A stretch of DNA of 59,760 nt from positions 1 to 59,760 of the forward strand of contig JARGNZ010000019.1 in assembly GCA_029209985.1 (NCBI GenBank), read 5' to 3'. Below are positions 1-59,760 of the stretch, piece by piece (position 1 is the stretch's first letter; every line of letters starts with the position of its first letter). Both the position numbers and the translations under genes were made by a program. The DNA is from Parvibaculaceae bacterium. GTDB taxonomy: Bacteria > Pseudomonadota > Alphaproteobacteria > Parvibaculales > Parvibaculaceae. The notes under the pieces are model-generated. The model did no database searches. It was not told where the DNA came from and saw nothing but the letters and a program-made list of their open reading frames with translations.

Positions 1-802
1 CGCCCATCTTGTCTTTCAAAAAGCTTGTTCCCCTGGCCACAGATGAGCCCGAAATCGCACCGGCAAAGTGCCCCACAAGTCCACCAGAAACACGTGGATC
101 ATACATCACATTGGCGGCTTGGGACGGCACTTTGCGCGGGTTGAGCCGCCGCATGGTGCGTTCACCAGCACTGCGGCCAATGTCTGCAGCGTTGGCCAGC
201 TCGCTTAAATGCCGGGTGCTGGAATAATCATAATCGCGTTCCATGGCGGTGCCTTCACCAGCTAATAACGAAACAGATACTGAATGCGAGGTGCCGGTGT
301 AGTGACCCGCAAATCCATGGGAGGTGACCAGGGTGACGCCCCCGCGCCCAAAGCTCGCGCCAGCCCCGCCCGAATTGGTAATGCCAGCAACCTCTAGGCC
401 TGCCGCTTCTGCCTGCTGTGCGCGCTCGCCCAGAGACGCGGCGCTTGGATCGCTGCCATCATCAAGGTCAAGATCAGGGATACTAGAAAGCAGACGGTCT
501 TGAGGGGCTAAACCACAAAAGGGGTCCTCTGGCGCAATTTGCGCCATGGCGACCGCCCGCTCAATCATCATATCGAGCGTGTCAGTGGATAAATCCGTGG
601 TGGAGACATTGGCTTGGCGCTTTCCAATGAGAACACGCAGCCCGAGGTCCGCGCCCTCAGACCGCTCAACGTCTTCCAATTTGCCCATCCGGCAACTTGT
701 CGACATAGACGTGCTCTCCGCATAAACAGCGTCGGCAGCATCTGCGCCAGCTTTAAGCGCTTTCTCAGTGATTAATTGGAGCAATTCCAAGGCTTTAGTC
801 AT
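1..802 (-). CDS. pmbA: PmbA/TldE family metalloprotease subunit, partial (C-terminus beyond window)
   Basis: This is the N-terminal 267 codons of a TldD/PmbA-family protein; the gene runs off the left edge. The reading starts MTKALELLQLITEKALKAGA and continues with typical PmbA blocks such as SEGADLGLRVLIGKRQANVS, then MERDYDYSS and SGGLVGHFAGAISGSSVARG, with no HExxxH motif in the visible part. PmbA (TldE) is known to pair with TldD in a heteromeric zinc protease that cleaves small unfolded peptides and matures some modified peptides. TldD is encoded about 6 kb away on the same strand. The ATG at 802 is preceded by a GGAG-like sequence and by a sigma70-like promoter at 829-857. Family assignment is firm; the substrate in this organism is unknown. 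Confidence 0.92.
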   Translation of the reverse strand, partial: MTKALELLQLITEKALKAGADAADAVYAESTSMSTSCRMGKLEDVERSEGADLGLRVLIGKRQANVSTTDLSTDTLDMMIERAVAMAQIAPEDPFCGLAPQDRLLSSIPDLDLDDGSDPSAASLGERAQQAEAAGLEVAGITNSGGAGASFGRGGVTLVTSHGFAGHYTGTSHSVSVSLLAGEGTAMERDYDYSSTRHLSELANAADIGRSAGERTMRRLNPRKVPSQAANVMYDPRVSGGLVGHFAGAISGSSVARGTSFLKDKMG

Positions 803-828
803 AACATCTCCATTACTAAAAGCAGGTC

Positions 829-857
829 TTTATAAGGCGCGAGGTAGGGTACGGCAA
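829..857 (-). promoter_or_regulatory. Sigma70-like promoter of pmbA
   Basis: On the minus strand a TTGCCG hexamer (852-857) is separated by 17 bases from TATAAA (829-834). The predicted start lies about 20 bases upstream of the pmbA ATG. Seen in sequence; activity inferred. Confidence 0.5.
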
Positions 858-981
858 AGTTGAGCGCCAGCTTTTCACCCGCTGATCACCATCCTAACAC
901 CATGAAGTAAAGAAGCTGTGGCAGTGTAGGGGTGCCAGCATCATTCTTAGTTTCGGGTTAGGCCAGAGTTCACGTCTCTGG

Positions 982-1380
982 TTATGTGGCGACGAAAAAC
1001 AAACATCCAAGGGCGGCAATCAACTGAGCGACCCATGTGAGCAAAGTGCCGTAAAGGCGGGCGGGGGAGCTTTCGCGCGAGCGGCTCACACCGAGTGCAC
1101 TCAAAATGCGCCCAAGGGTAAGAAATATGCCAACCAAATGGAGCAACCAGATCGGGGCGGAAAGGATGTGGAGCGTAATCAGACCAATCAACGCCAACGG
1201 CACATATTCGACATTCAGCGTATGAGCGCGGCTCGCGTTGTAAAGGCCGTCGTCTCCCTCTGTCCCACTCATAATATTTGAGCGCAATCGTCCGGCAGAG
1301 ACACGATAAGCAAGAAATAGATTGATGAGGAGGTTAAACCCGACATAGATGCCGATGGCCTGTAGCGATTGTTCAAACAT
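982..1380 (-). CDS. MAPEG family membrane protein
   Basis: A 132-residue protein with about four hydrophobic segments, beginning MFEQSLQAIGIYVGFNLLIN. The stretch NASRAHTLNVEYVPLALIGL followed by a C-terminal membrane helix fits the MAPEG family (membrane-associated proteins in eicosanoid and glutathione metabolism), whose bacterial members are mostly uncharacterised inner-membrane proteins. The ATG at 1380 was chosen because GGCAGGACG sits just upstream; upstream in-frame starts would add an unconserved, non-hydrophobic extension. A short inverted repeat (CCAGAG / CTCTGG, 963-981) lies just after the stop codon. The physiological substrate cannot be inferred. Confidence 0.75.
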   Translation of the reverse strand: MFEQSLQAIGIYVGFNLLINLFLAYRVSAGRLRSNIMSGTEGDDGLYNASRAHTLNVEYVPLALIGLITLHILSAPIWLLHLVGIFLTLGRILSALGVSRSRESSPARLYGTLLTWVAQLIAALGCLFFVAT

Positions 1381-1655
1381 AATACGTCCTGCCGGTTTCC
1401 AAGTGTCGCAGCGAAAATGTGGCATTGGGTGCCTTGATTCGCCGTAAAAGCATAGCATGCCTTAACTTTTTGCGCGTAGCAGGGCGGGCGATTGCCCCTG
1501 ATATGGCTCATTTGAGGGATGAAATTTTCCATAAAAACCAGACGATTGGCGTGTTTCCGTTAATCGATTGAAAACCATAGAAGCCTAAGATGCTTGGAAC
1601 GCAGCCGACGAATGGTCTGACATGTTGGCTGGACGAGAAAAAGATGGGTCAGTAA

Positions 1656-2315
1656 ATGGAACAACCGATAACACCAGCAACAAATGACCGCTGCCAAGCA
1701 CGGTTAAAGGAACTCGAACCTGCTAAAAAGCGGTGGCGCGATAGTGAAATTGATACCGATCCTTTTGCGCTGCCGTCAAAGGTTTCTATTCCGGCCCAAT
1801 CAGCCCTGCACCGTATGCTGGGGTTCATCCGCTATGCCACCATTGATCAAAATGAAGTGCAGGTGGAAGATTCCTCACCTATCTTAGGTGTCTGGAAATG
1901 GACTGAAAAAGTATCAGATTTTGAAGGCGTTTCAATGCGCATTGCTTACCGGGATCGCAAATGCACCGGCCAACCGATTGTTATGGTGGAGTTGCGCCAT
2001 GCCCATCCTGACAATTCTATTTTGCTTCATGTCTCATTTGACGGTGCAGACGCGGCCGCACGGTGGCGTTCGTGGTGCAATGTTTTAGGCATGCCAGCAT
2101 TGATGGAAGATAAAGACGGAGAAGTGCGCCACGCGGATTCTCGTTTGGGCAGCATGATTGTGGGCGACCCGCAGCCGCATCGCGGGGCAAGTTTGCTGAC
2201 AGAACGGCGTCCACAAAGTTTCGGCTATACAGGCCGTCCCCGCCATTACGCTGAGCGTGTGGTAACGGGAGGACGACCGGTCGCCTATTGCCAAGGCAGT
2301 GTTGTGGGGTCTTAA
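1656..2315 (+). CDS. Conserved alphaproteobacterial protein, possibly DUF6101 family
   Basis: A 219-residue soluble protein without signal peptide or membrane segment. Its middle (about residues 50-155) alternates beta-strand-like stretches, for example GVSMRIAYRDRKCTGQPIVM and NSILLHVSFDGADAAARWRS; the tail is basic and rich in Arg, Gly and Pro. I recall DUF6101 proteins lying next to pmbA in many alphaproteobacteria, and this gene is near pmbA, but I cannot verify the match. It ends four bases before the end of the convergent enoyl-CoA hydratase gene, with no terminator between them. Function unknown. The ribosome binding site is weak. Confidence 0.55.
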   Translation: MEQPITPATNDRCQARLKELEPAKKRWRDSEIDTDPFALPSKVSIPAQSALHRMLGFIRYATIDQNEVQVEDSSPILGVWKWTEKVSDFEGVSMRIAYRDRKCTGQPIVMVELRHAHPDNSILLHVSFDGADAAARWRSWCNVLGMPALMEDKDGEVRHADSRLGSMIVGDPQPHRGASLLTERRPQSFGYTGRPRHYAERVVTGGRPVAYCQGSVVGS

Positions 2316-2319
2316 ACCC

Positions 2320-3087
2320 TTAGCCTATTTTGCTGAAGTTCGCAGGGCGTCGCTCTGCAAATGCCGTCGCAGCTTCTGCAAATTCTGGTGACTTGAGCTG
2401 CGCCCCAAAATGCACGCTCTCATCCGCCATACGTTGCTTGAGAGTTTCCTTGCTTTGGCGCACAAGCTGTTTGGTGAGCTTGAGGGCTGTTGGCGCTTTC
2501 GCCGCCAATTGAGCCGCCGCTTTGTTTGCTACATCCAACAGCTCTCCATCCGCGACAGTCCGCAAAACCAAACCAATTTTTTCGGCTTCAGCAGCATTAA
2601 TGCGATTGCCCAGTAGGAACAATTCGTTGGCCCGCTGGATACCTACGGTGAGTGGTAGCAGCAAAGAAGAAGCGGCTTCTGGCACCAAGCCCAAATTCGT
2701 AAATGGTACTTGGAAGCTGGCACTTTCGCCTGCATAGACAAGGTCTGTGTGAAGTAGCATGGTCACGCCCACCCCAACAGCCACACCGTTTACAGCGGCA
2801 ATCAAGGGTTTGTCATTTTCAACAAGCGAGCGTAAAAAACGACCAACGGGAAGCTCTTCTCCCTTGTCCCGATCACCGGCTGCAAAGTCGCTCAAATCGT
2901 TACCTGCAGTAAAGGCATCGCCAGCACCGGTGATCATGATCACACGAATGTCCGCATTGTCTTGAGCCTCTAAAATGCCATCAGCCAATAGGCCGTATAG
3001 CTCTTGTGTAAGGGCATTCTTTTTAGTGGGACGGTTCATTGTAAGGCGCAATACGCCATTGTTCAGTTCACTGAGAACTACACTCAT
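2320..3087 (-). CDS. Enoyl-CoA hydratase/isomerase family protein
   Basis: A 255-residue crotonase-fold protein. Visible family blocks are the oxyanion-hole region GAGDAFTAGNDLSDF (about residues 54-68), NGVAVGVGVTMLLHTDLVYA, and LGLVPEAASSLLLPLTVG, where the Glu after Pro sits at the usual catalytic position. Such enzymes hydrate or isomerise acyl-CoA intermediates in fatty or aromatic acid breakdown. The start codon shares one base with the stop of the upstream marR gene (TAATG), and an AGGAG lies inside the end of marR, so the two are translationally coupled. The exact acyl-CoA substrate is not evident; regulation by its operon partner is inferred. Confidence 0.9.
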   Translation of the reverse strand: MSVVLSELNNGVLRLTMNRPTKKNALTQELYGLLADGILEAQDNADIRVIMITGAGDAFTAGNDLSDFAAGDRDKGEELPVGRFLRSLVENDKPLIAAVNGVAVGVGVTMLLHTDLVYAGESASFQVPFTNLGLVPEAASSLLLPLTVGIQRANELFLLGNRINAAEAEKIGLVLRTVADGELLDVANKAAAQLAAKAPTALKLTKQLVRQSKETLKQRMADESVHFGAQLKSPEFAEAATAFAERRPANFSKIG

Positions 3088-3617
3088 TAGTCAAACTCCT
3101 GAAGGATAGGTAAGGGGGTCGCATCCGAAGATAAAGGAGAGGCTTCGTCAGCAGACAGTTTAATGACATGGGTCAAAAAGCGCACAATGACTTCAGTTTC
3201 AGAGGGACTGAAAGGAGCCAGGAGCGCTTGATTGGTTGAAATAAGATAGGGCACTGCGGCGGATACAGCCGCACGTCCTTTATCGGTGAGATGAAGGTGG
3301 TGTGCACGTTTATCGGTTTTGTCTTCAAGGCGGATGATCAAGCTTGCCTTTTCAAGGCGGTTGACCAGTCCAGTGATCGCTGATTTTTTGAGCGAGAGGC
3401 CGAAGGCTAACTCAGACAATAAACAGCCGTCGTTGACGCCAATATAAAAAAGCGCCCCTTGCTGTGCCGATGTGATGCCGCCGCTTTCTTTTAACCTGCG
3501 ATCAGACGCTTTGAATAAGGCTTTGTGCGCTTGATCGAGCAGGTAAAATAGCTTCGGCCCCCTCGAGGGCTTCGAGGCGGGGCGGGCAGAAACCTGAGAA
3601 GGGTCTTGTTTGGTCAA
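3087..3617 (-). CDS. MarR family transcriptional regulator
   Basis: A 176-residue protein with the winged-helix MarR core at about residues 25-150: a dimerisation helix (LFYLLDQAHKALFKASDRRL), the recognition region LSLKKSAITGLVNRLEKASL, and the wing LEDKTDKRAHHLHLTDKGRA. MarR proteins usually bind palindromes and release DNA on binding a phenolic or acyl-CoA ligand. The likely start is TTG at 3617, with GAGG eight bases upstream; no better ATG precedes the conserved core. It is the first gene of a two-gene operon with an enoyl-CoA hydratase, so its ligand may be a CoA thioester of the same pathway (inference). Confidence 0.9.
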   Translation of the reverse strand: MTKQDPSQVSARPASKPSRGPKLFYLLDQAHKALFKASDRRLKESGGITSAQQGALFYIGVNDGCLLSELAFGLSLKKSAITGLVNRLEKASLIIRLEDKTDKRAHHLHLTDKGRAAVSAAVPYLISTNQALLAPFSPSETEVIVRFLTHVIKLSADEASPLSSDATPLPILQEFD

Positions 3618-3626
3618 GGGAAGGGC

Positions 3627-3686
3627 CTCAGAAGGTTCACATGCGTATTAATAGTAGTACGTATATGGACCTTCTGAGTTTGTCAA
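3627..3686 (-). promoter_or_regulatory. marR-echA promoter with paired operator-like repeats
   Basis: On the minus strand TTGACA (3681-3686) is followed 17 bases later by TACGTA (3658-3663). The ten-base sequence CTCAGAAGGT at 3627-3636 has its exact inverted copy at 3669-3678, inside the -35/-10 spacer. The two half-sites lie 42 bp apart, flanking the predicted start. This suits autorepression by the MarR protein; the promoter and repeat are visible, the binding is inferred. Confidence 0.5.
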
Positions 3687-3710
3687 GGCCGCGTAATAGA
3701 TTTGGCAGCC

Positions 3711-4832
3711 TTACGCCGAGAGATCCCGCGGCGGTTCAACAGGAGTGCCGATGTAATTGGCACTCGGGCGAATGAGCCGTCCAATGCGTTGTTGCTCCAA
3801 GCAATGGGCTGTCCACCCGGCAACACGCCCCACGGCAAAGACCGGTGTGAAAGCAGCTCTGGGAATACGCAAAGCATCCAGTAAGAGCGCAGTATAGAAC
3901 TCAACATTGGTTTCCAAAACCCGGTCCGGCTTATGGCGTTGTAAGGTTTCCAGCGCGCATCGTTCAACCGCACGGGCAAGGCCATATCGTGGACCTTCAG
4001 CGCCAAGTTCTTTAAGCGCGCCAGCCAGAACATCAGCACGGGGGTCTCTTACCCGGTACACCCGGTGGCCAAACCCCATCAACCGTTCACCGCGTGCAAG
4101 TTCTGCATCAATCCAATGAGCTGCATTGTCAGCCGTGCCAATGCTGTCGAGCATATCAAGCACCGGTTCAGGGGCACCGCCATGAAGAGGGCCGGTTAAT
4201 GCTCCGTAAGCGCCGACAATCGCCGAAACCAGATCGGCCTGAGTGGAGGCGATGACCCGTGCTGTAAAGGTGGACGCATTCATGCCGTGGTCGCATACGG
4301 TGCTTAAGTATGTATCCAGAGCATTGACCTCCCCTTGGCTAGGAGCCCGGTCATGCAACATGCCCAGAAAGCACGCTGCCGTGTTGGTTTTGAGGTCGGG
4401 CGCGACCATCTCTTGCCCTTCGGCCAACCGAGCTACATTGGCGGCAAACACCGGCATGGCACTGACAAGCAGGATAGGGGCACCATCCGCGTCGGCCCCG
4501 TTCAGAGAGCTTAGGCACAGGCGCAAACCTTCCGCTGGGGTGAGGCCTTTTAGAACCGGTTGAAGCAATTTGATATTCTCAAAGGCAAGCGTGCGCGCGT
4601 GCGCCACTTTTTGAGGCGCAAGGGGAATATCGCTGCCCGCAATAGACCAGAGCGTTTCAATCGCTTCATCAAAAGTTTGGCGCGCAACAAATTGGTGCAA
4701 CGGCGCGCCCGCAATAACAAGTTCGCCTGCTTGCCCTAAAACTTGGCTGAGCGCTGTGTCAGCGGCCGCAATGCCTTCGAGACCGGAGGTGGGCGCCACG
4801 CCTGAAGGTGTCGCATTCATTATTTTACTCAT
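3711..4832 (-). CDS. Citrate synthase / methylcitrate synthase family protein
   Basis: A 373-residue citrate synthase-fold enzyme that condenses an acyl-CoA with a 2-oxoacid such as oxaloacetate. The first active-site His is in TGPLHGGAPEPVLDML, the second in GFGHRVYRVRDPRA, and the C-terminal substrate Arg region is RIGRLIRPSANYIG. The catalytic Asp of the usual N-V-D-F motif reads Glu here (ETNVEFYTALLL). The ATG at 4832 was chosen because AGGAG lies six bases upstream; the longer frame to 4937 crosses the operator region. It is divergent from an HTH-fused paralogue, which probably controls it. Whether acetyl-CoA or propionyl-CoA is used cannot be told from the sequence. Confidence 0.88.
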   Translation of the reverse strand: MSKIMNATPSGVAPTSGLEGIAAADTALSQVLGQAGELVIAGAPLHQFVARQTFDEAIETLWSIAGSDIPLAPQKVAHARTLAFENIKLLQPVLKGLTPAEGLRLCLSSLNGADADGAPILLVSAMPVFAANVARLAEGQEMVAPDLKTNTAACFLGMLHDRAPSQGEVNALDTYLSTVCDHGMNASTFTARVIASTQADLVSAIVGAYGALTGPLHGGAPEPVLDMLDSIGTADNAAHWIDAELARGERLMGFGHRVYRVRDPRADVLAGALKELGAEGPRYGLARAVERCALETLQRHKPDRVLETNVEFYTALLLDALRIPRAAFTPVFAVGRVAGWTAHCLEQQRIGRLIRPSANYIGTPVEPPRDLSA

Positions 4833-4916
4833 GTCATCTCCTATTTTTCGGCTCGGTGGATAAGGAGTTATCCCGCGCCGTTGGAGGGAACTTTGGACAT
4901 TTGCTGCATTGCGGTA

Positions 4917-4950
4917 TATATTGATCAAGCTGATCAATATAAATTATATG
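4917..4950 (+). promoter_or_regulatory. 25-bp palindromic operator over the HTH-citrate synthase promoter
   Basis: A perfect inverted repeat with 11-base arms (TATATTGATCA at 4917-4927, TGATCAATATA at 4931-4941) and the spacer AGC occupies the gap between the two citrate synthase homologues. It overlaps a likely plus-strand promoter, TTGATC (4921-4926) and TATATG (4945-4950), 18 bases apart. This placement over the -35 and spacer fits autoregulation by a MerR-like protein, here presumably the HTH-citrate synthase. Palindrome seen; regulator inferred. Confidence 0.6.
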
Positions 4951-4998
4951 TAAATTAGCGTTGAAGAGGCCACTTATCGCAAATGAGGGACGCAGCTC

Positions 4999-6237
4999 AT
5001 GAATGAAAAATCGGATAAAACAGAAGAGGAGGGGGGTGAAGAGGGGCTTTACCTCAATGCGCGTCAAGCAGCGGCTGAACTGTCCATATCCCCGGCCACC
5101 CTTTATGCATATGTGAGCCGAGGGTTGATCCGGTCTGAACCGGTGCCGGGAAGCCGCGCCAAGAGATACCGCGCGGAAGATGTGCGGAGTTTGCGAGAGC
5201 GTCGAGCGCCCCCCGAAGAAAAGCCCCATTCAGGGGGCAGTCCGTTGCAATGGGGCGCACCCTTATTTGATTCTGAAATCAGTCTCATCAGCGAAGGGGA
5301 GCTTTATTATCGCGGAGTGCCTGTGTCTGAGTTGATGCGCACAGCCACGTTTGAAAATGTCGCGACATTATTGTGGGACCAACGGGACGGGGCCGCATTT
5401 AGCAGTGAAAATGTGCCCGTCGTTGACCCTGTGGTGGAAGCGGTTCGGGTCGCCACCAAAGACCGTCATCCATTAGACCGTATCATGAGTGCCTTGGCGG
5501 TGGCCGCGAGTGCGGACGCGCAAACCTATAATCAAACAGAGGAAGGGTTGGCGGCTACGGGTGCGCGGATCATTCGTTTGATGACCGCCATCGTAAGTGG
5601 GGGGGAAGCAGATGTGTTGCCGGTCCATGAACATTTGGCCGACCATTGGGGCGTGCCTCGCGCCCAAGCCCATCTCTTACGCATGGCCTTAGTGTTGATC
5701 GCCGATCATGAGTTGAACGCGTCCTCTTTCACTGTGCGATGCGCTGTTTCTACCGGTAGCAATTTATATGAAGGGGTGATCGCTGGGACAGCGGCGCTCA
5801 AAGGTCCGCGCCATGGGGGAGCATCTGGACGCGCCAGTGCCCAGCTCAACATGTTCAAAGCAGAAGACCGGGAAGCGCAGCTGCGTCAAAGCCTAGAATT
5901 AGGAATGAAGCTGGCAGGCTTTGGTCATTTGCTCTATCGCAACGGCGACCCGCGCGCTCGGTTTTTGCTGGCGGAACTTGCAAAAAATGAAGCGTGGACG
6001 GACTTGGTCGTGGACGTGCCAACCCAAGTGCTTGCCATATCCGGGGTGCACGCCAATATAGATTTTGCTCTTGCTGTCTTATGCGATGTGTTGACCTTGC
6101 CTTCCCATGCGGCCATGAGTATTTTTGCGCTAGGACGCACGGCTGGATGGATCGCTCACGCTATGGAGCAAAAACGGTCCGGCCAAATCATTCGCCCTCG
6201 CGCCCGCTATGTCGGCCCCGCCCCTCGAGTTGGGTGA
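4999..6237 (+). CDS. HTH (MerR-like) DNA-binding domain fused to citrate synthase
   Basis: A 412-residue fusion. Residues about 16-65 (LNARQAAAELSISPATLYAY, then SRAKRYRAEDVRSLRERR) form a MerR/excisionase-type helix-turn-helix; the rest is a complete citrate synthase domain. Active-site His residues are in GPRHGGASGRASAQL and GFGHLLYRNGDPRA, and the catalytic Asp is kept in NIDFALAVLC, although the Arg normally found after the second His is replaced by Leu. This looks like a transcription factor that uses an enzyme fold to sense acetyl-CoA, oxaloacetate or a related metabolite, possibly with residual activity (inference). It is divergent from a second citrate synthase homologue across a perfect palindrome. 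The ATG has GAGGGA upstream. Confidence 0.85.
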   Translation: MNEKSDKTEEEGGEEGLYLNARQAAAELSISPATLYAYVSRGLIRSEPVPGSRAKRYRAEDVRSLRERRAPPEEKPHSGGSPLQWGAPLFDSEISLISEGELYYRGVPVSELMRTATFENVATLLWDQRDGAAFSSENVPVVDPVVEAVRVATKDRHPLDRIMSALAVAASADAQTYNQTEEGLAATGARIIRLMTAIVSGGEADVLPVHEHLADHWGVPRAQAHLLRMALVLIADHELNASSFTVRCAVSTGSNLYEGVIAGTAALKGPRHGGASGRASAQLNMFKAEDREAQLRQSLELGMKLAGFGHLLYRNGDPRARFLLAELAKNEAWTDLVVDVPTQVLAISGVHANIDFALAVLCDVLTLPSHAAMSIFALGRTAGWIAHAMEQKRSGQIIRPRARYVGPAPRVG

Positions 6238-6283
6238 GGAGCGCCAGAGTCAAAGCACTAACGCATATATAGAAGAGTCTCGA

Positions 6284-6814
6284 ATGCCTAAATTACCTTC
6301 GCGCGTGATGATCTTTGGCTGCTCTGGCACGGGAAAATCAACACTGGCCAGAGCGATTAAAGCTCAAACCACTTTGCCTGTCATCCATCTCGATAAAGAA
6401 TATTGGCAGCCCGGTTGGGTGGAGACTGAAAAGTCAGAATGGATTCAACGGGTAGAAAAGCTTGTGCGCGCGCCAAGTTGGGTGATGGATGGCGGCTACG
6501 CGTCAACCTTTGATTTGCGTATCCCGCGCACAGAAATGATCATCTGGTTGGACTACCCAAGATGGCAAGCTCTCCTAGGTATTTTCCGGCGGTGGTGGCG
6601 TTATCGCGGCACGGTAGATCGCCCTGACATTGGGCCGGGGTGCCCAGAAAAAATGGACTGGGAGTTTTTCATGTTCGTGTGGACATATAAAACAAAACAG
6701 CACGCGGACTTAGAAGAAAGCTTGCTGAAATTTGGATATGAAGGTGAGCTTATCAAAGCCCGGTCGCGCCGCGACTTATCCCGTCAACTCAAGCCATACG
6801 GACTGAAGGTGTAA
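6284..6814 (+). CDS. P-loop NTPase / small-molecule kinase-like protein
   Basis: A 176-residue protein with a Walker A motif GCSGTGKS at residues 12-19, followed by HLDKEYWQPGW and WVMDGGYASTFDLRIPR, and a C-terminal region with basic residues (RSRRDLSRQL) that could form a lid. This pattern matches the adenylate-kinase-like AAA_17/AAA_18 proteins sometimes annotated as DNA topology modulation protein FlaR; the biochemical role of that group is not settled. The ATG at 6284 has AGAAGAG upstream and gives a normal length; the longer frame from 6209 overlaps the preceding citrate synthase gene. It probably shares that transcript. Confidence 0.75.
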   Translation: MPKLPSRVMIFGCSGTGKSTLARAIKAQTTLPVIHLDKEYWQPGWVETEKSEWIQRVEKLVRAPSWVMDGGYASTFDLRIPRTEMIIWLDYPRWQALLGIFRRWWRYRGTVDRPDIGPGCPEKMDWEFFMFVWTYKTKQHADLEESLLKFGYEGELIKARSRRDLSRQLKPYGLKV

Positions 6815-6869
6815 CCCACGCGCCAGTGCCGTTGCGCATAGGGCAAAGGAATTAAGAGACGCTGATATA

Positions 6870-6899
6870 GCTTGGCCCCACCAAAGGGTGAGGCCAAGC
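6870..6899. terminator. Hairpin between convergent NTPase gene and tldD
   Basis: GCTTGGCCCCACC (6870-6882) pairs with GGTGAGGCCAAGC (6887-6899) over 13 positions with one mismatch and an AAAG loop. It lies in the gap between two convergent genes and is placed like a bidirectional terminator, but neither strand has a good T-tract after it. Confidence 0.4.
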
Positions 6900-6940
6900 G
6901 TATCGATAATGAGTTGAATTGTATCGCCTTTAAGTCGCTG

Positions 6941-8368
6941 TTAGGCGGCAGTCCCGCCAATGGTCAAGCCGTTGAGCCGTAGGGTCGGTTGGCCCACACC
7001 AACAGGCACACCTTGGCCAGCTTTGCCGCATGTACCAATGCCCGGATCAAGTTTCATGTCATTGCCAATCATAGAAACTTTGGTGAGGCAATCAGGACCA
7101 TTGCCAATCAATGTTGCGCCTTTGACGGGCGCACCGATTTTACCATTTTCAATCATATAGGCTTCGGTGCAGCTAAAGACGAATTTGCCGGACGTAATGT
7201 CGACTTGGCCGCCGCCAAAGTTGACCGCGTAAAGGCCGTTCTTAACAGAAGATAGGATTTCGCCGGGGTCTTTGTCGCCGCCCAGCATATATGTGTTGGT
7301 CATACGCGGCATGGGCTGGTGAGCAAAGCTTTCACGCCGCCCATTGCCTGTCGGGGCCATGCCCATCAAGCGCGCATTCATGCGGTCCTGCATATAGCCT
7401 TTTAGGATGCCGTCTTCGATCAACACGGTTGAGCTGGTTGGCGTGCCTTCATCATCAATAGAAAGGGAGCCTCTACGGCCCGCAATAGTGCCGTCGTCAA
7501 CCACGGTCACGCCGGGAGACGCCACCCGCTCACCCAGCAACCCTGCAAAGGCCGACGTTTTCTTGCGGTTGAAGTCACCCTCAAGGCCGTGCCCGATCGC
7601 TTCATGCAGCAAGATGCCGGGCCACCCTGGCCCCAGCACCACATCCATTTCGCCGGCAGGAGCCGGAACAGCGTCGAGATTGACGATGGCTTGGCGCAAA
7701 GCCTCATCCACGTTGGCTTGCCAGCTTTCAGGACGAATAAAGGCGCTATAGCCTTCACGCCCGCCAACTCCGTAAGACCCGCTCTCTTGGCGGTCTCCGT
7801 CTCCGACAACCACAGAAACATTGAGGCGAACAAGGGGGCGCACGTCACGCACGACCCGGCCATCTGCCCGCATAATTTCAATCGATTGCCATTCGCCCGC
7901 CATGGAAGCGGAAACTTGGCGCACTCGTGGGTCTTTAGCTCGCGCATAAGCATCGATTTGTTCCAACAAAGAAACCTTTGCTTGGAACGTTTCGCCGCCC
8001 AAAGGATTGCTATCCGTATAAAGTTTCGTATTGGTGGGAGTAGGGCCCGCGGCCATTGTGCCCGCATAACCTTTTTTCACCACTTGCACAGCATCGCTTG
8101 CCCGCTTGAGGGCCGCTTCGGTGAGTTCGGATGCATGGGCATAGCCCGTGGCTTCCCCCGCAACGGCCCGCAGCCCAAACCCTTGGGTTGTGTCGAAGTT
8201 TGCCGCTTTCAAGCGTCCGTCGTCAAAAGCCAATGCTTCCGACATGCGGTATTCCAGAAACAGTTCCCCGTCGTCGCAGCCGTTCAATGTTTCTTTGACG
8301 GTGTTTTCCACCTGTCCTCGGTCTAATCCGGTTTGGTTGAAAAAGAGATCAGTGGATTGGTCCGACAT
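6941..8368 (-). CDS. tldD: Metalloprotease TldD
   Basis: A 475-residue TldD. The zinc motif HExxxH appears as HEAIGHGLEGDFNRK at about residue 253, with typical C-terminal blocks TNTYMLGGDKDPGEI and NFGGGQVDITSGKFVFSCTEA and the tail VGVGQPTLRLNGLTIGGTA. TldD supplies the active site of the TldD/PmbA protease, which unwinds and cleaves short peptides; its partner pmbA is at the start of this window. The ATG at 8368 (MSDQSTDLFF) is preceded by GGAG eight bases upstream; the longer frame to 8395 is less likely. tldD next to the cytochrome oxidase operon is a familiar alphaproteobacterial arrangement, from memory. Confidence 0.95.
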   Translation of the reverse strand: MSDQSTDLFFNQTGLDRGQVENTVKETLNGCDDGELFLEYRMSEALAFDDGRLKAANFDTTQGFGLRAVAGEATGYAHASELTEAALKRASDAVQVVKKGYAGTMAAGPTPTNTKLYTDSNPLGGETFQAKVSLLEQIDAYARAKDPRVRQVSASMAGEWQSIEIMRADGRVVRDVRPLVRLNVSVVVGDGDRQESGSYGVGGREGYSAFIRPESWQANVDEALRQAIVNLDAVPAPAGEMDVVLGPGWPGILLHEAIGHGLEGDFNRKKTSAFAGLLGERVASPGVTVVDDGTIAGRRGSLSIDDEGTPTSSTVLIEDGILKGYMQDRMNARLMGMAPTGNGRRESFAHQPMPRMTNTYMLGGDKDPGEILSSVKNGLYAVNFGGGQVDITSGKFVFSCTEAYMIENGKIGAPVKGATLIGNGPDCLTKVSMIGNDMKLDPGIGTCGKAGQGVPVGVGQPTLRLNGLTIGGTAA

Positions 8369-8480
8369 GAAAGAAGCTCCGCAATCAAAGGGCAAATAGG
8401 GTTGGTCTTAATATAGGGAGGGATGTCTAAAGTTTCTGCCAAAAAGTGCGCAAAAACCAAACTCGGCTATGAAAAGCGCC

Positions 8481-8894
8481 TCAGACAGAAGGACTAAGCG
8501 GTTCGCCGATCCATTCTTCGACGGGCCGAAGGCGGCCCGGCAAGCCCGTGAGGTCGCAGGGCACAACAGTTGGGGCGCAGCTATAAAGCGGGTATTGGGT
8601 CAACCTGAGCTTGTCCAAGTCTAATAAAAAGACGCCATTGATGCGGCCAAACCAGTCGTCCCATTCGGCAAACCCCCAGCTTGGCCAAGTACTTGGTGGT
8701 GCATTTATAATATCGTGTATGGCTTGTGGGTGCGCGGTGCAAAACCCCACAACGCACTTCCCCGGATTTTTTGGGTCCAAGTATGGGGCTGATTCGCTGA
8801 GTAACGCTGGAACAGCGCCCCCATTATGAACAAGGTGAAGTCCCGCTGAAATGCGGTGGCCGACACAGAAGTGGATAAGGGCTTCATCTCTCAT
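8481..8894 (-). CDS. Hypothetical protein
   Basis: A possible 137-residue protein, unrecognised. It contains four Cys, is rich in Pro and Trp (TWPSWGFAEWDDWFGRINGV), and has no signal peptide or membrane segment. The ATG at 8894 with AGG nine bases upstream is preferred to a TTG at 8933. The frame is open and has an amino acid composition like a folded protein, but I see no motif, so the gene call rests on the open frame and its position between tldD and ctaC. Confidence 0.45.
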   Translation of the reverse strand: MRDEALIHFCVGHRISAGLHLVHNGGAVPALLSESAPYLDPKNPGKCVVGFCTAHPQAIHDIINAPPSTWPSWGFAEWDDWFGRINGVFLLDLDKLRLTQYPLYSCAPTVVPCDLTGLPGRLRPVEEWIGEPLSPSV

Positions 8895-9438
8895 CTGGAA
8901 CCTATGATTCTGCGCGCGAGAAAACAGGAGCAAACACCAAGCCTCGCGTGCGGGGTGCGTGGGCAGAGTTTAGCCTAGATTACGTCTTAGTGCCCAAAAA
9001 TGCACAATACCTCACGAAAAATGGCGAAATACGGCGGTTTTTAGCTGTTATGCCCCTTTGGTCTGGCGCTTCAGGATTGTGTCAAATAGTCGCAATTTAT
9101 CCAGATCGCTCAAGTTGAGCGTCGCAACTGGCTTTATAACCCTTATAGTAGCAAAGATTCGAAGCCACTCTATGGCGCGAGCATGTAGGCAATTTGAAGG
9201 CAAGAGGCAGCATTTTTCACAGAAAAATAGCGCTTTTTGGTCTGTTTGCTTGCGGCCCGTGCCAGATTGTGGTTTCTGACGATCAAATACCGACAACCAA
9301 CTGTGTCTGGATGGGGATCTGGGGATGGTTGGTGCGGGGCGATAGCAAATATCTGAGTTGGGGGGCTTGTGCCTCTCATCGACAAACTCACCTTCTGCCG
9401 TCGTTCGGGAAACAACATAAAGCGAGGAGCAGCAGTTG
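8895..9438. other. 544-base intergenic region upstream of ctaC
   Basis: No convincing gene on either strand. It should hold the promoter of the cytochrome oxidase operon and that of the minus-strand hypothetical gene. The only structured element I see is a perfect 15-base palindrome, CGCTCAA-G-TTGAGCG, at 9107-9121, which may be an operator. AT-rich hexamers resembling a -10 lie at 9135-9150 (TATAAC, TATAGT), but no matching -35 is clear. Confidence 0.4.
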
Positions 9439-10305
9439 ATGCGGTCTCTGAATAAAATTACGGCCGTAATGGCTGGCGTTGCAGCATTCTTTACAAGTAC
9501 TGCTGCTTGGGCGGTTGCTGGTCGGCCTACAGATTGGCAGATCAACTTTCAAGACGCTGTGACACCTGTGATGGAAGACATCATAAGTTTCGACAATTAC
9601 TTGCTTTGGATCATCACCGCAGTTTCTGTGTTTGTGTTGATCCTCTTGCTTGTGGTGATGTTGAAATTTAACGCCCGGGCTAATCCTGTGCCGTCGAAAA
9701 CAACACACCATGTTGGCATCGAAGTGGCGTGGACCATCATTCCTGTTTTGATTTTGGTGGCAATCGCCATCCCGTCATTCCGCTTGTTGTACCTACAGCG
9801 TACAATTCCTGAAGCAGACATGACCATCAAAGCAATCGGCTACCAATGGTACTGGGGTTACGAGTATAGCGATCTTGAAGACGTCGCTTTCGAAAGCGTT
9901 ATGCTGACGAAAGAAGAAGTCAAAGCGAAGGGCTTGCCTTCTAGCGTATATCTGCTGGAAACCGACACAGAAATTGTTGTGCCTGTAAACAAAACCATTC
10001 GTTTGCAAGTTACAGCCGAAGACGTCATTCACGCATGGACCATTCCATCCTTCGGTGTGAAAATTGACGCCGTACCGGGTCGTTTGAATGAAGCTTGGTT
10101 CAAAGCAACGGAAGTTGGCACTTACTACGGCCAATGTTCAGAGCTGTGCGGGATCAATCACGCCTTCATGCCAATCCGCGTTCGCGTGGTGACGCAAGAT
10201 GAGTTTGATGCCTGGACTGTTTGGGCCAAAGACGAATACGCCAGCATTGAAACATCAGTAAAATTTGCTGATGCGGACACTGTAAAGGCAGCAGTAGCAC
10301 GCTAA
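9439..10305 (+). CDS. ctaC: Cytochrome c oxidase subunit II
   Basis: A 288-residue COX2. It has an N-terminal signal-like segment, a transmembrane hairpin (about residues 50-120), then the periplasmic cupredoxin domain with the Trp-rich electron entry site GYQWYWGYEY and the CuA ligands in CSELCGINHAFM (two Cys, His, Met) plus the upstream His in DVIHAWTIPSFG. It receives electrons from cytochrome c and passes them to heme a in subunit I. The ATG at 9439 follows a TTG codon; GAGGAG lies upstream. It opens the ctaC-ctaD-ctaB-orf-ctaG-ctaE cluster. Confidence 0.98.
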   Translation: MRSLNKITAVMAGVAAFFTSTAAWAVAGRPTDWQINFQDAVTPVMEDIISFDNYLLWIITAVSVFVLILLLVVMLKFNARANPVPSKTTHHVGIEVAWTIIPVLILVAIAIPSFRLLYLQRTIPEADMTIKAIGYQWYWGYEYSDLEDVAFESVMLTKEEVKAKGLPSSVYLLETDTEIVVPVNKTIRLQVTAEDVIHAWTIPSFGVKIDAVPGRLNEAWFKATEVGTYYGQCSELCGINHAFMPIRVRVVTQDEFDAWTVWAKDEYASIETSVKFADADTVKAAVAR

Positions 10306-10351
10306 ACGACGCTACTCACTTAAACCGATAATCGACACGCTAATTAGATAA

Positions 10352-11977
<1,626 letters not shown>

Positions 11978-11991
11978 AGAACGATATCGTC

Positions 11992-12035
11992 GTCTGACCT
12001 CTTCCATCCATCTGTTGATGGGGGAGGGGCCAGAC
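11992..12035 (+). other. Stem-loop between ctaD and ctaB
   Basis: CCTCTTCCATC (11998-12008) pairs with GATGGGGGAGG (12017-12027) over 11 positions with G-T wobbles; outer arms GTCTG (11992-11996) and CAGAC (12031-12035) extend it. No T-tract follows, so it is more likely an mRNA stabiliser or processing site that shields the ctaD end than a terminator (inference). Confidence 0.5.
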
Positions 12036-12112
12036 GGCTCTTACGAAATGTGTTTGGGAGATGTTCTCAACACAGTGCATTCGACCAGACGACCGACAAC
12101 TGGAAACGCGAC

Positions 12113-13066
12113 ATGTCCGACGCATCAATTGACCAAAGCAAATCTTTACCGACGGTGGCCGACAATTTCGGCACAGCGGGCGACTATATTGAGCTTCTCA
12201 AGCCTCGGGTGATGTCTTTGGTTGTTTTCACCGGCTTGTCCGGGCTCGTGTGCGCGCCGGGCACCATTCACCCTGTCATTGCCTTTGTGGCACTGCTGTG
12301 CATCGCCGTTGGGGCAGGGGCCTCAGGTGCTTTGAACATGTGGTACGATGCTGACATCGACATCGACATGGAGCGGACAAAAGGCCGGCCTATTCCAACA
12401 GGACGGGTAACCCCTGAAGGCGCATTGGCTTTTGGCACCACCTTGTCTTTTGCATCTGTGCTGATCATGGGCTTGATGGTCAATGTTGTGGCGGGCGTTT
12501 TGCTTGCAATCACTATTGCGTTCTACGTTTTTGTTTACACAATGTGGCTCAAACGCACGACGCCGCAAAACATCGTCATTGGCGGCGCGGCAGGTGCTTT
12601 CCCTCCAATGATCGGCTGGGCTGCTGTGACAGGCACCGTCAGTCTTGAATCAATTACCTTATTTGCAATTATCTTTATGTGGACGCCGCCCCACTTCTGG
12701 GCGCTGGCTTTGTTCCGTTCTGAAGATTATCGCGCGGTCAATGTACCGATGCTGCCCGTGGTTGCAGGCAACAAAGAAACACGTCGCCAAATTCTCCTAT
12801 ACTCCGTGCTCTTGATGCCGATCACGGCGCTGCCGGTGTATTTTGGTTTTGCTGGCATTGCATATGCTGTGACGGCCTTTATTGGGGGCGCTGTTTTCCT
12901 CACACTGGCCTTCCTCATTTGGCAGCGCGGAGATGCCGATGCTGAGTTCAAGTTGGCCAAACGTCTATTCGCGTTCTCAATTCTGTATCTTTTCTTGTTA
13001 TTCGCGGTTTTGCTGGTTGAGCAGGGCTTGGGTGCATTTATTCCACTGACAGGATTTGTTTCATGA
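12113..13066 (+). CDS. ctaB: Heme O synthase (protoheme IX farnesyltransferase)
   Basis: A 317-residue UbiA-family prenyltransferase with about nine membrane helices. The first Asp-rich motif is NMWYDADIDIDMERTKGRPI (about residues 75-94), and the second conserved region is TPPHFWALALFRSEDYRAVN. It transfers a farnesyl group to heme b to give heme O, the precursor of heme A for the oxidase encoded beside it. The ATG at 12113 has GGAA upstream and yields a standard N-terminus; the frame upstream of it crosses the ctaD-ctaB stem-loop region. The last codon overlaps the next small gene by four bases. Confidence 0.96.
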   Translation: MSDASIDQSKSLPTVADNFGTAGDYIELLKPRVMSLVVFTGLSGLVCAPGTIHPVIAFVALLCIAVGAGASGALNMWYDADIDIDMERTKGRPIPTGRVTPEGALAFGTTLSFASVLIMGLMVNVVAGVLLAITIAFYVFVYTMWLKRTTPQNIVIGGAAGAFPPMIGWAAVTGTVSLESITLFAIIFMWTPPHFWALALFRSEDYRAVNVPMLPVVAGNKETRRQILLYSVLLMPITALPVYFGFAGIAYAVTAFIGGAVFLTLAFLIWQRGDADAEFKLAKRLFAFSILYLFLLFAVLLVEQGLGAFIPLTGFVS

Positions 13067-13269
13067 CTGATGCGAAAGTAACAAAAGCTTCCTTAGAAAT
13101 TGGCTCTCACCATGCGATTGAGCCTCCAGTGTGGACGCCTGCAATGCTGGCGCGGCGCCGTCAAAGAGCAACATATTTGGCTGTGGCTTTGATCGCGATG
13201 GTTGGGCTTTTCTTTGCCGTGACTGTGGTCAAAATTGGCGGAAACATTGTTGTGGAGCGCACTCTTTAA
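13063..13269 (+). CDS. Small single-helix membrane protein in cytochrome oxidase cluster (CoxF-like)
   Basis: A 68-residue protein with an N-terminal cytoplasmic part ending in MLARRRQRAT and one transmembrane helix (YLAVALIAMVGLFFAVTVV). Small one-helix proteins between ctaB and ctaG occur in many alphaproteobacterial oxidase operons and are sometimes called CoxF; the role is thought to be in oxidase assembly but is not established. The ATGA overlap with ctaB shows translational coupling. It ends 16 bases before ctaG. Confidence 0.75.
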   Translation: MTDAKVTKASLEIGSHHAIEPPVWTPAMLARRRQRATYLAVALIAMVGLFFAVTVVKIGGNIVVERTL

Positions 13270-13285
13270 GAGGGCGGGTATCATC

Positions 13286-13858
13286 ATGGCACTTCAAGAA
13301 AATACGTTTTCCCAAGCCCGCTCTGGTCGCATGATCGTAACGATATGTTTGGGCGTTGTGTTTGGAATGGCAGGTCTGTCATACGCTTCTGTGCCGCTCT
13401 ATAAGCTCTTTTGCCAAGTGACGGGATATGGGGGCACCACGCAGACTGCAGACATTGCGCCAGATGTTATTTTGGACCGTGAGATGACCATTCGCTTCGA
13501 CGCGAACACAACACGCGGCTTGGCATGGGAATTTGAACCGGGCCACGGGCCAATGACTGTTAAAGTTGGTGAGACCAATTTGGCCTATTATCAGGCGCAC
13601 AATCCGACTGACAAACCGATTACTGGCATGGCAATTTTCAATGTGACGCCACAAGAAGCCGGTTACTATTTTACCAAGATTGAGTGTTTCTGTTTTACAG
13701 AGCAAACACTCGCCCCCGGAGAAACCGTGGATATGCCGGTGAGCTTTTTCATCGATCCCGAAATCGCCGAGGAACCTAATCTGGACAGTGTGAAAACAAT
13801 TACACTTTCCTATACGTTTTATCCAAAAGAGCACACAGTTGCTTCGGCGGGAAATTAA
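13286..13858 (+). CDS. ctaG: Cytochrome c oxidase copper-assembly protein CtaG (Cox11)
   Basis: A 190-residue Cox11-type protein: one N-terminal membrane helix (about residues 17-38) and a periplasmic Ig-like domain. The copper-binding CFCF motif is in KIECFCFTEQTLAPGETVDM, followed by the conserved PVSFFIDPE. The upstream motif YASVPLYKLFCQVTGYGGTT is also standard, including a third conserved Cys. It delivers copper to the CuB site of subunit I. The ATG at 13286 (MALQENTF) was chosen over an in-frame upstream start that overlaps the preceding small gene; GGGCGGG serves as ribosome binding site. Confidence 0.97.
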   Translation: MALQENTFSQARSGRMIVTICLGVVFGMAGLSYASVPLYKLFCQVTGYGGTTQTADIAPDVILDREMTIRFDANTTRGLAWEFEPGHGPMTVKVGETNLAYYQAHNPTDKPITGMAIFNVTPQEAGYYFTKIECFCFTEQTLAPGETVDMPVSFFIDPEIAEEPNLDSVKTITLSYTFYPKEHTVASAGN

Positions 13859-13905
13859 GTTAAGGCTGGCATCAGGCCAGACCGACAGAACAGGAGTGAG
13901 GGGAC

Positions 13906-14763
13906 ATGGCAGACGCCCACGCTAAAAATCACGATTACCACTTGGTTGACCCAAGCCCATGGCCATTTGTTGGCTCTCTAGGTGCATTTGTCATGGCCGT
14001 TGGGGCCGTCTTCTACATGCACAACGAAGTAGAAACAGGCATCTGGGGCAGCCCATGGTTGTTCTATATCGGTTTTGCCATAGTTCTTTACACCATGTAT
14101 GGCTGGTGGGCTGATGTGGTGCGTGAAGCTGAAAACGGTGACCACACGCCAGTGGTGCAGCTGCATCACCGCTACGGCATGATCATGTTCATTGCCTCTG
14201 AGGTTATGTTCTTCGTGGCATGGTTCTGGGCCTATTTTGACGTCAGCCTGTTTCCTGACCAAGCACAACAATTCTTGCGCGTTGAAGCGACAGGTGGCGA
14301 ATGGCCTCCAGTTGGCATTGCGACATTCAATCCTTGGGACATCCCATTGATCAACACGCTGATCTTGCTGACATCTGGCACAACCGCTACTTGGGCGCAC
14401 CATGCGCTTTTGGAAGGCGACCGGAAAAGCGTGAAAACGGGTCTGATTTTGACCGTGATTTTGGGCGCTGTGTTCTCCATGTTCCAAGTATACGAATATA
14501 TGCATGCGACATTCCCATTCTTGGACAGCAACATCTATGGATCAACATTCTACATGGCGACCGGCTTCCACGGTTTCCACGTGTTGATCGGTACGATCTT
14601 CTTGGCTGTGTGTTTGCTCCGCGTTTACAAAGGTCACTTCACTGAGAAGCATCACTTCGGTTTCGAAGCTGCGGCTTGGTACTGGCACTTTGTTGATGTG
14701 GTCTGGTTGTTCCTTTTTGCCGCCATCTACGTATGGGGCGCAGGCACACCAGCTGCACACTAA
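13906..14763 (+). CDS. ctaE: Cytochrome c oxidase subunit III
   Basis: A 285-residue COX3 with seven predicted membrane helices. The family blocks [59 protein letters not shown] and the terminal [20 protein letters not shown] are all present. Subunit III stabilises the oxidase core and helps proton uptake. It is the last structural gene of the oxidase cluster and is followed by a strong terminator; GTGAGGGG precedes the ATG. Confidence 0.98.
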
Positions 14764-14781
14764 GCGATAAACATGTACACT

Positions 14782-14823
14782 AAGGGGCGGTGCACGGTCT
14801 GTCGGCACCGCCCCTTTCTTTTG
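14782..14823 (+). terminator. Rho-independent terminator after ctaE
   Basis: AAGGGGCGGTGC (14782-14793) pairs perfectly with GCACCGCCCCTT (14805-14816) around an 11-base loop, followed by a T-rich run. It ends the oxidase operon before the DUF983-surf1-thrC group. Confidence 0.9.
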
Positions 14824-14851
14824 GGGCGCACCTCTTTGAATTGGATTTGTT

Positions 14852-15226
14852 ATGGATGACCATTATTATCCGCCACAAAGCTCTCTACGCGTTGCCCTGC
14901 GCAGCTGTTGCCCGCGATGTGGGATAGGTAAACTGTATAAAAGCTTCCTTACGGTTGCAGATAAGTGCGACCATTGTGATGAGGATTTCAGCAAGATTGA
15001 CTCAGGCGATGGCCCAGCGGTGTTCATCATCATGATTGCTGGTTTTCTGTTGGTCGGCGGTGCCCTTTACGTCGAAGTGGTGCACCAACCAGCCTATTGG
15101 GTTCATGCGGTTATTTGGTTGCCTCTCGGAGTGCTCATTCCGCTTTTTCTCTTGCCCGGCATGAAGAGCTGGTTGATCGCGCAGCAATATAAATACAAAG
15201 CAAAACAAGCGAGTTGGGATGATTGA
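14852..15226 (+). CDS. DUF983 family membrane protein
   Basis: A 124-residue protein with two CxxC pairs in the N-terminal third (CCPRCGIGKLY and DKCDHCDEDFS), a zinc-ribbon-like pattern, and then two membrane helices (about residues 50-70 and 84-105). DUF983 genes typically sit beside the oxidase subunit III and SURF1 genes in alphaproteobacteria, which suggests an accessory role in oxidase assembly, but the function is not known. Its stop overlaps the start of surf1 (TGATG), so the two are coupled. Confidence 0.85.
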   Translation: MDDHYYPPQSSLRVALRSCCPRCGIGKLYKSFLTVADKCDHCDEDFSKIDSGDGPAVFIIMIAGFLLVGGALYVEVVHQPAYWVHAVIWLPLGVLIPLFLLPGMKSWLIAQQYKYKAKQASWDD

Positions 15227-16050
15227 TGGCTGAATCTAAGCGCCGCTTTATATTTCGCCCGCTTCCCGGCCTCACCGTCGCCTTTGTTCTGTCGCTTATT
15301 TTCTTGGTTGGATTGGGCAATTGGCAGTTGGAGCGCCGTGAGTGGAAGCTTCAAATTATTGAAGATATGCACAACCGCCTGAGCACGCCAGCACAAACAC
15401 TGCCCAGCCAGTCTGAATGGGCGCACAGCTTAGAGGCAATGGAGTGGCAGCCGATTGCAGTTGAAGGCACGTTCCTGCACGACAAGGAAGTGCACTACCT
15501 CTCTGGCTATAACCACGCTGGTTACCTCGTATTGACGCCCCTCGTTGTTGAAAACGGGGCGGGCAAAGCCATTGTCTTTGTCGCACGCGGAGATGTGCCC
15601 AAAAGCTTAAAACAAATTGAGGATCGCCCGGCTGGCTCGCAGCCTGAAGGCATTGTCAAATTGGTTGGCTACATGCGCCGCCCTGAAACATTAGGTCTTA
15701 TGGACTTTGAAGAGGACCGTGCAGCAAATATCTGGTTCACATTAGATTTAGAGCGCATGATCTCTTTTACAAATTTACCGGACCTGCCCGTCGCCCCCTT
15801 TTACTTAATGGCAATGAATGATGCCGATATCGGGGTTGCTTTGACACCGGGCCAAATGTCTAAATTAAACCAAACGTACAAAGACGCATCCGTTGGACCG
15901 TGGCCCAAACGACGCCCGCCAACACTCGAAATTAAGAACGATCACCTAAATTACGCGCTCACATGGTTGGGGTTAGCATTGGTTCTTGTTGTGATCTATT
16001 TTGCCTATCATAAAGCACAAGGCCGCATCGGCTTTGTTGAAGGAGAATGA
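15226..16050 (+). CDS. surf1: SURF1 family cytochrome oxidase assembly protein
   Basis: A 274-residue protein with the SURF1 layout: N-terminal helix (about residues 15-35) ending in GLGNWQLERREWKLQ, a periplasmic domain containing WQPIAVEGTFLHDKEV and a C-terminal helix (LTWLGLALVLVVIYFAYH). SURF1 is known to help insert heme A into subunit I. The ATG at 15226 overlaps the DUF983 stop codon. It is followed after one base by thrC. Confidence 0.94.
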   Translation: MAESKRRFIFRPLPGLTVAFVLSLIFLVGLGNWQLERREWKLQIIEDMHNRLSTPAQTLPSQSEWAHSLEAMEWQPIAVEGTFLHDKEVHYLSGYNHAGYLVLTPLVVENGAGKAIVFVARGDVPKSLKQIEDRPAGSQPEGIVKLVGYMRRPETLGLMDFEEDRAANIWFTLDLERMISFTNLPDLPVAPFYLMAMNDADIGVALTPGQMSKLNQTYKDASVGPWPKRRPPTLEIKNDHLNYALTWLGLALVLVVIYFAYHKAQGRIGFVEGE

Positions 16051-16051
16051 C

Positions 16052-17452
16052 ATGAGATATGTCAGCACGCGGGGGCAGGCCCCGGAATTAGGTTTTGAAG
16101 AGGTTCTGTTGACCGGCTTGGCGCGGGATGGCGGACTATATGTCCCCACCGAGTGGCCACGGTTTGACGAAGAAGAAATCGCCAGCATGGCGGGTAAGCC
16201 TTATACGGAAGTTGCTTACCGTGTCATGGCACCCTTTATTGGGGACGAAATTTCTGAGACAGATCTGCGAGGCATGATCGAAGAAGCCTATGGCACCTTT
16301 GGGCATGACGCCGTGGCACCGCTGAGCCAAATTGGCCCAAGCGATTGGTTGCTGGAATTATATCACGGCCCAACCTTGGCGTTCAAAGACGTTGCCATGC
16401 AAATCTTGGCACGCCTCTTTGATCATGCGTTGGCCAAACGCAAAGAGCGTGTCACCATTGTCGGTGCAACGTCCGGTGACACGGGCTCAGCCGCCATCGA
16501 AGCATTTCGCGGCCGAGACACAACAGACATCTTCATTCTGCACCCTAAAGGGCGTGTATCCGAAGTGCAGCGGCGTCAAATGACAACGGTCCTCGACTCC
16601 AACGTGCACAACATTGCCGTGGACGGCACGTTTGACGATTGTCAGGCCTTGGTCAAAGACATGTTCAATGACCACAGCTTCCGCGATGAAATCAATTTGG
16701 CCGGTGTTAATTCAATCAACTGGGGCCGGGTCATGGCTCAGATTGTCTATTACTTTACATCCGCTGTTGCCCTTGGTGCCCCTGAACGGGCGCTTTCTTA
16801 TTCTGTCCCAACCGGTAACTTTGGCGATGTGTTTGCGGGCTATGTGGCCGCGCGTATGGGGTTGCCCCTGGTGCGTTTGGTTGTTGCGACAAACACAAAT
16901 GACATTCTGGCACGGGCTTTAACGACAGGCCGCTACGATGTGGGAACCGTTGTGCCTACCATCAGCCCATCAATGGACATTCAAGTCTCGTCAAACTTTG
17001 AGCGCCTGTTGTTCGATATGTATGGTCGCGATGGCGGGCAGGTCACGCGCATGATGGAAGGGCTTAAACAGTCCGGTGGCTTTAGCATTGATGAGCCGCG
17101 TTTGAGTGCGGCCAATCAAGTTTTTGCTGCGTCGCGCACAAGCGAAGACGACACCAAAGCAACGATCAAAAAGTTGTTTGAAGACAATGGCCGCTTGATC
17201 GACCCGCATACCGCCGTCGGTGTTTTTGCTGCCGAACAGCATCGAGGGCATCGCCGCTTGCCAATGGTAACGTTATCAACCGCACATCCGGCCAAATTCC
17301 CAGCCGCTGTGGAAGAGGCGACAGGCCAAGCGCCTGCTTTACCTGCACGTATGCAAGATTTGTTTGACCGTGAGGAACGGCTAACATCTCTGCCAAATGA
17401 CCTTGCCGCAATTCAAACCTATATCCGCAAACATAATCGGATGACCGCTTAG
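16052..17452 (+). CDS. thrC: Threonine synthase
   Basis: A 466-residue PLP enzyme of the long threonine synthase type. The PLP Lys lies in LYHGPTLAFKDVAMQILARL; the phosphate-binding region follows in GATSGDTGSAAIEAFRGRD, and SVPTGNFGDVFAGYVAARMG is also diagnostic. It converts O-phosphohomoserine to threonine. The ATG at 16052 has AGGAG upstream; the longer frame overlaps surf1. The partner homoserine kinase gene (thrB) lies about 8 kb away on the other strand. Confidence 0.97.
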   Translation: MRYVSTRGQAPELGFEEVLLTGLARDGGLYVPTEWPRFDEEEIASMAGKPYTEVAYRVMAPFIGDEISETDLRGMIEEAYGTFGHDAVAPLSQIGPSDWLLELYHGPTLAFKDVAMQILARLFDHALAKRKERVTIVGATSGDTGSAAIEAFRGRDTTDIFILHPKGRVSEVQRRQMTTVLDSNVHNIAVDGTFDDCQALVKDMFNDHSFRDEINLAGVNSINWGRVMAQIVYYFTSAVALGAPERALSYSVPTGNFGDVFAGYVAARMGLPLVRLVVATNTNDILARALTTGRYDVGTVVPTISPSMDIQVSSNFERLLFDMYGRDGGQVTRMMEGLKQSGGFSIDEPRLSAANQVFAASRTSEDDTKATIKKLFEDNGRLIDPHTAVGVFAAEQHRGHRRLPMVTLSTAHPAKFPAAVEEATGQAPALPARMQDLFDREERLTSLPNDLAAIQTYIRKHNRMTA

Positions 17453-17459
17453 GAGCCAT

Positions 17460-18737
17460 ATGGCTGTAGAAGTTTCGAAACTCAGCAATGGATTGACCAT
17501 CCTCTCTGACGATATGCCCGGCCTAGAAAGCGCATCTGTTGGCATCTGGGTGGATGCAGGGTCGCGCCACGAGACATTAGCGCAGCAAGGCCTGTCTCAT
17601 ATGCTCGAACATATGGCGTTTAAGGGGACAGAGCGGCGCACAGCCCGCGAACTAGCAGAAGAAATTGAAGCTGTGGGGGGGCATTTGAATGCGGCGACCA
17701 TGCATGAAAACACCTCTTACTATGCGCGCGTTTTGAGAGACGATGTACCGTTGGCCATCGACATTCTAGCGGATATTCTGGAGCACCCAACATTTGCCCC
17801 GGAAGAAGTGGCGCGGGAACAAGGAGTGATCCTCCAAGAAATTGGTCAGTCCGAAGATACGCCCGATGACATTGTATTTGATCGTTTGATGCAGGTGTCC
17901 TTTGAAAAACACGCTCTGGGTCGCCCAATCTTAGGCACTCGCGAAAGTGTTCTGGGCTTTGGTGCACCTGAACTGCGTGGCTACATGGACGAACGCTATC
18001 ACGCGGGCAGCATGGTTTTAGCGGCCGCCGGGGCTGTCAATCACGCGCAACTTGTGTCTTTAGCGCAGGAAAAGTTTGGGCATTTGCCACCGGGAACCAT
18101 CAACCAAATGGAACCTGCCCAGTTTTCGGGCGGTGAGTGGCGCAAACAAAAAGACCTTGAGCAAACGCATCTCACCTTCGCCTATGAAGGCGTTACTTAT
18201 GAGGATGTGGACAATTACACTGCCCAAGTGTTTTCAAGCGTTTTGGGCGGCGGCATGTCGTCTCGGCTTTTCCAAGAAATTCGTGAAAAACGCGGGTTGG
18301 TCTATTCAGTCTTTTCGTTCAATTGGTCTTTTTCTGATACCGGCCTCTTTGGCGTATATGCTGGGACATCTCCAGGTGACGTGAAAGAGCTTGTCCCGGT
18401 GATGGCGGATGAAGTGAAACGCATGGCCGAGGACGTGACGGATGAAGAGGCCCAGCGGGCACGCACTCAGCTAAAGGCTGGTTTGGTGATGGGTATGGAA
18501 ACCTCTGCCAACCGTATCGAGCAGATGGCACGGCAATATATGGTGCATGGCCGGGTGTTGCCGGTGCATGAAATCATTAAAAAGGTAGATGAGGTAGACG
18601 CGAAGGCCCTCCGCGCTTTCGGCAGCAAGCTGCTGTCTAGCCCGTCCCTTGCCATTTCTGCAATTGGGCCTCTCGAAGGGCTTGAAAATGCCCCTCAACT
18701 CGCGGCAAGATTCCTGAATAAGGCAGCGGCCAAATAG
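17460..18737 (+). CDS. M16 family zinc peptidase (mitochondrial-processing-peptidase-like)
   Basis: A 425-residue insulinase/pitrilysin-family protease. The inverted zinc motif HxxEH is in LSHMLEHMAFKGT (about residue 46) and the downstream Glu ligand region in EAVGGHLNAATMHENTSYYA. The second half carries the usual inactive M16_C domain with VLGGGMSSRLFQEIREKRGL. This class is the bacterial relative of the beta subunit of mitochondrial processing peptidase and commonly follows thrC in alphaproteobacteria. AGGAG precedes the ATG. The natural substrate is not known. Confidence 0.93.
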   Translation: MAVEVSKLSNGLTILSDDMPGLESASVGIWVDAGSRHETLAQQGLSHMLEHMAFKGTERRTARELAEEIEAVGGHLNAATMHENTSYYARVLRDDVPLAIDILADILEHPTFAPEEVAREQGVILQEIGQSEDTPDDIVFDRLMQVSFEKHALGRPILGTRESVLGFGAPELRGYMDERYHAGSMVLAAAGAVNHAQLVSLAQEKFGHLPPGTINQMEPAQFSGGEWRKQKDLEQTHLTFAYEGVTYEDVDNYTAQVFSSVLGGGMSSRLFQEIREKRGLVYSVFSFNWSFSDTGLFGVYAGTSPGDVKELVPVMADEVKRMAEDVTDEEAQRARTQLKAGLVMGMETSANRIEQMARQYMVHGRVLPVHEIIKKVDEVDAKALRAFGSKLLSSPSLAISAIGPLEGLENAPQLAARFLNKAAAK

Positions 18738-18842
18738 ATAGGGACGGCAATACCGAGAAACGGTCCAAACAGCGTATAGACATTGACGCCAGCGGGACCG
18801 ACAATGGGTGCTGAGGAGACAGCGAGGGAGGAACGCCAAACG

Positions 18843-19436
18843 ATGGCTTTTCTAAAATCCATGACGCGGGCAGAAGTGGCGCCGCTTATCACGGGCCGTC
18901 AGATATATCTGCGAGGCCCTTTGATGAGCGATTATCAAGAGTGGGCAGAATTGCGCACCGCCAGCCGCTCTTTCCTAACCCCATGGGAACCAACGTGGCC
19001 TTCCGATGATCTCTCACGCGCTTCTTTTCGCCGCCGCATTCGGCGTTATCAACGAGATGTGCGCGAAGACATTGCATACCCATTTCTCGCGTTCCGCCGC
19101 CTTGATGATGCGCTGATAGGGGGCTGCACCTTGTCTAATGTGCAGCGGGGAGTGCAGCAGTCCTGCGCCTTGGGATATTGGGCGGGGGAAGAGTTTGCAG
19201 GCAAGGGCTACATCACCGAAGCTGTGAAGTTGGTAAGCCAATTCGTCTTTGATGATTTACAGTTGAATCGTTTGCAGGCAGCGTGTCTGTTACATAACGA
19301 AGCCTCTAAAGCAGTGCTCACCAAAGCTGGGTTTAGCCAAGAAGGTGTCGCCCGCAACTATCTTAAAATTAATGGCAGGTGGCAGGACCATTTGGTGTTT
19401 TCAATTCTGGAAAATGATCCACGAGCGGAAGTGTAA
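18843..19436 (+). CDS. GNAT family N-acetyltransferase (RimJ/RimL-like)
   Basis: A 197-residue acetyltransferase. The RimJ-type layout is visible: substrate-side N-terminus with SRSFLTPWEPTW, acetyl-CoA pocket around GYWAGEEFAGKGYITEAV, and the C-terminal block RLQAACLLHNEASKAVLTKA then GFSQEGVARNYLKINGRWQD. Such proteins acetylate N-terminal amino groups of ribosomal or other proteins, or small molecules. The ATG at 18843 has GGAGGAAC upstream; an upstream in-frame start is not needed. The gene continues the thrC-M16 transcript and is followed after three bases by the EAL protein. Confidence 0.88.
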   Translation: MAFLKSMTRAEVAPLITGRQIYLRGPLMSDYQEWAELRTASRSFLTPWEPTWPSDDLSRASFRRRIRRYQRDVREDIAYPFLAFRRLDDALIGGCTLSNVQRGVQQSCALGYWAGEEFAGKGYITEAVKLVSQFVFDDLQLNRLQAACLLHNEASKAVLTKAGFSQEGVARNYLKINGRWQDHLVFSILENDPRAEV

Positions 19437-19439
19437 ATT

Positions 19440-22400
19440 GTGAAGAATGCCCCTTGGTACTCAGCCTTTATCTGCACACTTGTGCTTTTGGTTTCTGCCG
19501 TGTCTCCGGCACAGGCCGTCCCCGTTATTGAATTGGATCCGGGAGCTGAAATCCTCGACATAACCGACCTTGTCGAATACATCGACCCGGCAACTGCCAT
19601 TATGCCAGGGGACACCAAGCAACCATCTGCTGCCCCCGCCACGCCCCCAGCAACAGCAGATGTCGAAAAAACAAATCCCAATGCATCGAGCGCAAACGGG
19701 CTCGCCCAAACTGAGGGGGCGATGTTTGTGGCCGGGAATAAGGGCGCTAAAGCAGACGCTTTTCAATTTTTGGCATTTGCCATTCATAATCCGCTGACAG
19801 AACCTCAGGATCGGGTGATCTATTTTGCCCATTCAGAACTGGACGGATCAGGACTGTTTTGGCCAACCCGCAGCGGTGTGATTGTTGAGGCGGTTCAATC
19901 AACCAGTCGATATTCCACCCAGTTGAAAGAAGTGGATGGCGGCGAACAACTTGAAATCCTGCTCGCTCCCGGTGAGACGGCTGAGTTTCTTGTGAAAATT
20001 GTTGGGAAACCGCCTGAACGTCTTTTCGTCTGGGATGCCACAAGCCGTGCCGCTTACATTGTGAAATGGGGTGGGTTTACCGGGGCTGTGTTTGGCTTCT
20101 TTGCGCTGTTGTTCGTGGCGTTAATCAGTGCATATACAATTATGCGCCAACAACTGCTGCTGGAAAGCTCGACTCTTGTGGGCGTCACCCTTTTGTTTGT
20201 GTGCGCCATATTCAGCTATCCCCAAGCATTGTTCGGATTAGGTCCTGATGCGGCTGGGTCCCTTCGGTTTTTCCTCTTTGGAGCATATCTCGCCTCACTC
20301 TTGGTGTTTTTCGAGCGGTTCCTCGGATTAAGTTACCAATTACGCGGGGCATCCATAATGGCCAAGGCCCTCGCAGGGGTCGCCGGTTTTGGAGCCTTCA
20401 TGTCGCTTTTCTGGCCCGAATTTGGTGGCTTTTTGATGCGGCTGGTTGCCCTCATATTAGTGTTTGCCGGGCCTTTCATCTTGTTGCGCATGTCTGGGGC
20501 AGGGGTAAGCCGTGCACGGCATTTGTTCCCGGCAGTTGGTGTCTTGGCCGTAACCGGTTTTTGTGCGGGCATGTTCGCACTGGGATGGTTCCCCTATCAG
20601 TTCTGGACACCGCTGTTCCTAACGGGCTTGTTGGTGGTTGCAACAGTATTGATTGTGCAAGCCATCATGCGCCAAGTGGACTGGCGCTTATTGGGAGACC
20701 CGACACCCGTGGAAGCCGCGGCCTATGCTGTACATGAGACGCAGGGAGCACACGATGAGGACAGTCCAGAAGAGCGCGGCGCGCAGACCCCTCAACCTTT
20801 AACGCAAACACGTGAAGAAAGTGCGTTAGCCGGGGCGCAATTAGGCATATGGGATTGGAACATTAAGGACGACGAGCTCTATGTCTCGCCTTTCATCGAG
20901 GCTGAATTGGGCCTGCCCCAAGGCGCGCTCAATGGACCAGAGCTCGCGTGGCGTGAGTGTATGCATCCTGCTGACCGTGAAATTTATCGCACAGCTTTGA
21001 ACGCCTACATCGCGGATGGCGATGCCTATTTTTCAATCAACTTTCGTATGCGCAATCCCGAAGGGGAATATGATTGGCTGAGCTTGACCGCAACCGCTGT
21101 GTCCGGCGACGAAGAGTTTGCGGTACGCTGTGTTGGCACGATTGCGGACATCACGGATCAGAAATTTGTAGAAAATAGGCTGCGGCATGACAGCCTTCAT
21201 GATGGGGTAACGGGCCTCCCCAATAGGGCGCTCTTTTTAGACCGTATGGAGCGTGTTATTCAGTCTCCCGGAAAAGATGAAAACACCAGAATAGGTCTTG
21301 TCCTTTTCGACCTGGATCGCTTTCGCGCGGTCAATGAAAGTCTTGGACATGCGGTTGGCGACATGTTGCTCGCCGCTGTGGCCCGCCGTGTGGAAATGCT
21401 GGTGAGCAAGGAAGACACCTTATCGCGACTACAAGGCGATGAGTTTGGAATTTTGCTGACAATGCAAACCTCAAAAGAGGACATTCAAATCTTTGCGGCC
21501 TCATTAGCAGATGTGCTTAGCCAACCAATGATCTTGGCCGGACAGGAAATATTCCCCGTCGCCAGCTTAGGTATTGCTCTGTGTGAAGAGGGCCATGAAC
21601 GCGCGCAAGACCTGTTGAAAGATGCGGAAGCTGCGCTTTATCAGGCAAAGGCGCAAGGGAAGGCCGTGACGTTGGTTTTCGAGCCGGAGATGCGTCAAGC
21701 AAGCAAAGCGCGCTTGCCGATGGAAAGCGATCTGCGGCGTGCGCTGGAACGTGATGAGTTGGAAGTTTTCTACCAACCCATTATGAGCTTGTCAGAAAAC
21801 CGGGTGGCGGGCTTTGAAGCGCTCATCCGGTGGAACCATCCAGAGCTTGGATTGTTGCTCCCCGATGACTTCGTGCCTCTGGCCGAGGAAACCGGCATTA
21901 TTGTGCCACTCGGACGGTTTGTGATGGAGCAAGCCACAAAAGATTTGCAGCTTTGGCAAACCCATTTTCCAATTGAGCGGCCCATCTTTGCCAGCATAAA
22001 TATTTCAAGCCGCCAATTGTTCCGCCACGACTTAACCCATGATGTGAGCGAGATTTTGAAACAAACCGATATTGCCCCCGGCACCATGCGCTTGGAAGTG
22101 ACGGAAACACTTGTGATGGAAAATCCAGAACTCGCAGCCCGCGCACTCACGCAAATCAAAGAGCTGGGTGCTGGAATTTCGTTGGACGACTTTGGGACAG
22201 GCTATTCGAGTTTAAGCTATTTGCAGCGTTTCCCATTCGACAGCCTCAAGCTGGACCGGTCTTTTGTCGCCCGTCTGGAACAACATTCTGCCACACGAAC
22301 CATAACGCAAACCGTTATTTCTTTGGCTCATGGGTTGAATATGAGCTTGATCGCAGAAGGTATTGAGACCGTAGAACAACAAGACCTCTTGGCCGAAATG

Positions 22401-22490
22401 GGATGTGATTTTGTGCAAGGCTTCTATTACGGGGTGCCGATGAATGCGCGTGAAGCACTTGATTTTATCGCGATGAGATGGGGCGATTAG
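19440..22490 (+). CDS. Membrane-bound PAS-GGDEF-EAL cyclic-di-GMP protein
   Basis: A 1016-residue protein starting with GTG. Order of parts: signal peptide (residues 1-25), periplasmic domain (to about 200), seven or so membrane helices (about 207-413), PAS (about 460-580), GGDEF (about 590-750) and EAL (about 760-1010). The EAL domain has all visible catalytic residues: FEALIRW, NISSRQL, RLEVTETLVM, DDFGTGYSSLSYL, LKLDRSF and AEGIETVEQQ. The GGDEF signature reads QGDEF and the inhibitory site lacks its Arg (SKED instead of RxxD), so the main activity is probably c-di-GMP hydrolysis. The stop codon overlaps that of convergent yqgE. Confidence 0.92.
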   Translation: MKNAPWYSAFICTLVLLVSAVSPAQAVPVIELDPGAEILDITDLVEYIDPATAIMPGDTKQPSAAPATPPATADVEKTNPNASSANGLAQTEGAMFVAGNKGAKADAFQFLAFAIHNPLTEPQDRVIYFAHSELDGSGLFWPTRSGVIVEAVQSTSRYSTQLKEVDGGEQLEILLAPGETAEFLVKIVGKPPERLFVWDATSRAAYIVKWGGFTGAVFGFFALLFVALISAYTIMRQQLLLESSTLVGVTLLFVCAIFSYPQALFGLGPDAAGSLRFFLFGAYLASLLVFFERFLGLSYQLRGASIMAKALAGVAGFGAFMSLFWPEFGGFLMRLVALILVFAGPFILLRMSGAGVSRARHLFPAVGVLAVTGFCAGMFALGWFPYQFWTPLFLTGLLVVATVLIVQAIMRQVDWRLLGDPTPVEAAAYAVHETQGAHDEDSPEERGAQTPQPLTQTREESALAGAQLGIWDWNIKDDELYVSPFIEAELGLPQGALNGPELAWRECMHPADREIYRTALNAYIADGDAYFSINFRMRNPEGEYDWLSLTATAVSGDEEFAVRCVGTIADITDQKFVENRLRHDSLHDGVTGLPNRALFLDRMERVIQSPGKDENTRIGLVLFDLDRFRAVNESLGHAVGDMLLAAVARRVEMLVSKEDTLSRLQGDEFGILLTMQTSKEDIQIFAASLADVLSQPMILAGQEIFPVASLGIALCEEGHERAQDLLKDAEAALYQAKAQGKAVTLVFEPEMRQASKARLPMESDLRRALERDELEVFYQPIMSLSENRVAGFEALIRWNHPELGLLLPDDFVPLAEETGIIVPLGRFVMEQATKDLQLWQTHFPIERPIFASINISSRQLFRHDLTHDVSEILKQTDIAPGTMRLEVTETLVMENPELAARALTQIKELGAGISLDDFGTGYSSLSYLQRFPFDSLKLDRSFVARLEQHSATRTITQTVISLAHGLNMSLIAEGIETVEQQDLLAEMGCDFVQGFYYGVPMNAREALDFIAMRWGD

Positions 22491-23098
22491 GCATGGCCAA
22501 CGTCACCAGATAAGGCGGTAAGATCAATGCCGATCTTAGCCAGCGCATCTGTGTATTTGTTGGGAGATGGCCCATAGAGAAGATTGTCATCTGCCTCACA
22601 ATGAAGCCAGCCATTGTGGGCCATCTCGGCTTCCAATTGCCCCGGCGACCAGCCTGCATAGCCAAGAGCAAAGAGAGCCTTCTGAGGCTCTCCACGCTGG
22701 GCAATGGCACGCATCACATCCAGAGACGCCGTCATCGCTACTGTCTCGCTGATCTGTAGAGTAGAGGCATCAGAGAAAAAATCTGGACTGTGTAAGACAA
22801 AGCCGCGACTTGTGTCCACCGGCCCGCCCAGATGTACCGGCAATTGAGGGGTGTGCACCGTGCCGCTTGACGAGCTTTCAAGCAGGTTGAGCTGGTCAAG
22901 TAGGTCAGTAAAGTTAAGTTCTTCGGCCTCTTTGTTGACGATCAACCCCATGGCACCGTCCGGGCTGTGTGCACAGATATAAATAACGGCCCGGTCAAAT
23001 CGGTCGTCACCAATGCTGGGCATGGCGATCAACATTTGGCCCTCAAGACCACTGGGCATCGTTTCTAGGGTATTGTTTACAGGCGGTTGTTCACTCAT
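22487..23098 (-). CDS. yqgE: YqgE/AlgH family protein
   Basis: A 203-residue protein of the UPF0301/DUF179 family, with the hallmark N-terminal region LEGQMLIAMPSIGDDRFDRA and HSPDGAMGLIVNKEAEELNF, and the later HLGGPVDTSRGFVLHS and ALGYAGWSPGQLEAEMAHNG. The fold is known but the molecular function is not settled; homologues have been linked to alginate regulation. The ATG at 23098 is preferred to a GTG five codons upstream. It converges on the EAL gene, sharing four bases at the stop codons. Confidence 0.93.
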   Translation of the reverse strand: MSEQPPVNNTLETMPSGLEGQMLIAMPSIGDDRFDRAVIYICAHSPDGAMGLIVNKEAEELNFTDLLDQLNLLESSSSGTVHTPQLPVHLGGPVDTSRGFVLHSPDFFSDASTLQISETVAMTASLDVMRAIAQRGEPQKALFALGYAGWSPGQLEAEMAHNGWLHCEADDNLLYGPSPNKYTDALAKIGIDLTALSGDVGHA

Positions 23099-23275
23099 GC
23101 CCCAATGGTGCACGTCTAACGCTGATTTTTCAAGACTACGAAAGGTGCAGGAAATATCGTAAAGATCACACTATTGTGTGTATCTGTTAATCGCCCAGCC
23201 AGCTTTGTTTGATAGGGTAAAGAGGGAAGAGGGGGCAATCTACGAGTGTCGTTGCAACGCGGAAAGTTACGAAGT

Positions 23276-24166
23276 ATGAGATTCCCGATACATTCAGCAT
23301 TTATATATATGGCATGTGCTTTCGCCCTCATCGGTCAGATGATTGCGAGCCCTTTCGCATACGCCGACCCCACGCCGGGCAGTAGTGCTTGGGTGGACAA
23401 TGACACGGCACGTGTGCGTTTGCTGTCCCATCAAACAGGCATAGATAAATCAACGGTCCTGATCGGCGTGCAAATTGAACTGATGCAAGGATGGAAAACT
23501 TATTGGCGCAATCCCGGCGATAGCGGCATCCCGCCCAACTTCGATTGGAGTGGCTCTAAAAATTTACAAAGCGCAAAGGTTCTCTGGCCAGCGCCCCAGC
23601 GGTACGACCTCTCAGGCGAGATGACTTTTGCTTATAAAAATGACGTCATTTTTCCTGTTGAAGTCACCTTGAGCGATCCAGCCAAGCCTTTGCATGTGGC
23701 GCTCGATTTATTCTATGGCATTTGTGAGGACATGTGCGTGCCGGTTCAGGCCAACCTATCACTCACCCTTGTGCCAGCCTCAAATGCAAAAGCTTCCCTT
23801 TTCAGTGCGGCCATCGACCGGTCTGTTGCGAGTGTGCCCAAGCCTGCCAAAGCAGCGGGCTTCACCGTCCACGCGGAGCCAATGGCGCAACCGGTGCAAG
23901 CCGTGACAAATGCGAAAGGCAAACTTCGCTACGTCGAACTGCGCATCGAGGGCAAAGAAGCTCGCCGCCTGTCGCACGTGATTTTAGAAGAAACGACGGG
24001 AACATATTTTCATCAACCGGTGCGTATGGGGGGCAGTGAAAATATGAATTGTTTTCAAATCGCATATGAGGTCGCCCGCTCTAAAGACCGTGAGGCATTG
24101 CCTGTGCATTTAACCGCATGGGGCGAGGACGGCGTAGCCATTTACACTGATCTTGTACTGCCTTGA
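23276..24166 (+). CDS. Exported DsbD N-domain-like thiol-disulfide protein
   Basis: A 296-residue protein with a signal peptide (residues 1-30, ending AYA-DPTPG). The mature part matches the N-terminal periplasmic domain of DsbD: QIELMQGWKTYWRNPGDSGI, PPNFDWSGSKNL, and the two-Cys site FYGICEDMCVPVQANLSL (C-x3-C). In DsbD this domain passes electrons to periplasmic partners, but here the membrane and thioredoxin parts of DsbD are absent. A role in copper or cytochrome maturation, or in peroxide defence with the adjacent peroxiredoxin, is possible but not shown. The ATG at 23276 has GGAAA ten bases upstream. Confidence 0.82.
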   Translation: MRFPIHSAFIYMACAFALIGQMIASPFAYADPTPGSSAWVDNDTARVRLLSHQTGIDKSTVLIGVQIELMQGWKTYWRNPGDSGIPPNFDWSGSKNLQSAKVLWPAPQRYDLSGEMTFAYKNDVIFPVEVTLSDPAKPLHVALDLFYGICEDMCVPVQANLSLTLVPASNAKASLFSAAIDRSVASVPKPAKAAGFTVHAEPMAQPVQAVTNAKGKLRYVELRIEGKEARRLSHVILEETTGTYFHQPVRMGGSENMNCFQIAYEVARSKDREALPVHLTAWGEDGVAIYTDLVLP

Positions 24167-24285
24167 GGGCGCTGTCGCCTGACAGTTTGGCAGGGTCAAA
24201 AATCATCGATAATTATGTGGATCAGGCGGAGTAGCTGTCATACGCTCGCAGCAAGAAAATAATCACACATTCCATGGAGAGCCCT

Positions 24286-24771
24286 ATGAGCATTCAAATA
24301 GGCGATAAATTACCAGACGTAACCTTGATGTATATGTCTGACACAGGCCCGACCCCAATCAAAACATCAGAATTGTTTGGCGGTAAAAAAGTTATCATCT
24401 TTGCATTGCCCGGCGCGTTCACACCAACCTGCTCTAATCAACATCTTCCCGGCTTTGTCGAAAATGCAGCGCAACTTCGCGCAAAAGGTGTCGATACAAT
24501 TGCGTGCTTGTCGGTCAATGATGCCTTTGTGATGGGCGCTTGGGGAGAGCAACAAAAGGCGGGCGATGACGTGATGATGTTGGGCGATGGCAACGGCGAC
24601 TTCACAAAAGCTGTCGGCTTGAGCTTCGATGGATCAGGTTTTGGCATGGGCATTCGCTCATTACGCTATTCAATGCTGGTCGAAGATGGAGTTCTAAAAG
24701 AGCTTAACCAAGAACCAAATCCCGGTGAGGCGAAAGTTTCAGGGGCCGAGACCATTCTTGGACAACTTTAG
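24286..24771 (+). CDS. Peroxiredoxin (Prx5 family)
   Basis: A 161-residue thiol peroxidase. The peroxidatic Cys is in LPGAFTPTCSNQHLPGF (about residue 48) and the rest follows Prx5: IACLSVNDAFVMGAWGEQQ, LGDGNGDFTKAVGLSFDGSG, and RYSMLVEDGVLKELNQEPNP. A second Cys in IACLSVND may be a resolving residue. It reduces hydrogen peroxide and organic peroxides, probably using glutathione or glutaredoxin. Of two in-frame ATGs, the one at 24286 has GGAGAG at ideal spacing. It is followed by a terminator. Confidence 0.95.
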   Translation: MSIQIGDKLPDVTLMYMSDTGPTPIKTSELFGGKKVIIFALPGAFTPTCSNQHLPGFVENAAQLRAKGVDTIACLSVNDAFVMGAWGEQQKAGDDVMMLGDGNGDFTKAVGLSFDGSGFGMGIRSLRYSMLVEDGVLKELNQEPNPGEAKVSGAETILGQL

Positions 24772-24792
24772 AATCAAAGCTGTTTTCAAAAT

Positions 24793-24820
24793 TAAAGGGG
24801 CTCGTTACAGAGCCCCTTTA
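24793..24820. terminator. Bidirectional terminator between peroxiredoxin gene and rnhA
   Basis: AAAGGGGCTC (24794-24803) pairs perfectly with GAGCCCCTTT (24810-24819), loop GTTACA, with flanking T/A runs on both strands. It lies between convergent genes. Confidence 0.88.
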
Positions 24821-24834
24821 TTATGCAAATTTGA

Positions 24835-25266
24835 TTACTTGAATTTTGCCATGCCTTGGTTGGCCAACTGATCTGCTTTTTCGTTGCCCGGATCACCTGC
24901 GTGGCCTTTCACCCATTCCCATTGTACTTGGTGGGGAAGGATGGCCGCTTCTAAGGCTTGCCAAAGCTCGGCATTTTTAACCGGCTTTTTGGCCGATGTA
25001 CGCCAGCCATTTTTTTTCCAGTTAAAAATCCATTTTGTAATGCCATCCCGCAAATAGGTGGAATCTGTATGGATCGTCACAACGCTGGGGCGTTTGAGCG
25101 CTTCCAACGCTTTGATCGCAGCGGTCATCTCCATGCGGTTATTGGTGGTTTCTGTTTCACCGCCGCACATTTCCTTTTCGTGGCCATCCGTCACGAGCCA
25201 AGCGCCCCAGCCACCGGGGCCGGGATTACCTGAGCACGCGCCGTCAGTGTAGATTACGATTGTCAA
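24835..25266 (-). CDS. rnhA: Ribonuclease HI
   Basis: A 143-residue RNase HI. The four catalytic acids are visible: [39 protein letters not shown] and [12 protein letters not shown]. It cleaves the RNA strand of RNA-DNA hybrids. The start is probably TTG at 25266 (MTIVIYTDG), with GGAG nine bases upstream; no ATG fits. It follows thrB by 44 bases on the same strand, and the order ispH-thrB-rnhA is common in alphaproteobacteria. Confidence 0.96.
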
Positions 25267-25310
25267 TTGAAGTATCTCCAAACATAGAGGATAGGCGAAA
25301 TGAAAGCTGC

Positions 25311-26276
25311 TTAACTGTCGAGCCCGTAAGCAGAAGGGGATACCACGCTTTGATGGAAACGCAATTTCTGCAAATATTCAAGCGGGTCTTTTGGGCGCAC
25401 CAAGGCTCCTTCGGGCGTATTAAGCCAATCGTAGGAGCGTGTGAGCAAGAAGCGAAGCGCAGCCCCTCGGGCAAGCAGCGGCAAGGCTGTTCGCTCTTTG
25501 TTATTCAGCGGCCGCACACTTTCATAGCCCTTTAAGAGGGCGCGGGCCTTAGTGATATTGAAGGCGTTATCTCGTTCAAAGCACCACGCATTGAGGCAGA
25601 TGGCAATGTCATACACAAAGGCATCATTGCACGCGAAATAGAAGTCAATGAGACCAGATAGTTTTTCACCAATGAAAAACACATTATCAGGAAACAAATC
25701 CGCATGAATAACCCCGCGCGGTAAATCAAGTGGCCAGAGGTCTTCCAATTCGCGCAGTTCATTTTCAATCAATACGTTTAATCCCATGACGATGTCATCG
25801 CACCGTCCGGCACAGTCCTCAAACAAAGGCCGCCACCCATCAACAGACAGCGCGTTGGGGCGTTCAATCGGGAAGTCTTGACTGGCAAGGTGGAATGCCG
25901 CCATTTCTTTGCCCAACTCAAAACAATGTTTGGGTTGCGGTTTGGAAACCCCGTGCCCGTCTAGGAAAGAAATGATGGCCGCTGGTTTGCCAGCAAGCTC
26001 ACCTAATGTCTCGCCAGATTTTTGCGGCACGGCAATCGGGCATTCCAACCCTTTTCCTGCCAAATGGGTCATCAGCCCAAGAAAGAAAGGTAGGTCAGCT
26101 ACTTCCACCCGCTTTTCGTATAAGGTGAGGATGTAATACCCTTCTTCCGTATGCAGAAGAAAGTTGGTGTTCTCGACCCCCTCAGCAATACCTTTGTACG
26201 ACAGCAATCCCCCAATGTTGTAGAGCGTGAGAAAACTCTCAAGAGCTTCGTCGTCAACCTTTGTATAAACAGCCAT
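25311..26276 (-). CDS. thrB: Homoserine kinase (ThrB2, aminoglycoside-phosphotransferase fold)
   Basis: A 321-residue kinase of the APH superfamily. The nucleotide region is [20 protein letters not shown], the catalytic loop [14 protein letters not shown], and the metal-binding Asp is in [17 protein letters not shown]; this combination is typical of the alphaproteobacterial type II homoserine kinase. It phosphorylates homoserine to give the substrate of threonine synthase (thrC, also in this window). It lies 44 bases downstream of ispH and is followed by rnhA, so the three genes probably form one transcript. Confidence 0.93.
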
Positions 26277-26320
26277 GGGGTCCTCAAGAGTAGTCAGGAA
26301 CAGAATTAGGTAATGATGCG

Positions 26321-27280
26321 TTATGCAGGGGCACGCAAAGCAAGGGGCAACTTAAATTGTACGCGCTCTTGGGCGACAGATATTTCTTCTACGGTCACAT
26401 CAAACCGTTCTCGGAATGCGGCAATAACCTCATCCACCAGAATTTCAGGTGCTGATGCACCGGCTGCAATGCCAACATGCGAAATATCGTTAAGGCCCTC
26501 CCAGTCGATTTCCGCTGCACGCTGCACCAAGAAAGAGTGTCGGCATCCCTCGCGCTCTGCCACTTCAACCAAGCGCATTGAATTGGAGGAGTTGGGCGCA
26601 CCGATAACCAGCAAGGCTTCGCACTTAGGGGCAATGGCTTTGACCGCTGCTTGCCGATTTGTCGTGGCGTAGCAAATGTCTTCCTTATGGGGCACTGAAA
26701 TAGCCGGAAAGCGTTCTTGCAATGTCGCCACAATCGCCGCCGTGTCATCAACCGAGAGCGTGGTTTGCGTGATAAAAGCGACCGCGTCTGGGTCATTGGG
26801 TTGAATGGCACGTGCATCTTCGACGGTTTCAATAAGCTTGACCGCGCCCTCAGGCAGCTGCCCCATAGTGCCAATCACTTCTGGGTGGCCAGCGTGCCCA
26901 ATCATCAAGATTTCACGGTTTTTGCTGAAGTGGCGTTCTGCCTCCATATGCACTTTGGACACTAGCGGGCAGGTTGCGTCCAGATAGTCCAAATTGCGGG
27001 CTTCGGCTTCTGCCGGGACGGACTTTGGGACCCCGTGGGCTGAAAAAATCACATGGGCATCGGCGGGGACTTCGTCTAATTCGTCAACAAAAATGGCCCC
27101 TTTTGCTTCCAGCCCCTCAACCACAAAGCGGTTATGCACAATTTCATGGCGCACATAGACCGGCGGGCCATATTTATCTAGGGCCTGTTCCACAATTTGG
27201 ATGGCACGGTCCACCCCAGCGCAGAACCCACGCGGGCTAGATAGATATAGGGTCAAGGCCGGTTTTTGAGGCGTCGACAA
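26321..27280 (-). CDS. ispH: 4-hydroxy-3-methylbut-2-enyl diphosphate reductase
   Basis: A 319-residue IspH (LytB). The three cluster Cys are visible in [37 protein letters not shown] and [16 protein letters not shown]; other family blocks are [20 protein letters not shown] and [16 protein letters not shown]. It performs the last step of the MEP isoprenoid pathway, giving IPP and DMAPP with a [4Fe-4S] centre. The start is probably TTG at 27280, where GGAGAAG sits seven bases upstream; the in-frame GTG at 27349 lacks a ribosome binding site. Confidence 0.95.
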
Positions 27281-27369
27281 GGTCTTCTCCAGTTCGAAAC
27301 GGGTCGTGGGCTTGTAGGGACCAGACGGGTTCGGTACAGTCCGGCGCACAATAGTTGCGCTGAAGGATT

Positions 27370-27394
27370 CTCTAGGTTCTAGTATAACCTAGAG
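27370..27394. promoter_or_regulatory. Inverted repeat in ispH / lipoprotein divergent region
   Basis: CTCTAGGTT (27370-27378) and AACCTAGAG (27386-27394) form a perfect 9-bp inverted repeat with a 7-base spacer. It lies upstream of ispH on one side and the lipoprotein gene on the other, placed like an operator. No regulator is identified. Confidence 0.4.
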
Positions 27395-27511
27395 CGCCGG
27401 GAGATCCCTCTTAAACCGTATATAGAGAGGGAGACACCGGTAAAGTCAAGAAGCGGCAAGAGGTCAGGGCTTCAATACACGCAAGCCCAAGCAGGCAAAG
27501 AAAGAGGCAAG

Positions 27512-28081
27512 ATGGCTCATCTCGGGATGACGGCAAAAACTGCACTAAAAATCATGGGTTTCAGCACCTTTTTGGGGTTGGCAGCGTGTGGCGCGAGCGT
27601 TCAGGCAGAAAACGAGATGAAACAGCGTTTGCCATGTCCCGGAGCAGGCATTCTGGGCAGCACTGAAAAAGTAACAGTGTTCAACGGCGCGGGCCAAGAC
27701 ATCACAGATGTGGTTGTGACCGCAGAAATTGAACGGGTCGTGACCAGCTGCGAATACGATTTTGACGATGGCATCATTTATGTGGATGTCGCCTATCGCG
27801 GGATTGCAGAAGCCGGACCGGCCGCGACAAGCCCGACGATCAATGTGCCTGTTTTCCTCGCTTTGACGGAAGTGAACCGCTCTGTTCTGCGAAAAGATGT
27901 GGAGCCGATTGTGCTCGATTTCTCTGCAGGCGGGCGACGGACAGATTTTGTAAAAGTGATTGAAGGCGCTCGCGTTCCTTATGTGCCGCCATTCGATGGG
28001 GCAGCCTATGAATATCTGGTGGGCTTTCAATTGACCCCCGATCAGGTAGCCTACAATAAAGCGCAAAAAGCAGACCGTTAA
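27512..28081 (+). CDS. Putative lipoprotein of unknown function
   Basis: A 189-residue protein with a lipoprotein signal: hydrophobic ALKIMGFSTFLGLAAC with the lipobox Cys at residue 26. The mature part has two further Cys (LPCPGAG and TSCEYDF), which could form a disulfide, and beta-rich sequence such as KVTVFNGAGQDITDVVVTAE. The tail ends in GFQLTPDQVAYNKAQK. I do not recognise a named family; such proteins recur in alphaproteobacteria. AGAGGCAAG precedes the ATG. A perfect 12-bp stem-loop follows the gene. Confidence 0.75.
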   Translation: MAHLGMTAKTALKIMGFSTFLGLAACGASVQAENEMKQRLPCPGAGILGSTEKVTVFNGAGQDITDVVVTAEIERVVTSCEYDFDDGIIYVDVAYRGIAEAGPAATSPTINVPVFLALTEVNRSVLRKDVEPIVLDFSAGGRRTDFVKVIEGARVPYVPPFDGAAYEYLVGFQLTPDQVAYNKAQKADR

Positions 28082-28087
28082 ATCGTG

Positions 28088-28120
28088 CACAGGATCAAAG
28101 CGCGACGTTTTGATCCTGTG
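28088..28120 (+). other. Perfect 12-bp stem-loop after the lipoprotein gene
   Basis: CACAGGATCAAA (28088-28099) pairs with TTTGATCCTGTG (28109-28120) around a nine-base loop. No T-tract follows on either strand, so it is terminator-like at best, or an mRNA 3' stabiliser. Confidence 0.45.
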
Positions 28121-28185
28121 ACAATCATAAGCTTGCTCGTTCCTTCTATTTGCCTCACGCTGGGGCAAACAGGAGAAGAGCAGAC

Positions 28186-29286
28186 ATGATCAAAAAAATC
28201 CTTTTAGGAACCCTAAGCGTGATCGGGTTGGGGCTTGTCACCCTCGCTCTTGTTCTGGCTGTTGGCTTTATGGATGATGTCTCAACCCCGCCGTTCGTTG
28301 ACAAGGATGGTAAGCCCGTACCCGGTTCTCTTGCCGCGATTGAATGGCAGGATATTGGCGGCATTCCCCAATGGACACTTTTACGGGCCCGCGACACGTC
28401 TCAACCTATCCTCATTGTGTTGCATGGTGGCCCCGGGGCCATTGAGGCAGAAGCGTACCGGGCCTATAACGCAGAGCTGGAAGATCATTTTCTCGTGGTG
28501 CATTGGCACCAGCGGGGCGCAGGCTGGACGTTGGACCGGACATCAGATGGCAGCGACATCAACAGCGAGCGTATCTATCAAGACTTAGAAGAATTGGTAG
28601 AACGCATGAAAACAAGGTTTGGCCGGGAGAAAGTATATCTTGCCGGTCATTCATGGGGCTCAATCTTGGGACTTCGCTATACATATGAGCACCCGGAAAA
28701 TGTGGCGGCATATGTTGGCATCGGGCAAGTGCGAAATCTAAAGGAAAGCGAAAAACGCGGCTGCGCTTTTATCTTGGAGAAAGCCCAAGCCGAGCAGAAT
28801 GCAGAGGCGATTGCTGAGATCAACAAAGCCTGTGCCTTTGTGAACGACCCCACCAAACCCTATGATATGGAGCAGATGTTAGTGCAGCGCAGCTATCTAA
28901 CAGAATATGGGGGAGCATTTCACGGGCCTATGGGCATGACGGACATGCTGTATGACATTTTAAGCCAAACAGATGAGGGAACGTTAAGCCTGATCTTGCG
29001 AATGGCTGAGGGCAGTCTTGATTCGGCTCAAAGAATGTGGCCAGAGTTGATGGCCTTCGATGCCACCCCGTGGACCGACTTTGAAGCGCCGATCTTTTTT
29101 GCATTGGGCCGGCACGACTACCAAGTCAACGCGGCGATGGCAGCACAGTATTTTGAGACCCTCAAGGCACCGTGCAAGCACTTGGAATGGTTCGAGAATT
29201 CCGCCCACAGCCCCCTTTTTGAGGAAGCAGAAGCGTTCAATCATTTCATGATTAGCACCGTTAAAAACAATCAATGCCACCCATAG
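28186..29286 (+). CDS. Alpha/beta hydrolase with N-terminal membrane anchor
   Basis: A 366-residue protein with an uncleaved signal anchor (residues 3-29) and an alpha/beta hydrolase domain. The oxyanion motif HGGPG is in IVLHGGPGAIEAE, the nucleophile Ser in YLAGHSWGSILGLRYTYEHP, the acid probably in FALGRHDYQVN and the His in NSAHSPLFEE. The HGGPG plus GHSWG combination resembles the proline iminopeptidase branch, but the substrate is unknown and esterase activity is as likely. AGGAG is nine bases before the ATG at 28186. A periplasm-facing location is inferred. Confidence 0.85.
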   Translation: MIKKILLGTLSVIGLGLVTLALVLAVGFMDDVSTPPFVDKDGKPVPGSLAAIEWQDIGGIPQWTLLRARDTSQPILIVLHGGPGAIEAEAYRAYNAELEDHFLVVHWHQRGAGWTLDRTSDGSDINSERIYQDLEELVERMKTRFGREKVYLAGHSWGSILGLRYTYEHPENVAAYVGIGQVRNLKESEKRGCAFILEKAQAEQNAEAIAEINKACAFVNDPTKPYDMEQMLVQRSYLTEYGGAFHGPMGMTDMLYDILSQTDEGTLSLILRMAEGSLDSAQRMWPELMAFDATPWTDFEAPIFFALGRHDYQVNAAMAAQYFETLKAPCKHLEWFENSAHSPLFEEAEAFNHFMISTVKNNQCHP

Positions 29287-29375
29287 CAAGCCGTTTCAAC
29301 GGAGATTAAGAGTAGACATATCAGCCGTGCGGAAGCGCATTATTGCCCCGGTTAAGGCTGGTTTGGAGAGTTTTA

Positions 29376-29403
29376 TTGACTCTTTTTTGCACCGCACTAA
29401 TAT
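29376..29403 (+). promoter_or_regulatory. Promoter of the glycine cleavage operon
   Basis: TTGACT (29376-29381) and TAATAT (29398-29403) are 16 bases apart, placing transcription start near 29410, just before the first glycine aptamer. Confidence 0.55.
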
Positions 29404-29424
29404 CGTAACTACATACAGATGATC

Positions 29425-29632
29425 CCTGCGGGAGAGATCTGCTGCCTGTTAAAAGGGCAAAGACGCCGAAGGAGCAACCGCCCCGGAAACTCTCAGGCAA
29501 AAGGACCGCAGGTGTATGACACTCTGGAAAGAAGATGTAGTTGGGTTCGCTCAGTAGGCATCTCACCGAAGGGCGTAAGAGGGCCGGTCAGATGATCGGT
29601 GCTTGAAATCTCTCAGGTTCAGGCGACAGAGG
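29425..29632 (+). promoter_or_regulatory. Tandem glycine riboswitch
   Basis: Two consecutive glycine aptamers precede gcvT. Aptamer 1 (about 29425-29512) is closed by CCTGCGG / CCGCAGG and carries the signatures GGGAGAGA, GCCGAAGGAGCAA and CTCTCAGGCAAAAGGAC. Aptamer 2 (about 29520-29632) is closed by CTCTG / CAGAG and carries TCTGGAAAG, CACCGAAGGG and CTCTCAGGTTCAGGCGAC. Glycine binding is known to turn on glycine cleavage genes in other bacteria. About 75 bases separate aptamer 2 from the gcvT ATG; I see no clear terminator there, so translational control is as likely as transcriptional. Confidence 0.93.
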
Positions 29633-29708
29633 GGGCACAAAGCCAGTTTTGGCATTGTGACTCTGAATCCGCGCTTTTCTGATAGGCGCAAACCTGAAGT
29701 GAGATCAA

Positions 29709-30851
29709 ATGGGCACCGCCTCCACGCATGATACTGAGCTATTGGTGACACCCCTGCATGCGCTCCATGTGGAGCTTGGCGCCAAGATGGTGCCGTTTGC
29801 GGGCTATGACATGCCGGTCCAATATCCCCTAGGCGTCATGGGGGAGCACAACCATACCCGTGAAAAGGCTGGTTTATTTGATGTTTCTCACATGGGCCAA
29901 GCACTTCTTGTTGGCCCCGACCACGAGACAACAGCCGCGGCCCTTGAAGCCCTCACCCCCGGTGATTTCAAAAGTTTAGCCCCCGGCGAAATTCGCTACA
30001 CAGTTCTGCTCAACGAAGAAGGCGGCATTCTGGATGACTTGATGGTGACACGCCATTGGGCAGAGGAAGGCACATTGTTTCTGGTGGTGAATGCAGCGTG
30101 TAAGACGCAAGACTTTGCCCATATCTCAGCCAACCTACCGGATGGAATTCAACTCCAACCCATTACAGACCGCGCCCTCATTGCACTGCAAGGCCCAGAA
30201 GCTGGTGCTATATTTGAAAAGTTTGCCCCTGCAAGTGCACAGCTTATTTTCATGCAAGCCGCCGCCTTGTCTGTTGAAGGTAGCACATGTTTTGTTTCAC
30301 GGTCGGGTTACACCGGCGAAGATGGTTTTGAAATTTCCGTTCCTGCAGCCGATGCTGAAAAAATAAGCCGTGCACTTTTGCAGGTCGACGGCGTTGAAGC
30401 CATTGGCCTTGGCGCGCGTGATAGCTTGCGGTTAGAAGCAGGCCTCTGCCTTTACGGACATGATATCGACACGACCACCACACCGGCAGAAGGTGCCTTG
30501 TTGTGGGCTGTGCCAAAGCGGCGGCGGGCAGAAGCCAATTTCCCCGGCGCAAAAATTATCCTCGACCAGATTGCAAGCGGAGCACCGCGCAAACGCGTTG
30601 GTATTTTGCCGGAAGGCAAAGCGCCTGCACGTGAGGGAACTGAAATTCAATCATCAGACGGAAAGACCATTGGCAAGGTCACCAGTGGTGGCTTTGGGCC
30701 AAGCTTCGGCGGGCCGATTGCAATGGGATATGTGGAAAGCGCCCACGCAAAGATTGGTACGGACATTGTACTGATCGTGCGGGGCAAAGCCCGTCCTGCC
30801 CAAGTCGTCAAAATGCCATTTGTGCCGCAGCGGTATCATCGCGGCCTCTAA
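29709..30851 (+). CDS. gcvT: Glycine cleavage system aminomethyltransferase (T protein)
   Basis: A 380-residue T protein. Visible blocks are LHALHVELGAKMVPFAGYDM (N-terminus with the folate-site region), GLFDVSHMGQALLVGPD, the conserved SRSGYTGEDGFEISVP and GLGARDSLRLEAGLCLYGHD; the C-terminal domain includes GFGPSFGGPIAMGYV. It releases ammonia from the aminomethyl-lipoyl H protein and transfers the methylene to tetrahydrofolate. It is the first gene under the glycine riboswitch. Confidence 0.97.
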   Translation: MGTASTHDTELLVTPLHALHVELGAKMVPFAGYDMPVQYPLGVMGEHNHTREKAGLFDVSHMGQALLVGPDHETTAAALEALTPGDFKSLAPGEIRYTVLLNEEGGILDDLMVTRHWAEEGTLFLVVNAACKTQDFAHISANLPDGIQLQPITDRALIALQGPEAGAIFEKFAPASAQLIFMQAAALSVEGSTCFVSRSGYTGEDGFEISVPAADAEKISRALLQVDGVEAIGLGARDSLRLEAGLCLYGHDIDTTTTPAEGALLWAVPKRRRAEANFPGAKIILDQIASGAPRKRVGILPEGKAPAREGTEIQSSDGKTIGKVTSGGFGPSFGGPIAMGYVESAHAKIGTDIVLIVRGKARPAQVVKMPFVPQRYHRGL

Positions 30852-30893
30852 GTCAACCAACTATCGACACTTCGAAAAGAGTGGGAACAGAAT

Positions 30894-31271
30894 ATGAGCG
30901 ATCTAAAATTCACCAAAGACCATGAATGGGTACGTATCGAAGGCGATACGGCCACGTTCGGCATTACAGTTTATGCCCAGGAACAATTGGGCGATGTGGT
31001 GTTTGTGGAATTGCCCGGCGTTGGTGCCGAGCTTTCGCAAGGGGATGATGCAGCCGTTGTTGAATCGGTGAAGGCGGCATCAGAAGTTTATGCGCCTTTG
31101 TCCGGCGAAGTAGTGGCCGTCAATGATGCACTGGAAGACGCCCCCGCGACCGTCAACGAAGATGCGATGGGCGACGGCTGGTTTGCTAAACTCAAATTCT
31201 CAGACTCTGGCGAGCTTGAGGAAATGATGGACGAAGCTGCTTACACAAAATTTATCGCTGAATTGGATTAA
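30894..31271 (+). CDS. gcvH: Glycine cleavage system H protein
   Basis: A 125-residue lipoyl carrier. The lipoylated Lys is in [20 protein letters not shown] (about residue 63), flanked by [12 protein letters not shown]. It shuttles the aminomethyl group between P, T and L proteins. It lies 42 bases after gcvT and 4 bases before gcvPA. Confidence 0.98.
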
Positions 31272-31275
31272 TCCC

Positions 31276-32622
31276 ATGCGTTATTTGCCTCTTTCTCAAA
31301 CCGACCGCCAGCATATGCTGAGTACGATCGGTGCGGGTTCTATTGACGATCTATTTGTCGATGTGCCCGGTGCTGCTCAACGAGACGGCCTTGTCGATTT
31401 GCCACGACGTAAGGGCGAGTTGGAAGTTGAGCGCCATATGACTGCACTCTCAAACAAAAATATTTCGGCCAGTTCCGTGCCATTTTTTGTCGGGGCAGGG
31501 GCTTATAAACACCATGTGCCAGCAACGGTAGATCATCTGATCCAACGCTCAGAGTTTCTCACGGCTTATACACCCTATCAGCCAGAAATTGCTCAAGGCA
31601 CATTGCAATATCTGTTCGAGTTTCAAACTCAGGTGGCCATGTTGATGGGCATGGATGTGGCCAATGCGTCGATGTACGACGGCTCAACCGCGTGCGGTGA
31701 AGCTGTTCTCATGGCGCACCGCATCACCAAGCGTAAGAAAGCCGTGCTGTCCGGTAACCTTCACCCGCATTACCGTGAAGTTGTCGCGAACCTTTCAGAC
31801 TTCGCTGACTATGAAGTAGACCGAGGCGATATTCGCCCAGAAGGTGGCGCTGATTTGAAGCCCCGTATCGACAAAGATACGTCGTGTGTTGTGGTGCAAA
31901 ACCCCGACTTCTTTGGCCGGGTGCGCGACCTCTCACATTTGGCAGAGGCAGCCCATGCGGTTGGCGCGCTGCTCATTGTGGTGGTGCCTGAAATCATCTC
32001 ATTGGGGATGATCACACCTCCTGGCGAAATGGACGCAGACATCGTGGTGGGCGAAGGTCAATCCCTTGGCAATCCGTTGAACTTTGGTGGACCATATGTG
32101 GGGCTCTTTGCCTGTAAGAAAAAATATGTGCGTCAAATGCCGGGCCGTCTATGCGGTGAGACGGTTGACGCAGAGGGGCGGCGCGGTTTTGTGCTCACCC
32201 TTTCAACCCGTGAACAACATATCCGTCGGGAAAAAGCGACCAGCAACATTTGCACAAACTCAGGGCTGTGCTGTCTCGCCTTTACGATCCATCTTTCTCT
32301 TCTGGGAGAGGAAGGGTTTACAAAATTGGCGCGCATCAACCACGCCCATGCCGTCAAACTGGCAGACCAACTAGAGGCGATTGAGGGCGTGGAGGTGCTA
32401 ACGGATAATTTCTTTAACGAGTTCACAATCCGCACGCCCAAGCCAGCCGCACAGGTGATTGACGCCTTGGTTGAAAAGAACATCTTAGGGGGTGTGCCCG
32501 TATCGCGGCTCTTGCCAGACGAGGACGGAGCCGAAAACCTTATTGTGATCGCGAATACTGAAATCAATACAGACGACGACCGCGCGGCCTATGTCACCGC
32601 ACTGCAGGAGGTGCTGTCATGA
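31276..32622 (+). CDS. gcvPA: Glycine dehydrogenase (decarboxylating) subunit 1
   Basis: A 448-residue alpha subunit of the split P protein, matching GcvP N-terminal half: [73 protein letters not shown], and [20 protein letters not shown]. It decarboxylates glycine together with subunit 2 and passes the aminomethyl group to GcvH. The gene overlaps gcvPB by four bases (ATGA), consistent with a 1:1 complex. Confidence 0.97.
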
Positions 32623-34187
32623 GTACAATGAACACACAAGGCCGCCCGACAGGGGTGGGCGAAGTTGGTGCTGCTGATCGGCAAACTTTCACCGGCAACC
32701 GTGCGCTTCAACAAGAAGAAGGGTTGATTTTTGAACTCGACAGCCCCGGTTCCAACGGCGTGGACTTCGACGAGCCAGAGGCATTTGAAGAGCGCCTCGG
32801 GGGTCTCAAGCGGCGTGGCCGTATTGGTCTGCCCGATATGGCAGAACCAGTTGTCATGCGCCACTATGTGCGTCTGTCTCAAAAAAACTATGCCATTGAT
32901 GCGGGCCTATACCCATTAGGCTCCTGCACGATGAAGCACAATCCGCGCTTGAATGAAAAGACGGCGCGTCTTCCCGGTTTTGCAGATGTGCATCCCCTAC
33001 AGCCTCAACAAACCGTTCAAGGGGCTATTGAGGTTATCGACCAGCTTTCCCATTGGCTTAAAGTGCTCACAGGCATGCCAGCGGTTGCCATGTCGCCCAA
33101 AGCAGGGGCGCACGGGGAGCTGTGTGGGATGATGGCCATTGATGCGGCTATCCGTGCAAAAGGCGAAGCTGAGACTCGCAAGCGTGTGCTGGTGCCAGAA
33201 AGTGCCCATGGGACAAACCCGGCGACAGCGGCTTTGCTGAACTATACCGTCGATACCATCCCCGCAAATGACGAAGGCCGTGTGGACTTGGAGGCTTTCA
33301 AGGCCAAGCTGGGTCCAGATGTGGCAGCGATCATGCTCACCAACCCAAACACATGTGGGTTGTTTGAGCGCGACATTATCGAAATCGCGGAAGCCATCCA
33401 TGCCGTGGGCGGCTATTTCTATTGTGATGGGGCAAACTTTAACGCCATCGCCGGGCGTGTACGCCCCGGAGATTTGGGCGTCGATGCGATGCACATCAAT
33501 CTACATAAAACATTCTCCACCCCCCATGGCGGTGGAGGCCCCGGTGCAGGGCCTGTTGTGTTGTCCGAGGTTTTGGCACCATACGCCCCATTGCCGTGGA
33601 CAGTGGACACAGGTAAGGGCTTTGCACTCCAAGAAACCGCTGAAGAAACCGGTCAAGCACCCTTCGGGCGGATGACGGCGTTTCACGGTCAAATGGGCAT
33701 GTTTACACGTGCGTTGACTTATATGCTCAGCCACGGCTCAGACGGCATTAGAAAGGCGTCTGAAGATGCTGTTCTCTCCGCCAACTATGTGCTGGCCTCT
33801 CTTAAAGACGTGATGAGCGCGCCATTTGAAGGCCCTTGCATGCATGAAGCCCTCTTCGACGATAGTTTCCTAAAAGGAACCGGCGTGGAGACCCTCGATT
33901 TTGCTAAGGCCATGATCGATGAAGGCTATCACCCAATGACCATGTATTTCCCATTGGTTGTGCATGGAGCAATGTTGATTGAGCCAACTGAATCTGAATC
34001 GAAAGCGGCGGTGGACCTCTTTATCGCGACTCTGGCGGACCTCGCTGAAAGCGCCAAACGAGGCGAGACAGACCGCTTCGCTGGTGCGCCTTATCTGGCA
34101 CCGCGCCGTCGGTTAGACGAAACACTGGCCGCCCGTAAGCCAATCCTTAAATGGACCCCACCAGCGCAAGCCAAAGCCGCTGAATAG
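32619..34187 (+). CDS. gcvPB: Glycine dehydrogenase (decarboxylating) subunit 2
   Basis: A 522-residue PLP-binding beta subunit of the split P protein. The PLP Lys is in [20 protein letters not shown], with [20 protein letters not shown] and [20 protein letters not shown] upstream. The N-terminal 25 residues before the conserved core are poorly conserved. It is the last gene of the operon and is followed by a terminator at 34215-34244. Confidence 0.97.
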
Positions 34188-34214
34188 GAGCAGGCCACGA
34201 CGGAAGTTTAAGGA

Positions 34215-34244
34215 GGGGAGGGCATTTGATGTCCTCCCCTTTTG
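34215..34244 (+). terminator. Terminator after gcvPB
   Basis: GGGGAGGGCAT (34215-34225) pairs with ATGTCCTCCCC (34229-34239) with one G-T pair and a TTG loop, then TTTT. Confidence 0.85.
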
Positions 34245-34297
34245 CGTGGAAGACGCGAAGGGTGAGGGAATAACCAGAGCAGTTCAGGCCAGACACA

Positions 34298-34333
34298 CAA
34301 AACCCCGCAGAGCGTGTGCCCAGCGGGGTTTTG
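34298..34333 (-). terminator. Terminator of the atpIBEF'F operon
   Basis: CAAAACCCCGC (34298-34308) pairs with GCGGGGTTTTG (34323-34333). Read on the minus strand the hairpin ends in a GGGGTTTTG run just after atpF, so it fits the F0 operon; it is also adjacent to the gcv terminator. Confidence 0.82.
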
Positions 34334-34358
34334 AAGTCATCACATCAAGCAATAAAGC

Positions 34359-34850
34359 TTAGTGCAATTTGTCTTTAACTTCGCCGATTGATTTGTCGAG
34401 GTAAGCAGTGGCTTTATCGCCAGCTAACTTATCCGCAATAATCTTCTCAGCCGCAGAAACTGCAACATCGGCAGCTACGTCACGTACTTCTTGCAAAGCG
34501 CGTGCTTCGGCTTGCGAAATCTTGTCTTCCGCCATTTTGGTCCGACGTTCCAAAGAAGCCTGAAGGGCCTCCTGGGTTTCGGCGGCCAAACGTTCTGCTT
34601 CAGCTTCAGCCAACTCGATAATATCTTGGGCTTCTTTTTCAGCGTCACGCTGTTTGCGTTGATAAGAGGCAAGGAGCTGTTGAGCTTCTTCACGCAATTG
34701 GCGCGCTTGGTCGAGTTCTTTAGAGATCTCGTCCGAGCGTTTATCAAGAGCTGCCCCAATTGTCTTATGAGCGCCTGCTTTAAGTGCAAGACCCAAAAAG
34801 ATAACCAGACCAATGAAAACCCAGAAAGTACCGTCCATCATTAGTGACAT
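34359..34850 (-). CDS. atpF: ATP synthase F0 subunit b
   Basis: A 163-residue b-type subunit: one N-terminal helix (TFWVFIGLVIFLGLALKAG) and a long charged coiled coil with Ala-Glu-Lys-Arg repeats (EEAQQLLASYQRKQRDAEKE). It forms half of the peripheral stalk that links F0 to F1. It is the second of two b-type genes (after b') and the last gene of the operon; two bases separate the genes. Confidence 0.92.
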   Translation of the reverse strand: MSLMMDGTFWVFIGLVIFLGLALKAGAHKTIGAALDKRSDEISKELDQARQLREEAQQLLASYQRKQRDAEKEAQDIIELAEAEAERLAAETQEALQASLERRTKMAEDKISQAEARALQEVRDVAADVAVSAAEKIIADKLAGDKATAYLDKSIGEVKDKLH

Positions 34851-34852
34851 GA

Positions 34853-35416
34853 TTAACCCTCCTGGTTCATGGCTGCATCCACAGCCTGTGAGATTTGAGC
34901 CGCATCCGCATCATCACCCAATAGTTGAGTAATAACAGCACCTGCCACATCACCAGCCACGGTGCGCACATTTTGCAATGCTGCATCTTTGGTTGAAGCA
35001 ATCCGAGTTTCGGCTTCTTCAACTTTCTTGGCCAGCTCAGCTTCAAGAGCTTCGCGTTTTGTCTCTGTTTGTGCACTCAAACGTTCACGGGTTTCCTGGG
35101 CGATCGCATGCGCTTTCCCCCGGGCTTCAGCCAAAGCCGTTTCGTAGGCTTGGATGGCGTCATCCGTTTCCTGTTTGAACTGCGCAGCTTGATCAAGGTC
35201 ATCAGCAATACGATCGCGACGTTCTTCAATCACCGTGCCAATACGTGGCAAAGCAATTTTAGACATCAGATAGTACAAGATGCCGAAGGTGATCAGCAGC
35301 CAGACAAGCTGTGGTTCAAAAGTAGTGACGTCGAAGGGAGGGAAGTTACTGCCATGTTCAGCTTGCTGAACAGTGCCTTCACTCAATTCGGGTGTCATAT
35401 GTGTGTCTTGGGACAT
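34853..35416 (-). CDS. atpF': ATP synthase F0 subunit b'
   Basis: A 187-residue b' subunit with an N-terminal extension, one helix (PQLVWLLITFGILYYLMSKI) and a charged coiled coil (RRDRIADDLDQAAQFKQETD). Alphaproteobacteria and photosynthetic bacteria have b and b' forming a heterodimeric stalk. PRIGTVIEERRDRIADDL is the typical b' segment. It follows atpE. Confidence 0.92.
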   Translation of the reverse strand: MSQDTHMTPELSEGTVQQAEHGSNFPPFDVTTFEPQLVWLLITFGILYYLMSKIALPRIGTVIEERRDRIADDLDQAAQFKQETDDAIQAYETALAEARGKAHAIAQETRERLSAQTETKREALEAELAKKVEEAETRIASTKDAALQNVRTVAGDVAGAVITQLLGDDADAAQISQAVDAAMNQEG

Positions 35417-35487
35417 TCTAGTCGCCTCCGTTTAGTTGCTGGCCGTTCTGCATAAACAGAAACGGCCGGCACCCAAAATCGTCAAAA

Positions 35488-35715
35488 TTAGACGACGAAG
35501 AGGAGGATAAGTGCGACTAGCAATGAGAAAATGCCAAGCGCTTCTGTCACGGCGAAACCGAACAGCAAACGACCGAATTGGCCGTCGGCAGCTGATGGGT
35601 TGCGCAGTGCGCCTGACAAGTAGTTCCCGAAAATTGTGCCCAGGCCAATGCCCGCGCCGCCCATTCCGAGGCAAGCAATACCAGCGCCAATGTATTTTGC
35701 TGCTTCCGCTTCCAT
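35488..35715 (-). CDS. atpE: ATP synthase F0 subunit c
   Basis: A 75-residue hairpin of two helices: [20 protein letters not shown] and [20 protein letters not shown], joined by the polar loop [12 protein letters not shown] with the conserved Arg-Asn-Pro. The ion-binding carboxylate is Glu58; neighbouring residues do not show the Na+ pattern, so protons are likely. The second of two ATGs (35715) is chosen because AGGAG is seven bases upstream, whereas the first ATG is only one base away from it. Confidence 0.95.
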
Positions 35716-35802
35716 AACCATGCTCCTTTTGCGTCTGTCTTAAAATTCAGCGGTTAGAGGAACGATTGTTCGTTCCAAGAAATTTCTCTGCCAAGTCGTA
35801 GC

Positions 35803-36582
35803 TTAGTGACCCGGATGCAATGCATCGCTGAGATACATACATGTGAGAACGGTAAACACGTAGGCCTGCAAGAATGCCACAAGGAATTCAAGCGCGGTCA
35901 ACGCGACAATCATGCCCATTGGAAGAATGGCCCCAGCAATGCCGAGAACGCTTCCAGTGGAAACAAAAGTAATGATGAAACCTGCAAAGATTTTCAACGT
36001 AATGTGGCCAGCCAAAAGGTTGGCGAACAGACGTACAGACAGGCTAATCGGGCGTGAGAGATAAGAGATGATCTCGATCAACACCACGAGAGGGAGAAGG
36101 GCGCCAGGCGCACCGTCAGGAACGAAAAGTTTAAGGAAGCCAAGGCCATTCTTGGCAAAACCAACCAATGTCACCCCAATAAACACTGTCATCGCCAAGG
36201 CGAAGGTGACGATGATGTGGCTCATCACAGTGAAAGCGTAAGGAAACATGCCGAAAAGGTTGGCGAAGAGAACAAACATGAAGAGGGTGAAGATGAACGG
36301 GAAGAATTTCTGACCATCAGAGCCAGCGTTCTCGCGCACCATGTTGGCGACAAATTCGTAGGACATTTCCACAATCGACTGCATGCGGCCTGGCACCATG
36401 GCCCGTCCGCGCATGGCGAAAATGGTAAATGCTGTCACAGCAAACATGGTGATCACCATCCACAAGCTTGAATTTGTGAAAGAGGCGTCGATACCACCGA
36501 AATCCAACGGAATGAGTGTTTGGATTTGGAACTGGTGAATGGGGTCTACTGGGAAACCACCTTGAGCTTGATCTGCTGCCAC
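35803..36582 (-). CDS. atpB: ATP synthase F0 subunit a
   Basis: A 259-residue membrane subunit. The essential Arg is in [20 protein letters not shown], followed by the conserved C-terminal helix [20 protein letters not shown]. It forms the proton half-channels facing the c ring. Gene order atpI-atpB-atpE-atpF'-atpF is standard, and the F1 genes lie elsewhere, as usual in alphaproteobacteria. Confidence 0.96.
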
Positions 36583-36591
36583 GCCATAGCC

Positions 36592-36990
36592 TTATTCAGT
36601 TGCGCCGGGTGTATTCCCGGCAGTGTCGTCTGTTTTTGTGTCGTCAGTCTGTACGCTGCTTGTGCCCATATTTTTGGTCACACGCAACACATTCATTATA
36701 GCAGCGGCAAAACCCAGTCCCAGACCCAATATGAGGAACAATGGAGTTGTCCCCAACCAGTAATCTAGTAGCCAGCCAAGTCCCGTTCCGGCAATGATTC
36801 CGGCAATAAACTCAGTTGACAAACGCAAACCAACACCCATGTCAGTATTGCGCTTCTGGCTTTCCGCCAAATCCGTCTTATGACGCTCCCGTTGGGCTGT
36901 GTGTATGCGCTTTTCCAAATCGGATAGCGCGCCAACTTCACCCTGCGTGAGCCGCGTTGATTGAGATGTCTCGTCAGAATTGTCTGCCAA
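36592..36990 (-). CDS. atpI: ATP synthase-associated protein AtpI/AtpZ
   Basis: A 132-residue protein with a charged N-terminus (about 45 residues), two membrane helices (FIAGIIAGTGLGWLLDYWLG and LFLILGLGLGFAAAIMNVLR) and an acidic, Thr-rich tail. This is the AtpZ-like (PF09527) form of subunit I; members are thought to help c-ring assembly or magnesium transport. First gene of the F0 operon, ten bases from atpB. Confidence 0.88.
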   Translation of the reverse strand: MADNSDETSQSTRLTQGEVGALSDLEKRIHTAQRERHKTDLAESQKRNTDMGVGLRLSTEFIAGIIAGTGLGWLLDYWLGTTPLFLILGLGLGFAAAIMNVLRVTKNMGTSSVQTDDTKTDDTAGNTPGATE

Positions 36991-37052
36991 TTCTTAGATC
37001 CCCGCGTAAAAATGCCCGGCTAAAGCGGCCAGACTCTCCTTAAGTCGGGCGC

Positions 37053-37081
37053 AACATACTGTTGCGATTACCCCCTGTCAA
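37053..37081 (-). promoter_or_regulatory. Promoter of the F0 ATP synthase operon
   Basis: On the minus strand TTGACA (37076-37081) is 17 bases from TATGTT (37053-37058); start of transcription would be near 37045, about 55 bases before the atpI ATG. Confidence 0.65.
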
Positions 37082-37182
37082 GAACCGTTAGGAGAAGCTT
37101 AACTCATTGAAAATATTGGAATATTCAAAACTTTTCGCGGATGCGGCATTTGGTCCGGCTATCGAGCTGATTCTAGTGACAA

Positions 37183-37211
37183 AAAAGGGGAACCATTTGG
37201 GTTCCCCTTTT
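37183..37211 (-). terminator. Terminator after smc
   Basis: AAAAGGGGAACC (37183-37194) pairs perfectly with GGTTCCCCTTTT (37200-37211); on the minus strand the hairpin is followed by six T, just downstream of smc. Confidence 0.88.
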
Positions 37212-37253
37212 GAAATTAGGTGCTGGATTCGAGTGAATTGGACCAATAAGGGC

Positions 37254-40200
37254 CTAACTCGCTTCCAAAAGCTCATCTGCAGCCGCCAAGTCGACTGAAA
37301 CAAGGGTAGAGACCCCACGTTCTTGCATCGTCACCCCGAACAACCGGTGCATACGGGCCATGGTGAGCGCGTGGTGAGTGATGATTAAGAAACGTGTTTC
37401 TGTAGTGCGCACCATTTCTTCCATCAAATCGCAGAAACGCTCGACGTTGGCATCATCAAGAGGCGCGTCGACCTCATCGAGGACGCAAATAGGGGAGGGG
37501 TTGGTCAAGAACACCGCAAAAATCAATGACATGGCTGTCAAAGCTTGTTCCCCACCCGAAAGCAGCGACATATTCTGCATGCGCTTGCCCGGCGGACGCG
37601 CCATGATCTCCAAACCAGCTTCCAGCGGATCATCTGATTCTGTCAAAGCCAAGTGCGCCGTGCCACCCCCAAACAAGTGGGTGAAAAGCCGGGTAAAGTT
37701 GGTGTTGACCGTTTCAAAGGCCTCCAACATCCGCTCGCGCCCTTCTTTGTTGAGGCTGGCAATGCCTTGGCGGAGTTTGGAAATAGCTTCTTCCAAGTCT
37801 TCGCGCTCGCGCACCATCGTGTCAAATTGCTCGGTAATCTCAGCGGCCTCTTCGTCGGCACGCAAATTAACGCCGCCCAAGTTCTCACGTTCGCGTTTAA
37901 GCCGGTCGAGTTTGGCTTCAATCTTCTCAAGTTCTGGAAGCTCTTCGCCTTCTTTCAGCTCAGCTTTGGCAAGGGCCTGCTCGGCAGCACAATCCAGAAT
38001 TTCGCGAATACGGGCTTCTGTGTCCGCTTTACGTTCTCGCGCCCCATCAACCAACCCGTCAATGCGGGCACGCTCTTCACGTGTTTCAGAAAGAGCGTGT
38101 TGGGTTTCGCGGAGAAGTTTGTCTGCTTCGGCCAATTTTTGTTCAGACGCCGCCAAAAGGTCAGCGGTTTCTGTGCGTTTGGCATCGGCTTCACTGATTT
38201 TCGTCAGCAGCGACCGACGGGAGGCCTCAACCCGACCAGGAATTTGTTTGACCTCAGCCAATTCCTCTGTCGCGCCGGTCTGGCGTTCTTTCAGGGTCGT
38301 AATTTGTTGATCCGCATTGCCAGAACGCTGCAACCACGCCTCGCGCTCTTGTGTAATGGCGTCAAGGCGGCGCGAACGGACTTGCGCATCACGGTTCAAA
38401 CCTTCCAAGGAAGCGCGTGCTTCCGTCAGGGCAATGCGAAGTTCACCAACTTGCGCCCGCACATCGCCCAGCCGCTCACGCAAGGCATCATCTGGTTGCA
38501 ACTCGCTCAACCCAGCATTGGCTTCGGCTAAGGTGATTTTTGCGTCTTCTAGTTCAGGCTGAAGGCGCTCTTCGGCTTCTGATAGGGCACCCAAGCGGGC
38601 GATCTGAGAAGAGGCCTGACGCTCAGCCAAAGCCAGAGCATTGCGAATACGCGATTCGTCCCCTTGCGTTGTGCGCAGAGCTTTGCGCGCGTCGCTTTCT
38701 TGCTGGGTACTCTCTTGCACGGCGATGCGGGCCGCTTCAAACAGGTCGCGTTTGGCGCGTGCTTGTGCGCGGGCTTCGCCAATTTCATCTTCCAAATCAG
38801 CCAAGCGATTGCGTTGCTCAAGCCGTTTTGCTGCCGCAGTGGGGGCCTCAGCCGCAGCCGTATAGCCATCCCAGCGCCATAGGTCACCATCTTGGGAAAC
38901 CAAACGCTGCCCGCCTTTAAGCGAGGCTTGCAGGGCTTTACCCTGTTCCTTCCCGACAACACCAATATGGGAAAGGCGGCGGGTGAGGGCAGGAGGGCCG
39001 TCAACAAATTTAGCCAGTGATACAACCCCGTCCGGCAAAGCAGCCGGTGCTTCAATAGCGGGAAGGGCGTCCCAGTGAACGGGAGCAGCGGTATCGGTGG
39101 GGACCGTTAAATCTTCACCAAGAGCCGCACCCAAAGCTGTTTCATAGCCCGGTTCAACCGTCACCGTGTCGATCATGGGAGGCCAAAGGCCACCGTCGTC
39201 TACGGCCAATAAGTTGGACAGTGCTTTGATTTCAGCCGAAAGGCGTTCGAGTTCTTTTTCCGCCACGGCCATCGGCTCGCGCGCTTCAGCTTCGGCCGCC
39301 CGCGCCGAGCGAATAACTTCCTCAGCTTTGACGGAAGCAGCTTCTGCGTTTTTAACAATCGCAATCGCTTCTTCCAGCTCATCAGAATGCTGGGCAATTT
39401 CTTGTTTCTTCGCTTCAACGGCCGCTAAGCCTGCTTTCTCGCGTGCAATCTCTTCAAGCTGGCGCATCAACTTCCCGATCCGTTGATCGGATTGACGGGC
39501 AGCTTGCTCTAAGCTTTGGCGTTGGGCGCCATGTTCTGCAGCTTCTTTAGACAGGGCATCAAGCTTGGCTTCTTCCTCACGAAGAGCCGTATCGCTGAGC
39601 TTAACTTTTTCGGCGGCCTTTTCGTGAGAATCACCTTGCGCATCGTCTTCGGCACGCAACGCTGTTTCTTCGGCTTCAAGGCGTTGCAAGGCGCCATCCG
39701 TATCAGCAACCAAGGCAATCTCACGTTCAAGGTCTTGGGCAACTTGGGCAATACGGGCCTCAAGCTGGGCGGCTTGCTGGCGCGCCCGTTGCTCTTCAGA
39801 GTCGAGATTTTCTTTTTCGATTGTGAGGCGATGTAATGCGGCTGCCGCTGCAGCTTCTGCATCACGCAGTTCAGGCAGCTTTTGCGAGGCCAAGGCCTGC
39901 GCCACAGAGGCAGCCGAAGAGGCTTCTGTAAATTCACGAACACGGGTGTCTGTGTCTTTCAACCGGGCTTCTTCGGTTTCCAGAATATTTTTGGCATGGC
40001 TCCAACGTAAATGCAGCACGATGGATTCAGCTTGGCGAATGTGCCCAGACAAATTGCGATAGCGTGTGGCTTGTCGCGCTTGTTTCTTCAAACTCGCGAG
40101 CTGGCCCTCATATTGCGCCATCACATCATCAAGTCGCGTCAAATTTGTTTCTGCAGCTTTTAGGCGCAGTTCTGCTTCATGGCGCCGTGTGTAAAGGCCT

Positions 40201-40712
40201 GTGATACCAGCCGCTTCTTCCAAAATACGCCGCCGATTGATTGGCTTGGAGGAAATGAGCTGACCAATTTTGCCTTGGCTCACCAGCGCAGGCGAGTGGG
40301 ACCCGGTGGACGCATCTGCAAACAAAAGCTGCACATCACGTGCGCGGGCATCCTTTGCATTGATTTTATAGTTTGAGCCTTTGTCTTTCTCAATCCGACG
40401 GATCACTTCAATGCTGTCGTCGCCATTATAGGTGGCAGGACCCGAGCGATCTGAGTTGTCCATGGTCAAGGTGACTTCGGCATGGTTGCGTGCAGGACGG
40501 TTATTGGTCCCGGCAAAAATCACGTCTTCCATGCCAGTAGCCCGCATGTTCTTGAAGGAATTTTCCCCCATAACCCAGCGCAACGCTTCCAGTAAATTAG
40601 ATTTTCCGCACCCATTTGGCCCGACAATACCCGTAAGGCCCGGCTCAATATGGAGTTCGGTTGGCTCAACAAAGGACTTAAAGCCCGAAAGACGGAGACG
40701 AGAAAACTTCAC
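37254..40712 (-). CDS. smc: Chromosome segregation protein SMC
   Basis: A 1152-residue SMC starting with GTG (MKFSRLRLSGFKSF). Walker A is GPNGCGKSN at residues 31-39; two long coiled coils surround a hinge at about 500-640 (DGGLWPPMIDTVTVEPGYET); the C-terminal head has the ABC signature LLSGGEQALTAMSL (about 1049) and Walker B PICVLDEVDAPLDDANVERF (about 1077). It compacts and helps separate newly replicated chromosomes with ScpA/ScpB. It lies 113 bases after the dsbA-like gene, with a strong stem-loop between them. Confidence 0.97.
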   Translation of the reverse strand: MKFSRLRLSGFKSFVEPTELHIEPGLTGIVGPNGCGKSNLLEALRWVMGENSFKNMRATGMEDVIFAGTNNRPARNHAEVTLTMDNSDRSGPATYNGDDSIEVIRRIEKDKGSNYKINAKDARARDVQLLFADASTGSHSPALVSQGKIGQLISSKPINRRRILEEAAGITGLYTRRHEAELRLKAAETNLTRLDDVMAQYEGQLASLKKQARQATRYRNLSGHIRQAESIVLHLRWSHAKNILETEEARLKDTDTRVREFTEASSAASVAQALASQKLPELRDAEAAAAAALHRLTIEKENLDSEEQRARQQAAQLEARIAQVAQDLEREIALVADTDGALQRLEAEETALRAEDDAQGDSHEKAAEKVKLSDTALREEEAKLDALSKEAAEHGAQRQSLEQAARQSDQRIGKLMRQLEEIAREKAGLAAVEAKKQEIAQHSDELEEAIAIVKNAEAASVKAEEVIRSARAAEAEAREPMAVAEKELERLSAEIKALSNLLAVDDGGLWPPMIDTVTVEPGYETALGAALGEDLTVPTDTAAPVHWDALPAIEAPAALPDGVVSLAKFVDGPPALTRRLSHIGVVGKEQGKALQASLKGGQRLVSQDGDLWRWDGYTAAAEAPTAAAKRLEQRNRLADLEDEIGEARAQARAKRDLFEAARIAVQESTQQESDARKALRTTQGDESRIRNALALAERQASSQIARLGALSEAEERLQPELEDAKITLAEANAGLSELQPDDALRERLGDVRAQVGELRIALTEARASLEGLNRDAQVRSRRLDAITQEREAWLQRSGNADQQITTLKERQTGATEELAEVKQIPGRVEASRRSLLTKISEADAKRTETADLLAASEQKLAEADKLLRETQHALSETREERARIDGLVDGARERKADTEARIREILDCAAEQALAKAELKEGEELPELEKIEAKLDRLKRERENLGGVNLRADEEAAEITEQFDTMVREREDLEEAISKLRQGIASLNKEGRERMLEAFETVNTNFTRLFTHLFGGGTAHLALTESDDPLEAGLEIMARPPGKRMQNMSLLSGGEQALTAMSLIFAVFLTNPSPICVLDEVDAPLDDANVERFCDLMEEMVRTTETRFLIITHHALTMARMHRLFGVTMQERGVSTLVSVDLAAADELLEAS

Positions 40713-40781
40713 TTTGGCTGCCTATAAATCAGGTGAACGATAGAAAAGACGGGGCGTTGGGTCACAAGCGCCCGGTGGAAG

Positions 40782-40816
40782 CTCTTCTGCAATTCCATGG
40801 CGAAATTGCAGAAGAG
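40782..40816 (-). other. Perfect 13-bp stem-loop between dsbA-like gene and smc
   Basis: CTCTTCTGCAATT (40782-40794) pairs perfectly with AATTGCAGAAGAG (40804-40816) around a nine-base loop. It sits between the dsbA-like gene and smc on their transcript, without a following T-tract; it may be a processing or partial-termination site. Confidence 0.5.
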
Positions 40817-40825
40817 AGCAATGGA

Positions 40826-41512
40826 TCACGATTCGGGTAAGTGCTTCAGCAGAATTTTTTCAAAAACCGCAAAGTCAGGTTGCCCAGCGTCATTGACGGG
40901 AACCCCTGAAAACATCTCGCCATTGATGAAGAGGGTAGGGGTGGAATTGACGCCCACTTCCTCAGCACCTTGTTTGAACACAGCCTGCAAATCAGCAAGG
41001 ATGTCGGCCCGCTGCAAGCAAGCATTAAAGCTTTCTTGCGTAAAGCCACCTTGTTTGGCAACACCGGCCAAGGCGCTCATCGTATCTTCGCCACGGATCC
41101 ACAGGTTTTGCGTATCAAACAAAGCGTCGATGAATTTGTAATAGCGATCATCGCCTGCACAGCGCGAAAGCATGAAAGCAGCGGTTGCCGCGCCATCAAA
41201 GGAGAAGGGACGCAAGATGAAGCGTACCTTACCGGTGTCAATGTATTTGCTCTTCAACTCTGGGTAAATTTCACGGTGAAAAGTGCCGCAATGAGAGCAG
41301 GTGAGGGATGCGTATTCATAAATTGTGACCGGCGCATTGGGATCACCTAGGGCGATGTCACCCATGGGGCCTTGCACCGCAAGCTTTTCTTCAATGGAGC
41401 TAAGTTCACGGCCTGAGGGGTCAGATTGTTTAGAGCCGTTCATAAAGGTGAACCCTAAATACCCAAGCCCAACGACAACTACAAGTCCAGCTATAGCCAG
41501 AATCGATCGCAT
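40826..41512 (-). CDS. DsbA-family disulfide oxidoreductase
   Basis: A 228-residue exported thioredoxin-fold protein with an N-terminal membrane segment (SILAIAGLVVVVGLGYLGFT). The CxxC site is in TCSHCGTFHREIYPEL, and the cis-Pro loop is in GVNSTPTLFINGEMFSG, matching the thioredoxin_4 / DsbA-DsbG-like group. The stretch between holds the helical insertion with two more Cys. It acts in the periplasm, probably as an oxidant or isomerase. The ATG at 41512 has GGAA upstream. The position upstream of smc is familiar in alphaproteobacteria. Confidence 0.92.
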   Translation of the reverse strand: MRSILAIAGLVVVVGLGYLGFTFMNGSKQSDPSGRELSSIEEKLAVQGPMGDIALGDPNAPVTIYEYASLTCSHCGTFHREIYPELKSKYIDTGKVRFILRPFSFDGAATAAFMLSRCAGDDRYYKFIDALFDTQNLWIRGEDTMSALAGVAKQGGFTQESFNACLQRADILADLQAVFKQGAEEVGVNSTPTLFINGEMFSGVPVNDAGQPDFAVFEKILLKHLPES

Positions 41513-41553
41513 ATTTTGTTCCAATTTTTTGCATTCCTACTAGATGTTGATAA

Positions 41554-41582
41554 ATATTACGCAGAGGCATCGCCCGCTGCAA
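41554..41582 (-). promoter_or_regulatory. Promoter of the dsbA-like gene and smc
   Basis: On the minus strand TTGCAG (41577-41582) is 17 bases from TAATAT (41554-41559), about 35 bases before the likely start codon. Confidence 0.55.
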
Positions 41583-41638
41583 CAGAACCTTTCACTTGCA
41601 TCCCATCAAGAATCGCGGCATGGGCCACGCTCCAAGCG

Positions 41639-42232
41639 CTAAACCCCAGATTTCGGGCTTTTAGGAGAGGCGGGGCGGTTCGACGCAAGAACTTTTCGTC
41701 CTAGTTTCTCCAAAGATGCCTTGAGGCTTGTATCGCCAATGTTTGACAATTCTTGGGCAAGGGCTGTTTCTTCTTCAACCGCTAAAGTCCTGAAAGTGCG
41801 CGCGCGGCTTTTGGGGGCAAGGGGCAGAGGGCCTTGGATCAATTTGAGGCGCGTGATTGCCTGATAGCCATAATATCCATTGATCCGGTCCAATATTTGA
41901 GGGCCCATATGCTGAAACTCCAGCGCCGCAGGTCCTTCCACGCGAATAAGAAGAGTGCCGCCTTCAGGGCGCGCACGGCGATTCGCCGCGCTCTTTTCAC
42001 GGCGACGCGGAAATGTCAGCTTTTCAGGCAAACTAAAAGCGGACAGTCGGCCCACAATTTCCTCCCAATGGCGCAAAATATGAGCGTCAGCAAAGCCCTG
42101 CGCCTTGTAAATCGGCACAGCCGCCTTCGCAATCCGCGCGCTCAAAGGAGGCGGGATTTTTTGTTTGCGCCGAGGTTTTGTCGGCGGAAACTGAATTTGT
42201 GGCGGATTAAAAGGGGTTCTGGCCATAGCCAT
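41639..42232 (-). CDS. dciA: DciA family (DUF721) replicative helicase loader
   Basis: A 197-residue basic protein. The DUF721 core (about 60-150) is visible in HILRHWEEIVGRLSAFSLPE and GTLLIRVEGPAALEFQHMGP then ILDRINGYYGYQAITRLKLI; N-terminal and C-terminal tails are Pro/Lys-rich. DciA is known to load the replicative helicase DnaB in bacteria without DnaC. The start is one of two close ATGs (42232 or 42226). It is divergent from mutY with a 40-base gap, a conserved alphaproteobacterial arrangement. Confidence 0.85.
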   Translation of the reverse strand: MAMARTPFNPPQIQFPPTKPRRKQKIPPPLSARIAKAAVPIYKAQGFADAHILRHWEEIVGRLSAFSLPEKLTFPRRREKSAANRRARPEGGTLLIRVEGPAALEFQHMGPQILDRINGYYGYQAITRLKLIQGPLPLAPKSRARTFRTLAVEEETALAQELSNIGDTSLKASLEKLGRKVLASNRPASPKSPKSGV

Positions 42233-42272
42233 GCTATTCTGCCCCAAAATTAAAATAGATTCGACTGTTCTC

Positions 42273-43361
42273 ATGCTCACCGACAAAAAAACTGCATCCA
42301 AACCCCACGCCTATAAAGAAGCAAAAGCGCTGCTTGATTGGTACGACCGTCATGCACGCCAATTGCCGTGGCGGGCACCGCCCCATTCCGGGCGGCCAAC
42401 CCCTGCATATCGGGTGTGGCTGTCTGAAATCATGTTGCAGCAAACCACGGTGGCGACTGTCGGGCCGTATTTCGAGAAGTTTTTGTCCCTGTGGCCAACG
42501 GTTGAAGACCTTGCGGCGGCGAGCCAAGACCAAGTGCTCCATGCATGGGCTGGTTTGGGATATTATTCACGCGCCCGCAATTTGCATAAATGCGCTCAAG
42601 TTGTTGTCGCGGAACATCAGGGTATTTTTCCAGCTACAGAAGATGCGCTGCTCACGCTGCCCGGCATTGGGCCATATACTGCGGCGGCCATTACATCCAT
42701 TGCCTTCGATCGGAAAGCAACGGTGATGGACGGCAATGTGGAGCGGGTGATCGCGCGCTACTTTGCCATTAAAACACCTCTGCCCGCCGCAAAAAAGGAA
42801 TTGAAACAATTAGCTGGTGAGCTGACGCCCAACAAACGGCCCGGTGATTATGCGCAAGCGGTCATGGACCTGGGGGCAACCACATGCACCCCGCGTAATC
42901 CAAGTTGCTCACGCTGCCCACTCGCAAAAAACTGCATGGCTTTGGATCAGGACATTGTGGAGGCCTTGCCCGTGCGGCTGCCCAAAAAGCAAAAGCCCAC
43001 ACGCAGAGGCACCGCCTTTTGGTTGACGCGCAAAGATGGGGCGATCTGGCTACGCAAAAGGCCGGAGAAAGGGTTGCTGGCCTCAATGATGGAAATCCCC
43101 TCGACCGAGTGGCATGAGGAGGCCGTCTTAGGGGAAACCGAAATGCCTACCCGCGCCAAATGGCACCGCGCACCCGGCATCGTCCGCCATACATTTACTC
43201 ATTTTCATTTGGAGTTAGCGGTCGTGAGCGCCAAAGTGGCGACGACCCCTTCATTAGAGGGCATTTGGGTGCAGCCAGAGGCATTGGATGCATATGCGTT
43301 GCCGACGGTTATGAAAAAAATCATTGCACATGCTCTTGAGGGCGGAACGCCAAGCAAGTAG
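42273..43361 (+). CDS. mutY: A/G-specific adenine DNA glycosylase
   Basis: A 362-residue MutY. The catalytic Glu is in SEIMLQQTTVATV, the helix-hairpin-helix in LLTLPGIGPYTAAAITSIAF and the catalytic Asp in MDGNVERVIARYF. The [4Fe-4S] cluster Cys follow the pattern C-x6-C-x2-C-x5-C (CTPRNPSCSRCPLAKNC), and the C-terminal NUDIX-like domain includes PGIVRHTFTHFHLELAVVSA. It removes adenine mispaired with 8-oxoguanine. The ATG at 42273 gives a standard N-terminus; its ribosome binding site is poor, and an upstream ATG at 42231 is an alternative. Confidence 0.95.
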   Translation: MLTDKKTASKPHAYKEAKALLDWYDRHARQLPWRAPPHSGRPTPAYRVWLSEIMLQQTTVATVGPYFEKFLSLWPTVEDLAAASQDQVLHAWAGLGYYSRARNLHKCAQVVVAEHQGIFPATEDALLTLPGIGPYTAAAITSIAFDRKATVMDGNVERVIARYFAIKTPLPAAKKELKQLAGELTPNKRPGDYAQAVMDLGATTCTPRNPSCSRCPLAKNCMALDQDIVEALPVRLPKKQKPTRRGTAFWLTRKDGAIWLRKRPEKGLLASMMEIPSTEWHEEAVLGETEMPTRAKWHRAPGIVRHTFTHFHLELAVVSAKVATTPSLEGIWVQPEALDAYALPTVMKKIIAHALEGGTPSK

Positions 43362-43372
43362 CGGGAAACGAA

Positions 43373-43400
43373 AACGGGCCACTCATTAAAGTGACCCGTT
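43373..43400 (-). terminator. Terminator after ccrM
   Basis: AACGGGCCACT (43373-43383) pairs with AGTGACCCGTT (43390-43400) with one mismatch and a CATTAA loop; on the minus strand it is followed by CGTTTTCGTTT. It lies between convergent mutY and ccrM. Confidence 0.7.
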
Positions 43401-43413
43401 AAATTCATGACAG

Positions 43414-44544
<1,131 letters not shown>

Positions 44545-44570
44545 CTAAGTCTCGGTGAGGCCCGGATAAT

Positions 44571-44667
44571 GAGTCAACTAGGGTTAACGATCAATTAAAT
44601 TCTTATGAATCAAAGGCTTAGAGATCGACTTTCATCCACAAGCTACTAAATAGAGTCACTTTGACTC
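44571..44667 (-). promoter_or_regulatory. ccrM control region with CtrA-type site and GANTC cluster
   Basis: TTAA-CGATCAA-TTAA at 44584-44598 matches the CtrA consensus TTAA-N7-TTAA exactly. Four GANTC sites lie around it: GAGTC (44571), GAATC (44607), GAGTC (44653) and GACTC (44663). In Caulobacter, ccrM is activated by CtrA and repressed when its promoter is methylated, so the same logic is inferred here. Confidence 0.7.
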
Positions 44668-45297
44668 CGGCGGACTCAACATGTTGCGTATGGGGGCATA
44701 ACTTTTTCTGTGCTCAGGGGTCACCCCAAGGCGTAAAAGTGCCTCTTTGTGTGATTTGGTTGGGTATCCTTTGTTCTGTTTCCACCCATATCCCGGATAT
44801 GTCTCATCCAATTCAACCAATAATCTGTCACGCGTGACCTTGGCCACAATGGAGGCGGCGGCAATCGATAAGGAGCGTCCATCTCCTTTAATGATGGCTT
44901 GAGCCGAAATGTCCGTCGGGGGCGTAAATTTTCCATCCACTAAAATATGATCTGGCTTCTGGGGAAGGGCGGCAGCGGCGCGGGTCATGGCATCAAGGGT
45001 GGCGTGGTGAATATTGAGGCGGTCAATCAGGGCTGGCGAAGAGGAGGCAATCCCCACATCACAAGATTGCATAATCAAATCGAAAAGCGTTTCGCGTTTG
45101 GCCTCAGAAAGTTTCTTTGAATCATTCAGCCCCTCTGGAATAGCCTCGGGGCGCAACCGAACCGCAGCCGCCACAACAGGTCCAACCAGCGGGCCGCGCC
45201 CAGCTTCATCCACTCCCGCGACATAGGCCGACGGCGCTCCCGCTTCGGTTTCAAAGGAATAGTCAGGCACATGCTGCTTGTTTGTAGGCTCTGTCAT
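44656..45297 (-). CDS. rnhB: Ribonuclease HII
   Basis: A 213-residue RNase HII. The catalytic acids are in AYVAGVDEAGRGPLVGPVVA, with the conserved GLNDSKKLSEAKRETLFD, HILVDGK and the Ser-rich IAAASIVAKVTRDRLLVELD; the end GYPTKSHKEALLRLG THR-like block reads LGVTPEHRKSYAPIR. It removes ribonucleotides from DNA. The ATG at 45297 (MTEPTNKQHV) is chosen; a longer frame would run into the radical SAM gene. It is followed by the ccrM control region. Confidence 0.94.
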   Translation of the reverse strand: MTEPTNKQHVPDYSFETEAGAPSAYVAGVDEAGRGPLVGPVVAAAVRLRPEAIPEGLNDSKKLSEAKRETLFDLIMQSCDVGIASSSPALIDRLNIHHATLDAMTRAAAALPQKPDHILVDGKFTPPTDISAQAIIKGDGRSLSIAAASIVAKVTRDRLLVELDETYPGYGWKQNKGYPTKSHKEALLRLGVTPEHRKSYAPIRNMLSPPESK

Positions 45298-45365
45298 GGA
45301 CGTAGTGTCGCCGGATTCTAATATCTCGAAAAGCCCAAAGTGAGAGAGCCGGATCCGTAAGGCGG

Positions 45366-46619
45366 CTAAAAAAGATCCATCTGATTTGAAGGGGCTGTCG
45401 TTGTTTGTTTTGCAGGCCGTTTGGGGGGAGTAAAGAGATCGTATTCTAAATGTAAATTGTGTCGGCCCATCCCATGTCGCTGGCACGCCACATCAAAGCG
45501 TCGCTTGAGCAACCAGGCATAAGGCCCTTCTCCCCGCATACGCTGCCCCCATTGGGCGTCATAGTCTTTGCCGTTGCGGGTGGAACGTATCAACTTCAAC
45601 ACGCGTTCGGCCCGGTCGGGCACGTTTTCATGCAGCCATTCTTTGAACAGGTCCTTAATTTCACGGGGCATTCGCAGCAACACATAGCCGGCTTGTTTAA
45701 CCCCGACATAATGAGCGCCCATCACAATTTTTTCCAACTCATGGTCCGTCAAACCGGGAATAACCGGGGCGACCATAAGCGCGGTCGGAATGCCAGCTTC
45801 AGAAAGAAGCCGCAGGGCATCCATGCGTTTGGCCGGTTGGGAAGCTCGGGGCTCAAGAGCACGCGCGAGCTTCCCGTCCAACGTCGTGACGGAGAGGGCG
45901 ACCTTCAGAAGGCCGCGTTCCGCCATCGGCGTAAGCAAGTCTAAATCTCGAGTAACCAAAGCCGATTTTGTCACAATGGTGACCGGGTGATTGTGTTTGC
46001 TCAAAACCTCCAGCACCGAGCGCATAATTCGGTAGCGCCGTTCAATCGGCTGGTAAGGGTCTGTATTGGTCCCAATAGCAATCGGCTTGACCCGATAGGT
46101 AGGGTGCGACAATTCTTTTTCAAGCAGGGCCGCCGCATTTGGTTTCGCAAAAAGCTTACTTTCAAAGTCCAACCCCGGAGACAACCCCATATAGGCATGG
46201 GTCGGACGGGCAAAGCAGTAAGTGCAGCCGTGTTCACATCCACGGTAGGGGTTGATTGAGCGATCAAACGGAAGATCGGGCGACTGATTTTTTGTGATGA
46301 TTTTACGCGCCTGCTCCACAGTCACCTGCGTCGGCAGACGCGGAGCCTCTTCAATGGTGCCCCATCCATCATCCACCACTTCTCTGGCTTGTGTCTCGAA
46401 ACGTCCACTGACATTTGAGAGAGCGCCCCGGCCTCGACGGCGGTCAGGATGGACCCAATTTCGGACCTGATGCGAGGGGGATGCAGGGTCCGAGGCGGCG
46501 GTATCCATCTTGGCAGGGTCTGAAGCTGAGACGTGACCCTGATAGGAACGATGCTGTCTATCCACAACGGGGGTAGTGGTTGGTCGGCCGGGGCGTGTGT
46601 CGTGCGGTGTTGTTCCCAT
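45366..46619 (-). CDS. Radical SAM protein, PA0069 family
   Basis: A 417-residue radical SAM protein. The cluster motif CxxxCxxC is in NPYRGCEHGCTYCFARPTHA (about residue 130), and the AdoMet region includes KPIAIGTNTDPYQPIERRYR and MVAPVIPGLTDHELEKI. The first about 110 residues are low-complexity and charged, and the C-terminus is helical and basic. This matches the PA0069 / Rv2578c group, distantly related to spore photoproduct lyase, of unknown function. A ribosome binding site is not clear at the ATG (46619). It is divergent from the transferase cassette. Confidence 0.88.
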   Translation of the reverse strand: MGTTPHDTRPGRPTTTPVVDRQHRSYQGHVSASDPAKMDTAASDPASPSHQVRNWVHPDRRRGRGALSNVSGRFETQAREVVDDGWGTIEEAPRLPTQVTVEQARKIITKNQSPDLPFDRSINPYRGCEHGCTYCFARPTHAYMGLSPGLDFESKLFAKPNAAALLEKELSHPTYRVKPIAIGTNTDPYQPIERRYRIMRSVLEVLSKHNHPVTIVTKSALVTRDLDLLTPMAERGLLKVALSVTTLDGKLARALEPRASQPAKRMDALRLLSEAGIPTALMVAPVIPGLTDHELEKIVMGAHYVGVKQAGYVLLRMPREIKDLFKEWLHENVPDRAERVLKLIRSTRNGKDYDAQWGQRMRGEGPYAWLLKRRFDVACQRHGMGRHNLHLEYDLFTPPKRPAKQTTTAPSNQMDLF

Positions 46620-46912
46620 ACAGATTTGTAACAAGTAAATGAGAACATAACAAGAACAAAAAGTGGGAAGCGGAACATTTTGTCTGAGCACACAAAACGC
46701 CCAGAGTTCTGCGCGAAGACGCGTTTACGAGTATTCAATTGAAACCGCATAGAAACGTATCTGTAAAAATTTCCCGTAACCTTGCGCAAAAAAACCACGG
46801 TCGCTAGAATCATCTACTACATTGCATACGCGCATCGCTGGTGCCGTGAGTGTGACGTTTCTATTCGCTGCCTTTTGCTGACCTTCATTGCCGTTTTAAG
46901 AGTATCCGACCC

Positions 46913-47611
46913 ATGCTTAGTGTGATCATCCCGACACTCAACGCCGAAAAAAGCCTAACCAGAACCTTCAATTGCCTCATTCCCGCTGCCGTCAGTGGCT
47001 TGGTGGGTGGCGTTGCAATTGTCGATGGCGGTTCTACTGATAAAACCGAAGAGATCGCAGATGCAGCAGGGGCAGATTTCATTTCCGCGCCAAAAGGACG
47101 GGGCAGCCAACTCAGAGCTGGAGGTGCTGCCGCTTCCGGTGACTGGCTTCTCTTTCTTCATGCCGATACGGTATTGGACCCCGGTTGGGACGAGGAAGTG
47201 CGAAAGTTTTTGGGGTTTGTCGAAGCCGGGCGATTTAAGTCGTCTGACATGGCGGCCGCGTTCAAGTTCACCCTTGATGACTTTTCCCTGAAAGCACGTT
47301 TTTTAGAGCGCATGGTCGCAGCGCGGTGCGTTTTATTTGGTCTGCCCTATGGGGACCAAGGCTTGCTTATCTCGCGTCGGTTTTATAACAAGCTGGGCGG
47401 CTACAATGCGGCGCTCCCTTTGATGGAAGATGTAGATCTCGTGCGCCGTATTAAACGCAGCCAGCTTGTCTTTTTGCGTTCGGGCGCCCTGACCAGTCCA
47501 GAGCGTTATATAAAGAATGGCTTTTTTGCACGCTCATGCCGCAATTTGTTTTGCTTGGCGCTTTTCTATCTGCGCATCCCCGCCAAAACCATCGCCAAGA
47601 TTTACGGCTGA
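46913..47611 (+). CDS. TIGR04283-family GT2-like glycosyltransferase
   Basis: A 232-residue GT-A fold enzyme. The N-terminal nucleotide-sugar site is MLSVIIPTLNAEKSLTRTFN then VAIVDGGSTDKTEEIADAAG; the metal DxD-like motif is in WLLFLHADTVLDPGWDEEV and the catalytic region in YGDQGLLISRRFYNKLGGYN then LMEDVDLVRRIKR. TIGR04283 proteins are annotated as rSAM/selenodomain-associated transferase 2; the acceptor is unknown. It begins a four-gene run with the next genes. Confidence 0.88.
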   Translation: MLSVIIPTLNAEKSLTRTFNCLIPAAVSGLVGGVAIVDGGSTDKTEEIADAAGADFISAPKGRGSQLRAGGAAASGDWLLFLHADTVLDPGWDEEVRKFLGFVEAGRFKSSDMAAAFKFTLDDFSLKARFLERMVAARCVLFGLPYGDQGLLISRRFYNKLGGYNAALPLMEDVDLVRRIKRSQLVFLRSGALTSPERYIKNGFFARSCRNLFCLALFYLRIPAKTIAKIYG

Positions 47612-47631
47612 TGGACGAGCGGGAGTGTCAT

Positions 47632-48252
47632 ATGTCTTCCAGGCCAATGCCTAAGCTGGTGCTGATGACCAAAACACCACGTATGGGCCGTGTAAAAACC
47701 CGGCTGGCGCGCGATATTGGCGTGGTGCCAGCTTGGCACTTTTACCGTACCACCGTCACAAAAATCGTGCGTGATATTGGCGAGGACCCCAGATGGCAAA
47801 CCCTTCTGGCCGTGGCCCCCTTTGAAGGGCTGACCGATCAAGGTTTCTTTCCGCCGCATTTGAGCCGCGTCCCCCAAGGCGAGGGTAACTTAGGCGATCG
47901 CATGGGTCGCCTTATGAGCCAATTACCCGCCGGTCCCGTCGTCATGATCGGCGGAGATAGCCCCGGCATCACAAAAGCACATATCGCAGAGGCTTTCAAA
48001 ACGCTAGGGCAGGCAGATGCGGTGTTCGGCCCCGCGCATGACGGTGGCTATTGGTTGGTAGGCTTAAAGAGGCATCCCCATGTGCCTAATATTTTTCAAA
48101 ATGTGCGCTGGTCAACTCAGCATACTTTGTCAGATACATTGCAAAACTGTACCCGCTTAAATGTGGTGACGTTGGAAGCGCGGTCCGATATTGATACTGG
48201 TGCAGACTTAGAAGAGTGGAAGGCTGCTCTCACAACACAAGGCCTCCTATGA
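47632..48252 (+). CDS. TIGR04282-family (DUF2064) nucleotidyltransferase-like protein
   Basis: A 206-residue GT-A/CofC-like protein. Landmarks are LVLMTKTPRMGRVKTRLARD, LGDRMGRLMSQLPAGPVVMI, GGDSPGITKAHIAEAFKTLG and FGPAHDGGYWLVGLKR, which together define the TIGR04282 'transferase 1, rSAM/selenodomain-associated' family. It commonly pairs with TIGR04283 proteins, as here. The ATG at 47632 has GGGAG upstream; an alternative ATG at 47611 overlaps the preceding stop. The last four bases overlap the methyltransferase start. Confidence 0.85.
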   Translation: MSSRPMPKLVLMTKTPRMGRVKTRLARDIGVVPAWHFYRTTVTKIVRDIGEDPRWQTLLAVAPFEGLTDQGFFPPHLSRVPQGEGNLGDRMGRLMSQLPAGPVVMIGGDSPGITKAHIAEAFKTLGQADAVFGPAHDGGYWLVGLKRHPHVPNIFQNVRWSTQHTLSDTLQNCTRLNVVTLEARSDIDTGADLEEWKAALTTQGLL

Positions 48253-49025
48253 GCCTCGACCCGTTCAAAGTTTTTATGGATTTGCAATTGGGCCTGCCAC
48301 GCAACGGCCCCGGCAGCGACGCGTCAACCGCACGAGCTTATGACCTTGCCCCAAGACCGGAAGGCAAAGACGGTGTAGAGGTGTTGGTTCTGGGCTGCGG
48401 GGCAGGGGCTGAAGTCATGACCCTGCTCGATTTTCCAGAAACCCGTGTCACAGCGGTTGATATGATGAAGCCCTTTATCCAAGAGTTGGAACAACGGGCA
48501 GATGCAAAAGGAAATGTGGCCGGGCGGCTGCGCACAGTCTGCGAAGACTTCGAACACTTGAGTGTCCCTAAAGGGGTGTTCGATTTGATCTGGTGTGAGG
48601 CCGCAATCTACGCTCTCGGTTTTGGTGAGGCGCTCACGCTTTGGCAACCTTTTCTAAAACCCGGCGGGGCCATCGTTGTCTCAGAAGCGGTTTGGTTGAC
48701 ACAAACCCCCTCGTTGAATGCGGTGGATTTTTGGGACCGAATGTACCCAGAGATGAAGACCATAGGCGAAACAACCGCTCTCGCCGAGCAAGTAGGATTC
48801 GTTGTCGAAAGTGTTTTTACCCTTACAAAAGAAGAGTGGTGGCAGGAATATTACACCCCTCTGCGCATACGTATTCAAAAACGATTGGCAGATTTGCTCG
48901 GGCAAGGCATCGAAGCCCTTGCAGTGATCCGTGATTTGGAAGAAGAAATGGAATTATACGAAACATGCGGAGATGAATATGGCTATGCCTTTTTCATCCT
49001 TACACCTTCAAAGGGGAAGGCATGA
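48249..49025 (+). CDS. Class I SAM-dependent methyltransferase
   Basis: A 258-residue methyltransferase. Motif I is VEVLVLGCGAGAEVMTLLDF, the acidic adenosine residue follows in VTAVDMMKPFIQELEQRA, and the catalytic region is CEDFEHLSVPKGVFDLIWCE then FLKPGGAIVVSEAVWL. It lacks the Cys triad of arsenite methyltransferases, so it is not ArsM. Its substrate is unknown, but its start overlaps the end of the TIGR04282 gene and its stop overlaps the next gene, indicating joint function. Confidence 0.88.
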   Translation: MSLDPFKVFMDLQLGLPRNGPGSDASTARAYDLAPRPEGKDGVEVLVLGCGAGAEVMTLLDFPETRVTAVDMMKPFIQELEQRADAKGNVAGRLRTVCEDFEHLSVPKGVFDLIWCEAAIYALGFGEALTLWQPFLKPGGAIVVSEAVWLTQTPSLNAVDFWDRMYPEMKTIGETTALAEQVGFVVESVFTLTKEEWWQEYYTPLRIRIQKRLADLLGQGIEALAVIRDLEEEMELYETCGDEYGYAFFILTPSKGKA

Positions 49026-49588
49026 AGAAGCTGTGGTCTGTCAAAACACATCAGCAAGTCGCCGGAAAATTCCTGCTCCTCTGTTGCCTGCTGCTGGGTT
49101 ATTTTTCATATCTTGCTTATGAATATGGCTTTGCAACCGGCGGCATGACGGCCCTTCTGACATGGAGCTTTTTTGTCCTGTGCACGCCCATTGCGGATGC
49201 AGGGTTTTTACTCGATTTTCCTCTGCGCGTACTCTTTGGGGTGCGCATGATTATGTCGGAGATGGTGGTGTGGGCCATCGCTATTTTGATGAATGTGACG
49301 GCGGTCACGTTTTACGCAGAGGCATACGCAACAACAGTCCCAACGCAATTACTGTATGAGATCATTATGACGCCCTATCCCTATTGGGCTGTGATCCTGC
49401 TCTCTGCGATGGGGTCCTTTTTGTCGATCCGCTTTGGGGACGAACTCATGGACGTGCTGCATCATCACGACCGCGCATTCTTCCACTCCCATCAATTTAA
49501 GCATGAGCTTATTGTGCTCACATTTTTTATTGTGGGCTTGCTGGGCTACTACAAGCTTGTTGAAGCCTTGGGCATGGAGGTGCTTTAG
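49022..49588 (+). CDS. Histidine-rich membrane protein of unknown function
   Basis: A 188-residue protein with four or five membrane helices. The third quarter carries a soluble loop rich in potential metal ligands: DELMDVLHHHDRAFFHSHQF then KHELIVLTFF, with seven His, Asp and Glu close together. The segment LTWSFFVLCTPIADAGFLLD between helices is also striking. I do not recognise the family. The gene overlaps the methyltransferase by four bases and ends the cassette; metal-dependent membrane enzyme or transporter is a speculation. Confidence 0.72.
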   Translation: MKKLWSVKTHQQVAGKFLLLCCLLLGYFSYLAYEYGFATGGMTALLTWSFFVLCTPIADAGFLLDFPLRVLFGVRMIMSEMVVWAIAILMNVTAVTFYAEAYATTVPTQLLYEIIMTPYPYWAVILLSAMGSFLSIRFGDELMDVLHHHDRAFFHSHQFKHELIVLTFFIVGLLGYYKLVEALGMEVL

Positions 49589-49616
49589 GGGCTTGGCGTG
49601 AGCGACGTGTCGCAAC

Positions 49617-50156
49617 CTATTTTCGGCGATGCTCTTCCAAGCGCGGCATAATTTCCACAAAATTGCAGGGCCGATAGCGATAGTCGAGTTGGTATTGCAA
49701 AATACCGTCCCACCCATCCTTGCACGCCCCGGATGATCCGGGTAACGCAAACAGATAGGTGCCATGAGACACCCCAGCCGTTGCGCGTGATTGAATGGTC
49801 GAGGTGCCGATCTTGGCATAGGAAATTTGGTGGAAGAGGGCGCTGAACCCTTCAATTTCCTTTTCAAAAACCGAATGAAATGCTTCCGGCGTAACATCAC
49901 GCCCCGTAAGACCCGTGCCGCCAGTGGAAATGACAACATCCACCTCCTCGCGGGCAATCCAGTCCTCAAGTTGAGCCACAATTGCGGCCACGTCGTCCTT
50001 GACGATGGCGCGGTCCGCTAAAATATGACCAGCGCTTTCAAGCCGGGCAACCAATGTCGCGCCAGACTTATCTTCCTCAAGCTCTCGAGTGTCAGACACT
50101 GTGAGGATTGCGATGCGAACGGGAATGAAAGGGCGGCTTTCGTCTATTCCGGGCAT
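49617..50156 (-). CDS. moaB: Molybdenum cofactor biosynthesis protein MoaB
   Basis: A 179-residue MoaB/Mog-family protein. The family blocks are RIAILTVSDTRELEEDKSGA, DVVISTGGTGLTGRDVTPEA, EGFSALFHQISYAKIGTSTI and GTYLFALPGSSGACKDGWDG. It takes part in late steps of molybdopterin formation (adenylyl transfer). The ATG at 50156 follows AGGAG. No other molybdenum genes are in the window; it is a single-gene transcript by its position between convergent and divergent neighbours. Confidence 0.94.
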   Translation of the reverse strand: MPGIDESRPFIPVRIAILTVSDTRELEEDKSGATLVARLESAGHILADRAIVKDDVAAIVAQLEDWIAREEVDVVISTGGTGLTGRDVTPEAFHSVFEKEIEGFSALFHQISYAKIGTSTIQSRATAGVSHGTYLFALPGSSGACKDGWDGILQYQLDYRYRPCNFVEIMPRLEEHRRK

Positions 50157-50475
50157 GTGTATCTCCTTTGCTTTTATATAAGTGTAAAGTCGATCAGTGC
50201 CTAGGGGCAGCCAAAAGCGGTGCATGGAATCGCCGCTATAAACCTAAATAGAGACAGCAATGGGTCGTGGTGAGAGCGCATGGTGCGCTGTTTAACCGCC
50301 TATTTTGGGTGCGAAATCAATGGTAAATTACGCAGAATGCCCCAAGAACCCGCCAAGAACCCCCAGAGAAGCCAATTTGCGACAGAATCATATCAATGAG
50401 CCCTTGAATTGGCCTTTCAACTCCGGCATGACAGGCTCAATACTCCGCCCAACATTTAGATGACAGGCAAAATCG
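50157..50475. other. 319-base divergent region between moaB and ppdK
   Basis: I see no gene here. It presumably contains the promoters of moaB and ppdK. A short inverted repeat (GCGCA / TGCGC near 50278) and a trivial tandem repeat (CCAAGAACCC twice at 50342-50362) are the only patterns found. Confidence 0.35.
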
Positions 50476-53145
50476 ATGACACACAAGTGGGTGTATACCT
50501 TTGGTGACGGTACGGCAGAAGGCCGTTCCGAAATGCGCAATCTTTTGGGTGGCAAGGGGGCAAACCTTGCCGAGATGTCCAATCTAGGGCTGCCCGTACC
50601 TCCTGGTTTTACCTGCACCACCGAAGTGTGCACGGCCTATTATGATAATGGGCGCAACTATCCAGAAGAGTTCAGAGGGCAAGTTCAAGACGCGCTCGAT
50701 GCCATCGGAAAAATGGTCGGCGCGACATTCGGGGATGAAGAAAACCCACTGCTTGTTTCTGTGCGATCTGGGGCTAGAGCCTCCATGCCGGGCATGATGG
50801 ACACAGTCCTAAACTTAGGATTGAACGACATCACCGTAAAGGCACTGGCCAAAAAGGCTGGGGACGAGCGGTTTGCATATGACAGCTACCGCCGTTTTAT
50901 CCAAATGTTCTGCGATGTGGTGCTGGGTCTTGATCACCACATGTTTGAAGAGATTTTGGATATCTTTAAAGAAGAAAACGAATATCAATTAGATACCGAT
51001 TTGGCCGCGCAAGATTGGCAAGAAGTCATTGCCCGCTACAAACAGTTGATCCAAGAAGAGCTGAACGGCCCATTCCCTCAAGATCCACATGAACAGCTTT
51101 GGGGTGCCTTGGGCGCCGTTTTCTCTTCATGGCAAAACCAACGGGCGATCACCTACCGCCGCCTGCACAGCATACCAGATGCATGGGGCACAGCCGTGAA
51201 CGTCCAAGCGATGGTGTTCGGTAATATGGGCGACACCAGCGCGACCGGCGTGGCCTTTACACGCAACCCCTCAACTGGCGAAAAAAGCTTCTACGGTGAA
51301 TTCCTTGTGAACGCTCAAGGCGAAGATGTTGTGGCGGGTATCCGCACCCCGCAATACCTCACGAAGAAGGCGCGCGAAGAGGCCGGTGAAACTGATCCCT
51401 CTATGGAAGAAGTGATGCCGCCGGTGTTTAACCAATTGGCTGATGTCTTTGTGAAGCTGGAAAAACACTTCACCGACATGCAAGACATTGAATTCACCGT
51501 CCAAGAAGGCAAGCTATGGATGCTGCAAACCCGGTCGGGTAAGCGCACCGCTAAAGCCGCCCTCAAAATGGCGGTGGAGATGGTGAAGGAAGGGCTGATT
51601 ACAGAAGAAGCTGCTGTCGCACGTATCGATGCAGCCTCTCTTGATCAACTGCTGCACCCCACGATTGATCCCAATGCGCCGCGCGATATTTTGGCGACGG
51701 GCCTGCCCGCGTCTCCGGGTGCGGCCTCTGGTGAAATCGTATTTACCTCTGAAGATGCCGCTGCCCTTAAAGAGGCTGGCAAAGCAGTCATCCTTGTGCG
51801 GACAGAAACCAGCCCTGAAGATATTCACGGCATGCACTCCTCAGCAGCTATTTTGACCAGCCGGGGGGGTATGACCAGCCACGCGGCGGTGGTGGCACGC
51901 GGCATGGGCAAGCCATGCGTCTCCGGCGCGGCTTCAGTACGGATTGATTATGCCGCTGAAACCGTCAATATCACAGGCGAGGTGCTGCAGAAGGGTGACA
52001 TCATCACCATTGACGGCTCAACGGGGCAAGTGATCCGAGGTGCGGTACCAATGTTGCTTCCGGAATTGTCTGGTGACTTTGCGCAGGTCATGGAATGGGC
52101 CGATAAAATTCGGCGCATGACGATCCGCACAAATGCTGAAACACCAGCCGATGCACAAACCGCCCGTGACTTTGGCGCGGAAGGCATTGGCCTGTGTCGT
52201 ACTGAACATATGTTCTTCGACGAAGAGCGTATTTTGGCAGTGCGTGAGATGATTGTGGCCGATGATGTAGAGGGGCGCAAAGCCGCACTGGCGAAGATTT
52301 TGCCAATGCAACGCGATGACTTCTTACAAATTTTCGAAATCATGAACGGCTTGCCCGTAACTGTTCGGTTGCTGGATCCGCCATTGCATGAGTTTTTGCC
52401 GCAAAGCGACAAGGAAATCGAAGAGGTGGCAGCAGCCGTTGGCACCAGTTCAGAAAAACTACGTCGCCGTTTGTCAGAGCTGCATGAGTTCAACCCAATG
52501 TTGGGCCACCGTGGGTGCCGCTTAGGTGTGACCTACCCTGAGATTTATGAAATGCAGGCACGGGCCATTTTTGAAGCGGCCATGGAAGCTGGTGAGAAAA
52601 CGGGCAAAGCCGTCACCCCAGAAGTGATGGTGCCTCTTGTCGGCATGAAAGAGGAATTGGATTTCCTCAAAACACGTATTGTGGCGGTGGCAGATGCCGT
52701 GGCGCAGGAAAAAGACAAGCCGTTAAGCTATCAAGTCGGCACCATGATTGAGCTGCCACGCGCTGCTTTGAAAGCCGCTGAGATTGCTGAAAGCGCAGAG
52801 TTTTTCTCCTTCGGCACCAATGACCTGACGCAAACCACTTTTGGCATCAGTCGCGATGACAGTGCAGGCTTCTTGAATGACTACCTTGGTAAAGGCATCA
52901 TTCAACAAGATCCATTCGTGAGTATTGACACAGAAGGGGTGGGCGAGCTTGTGTCCATTGCCGCTGAGCGAGGCCGCAGCACACGCGCCGACATTAAGCT
53001 TGGCATTTGCGGGGAACATGGGGGCGACCCAGCCTCCATCGACTTCTGTGAGAGCATTGGCTTGAGCTATGTGAGTTGTTCCCCTTACCGGGTGCCGATT
53101 GCCCGTTTGGCGGCGGCTCAGGCAACGCTTAAACTCAAAAGCTAA
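50476..53145 (+). CDS. ppdK: Pyruvate, phosphate dikinase
   Basis: An 889-residue PPDK. The nucleotide-binding domain includes LLGGKGANLAEMSNLGLPVP and SVRSGARASMPGMMDTVLNL; the phosphohistidine is in ILTSRGGMTSHAAVVARGMG (about residue 469); the PEP/pyruvate barrel ends with the catalytic Cys in KLGICGEHGGDP (about residue 843). It interconverts pyruvate + ATP + phosphate with PEP + AMP + diphosphate, and can serve gluconeogenesis or glycolysis. Full length. It is followed by a terminator. Confidence 0.98.
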   Translation: MTHKWVYTFGDGTAEGRSEMRNLLGGKGANLAEMSNLGLPVPPGFTCTTEVCTAYYDNGRNYPEEFRGQVQDALDAIGKMVGATFGDEENPLLVSVRSGARASMPGMMDTVLNLGLNDITVKALAKKAGDERFAYDSYRRFIQMFCDVVLGLDHHMFEEILDIFKEENEYQLDTDLAAQDWQEVIARYKQLIQEELNGPFPQDPHEQLWGALGAVFSSWQNQRAITYRRLHSIPDAWGTAVNVQAMVFGNMGDTSATGVAFTRNPSTGEKSFYGEFLVNAQGEDVVAGIRTPQYLTKKAREEAGETDPSMEEVMPPVFNQLADVFVKLEKHFTDMQDIEFTVQEGKLWMLQTRSGKRTAKAALKMAVEMVKEGLITEEAAVARIDAASLDQLLHPTIDPNAPRDILATGLPASPGAASGEIVFTSEDAAALKEAGKAVILVRTETSPEDIHGMHSSAAILTSRGGMTSHAAVVARGMGKPCVSGAASVRIDYAAETVNITGEVLQKGDIITIDGSTGQVIRGAVPMLLPELSGDFAQVMEWADKIRRMTIRTNAETPADAQTARDFGAEGIGLCRTEHMFFDEERILAVREMIVADDVEGRKAALAKILPMQRDDFLQIFEIMNGLPVTVRLLDPPLHEFLPQSDKEIEEVAAAVGTSSEKLRRRLSELHEFNPMLGHRGCRLGVTYPEIYEMQARAIFEAAMEAGEKTGKAVTPEVMVPLVGMKEELDFLKTRIVAVADAVAQEKDKPLSYQVGTMIELPRAALKAAEIAESAEFFSFGTNDLTQTTFGISRDDSAGFLNDYLGKGIIQQDPFVSIDTEGVGELVSIAAERGRSTRADIKLGICGEHGGDPASIDFCESIGLSYVSCSPYRVPIARLAAAQATLKLKS

Positions 53146-53200
53146 TATGCAAAATGAACTGCAAAATGGCTAAAGTTAGTCGATTGCATATCAATTTAAG

Positions 53201-53231
53201 AATGCCCGGCGCACCTGCGCTGGGCATTTTT
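53201..53231 (+). terminator. Terminator after ppdK
   Basis: AATGCCCGGCGC (53201-53212) pairs with GCGCTGGGCATT (53217-53228) with one G-T pair and an ACCT loop, followed by a T run to 53231. Confidence 0.88.
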
Positions 53232-53797
53232 GATTCTGCGATGGGCCAAAGTTTCATGATTCGAAGTTCCTTAGGAAAATCAAACCCTTAATATGTACCG
53301 GCAATGAACAGTCCCAAAATGGCACAGAACGTTAAGATTTAGATCGAGTTTTTATTAAAAACTTCCGACCGAAAATATAAAAAAATATGTTAAAAATCAA
53401 AGGGTTAACACTTTGGGAAAGTCTAGGCAGCGCATTCTATTGTTCCATGCAATAGTTTATGGTATCTCCTCTACGTCCTTCAGAGGAGGCCGCGCTGTTA
53501 ATCTATTCTGCCGCGCCTTCAGGGAAGAAAACCGAGGGGCTCCAAGGGCATATGGCGCATTTGGGTGAAACCGTCAGGTACTCGCCTTAGATGCTCGCCT
53601 CATGCTGGAGTGAAATAGCTCGCGGCCTGTTCTCAAAGGATCGTCACTGATCTGACAGAGAAAAGGCAGGCCGTTGCTTAAACTGGCAACAAAGTTGCGA
53701 GTGAAGAGGGTGACCTCGGCATATGTCTCAGGACGAGACATTTCGCTGTAAAATTGGTTTGTTGAAGCTTGGTTTTTTGAAACAAGGACGGTTGGAC
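53232..53797 (+). other. Long AT-rich leader region before sleB
   Basis: A 566-base stretch without a convincing gene. The first part (53330-53410) is very AT-rich and a plausible promoter zone. Downstream are two small hairpins: CTATTG / CAATAG (53437-53455) and CTCCTCT / AGAGGAG (53466-53488). It may be a long 5' UTR of sleB or hold a small RNA; nothing firmer can be said. Confidence 0.35.
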
Positions 53798-54514
53798 ATG
53801 TTGCCTCGACTGTTACATTGGTTAGACCTACGCGCACCTGTGGCAGAAGCTCTGCACTTGGGTACGGGCTTTGCTGCCTTGGCGGCATTGGCGATCGCTT
53901 TTACAAATGTGCCAACGGCTGAAGGCCAATTGCAGATTGAAGCAGGCAACACCTTGCGCATGACCAGTGAACATGTGGCTCCAAATCAGTTTGAAGATCG
54001 CCCTGTTTCTGTTGCAAGCCTGAACTTTGTTTCCAACGAATACACAACGCCGCAAGCACTGCGCGTGTCAAACTTTGGCGAAGCAGCCTATGAAATGGCA
54101 AAAGAGCGTCGATGCCTTGCAACCGGCATTTATTTTGAAGCCCGCAGCGAGTCCCATTTTGGGCAGGTCGCCGTTGCAAAGGTGATTTTGAACCGTGTCG
54201 CTTCCCAAGATTATCCCAACACCATTTGTGGGGTGGTCTATCAGGGCGCTCATCGTCGCACCGGCTGTCAGTTCTCGTTCACCTGTGACGGCATTTCAGA
54301 CCGTCCAAAAAACAAGCTCTCATGGCGCAAGTCCATGCGCTTGGCTGACTTCATGACGAAGGGCCACACAGCGACACCTGAGCTTGTAGGCGACCGGGTC
54401 TATCACTACCACGCAGATTATGTGGATCCGTATTGGGCCAATAGAGGGCCTTTGCAACGAGTTGTGCAAATCGGCAAACACATTTTCTATTCTCGTGGTG
54501 GCCGCGAAAGCTAA
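53798..54514 (+). CDS. Cell wall hydrolase (SleB family)
   Basis: A 238-residue protein with an N-terminal hydrophobic segment (AEALHLGTGFAALAALAIAF) and a C-terminal Hydrolase_2 (SleB) domain. The catalytic Glu is in CLATGIYFEARSESHFGQVA, followed by VILNRVASQDYPNTICGVVY, CQFSFTCDG and YHYHADYVDPYW. These enzymes cleave peptidoglycan glycan strands; in alphaproteobacteria they act in growth or remodelling rather than spores. The ATG at 53798 has AAGGA nine bases upstream; an earlier in-frame ATG at 53723 would put the hydrophobic segment deeper. A small RNA candidate lies downstream. Confidence 0.92.
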   Translation: MLPRLLHWLDLRAPVAEALHLGTGFAALAALAIAFTNVPTAEGQLQIEAGNTLRMTSEHVAPNQFEDRPVSVASLNFVSNEYTTPQALRVSNFGEAAYEMAKERRCLATGIYFEARSESHFGQVAVAKVILNRVASQDYPNTICGVVYQGAHRRTGCQFSFTCDGISDRPKNKLSWRKSMRLADFMTKGHTATPELVGDRVYHYHADYVDPYWANRGPLQRVVQIGKHIFYSRGGRES

Positions 54515-54576
54515 ACCTTCAAACAGTTTTGCGCTCACGCCCGGTTGATCTACATCCTTATTGTTATGCATCCCCA

Positions 54577-54590
54577 TTGATCTACATCAA
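54577..54590 (+). promoter_or_regulatory. Perfect FNR/FixK-type box
   Basis: TTGAT-CTAC-ATCAA exactly matches the FNR/ANR/FixK consensus. A related partial site, TTGAT-CTAC-ATCCT, lies 32 bases upstream at 54545-54558, three helical turns away. It is in a convergent gap with no annotated gene downstream. Confidence 0.7.
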
Positions 54591-54620
54591 TGAGCTTGCT
54601 CTAGGCTCAGTCCATTCTCC

Positions 54621-54760
54621 ACACTGGATAGTGAAGAAGGTGACGTTCAGTCGCTGTGCTTCTCAATGGCCGACCACCCGGGAGGAGCCGCATCTTCACT
54701 GTCCAGCATGCTCTTAACCAAGCATCAAAGCCCCGACGTGACTTTCACGCCGGGGCTTTT
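54621..54760 (+). ncRNA. Candidate FNR-controlled small RNA
   Basis: A start about 41 bases after the FNR box centre would fall near 54621-54626, with CATTCT (54613-54618) as a weak -10. The predicted RNA begins with CTGGATAGTGAAGA (54624-54637), which pairs over 14 bp (one G-U) with TCTTCACTGTCCAG (54693-54706), and ends at the terminator 54726-54760. Within the loop GTGAC pairs with GTCGC, and a CACCCGGGAGGAGCC stretch is exposed. No protein-coding frame of credible quality is present. All parts are seen; expression and regulation are inferred. Confidence 0.5.
54726..54760. terminator. Bidirectional terminator between sleB side and the SDR gene
   Basis: AAAGCCCCG (from 54727) pairs with CGGGGCTTT, continuing inward with CGTG / CACG after one mismatch; T runs follow on both strands. 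It ends the candidate small RNA on the plus strand and the SDR transcript on the minus strand. Confidence 0.85.
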
Positions 54761-54785
54761 GGTTAGGTTTGCGTTGCGCTTGGAG

Positions 54786-55595
54786 TTAAGCGTCATCTTC
54801 TTTTTGGTTAAGCACGCCTTGCGCTGCAATGCCGTCCCGTGTGCCTTCGGGGTCAAGGGCTGAGGCTTTGTCGAGTTCAGCAATTTCTTCTGGCACAAAC
54901 CAGTGCAAACGATTTGGATCGTCGTGGTAAGACGCCCAAACGGCTTTGGCAATTTCAATCGGTTGGGTGATGCGGAACATGCCTTCTGTTGACGCATTTT
55001 CTGCGGTGCCCTCAGGCAGAATGTTTGTGTCGATCAGACCCGGCAGGGTATCGGCCACACGCACGCCGATGTCGCGGAACTCAATAGAGAGCGCCTCGGT
55101 CAAGCCTTTAACGGCGTGTTTGGTGGCAGAGTAGACAGCAATGCCAGGAATGCCGTAGGTGGCAGATGATGACGAGGTAGAAAAGCAAAGTGAGTTTTCT
55201 GTCGCTTTGAGCATATCAAGCGAGGCGTAAATGCCGTTCAACACACCAATAAGGTTCACGTTGACCAACTGCAGCATTTCTTCGAAAGGCTGTTCTGCAA
55301 AGGGGCCGCCTTTACCAATGCCTGCGTTGTTGAACAGCAGGTCCATCTTTCCACCAGTCGCTTCTGAGAATGCGGCTAAGGACTTTTCAAATCCGGGGCG
55401 GTCCACAACATCCAGTTTGCCTGTAATGCAGTTTTCTGAACCGATTTCCTGCGTCAAAGCTGAAAGCCCAGTGACGTCAACGTCATAAGCGCCCACAAAC
55501 CAGCCGCCTTCGGCAAACAATTTGGCAGTCGCCCGGCCAATGCCGCTTGCGGCACCGGTGATGAAAATGGATTTACGTGATCCAGCACGTGACAT
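54786..55595 (-). CDS. Short-chain dehydrogenase/reductase
   Basis: A 269-residue classical SDR. NAD(P)-binding TGAASGIGRATAKLFAEGG (about residues 13-31), the NNAG motif in DLLFNNAGIGKGG, the catalytic Ser and YxxxK in CFSTSSSSATYGIPGIAVYS then ATKHAVKGL. The acidic residue after the first beta strand (AYDVDV) points to NAD rather than NADP. The C-terminus is Asp/Glu-rich. The substrate is unknown. It lies 45 bases upstream of nadC's stop side and may be the last gene of the nadABC transcript. Confidence 0.9.
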   Translation of the reverse strand: MSRAGSRKSIFITGAASGIGRATAKLFAEGGWFVGAYDVDVTGLSALTQEIGSENCITGKLDVVDRPGFEKSLAAFSEATGGKMDLLFNNAGIGKGGPFAEQPFEEMLQLVNVNLIGVLNGIYASLDMLKATENSLCFSTSSSSATYGIPGIAVYSATKHAVKGLTEALSIEFRDIGVRVADTLPGLIDTNILPEGTAENASTEGMFRITQPIEIAKAVWASYHDDPNRLHWFVPEEIAELDKASALDPEGTRDGIAAQGVLNQKEDDA

Positions 55596-55640
55596 AGGTC
55601 TCTCCCTGAGTTTTGTTTTTATTGGGAGCAGTCTATGCGT

Positions 55641-56519
55641 TTAAGCAGCTGTCAGCGAGTCAAAATCTAAACCCAAGTCTAAACAAGGAGCCGAGTGTGT
55701 AATCCATCCGATGGAAATGAGGTCAACCCCACTTGCAGCAATGGCGGGAGCTGTATCGATATTCACGCGGCCCGATGCTTCAAGCACCGCACGGCCTTGA
55801 TTGATCTCAACAGCTTTGACCAGCGTTTCTGGAGACATGTTGTCGAGCAGAATGGCTTCTGCGCCCGCGCCTAAAGCTTCTTCCAACTGGGCAAGCGTAT
55901 CGACTTCACATTCAATTTTGGTCATGTGTCCCACGTGCGCTTTGGCCGCCAAAACGGCTTCCCGCACACCGCCTGCAACCGCAATGTGGTTGTCTTTAAT
56001 CAAAACCGCATCATCCAATCCAAACCGGTGGTTGACGCCGCCGCCAGCTCGCACCGCATGTTTTTCAAACGCGCGCAAGCCCGGTGTGGTTTTGCGTGTG
56101 CAACAAATCCGGGCTTTGTGTCCGGCAACCGCTTCGACAATCGCGGCGGTGCAACTGGCAATGCCCGACAAGTGACCCAGAAAATTCAACGCAACCCGTT
56201 CGCCAGTCAAAATGGCCCGCGCAGGGCCTTCAATAGCCGCGACAATGTCCCCCGGTGCTAACGCATCCCCGTCTTGTTTTTGCACCGCGATTTTTAAGGA
56301 CGGATCCACCAACCGAAACGCCGCGCGGGCCGCTTGCAACCCGGCCAACCGCCCCGGCTCCCGTGCGCGGATAACCACGCGGGCTTGCGCACTTTCTGGA
56401 ATGGTTGCTTGGCTGGTAATGTCTCCGGCCCGGCCTAAATCTTCCTGCAAAGCCGCCTGCACGGCTGGCTCCACAAGTACGTTGGGAAGGGGAGGGAGAG
56501 AGAACGTGTCGACGGTCAT
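55641..56519 (-). CDS. nadC: Nicotinate-nucleotide pyrophosphorylase (carboxylating)
   Basis: A 292-residue NadC. Landmarks are [20 protein letters not shown], the PRPP/quinolinate region [20 protein letters not shown] and [20 protein letters not shown], and [17 protein letters not shown]. It converts quinolinate and PRPP to nicotinate mononucleotide. The start overlaps the nadB stop by four bases (ATGA), completing the nadA-nadB-nadC set. Confidence 0.96.
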
Positions 56520-58138
56520 GACACTGCTTCCTTTGCAACGGCAGAAAGAGAAACGACATGAGTGCGCGTGGCAATCATCGCTTCAATTTCAGACAGGGTG
56601 AAAAAACTACGGTGCGCGAGTGCGTCATCAGCCACCGGAAAATCTTCCCGGAAATGCCCGCCACGACTTTCAGCACGTGCCAAAGCGGCCGCCGCGATAA
56701 TGCGGGCCGCCAAAAGAGAATTGGGTAAGGCGTGTGCAAGCTGTCCATCATGCTGGAGGGCTGTCAGCGCATCAAGCAATCGCACCAAGCCCGCTTCATC
56801 GCGCACAACCCCAGCTTCGAGCGCAACCAGCTCGCGCAACTGCGCCAAGCCTTCCTCTGCATGAGAACCACCCGTGGGCACGGGCAGGCGGGCAGCGCAG
56901 ATTGAATGGGGCTCAGGCAAAATGCGATCGCGCAAATCGTCGGCAATGCGGGCGCCAAAGACAACTGCTTCAAGCAGTGAATTACTCGCCAATCGATTAG
57001 CCCCATGTGCACCGGTTGAGGCCACTTCCCCGCAAGCCCAAAGCCCATCAAGAGAGGTGCGGCCCACGCCGTCCACGGCAATGCCGCCCATGTGGTAGTG
57101 CACCGCAGGGGCCACGGGAATAGGGTCAACCGCTGGATCAATGCCCAGCTTTTCGCAATTGTGCATCAATGTTGGAAAGGCCGCGCCAACCCCCGCTTTG
57201 TCCAAGCCCAAGGGCCGCACATCTAAATGTGGCACGCGCCCCGCTCGAATTTCTCCAGCAATTGCCCGCGCAACAACATCGCGCGGCGCAAGTTCGGCCT
57301 GCGGGTGGATCGCAGGCATAAACCGGTGCCCGTCTGCATTCACCAAATGCGCCCCGTCGCCGCGCAATGCTTCGGTGAGCAGGGGAGCAGGGTCAATGTC
57401 AGCGGCAATGGCGGTGGGATGAAATTGCACAAATTCCGGGTCTGCCAAAATGGCACCAGCCCGCGCGGCCATTGCAAAACCTTGGCCCCGGTTAGAAGGC
57501 GGATTGGTCGTGACCTTATAAAGCCCGCCCACACCACCGGTGGCCAAAATTGTGGCCCCCGCAGGAAACAGCGTAGAGGCCCCGCCGCCCGCAGACGAAC
57601 AGGCGTAAACACCGCTCACCCGCTTGCCCGCCAGCGCAAGTTCGTAGGCGGTCATATTTTCCACCACCCGAATGCTTGGCGTCGCGCGTACTTGTGCAAT
57701 CAAAGCTTCCATAATCGCATGGCCAACTTGATCGCCCTTCACGTGGATAATTCGTTTGGCAGAATGGGCGGCTTCAAGCCCTGCCTTCAGCGCGCCGCTT
57801 TCATCTGTATCAAAGGGTACACCGAGCTCGAGCAAATCTTGCACCCGCGCCGGGCCTTCCTCTGCCAGCATGTGGGCAATCTTTGCATCGACAATGCCAG
57901 CACCCGCTGCAATCGTATCAGCAGCATGGGCATCTGCCGTGTCGCCCGGTTGCACGGCCACCGCCATGCCCCCTTGCGCCCACGAAGACGACGCGCCATT
58001 ACCAATCGATTGGGAGGCTAACACAGTAACTGGCCGAGGGCTGAGTTTGAGCGCAATAAACAGTCCCGCCAAACCAGCGCCTACAATCAGCACGTCACTT
58101 CGGTCGGCGGTCTCTGTTGTATGGTCATGTGAGCTCAT
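56516..58138 (-). CDS. nadB: L-aspartate oxidase
   Basis: A 540-residue FAD enzyme. The N-terminal dinucleotide site is [20 protein letters not shown], followed by the substrate motif [17 protein letters not shown]; the C-terminal FAD block is [20 protein letters not shown] and the helical tail carries [20 protein letters not shown]. It oxidises aspartate to iminoaspartate for NadA. The ATG at 58138 (MSSHDHTT) is preferred; upstream in-frame starts would extend towards nadA without conservation. Confidence 0.96.
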
Positions 58139-58232
58139 CAGCAGCACTCTAACAATGAAACCGTTGCGCCCAGTCATAAACTGGGGCAAACGGTTTCTAG
58201 TATTTAGGAGGCCCAAGCGGGTCCCAAGGTGT

Positions 58233-59345
58233 TCAAGCAGAGAGGTCGATCATCCGTTGCATCGAGGCCCGCGCCCGCGCTGCAATAGTTGGCTCTACAT
58301 GGATTTCATTTTTCATATAAACGAGGCTGTCCAAAAGATTAGGCAGCGTAATCCGTTTCATGTGGGGGCACAGATTGCACGGACGTACAAATTCTACGTC
58401 ATCCACTTCCGCCGCCACATTGTCGCTCATGGAACATTCCGTCACCATGACAACCTTCTTGGGCCGGTTGGTTTTTACCCAATTAATCATCGCCGCAGTT
58501 GAGCCAGAGAAGTCAGCCTCATCCACAACCTCAGGCGGGCACTCAGGGTGGGCAATAATGCTCACCTCAGGATCATCCGCCCGGTAGGCGCGTAGTTCTT
58601 CCGGCGTAAACCGCTCGTGCACTTCGCACGACCCCTGCCATGTGTGCACTTTCACATTGGTCTGGCGGGCAATATTCATCGCCAAGAACTGATCAGGAAT
58701 GCACAACACTTCCGGCACACCCAAACTTTCCACAACCTGCACCGCATTAGATGACGTGCAGCAAATGTCTGTTTCCGCACGCACTTCAGCAGAGGTGTTC
58801 ACATAGGTGATTATCGGCACGCCCGGGTGTTTCTTCCGCAGCGCCCGCACATCTTCCGCCGTAATAGAAGCCGCCAACGAGCACCCCGCATTCATATCGG
58901 GAATAAGCACTGTCTTTTCCGGGCAGAGAATTTTAGTCGTCTCCGCCATGAAGTGCACACCAGCTTGCAAAATCACATCCGCATCCGCCGTCATGGCGTC
59001 CCGCGCCAGTTGCAAGCTGTCGCCCACAATGTCGCCCACACAATGAAAAATTTCCGGCGTCATATAGTTGTGCGCCAAAATCACCGCGCCCCGCTCTTTT
59101 TTCAGGGCGTTAATCGCGTGCACATAAGGCGCATATACCGGCCATTCAAAAGCCGGGATCACGTTCTTCACACGCTCATAAAAAGGCGCCATCTCCTTCG
59201 CCATGCCCGGCGTATATTCTAAATCCGGCATATCCAAAGGTTTGAAGGCAGAAGCTTGGGTAGGTGAGGCAGCCGACCCAACCGGTGCAGCAGCAGCTTG
59301 CGCCGCGCCGTCCACAGGTTCTGAGGTCTCTAAGACGAGGGACAT
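58233..59345 (-). CDS. nadA: Quinolinate synthase A
   Basis: A 370-residue NadA. The three [4Fe-4S] cluster Cys regions are visible ([53 protein letters not shown]), with family blocks [20 protein letters not shown] and [20 protein letters not shown]. It condenses iminoaspartate with dihydroxyacetone phosphate to quinolinate. The N-terminal 35 residues are Ala/Pro-rich and probably flexible. GGAGAGCC precedes the ATG. It begins the nadABC operon. Confidence 0.96.
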
Positions 59346-59760
59346 CTTGGCTCTCCATTATGCTCTATTTGAGTATAAGCGTATGATCAAAAAACACCGG
59401 ATCCACCGGTTCGGGCTTATGCTACATCTGAGAATAAGGTGGTGTCAATTCTATATTTCGAGCGGATGCGGGAAAGTCCTCGTATGTGGAGCTGATTTAT
59501 AGCAACTGAGGTACGTAAAAACTCCCTCGGAATGATGCGGAGAGATGGATTGCCGGAACAAGTCCGGCAATGACGTCTTGATGTTTTTTTGAGGCTTTAT
59601 GCGGGGGTGGGGGCGAGGGCACGCTGAAAGTCGTGCTTTGAACACGTTCAAAACCACTTGTGCACTCACCGCCCAACCCGGCTCCGTGACGGCGCAAGTT
59701 TCAACCCCGGTGCGGGGCGCTCGTTAAATATTTCCCGGCGGAAGCGGAAGAGTTCGGCGG
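59346..59760. other. Region upstream of nadA with REP-like palindrome
   Basis: 415 bases without a convincing gene. It includes the nadA promoter (TATACT near 59371 on the minus strand may be a -10) and the REP-like palindrome annotated separately. No known NAD-regulator operator is evident. Confidence 0.35.
59543..59576. repeat. REP-like palindromic element
   Basis: ATTGCCGGA (59549-59557) and TCCGGCAAT (59563-59571) form a perfect palindrome within GATGG...TGACGTC. Elements of this type (a diverged 'TGGATTGCCGG...CCGGCAATGACG' palindrome) recur in many alphaproteobacterial genomes, where they are often mis-translated as VIAGLVPAIH. Only one copy is in this window, so dispersal is inferred. 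Confidence 0.6.

Follow-up and report, generated by a model that had tools for sequence, protein, structure and literature searches.

From sequence comparison we conclude that the window, by which we mean the whole stretch of 59,760 nt of Parvibaculaceae DNA analysed here, encodes a new, lineage-restricted, FNR-activated small RNA, whose transcription and response to oxygen we infer. According to the explanation that we favour, and hold with modest confidence, low oxygen would yield active Fe-S FNR, which would start transcription at ~54625 from a class II promoter whose box is centred at -41.5 and whose -10 hexamer lies at 54613-54618; the product would be a non-coding small RNA, ~135 nt long and ending near 54760. 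This RNA would fold to a three-way junction exposing a C-rich loop, UCA(A/U)-N5-GACCACC, and the loop would block translation of target mRNAs, among which fnr is the best candidate, by pairing across their ribosome-binding region and start codon. Pairing at fnr, and perhaps at other mRNAs too, would then lower FNR production in a negative feedback. If this is true, the oxygen sensor limits its own synthesis via an RNA, and through such feedback the classic oxygen switch would gain a further level of control. The RNA family would have its own fold, its own promoter and a linked regulator, in a lineage that includes the named species Tepidicaulis marinus, together with a specific and testable target. 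The features of the locus are, by position:

53723-54514, + strand: cell wall hydrolase gene (PF07486), the syntenic gene upstream of the RNA
54545-54558, + strand: partial FNR-like box TTGATCTACATCCT, 32 nt upstream of the perfect box
54577-54590, + strand: perfect FNR/FixK-type box TTGATCTACATCAA, read in the sequence, with TTGA-N6-TCAA in 10/10 RNA loci
54613-54618, + strand: -10-like hexamer CATTCT, exactly 22 nt after the box
54624-54637, + strand: stem P1, 5' arm (fold; covariation)
54625, + strand: predicted transcription start, from class II geometry (box centre at -41.5)
54639-54655, + strand: hairpin P2, variable (fold)
54656-54691, + strand: hairpin P3 with the conserved loop (fold; covariation)
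54662-54679, + strand: conserved motif CTCAATGGCCGACCACCC, the proposed seed, of which CTCANNGGCCGACCACC is mismatch-free in 10/10 RNA loci
54693-54706, + strand: stem P1, 3' arm (fold)
54727-54761, + strand: hairpin followed by TTTT, which may terminate transcription in both directions (predicted fold)
54786-55595, - strand: short-chain dehydrogenase gene (PF00106), convergent and downstream of the RNA

The locus and its relatives

The window is contig C34 of a source genome (G000) of 3.09 Mb that is 99.8% complete. The hydrolase gene (+) and the dehydrogenase gene (-) face each other across the box and the RNA and are separated by a gap of 271 bp, in agreement with the convergent gap described in an earlier reading of the letters without database searches (hereafter the sequence-only reading). 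That reading also ended the unit at a Rho-independent terminator; here the strong hairpin stood, while the terminator call did not, as only TTTT follows the hairpin, its end lies at ~54761 and a terminator scan made no call. The flanks of this hairpin, AAAGCCCC/GGGGCTTTT, can be read both ways, so that it possibly serves the dehydrogenase gene too. The cytochrome oxidase said to be encoded in the window was found as a COX1 subunit at 10358-11977, which matches PF00115; its assignment to the aa3 type is a reading made both there and by us.

A BLASTN search with 54540-54765 over 61 genomes returned the self-match only, and a related-locus search with the hydrolase as query found nothing. Because BLASTN was blind to the relatives, synteny was needed to find the RNA, and we searched for the hydrolase protein and then read the DNA 3' of its stop codon. 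By this route the RNA was found in nine genomes of two other genera, seven of g3 and two of g4, one of the latter (G004) being T. marinus, which belongs to Parvibaculaceae at NCBI. The RNA lies directly 3' of the hydrolase stop in all ten loci. Loss of both the box and the stem in near relatives had been proposed beforehand as an outcome that would speak against the RNA; all nine genomes keep the box, the -10 spacing, the junction and the loop, in the same place.

A conserved three-way junction

The 14-bp stem proposed in the sequence-only reading is exact, 54624-54637 pairing with 54693-54706 through 13 Watson-Crick pairs and one G-U, and in the window fold this stem, P1, closes a three-way junction that spans 54624-54706. 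On its own strand the window RNA has a folding energy of -39.8 kcal/mol, compared with -23.8 (sd 3.2) for shuffled sequences (z = -5.0; 0/200 shuffles as stable), whereas the reverse strand gives z = -2.0, and the sense strand was more stable than the antisense strand in 4/4 loci tested. The junction and the loop GGCCGACCACCC are retained in all ten genomes. A covariance model (R1), built with the nine relatives as input and the window left out, gave a single match at E <= 10 in the window, at 54627-54704 (+), with 28.4 bits and E = 4e-5. In an alignment of the ten sequences (eight distinct rows), 90.0% of the cells pair and 13 of the 28 pairs have changed on both sides, as against a mean of 7.2 such changes in shuffled alignments, 0/500 of which reached 13; since this alignment was fitted to R1, its counts lean towards the structure. 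With pairing partners slid out of register, paired cells in the same alignment amounted to 34-50%. A MAFFT alignment of the nine relatives that was not fitted to the model had 89.3% of its cells paired (0/500 shuffles) and eight pairs changed on both sides, a count that 57/500 shuffles also reached. The covariance search suggested as a check of the candidate RNA turned out in its favour, with the R1 match in the window and paired changes in the relatives, and by sequence comparison the conserved RNA structure is established.

The conserved block could also be read as coding, with the locus specifying a short peptide, an explanation that we find scarcely credible. Six g3 loci have an ATGACGG frame that runs from the predicted 5' end through the block, but the window lacks an ATG at the start of P1, the paired changes track the helices, and the frame of the block is not conserved between loci (0 in L004-L009, 2 in L003, L010 and L011), for which reason peptide coding was rejected.

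Restriction of the RNA to one lineage

Of 41 genomes searched for the pattern CTCA-NN-GGCCGACCACC, the ten that bear the RNA, and no others, have it free of mismatches; five more, one of them g5, have it with one mismatch only. The search that allowed one mismatch in the loop pattern covered 25 of the 40 family genomes. An order-wide model search, with 112 candidates scored per genome, matched 9 of 40 genomes at E <= 0.001. In the class-wide model search the window's genome scored E = 0.002, so a threshold of E <= 0.001 would miss members as diverged as the window's, and it is with this threshold that 27 g5 and two g2 genomes gave no model match. Thirteen hydrolase loci of g5 and g2 (L012-L024) are devoid of the loop motif and of any box with at most one mismatch, and the one further genome from the window's genus (70% complete) yielded neither the RNA nor FNR.

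Outside the family, three weak matches (E 0.014-0.036) turned up when 289 genomes sampled from the class were searched with the model; we rejected these matches as chance, none having GGCCGACCAC or any TTGA-N6-TCAA box in its ~3-kb locus. Additionally, a motif pattern scan of a contig collection from 84,980 genomes returned 40 stretches; seven have both box and structure, all in genomes already counted, and the other 33 have no box (at most one mismatch) within 200 nt upstream. Judged by these searches the RNA is lineage-restricted, with nothing convincing outside the family in the class sample or in the collection scan.

Promoter geometry

The box called perfect in the sequence-only reading is exact at its position and is the sole perfect TTGAT-N4-ATCAA within the 59,760 bases. 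Its class II spacing was likewise confirmed, since a +1 at 54625 puts the box centre at -41.5 with CATTCT in the -10 region, and the partial copy was found as described, 32 nt before the box. In the relatives L003, L004, L005 and L010, the 60 nt that precede the box lack the 12-nt repeat TTGATCTACATC. A TTGA-N6-TCAA box followed by a YANNNT hexamer at offset 22 is present in 10/10 RNA loci; at the remaining offsets from 10 to 35 the hexamer occurs in zero or one of the ten, except for offset 32 (4/10). In the available text of one article, FNR class II promoters have their site centred at -41.5 (PMC3688515). By sequence, box and hexamer in the RNA loci are spaced as in an FNR class II promoter, with a predicted start site.

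This spacing bears on a further explanation, according to which the structure belongs to the 3' end of the hydrolase mRNA, or to a terminator region used in common, the FNR box being there by chance. It would account for the position of the RNA just past the hydrolase stop in every locus and for the possible bidirectional terminator of the window. However, the -10 spacing is exact in 10/10 loci, a terminator-like hairpin can be seen by eye between the hydrolase gene and the RNA in g4, and the hydrolase loci L012-L024 are without loop motif or box, all of which makes this explanation very improbable.

In the two g4 loci (L010 and L011) an FNR-like box lies ~90 nt before the loop and, by eye, within that terminator-like hairpin; this palindrome may be both terminator and operator in one.

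The regulator and its regulon

FNR is defined by its Fe-S cysteines and its E-SR recognition helix. Exactly one protein of the window's genome passes the HTH_Crp_2 cut-off; it has Crp-type domains in a Pfam scan, a C-x2-C-x7-C pattern, a later cysteine in KLCQLP and an ETVSR helix, and because of the cysteine pattern and ETVSR we read it as an Fe-S FNR. Orthologues of this protein with 55-61% identity are found in exactly the ten RNA-bearing genomes among 40 family genomes. In the other 30, several of which are incomplete (down to 57%), the best match has 32-38% identity in 15 and none is found at E <= 1e-20 in 15. The three RNA-bearing genera are possibly one clade, so the co-occurrence possibly reflects shared descent; it is consistent with a dependence of the RNA on FNR, short of proof. 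A COX1-family gene lies within ~5 kb of fnr in G000 and in G003, where a FixO gene comes next; in our naming it looks like cbb3 ccoN.

FixK, DNR and FNR have a common core site, and the g3 and g4 genomes contain several additional Crp-type proteins. Both points are what one would expect if the conserved RNA were driven by another regulator that binds TTGA-N6-TCAA, of the NO-responsive FixK/DNR type, rather than by the oxygen-sensing FNR. Against this, the single protein past the HTH_Crp_2 cut-off in the window's genome is the one with the Fe-S cysteines, and we give another regulator a very small chance.

The proposed FNR promoter also recurs at other genes. The window's genome has 11 perfect FNR boxes, namely the window's own, three more that are intergenic and seven inside reading frames; YANNNT stands at offset 22 in 3/3 of the other intergenic boxes, compared with 1/14 strand-readings at the intragenic ones. 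The three intergenic boxes precede genes for an amino-acid permease, an AurF-like protein and NnrS. Furthermore, a search of five genomes for the box, N22 and the hexamer gave 25 matches, compared with none for a reversed-pattern control, and recovered the RNA in 5/5; matches that fall inside open frames, or that have no called gene beside them, may be chance. One match precedes the gene of an OmpW porin (L276), confirmed by Pfam (PF03922), and three further ones precede what resembles OmpW by eye (L265, L269 and L277/L280); nnrS and the AurF-like gene likewise follow matches of this search. Since this promoter recurs at other genes, the RNA would belong to an FNR regulon seen in several genera.

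Two observations on these promoters are added here. In L224 (G003:C1, 1000001-1020000) an OmpW gene has a perfect box, TTGATCCGGATCAA, 82 nt upstream of its called start, and GGGGTGGT in its early coding region. In L278 (G018) and L268 (G004) a small exported-looking protein is encoded downstream of an FNR-type promoter, that of L278 being without a Pfam match.

The loop and its candidate target

The invariant loop looks like a sequence complementary to a ribosome-binding site. In G003 the start of fnr, GGGGTGGTCGGGT-ATG, matches the loop complement over 11 nt; the idea of fnr as target is partly post hoc, as fnr was spotted while complement matches in this genome were being read. Against a background of 400 kb of G003 (~11%), taken from evenly spaced stretches, one of which contained fnr by chance, this gene comes first among 355 gene starts (-32.1 kcal/mol, the next being -24.3), and it is still the best when other genes may choose among starts (next-best duplex -25.5 kcal/mol). 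A loop-complementary run of 7-11 nt is present at 10/10 fnr starts. Shuffled controls gave p <= 0.004 for this pairing in six of the seven g3 genomes and p = 0.13 in the seventh (G012), and p = 0.024 and 0.068 in the two g4 genomes. In the window's genome, where about 420 kb (~14%) were sampled as background, the run is 7 nt, the shuffle p is 0.15 and fnr ranks 12th of 359, or 46th if every other gene picks its best start.

A reversed, not complemented, loop was used as a control. It is weaker than the true loop in six g3 genomes, only 1.5 kcal/mol weaker (-14.2 vs -15.7) in the window's genome, equal to it in G012, and better than it in both g4 genomes (-17.9 vs -17.0 and -19.5 vs -17.1). The complement falls partly on the Shine-Dalgarno position, which should be rich in G in any case, and as a whole the complement GGGTGGTCGG was not enriched in six genomes, the reversed control being higher in 6/6.

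In the lowest-energy duplexes, UCAU of the RNA lies on the AUGA of the fnr start in seven of the nine relatives (G007 and G016 having a shifted register), and UCAA lies on UUGA in the window's genome, where the TTG start of fnr is our own reading. This would be one matching change of RNA and start codon and is suggestive only. A bolder version of the proposal, in which the loop is an 'anti-start' of fnr (the complement of its Shine-Dalgarno sequence, spacer and start codon) that has co-changed with the start codon and been co-inherited with FNR in one family, is put forward tentatively, and we would sooner bet against it than for it.

In the main competing explanation FNR still activates the small RNA, but its partners are different mRNAs, such as members of the FNR regulon, or a protein, and fnr matches only as a by-product of a G-rich ribosome-binding site. 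It agrees with the weak pairing at fnr in the window's genome and in g4, and with a loop that is invariant while the fnr sites vary. It also gains from two leaders of the window's genome: that of the AurF-like gene (L135, G000:C16), which has an FNR box and an 11-nt run, TGGTCGGCCAA, complementary to the window loop over 10 nt, and that of nnrS, with 8 nt complementary to the loop. On the other hand, the AurF-like match is missing in the g4 orthologues L171 and L172, although their FNR box is kept, whereas a match at fnr, of one form or another, is found in the ten genomes, and none of the 355 starts sampled in G003 pairs better than fnr. We regard this explanation as rather unlikely. The sequence evidence points first to fnr as the target, rather than to the oxidase of the window. 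Within the proposal that we prefer, action of the RNA by loop pairing is likely; for fnr as its target across the family the chances seem about even, and for fnr in the window's own organism they are lower.

Two sets of candidates were rejected in the course of this comparison. The OmpW, NnrS and AurF-like mRNAs were dropped as conserved targets, the complement not being conserved in the orthologues examined, and GGTGGTC and GTGGTCGG in the early coding sequence of ccoN/ccoO near fnr are probably Val-Gly codons.

Relation to known small RNAs

Enterobacteria provide the best-known cases of small RNAs driven by FNR, and for a regulator repressed by its own small RNA there is a precedent in OmrA/OmrB and ompR. 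FnrS, like the present RNA as proposed, is a small RNA activated directly by FNR; it has an Rfam model, and fnr is not known to be one of its targets. In contrast, the RNA described here has no Rfam match, and its loop pattern together with box and structure was found only in the family described here. The accessible portions of two articles place the FNR site of Escherichia coli FnrS at -42.5 (PMC3688515) and state that FnrS represses many mRNAs without oxygen (PMC8139620).

In alphaproteobacteria, RSs0019 (Pos19) and RSs2461 of Rhodobacter sphaeroides have putative promoter regions in which ChIP placed FnrL (PMC4263372, in part), Pos19 being described as a small-coding member of the RpoE regulon (PMC5036791, in part). 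These two have an FNR-type promoter link, as proposed here, and are likened to our RNA by description. So is PcrZ of the same species, a low-oxygen small RNA dependent on PrrA and FnrL, whose FnrL link is marked 'indirect?' in the table of a review (PMC8139620, in part) and is possibly indirect. In the portions of the literature consulted, the alphaproteobacterial cases of FNR-linked small RNAs are therefore ChIP sites or possibly indirect links. Among open-licence articles, the titles and abstract beginnings of those on FNR/FixK-linked or FnrS/FnrL small RNAs do not mention this RNA, and at the same depth none concerned a small RNA of Tepidicaulis or small RNA feedback onto fnr mRNA.

Lastly, the suggestion of the sequence-only reading that this RNA is not an annotated family was upheld, as no Rfam family matched it in the window or in the relatives searched. 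A search of five loci at E <= 5 (L001, L003, L004, L005 and L010) gave nothing but an ar14 match below threshold, which lies at L001:77-193 and does not touch the RNA, and with the gathering score the whole window gave no match to the RNA and only a glycine riboswitch elsewhere. By these comparisons the RNA is a new family of putatively FNR-activated small RNA, of which the feedback on fnr would be the unusual part. The glycine riboswitch aptamer (RF00504; 29419-29518, +; 69.7 bits) is an ordinary one and lies ahead of a reading frame at 29709, which we take to resemble gcvT.
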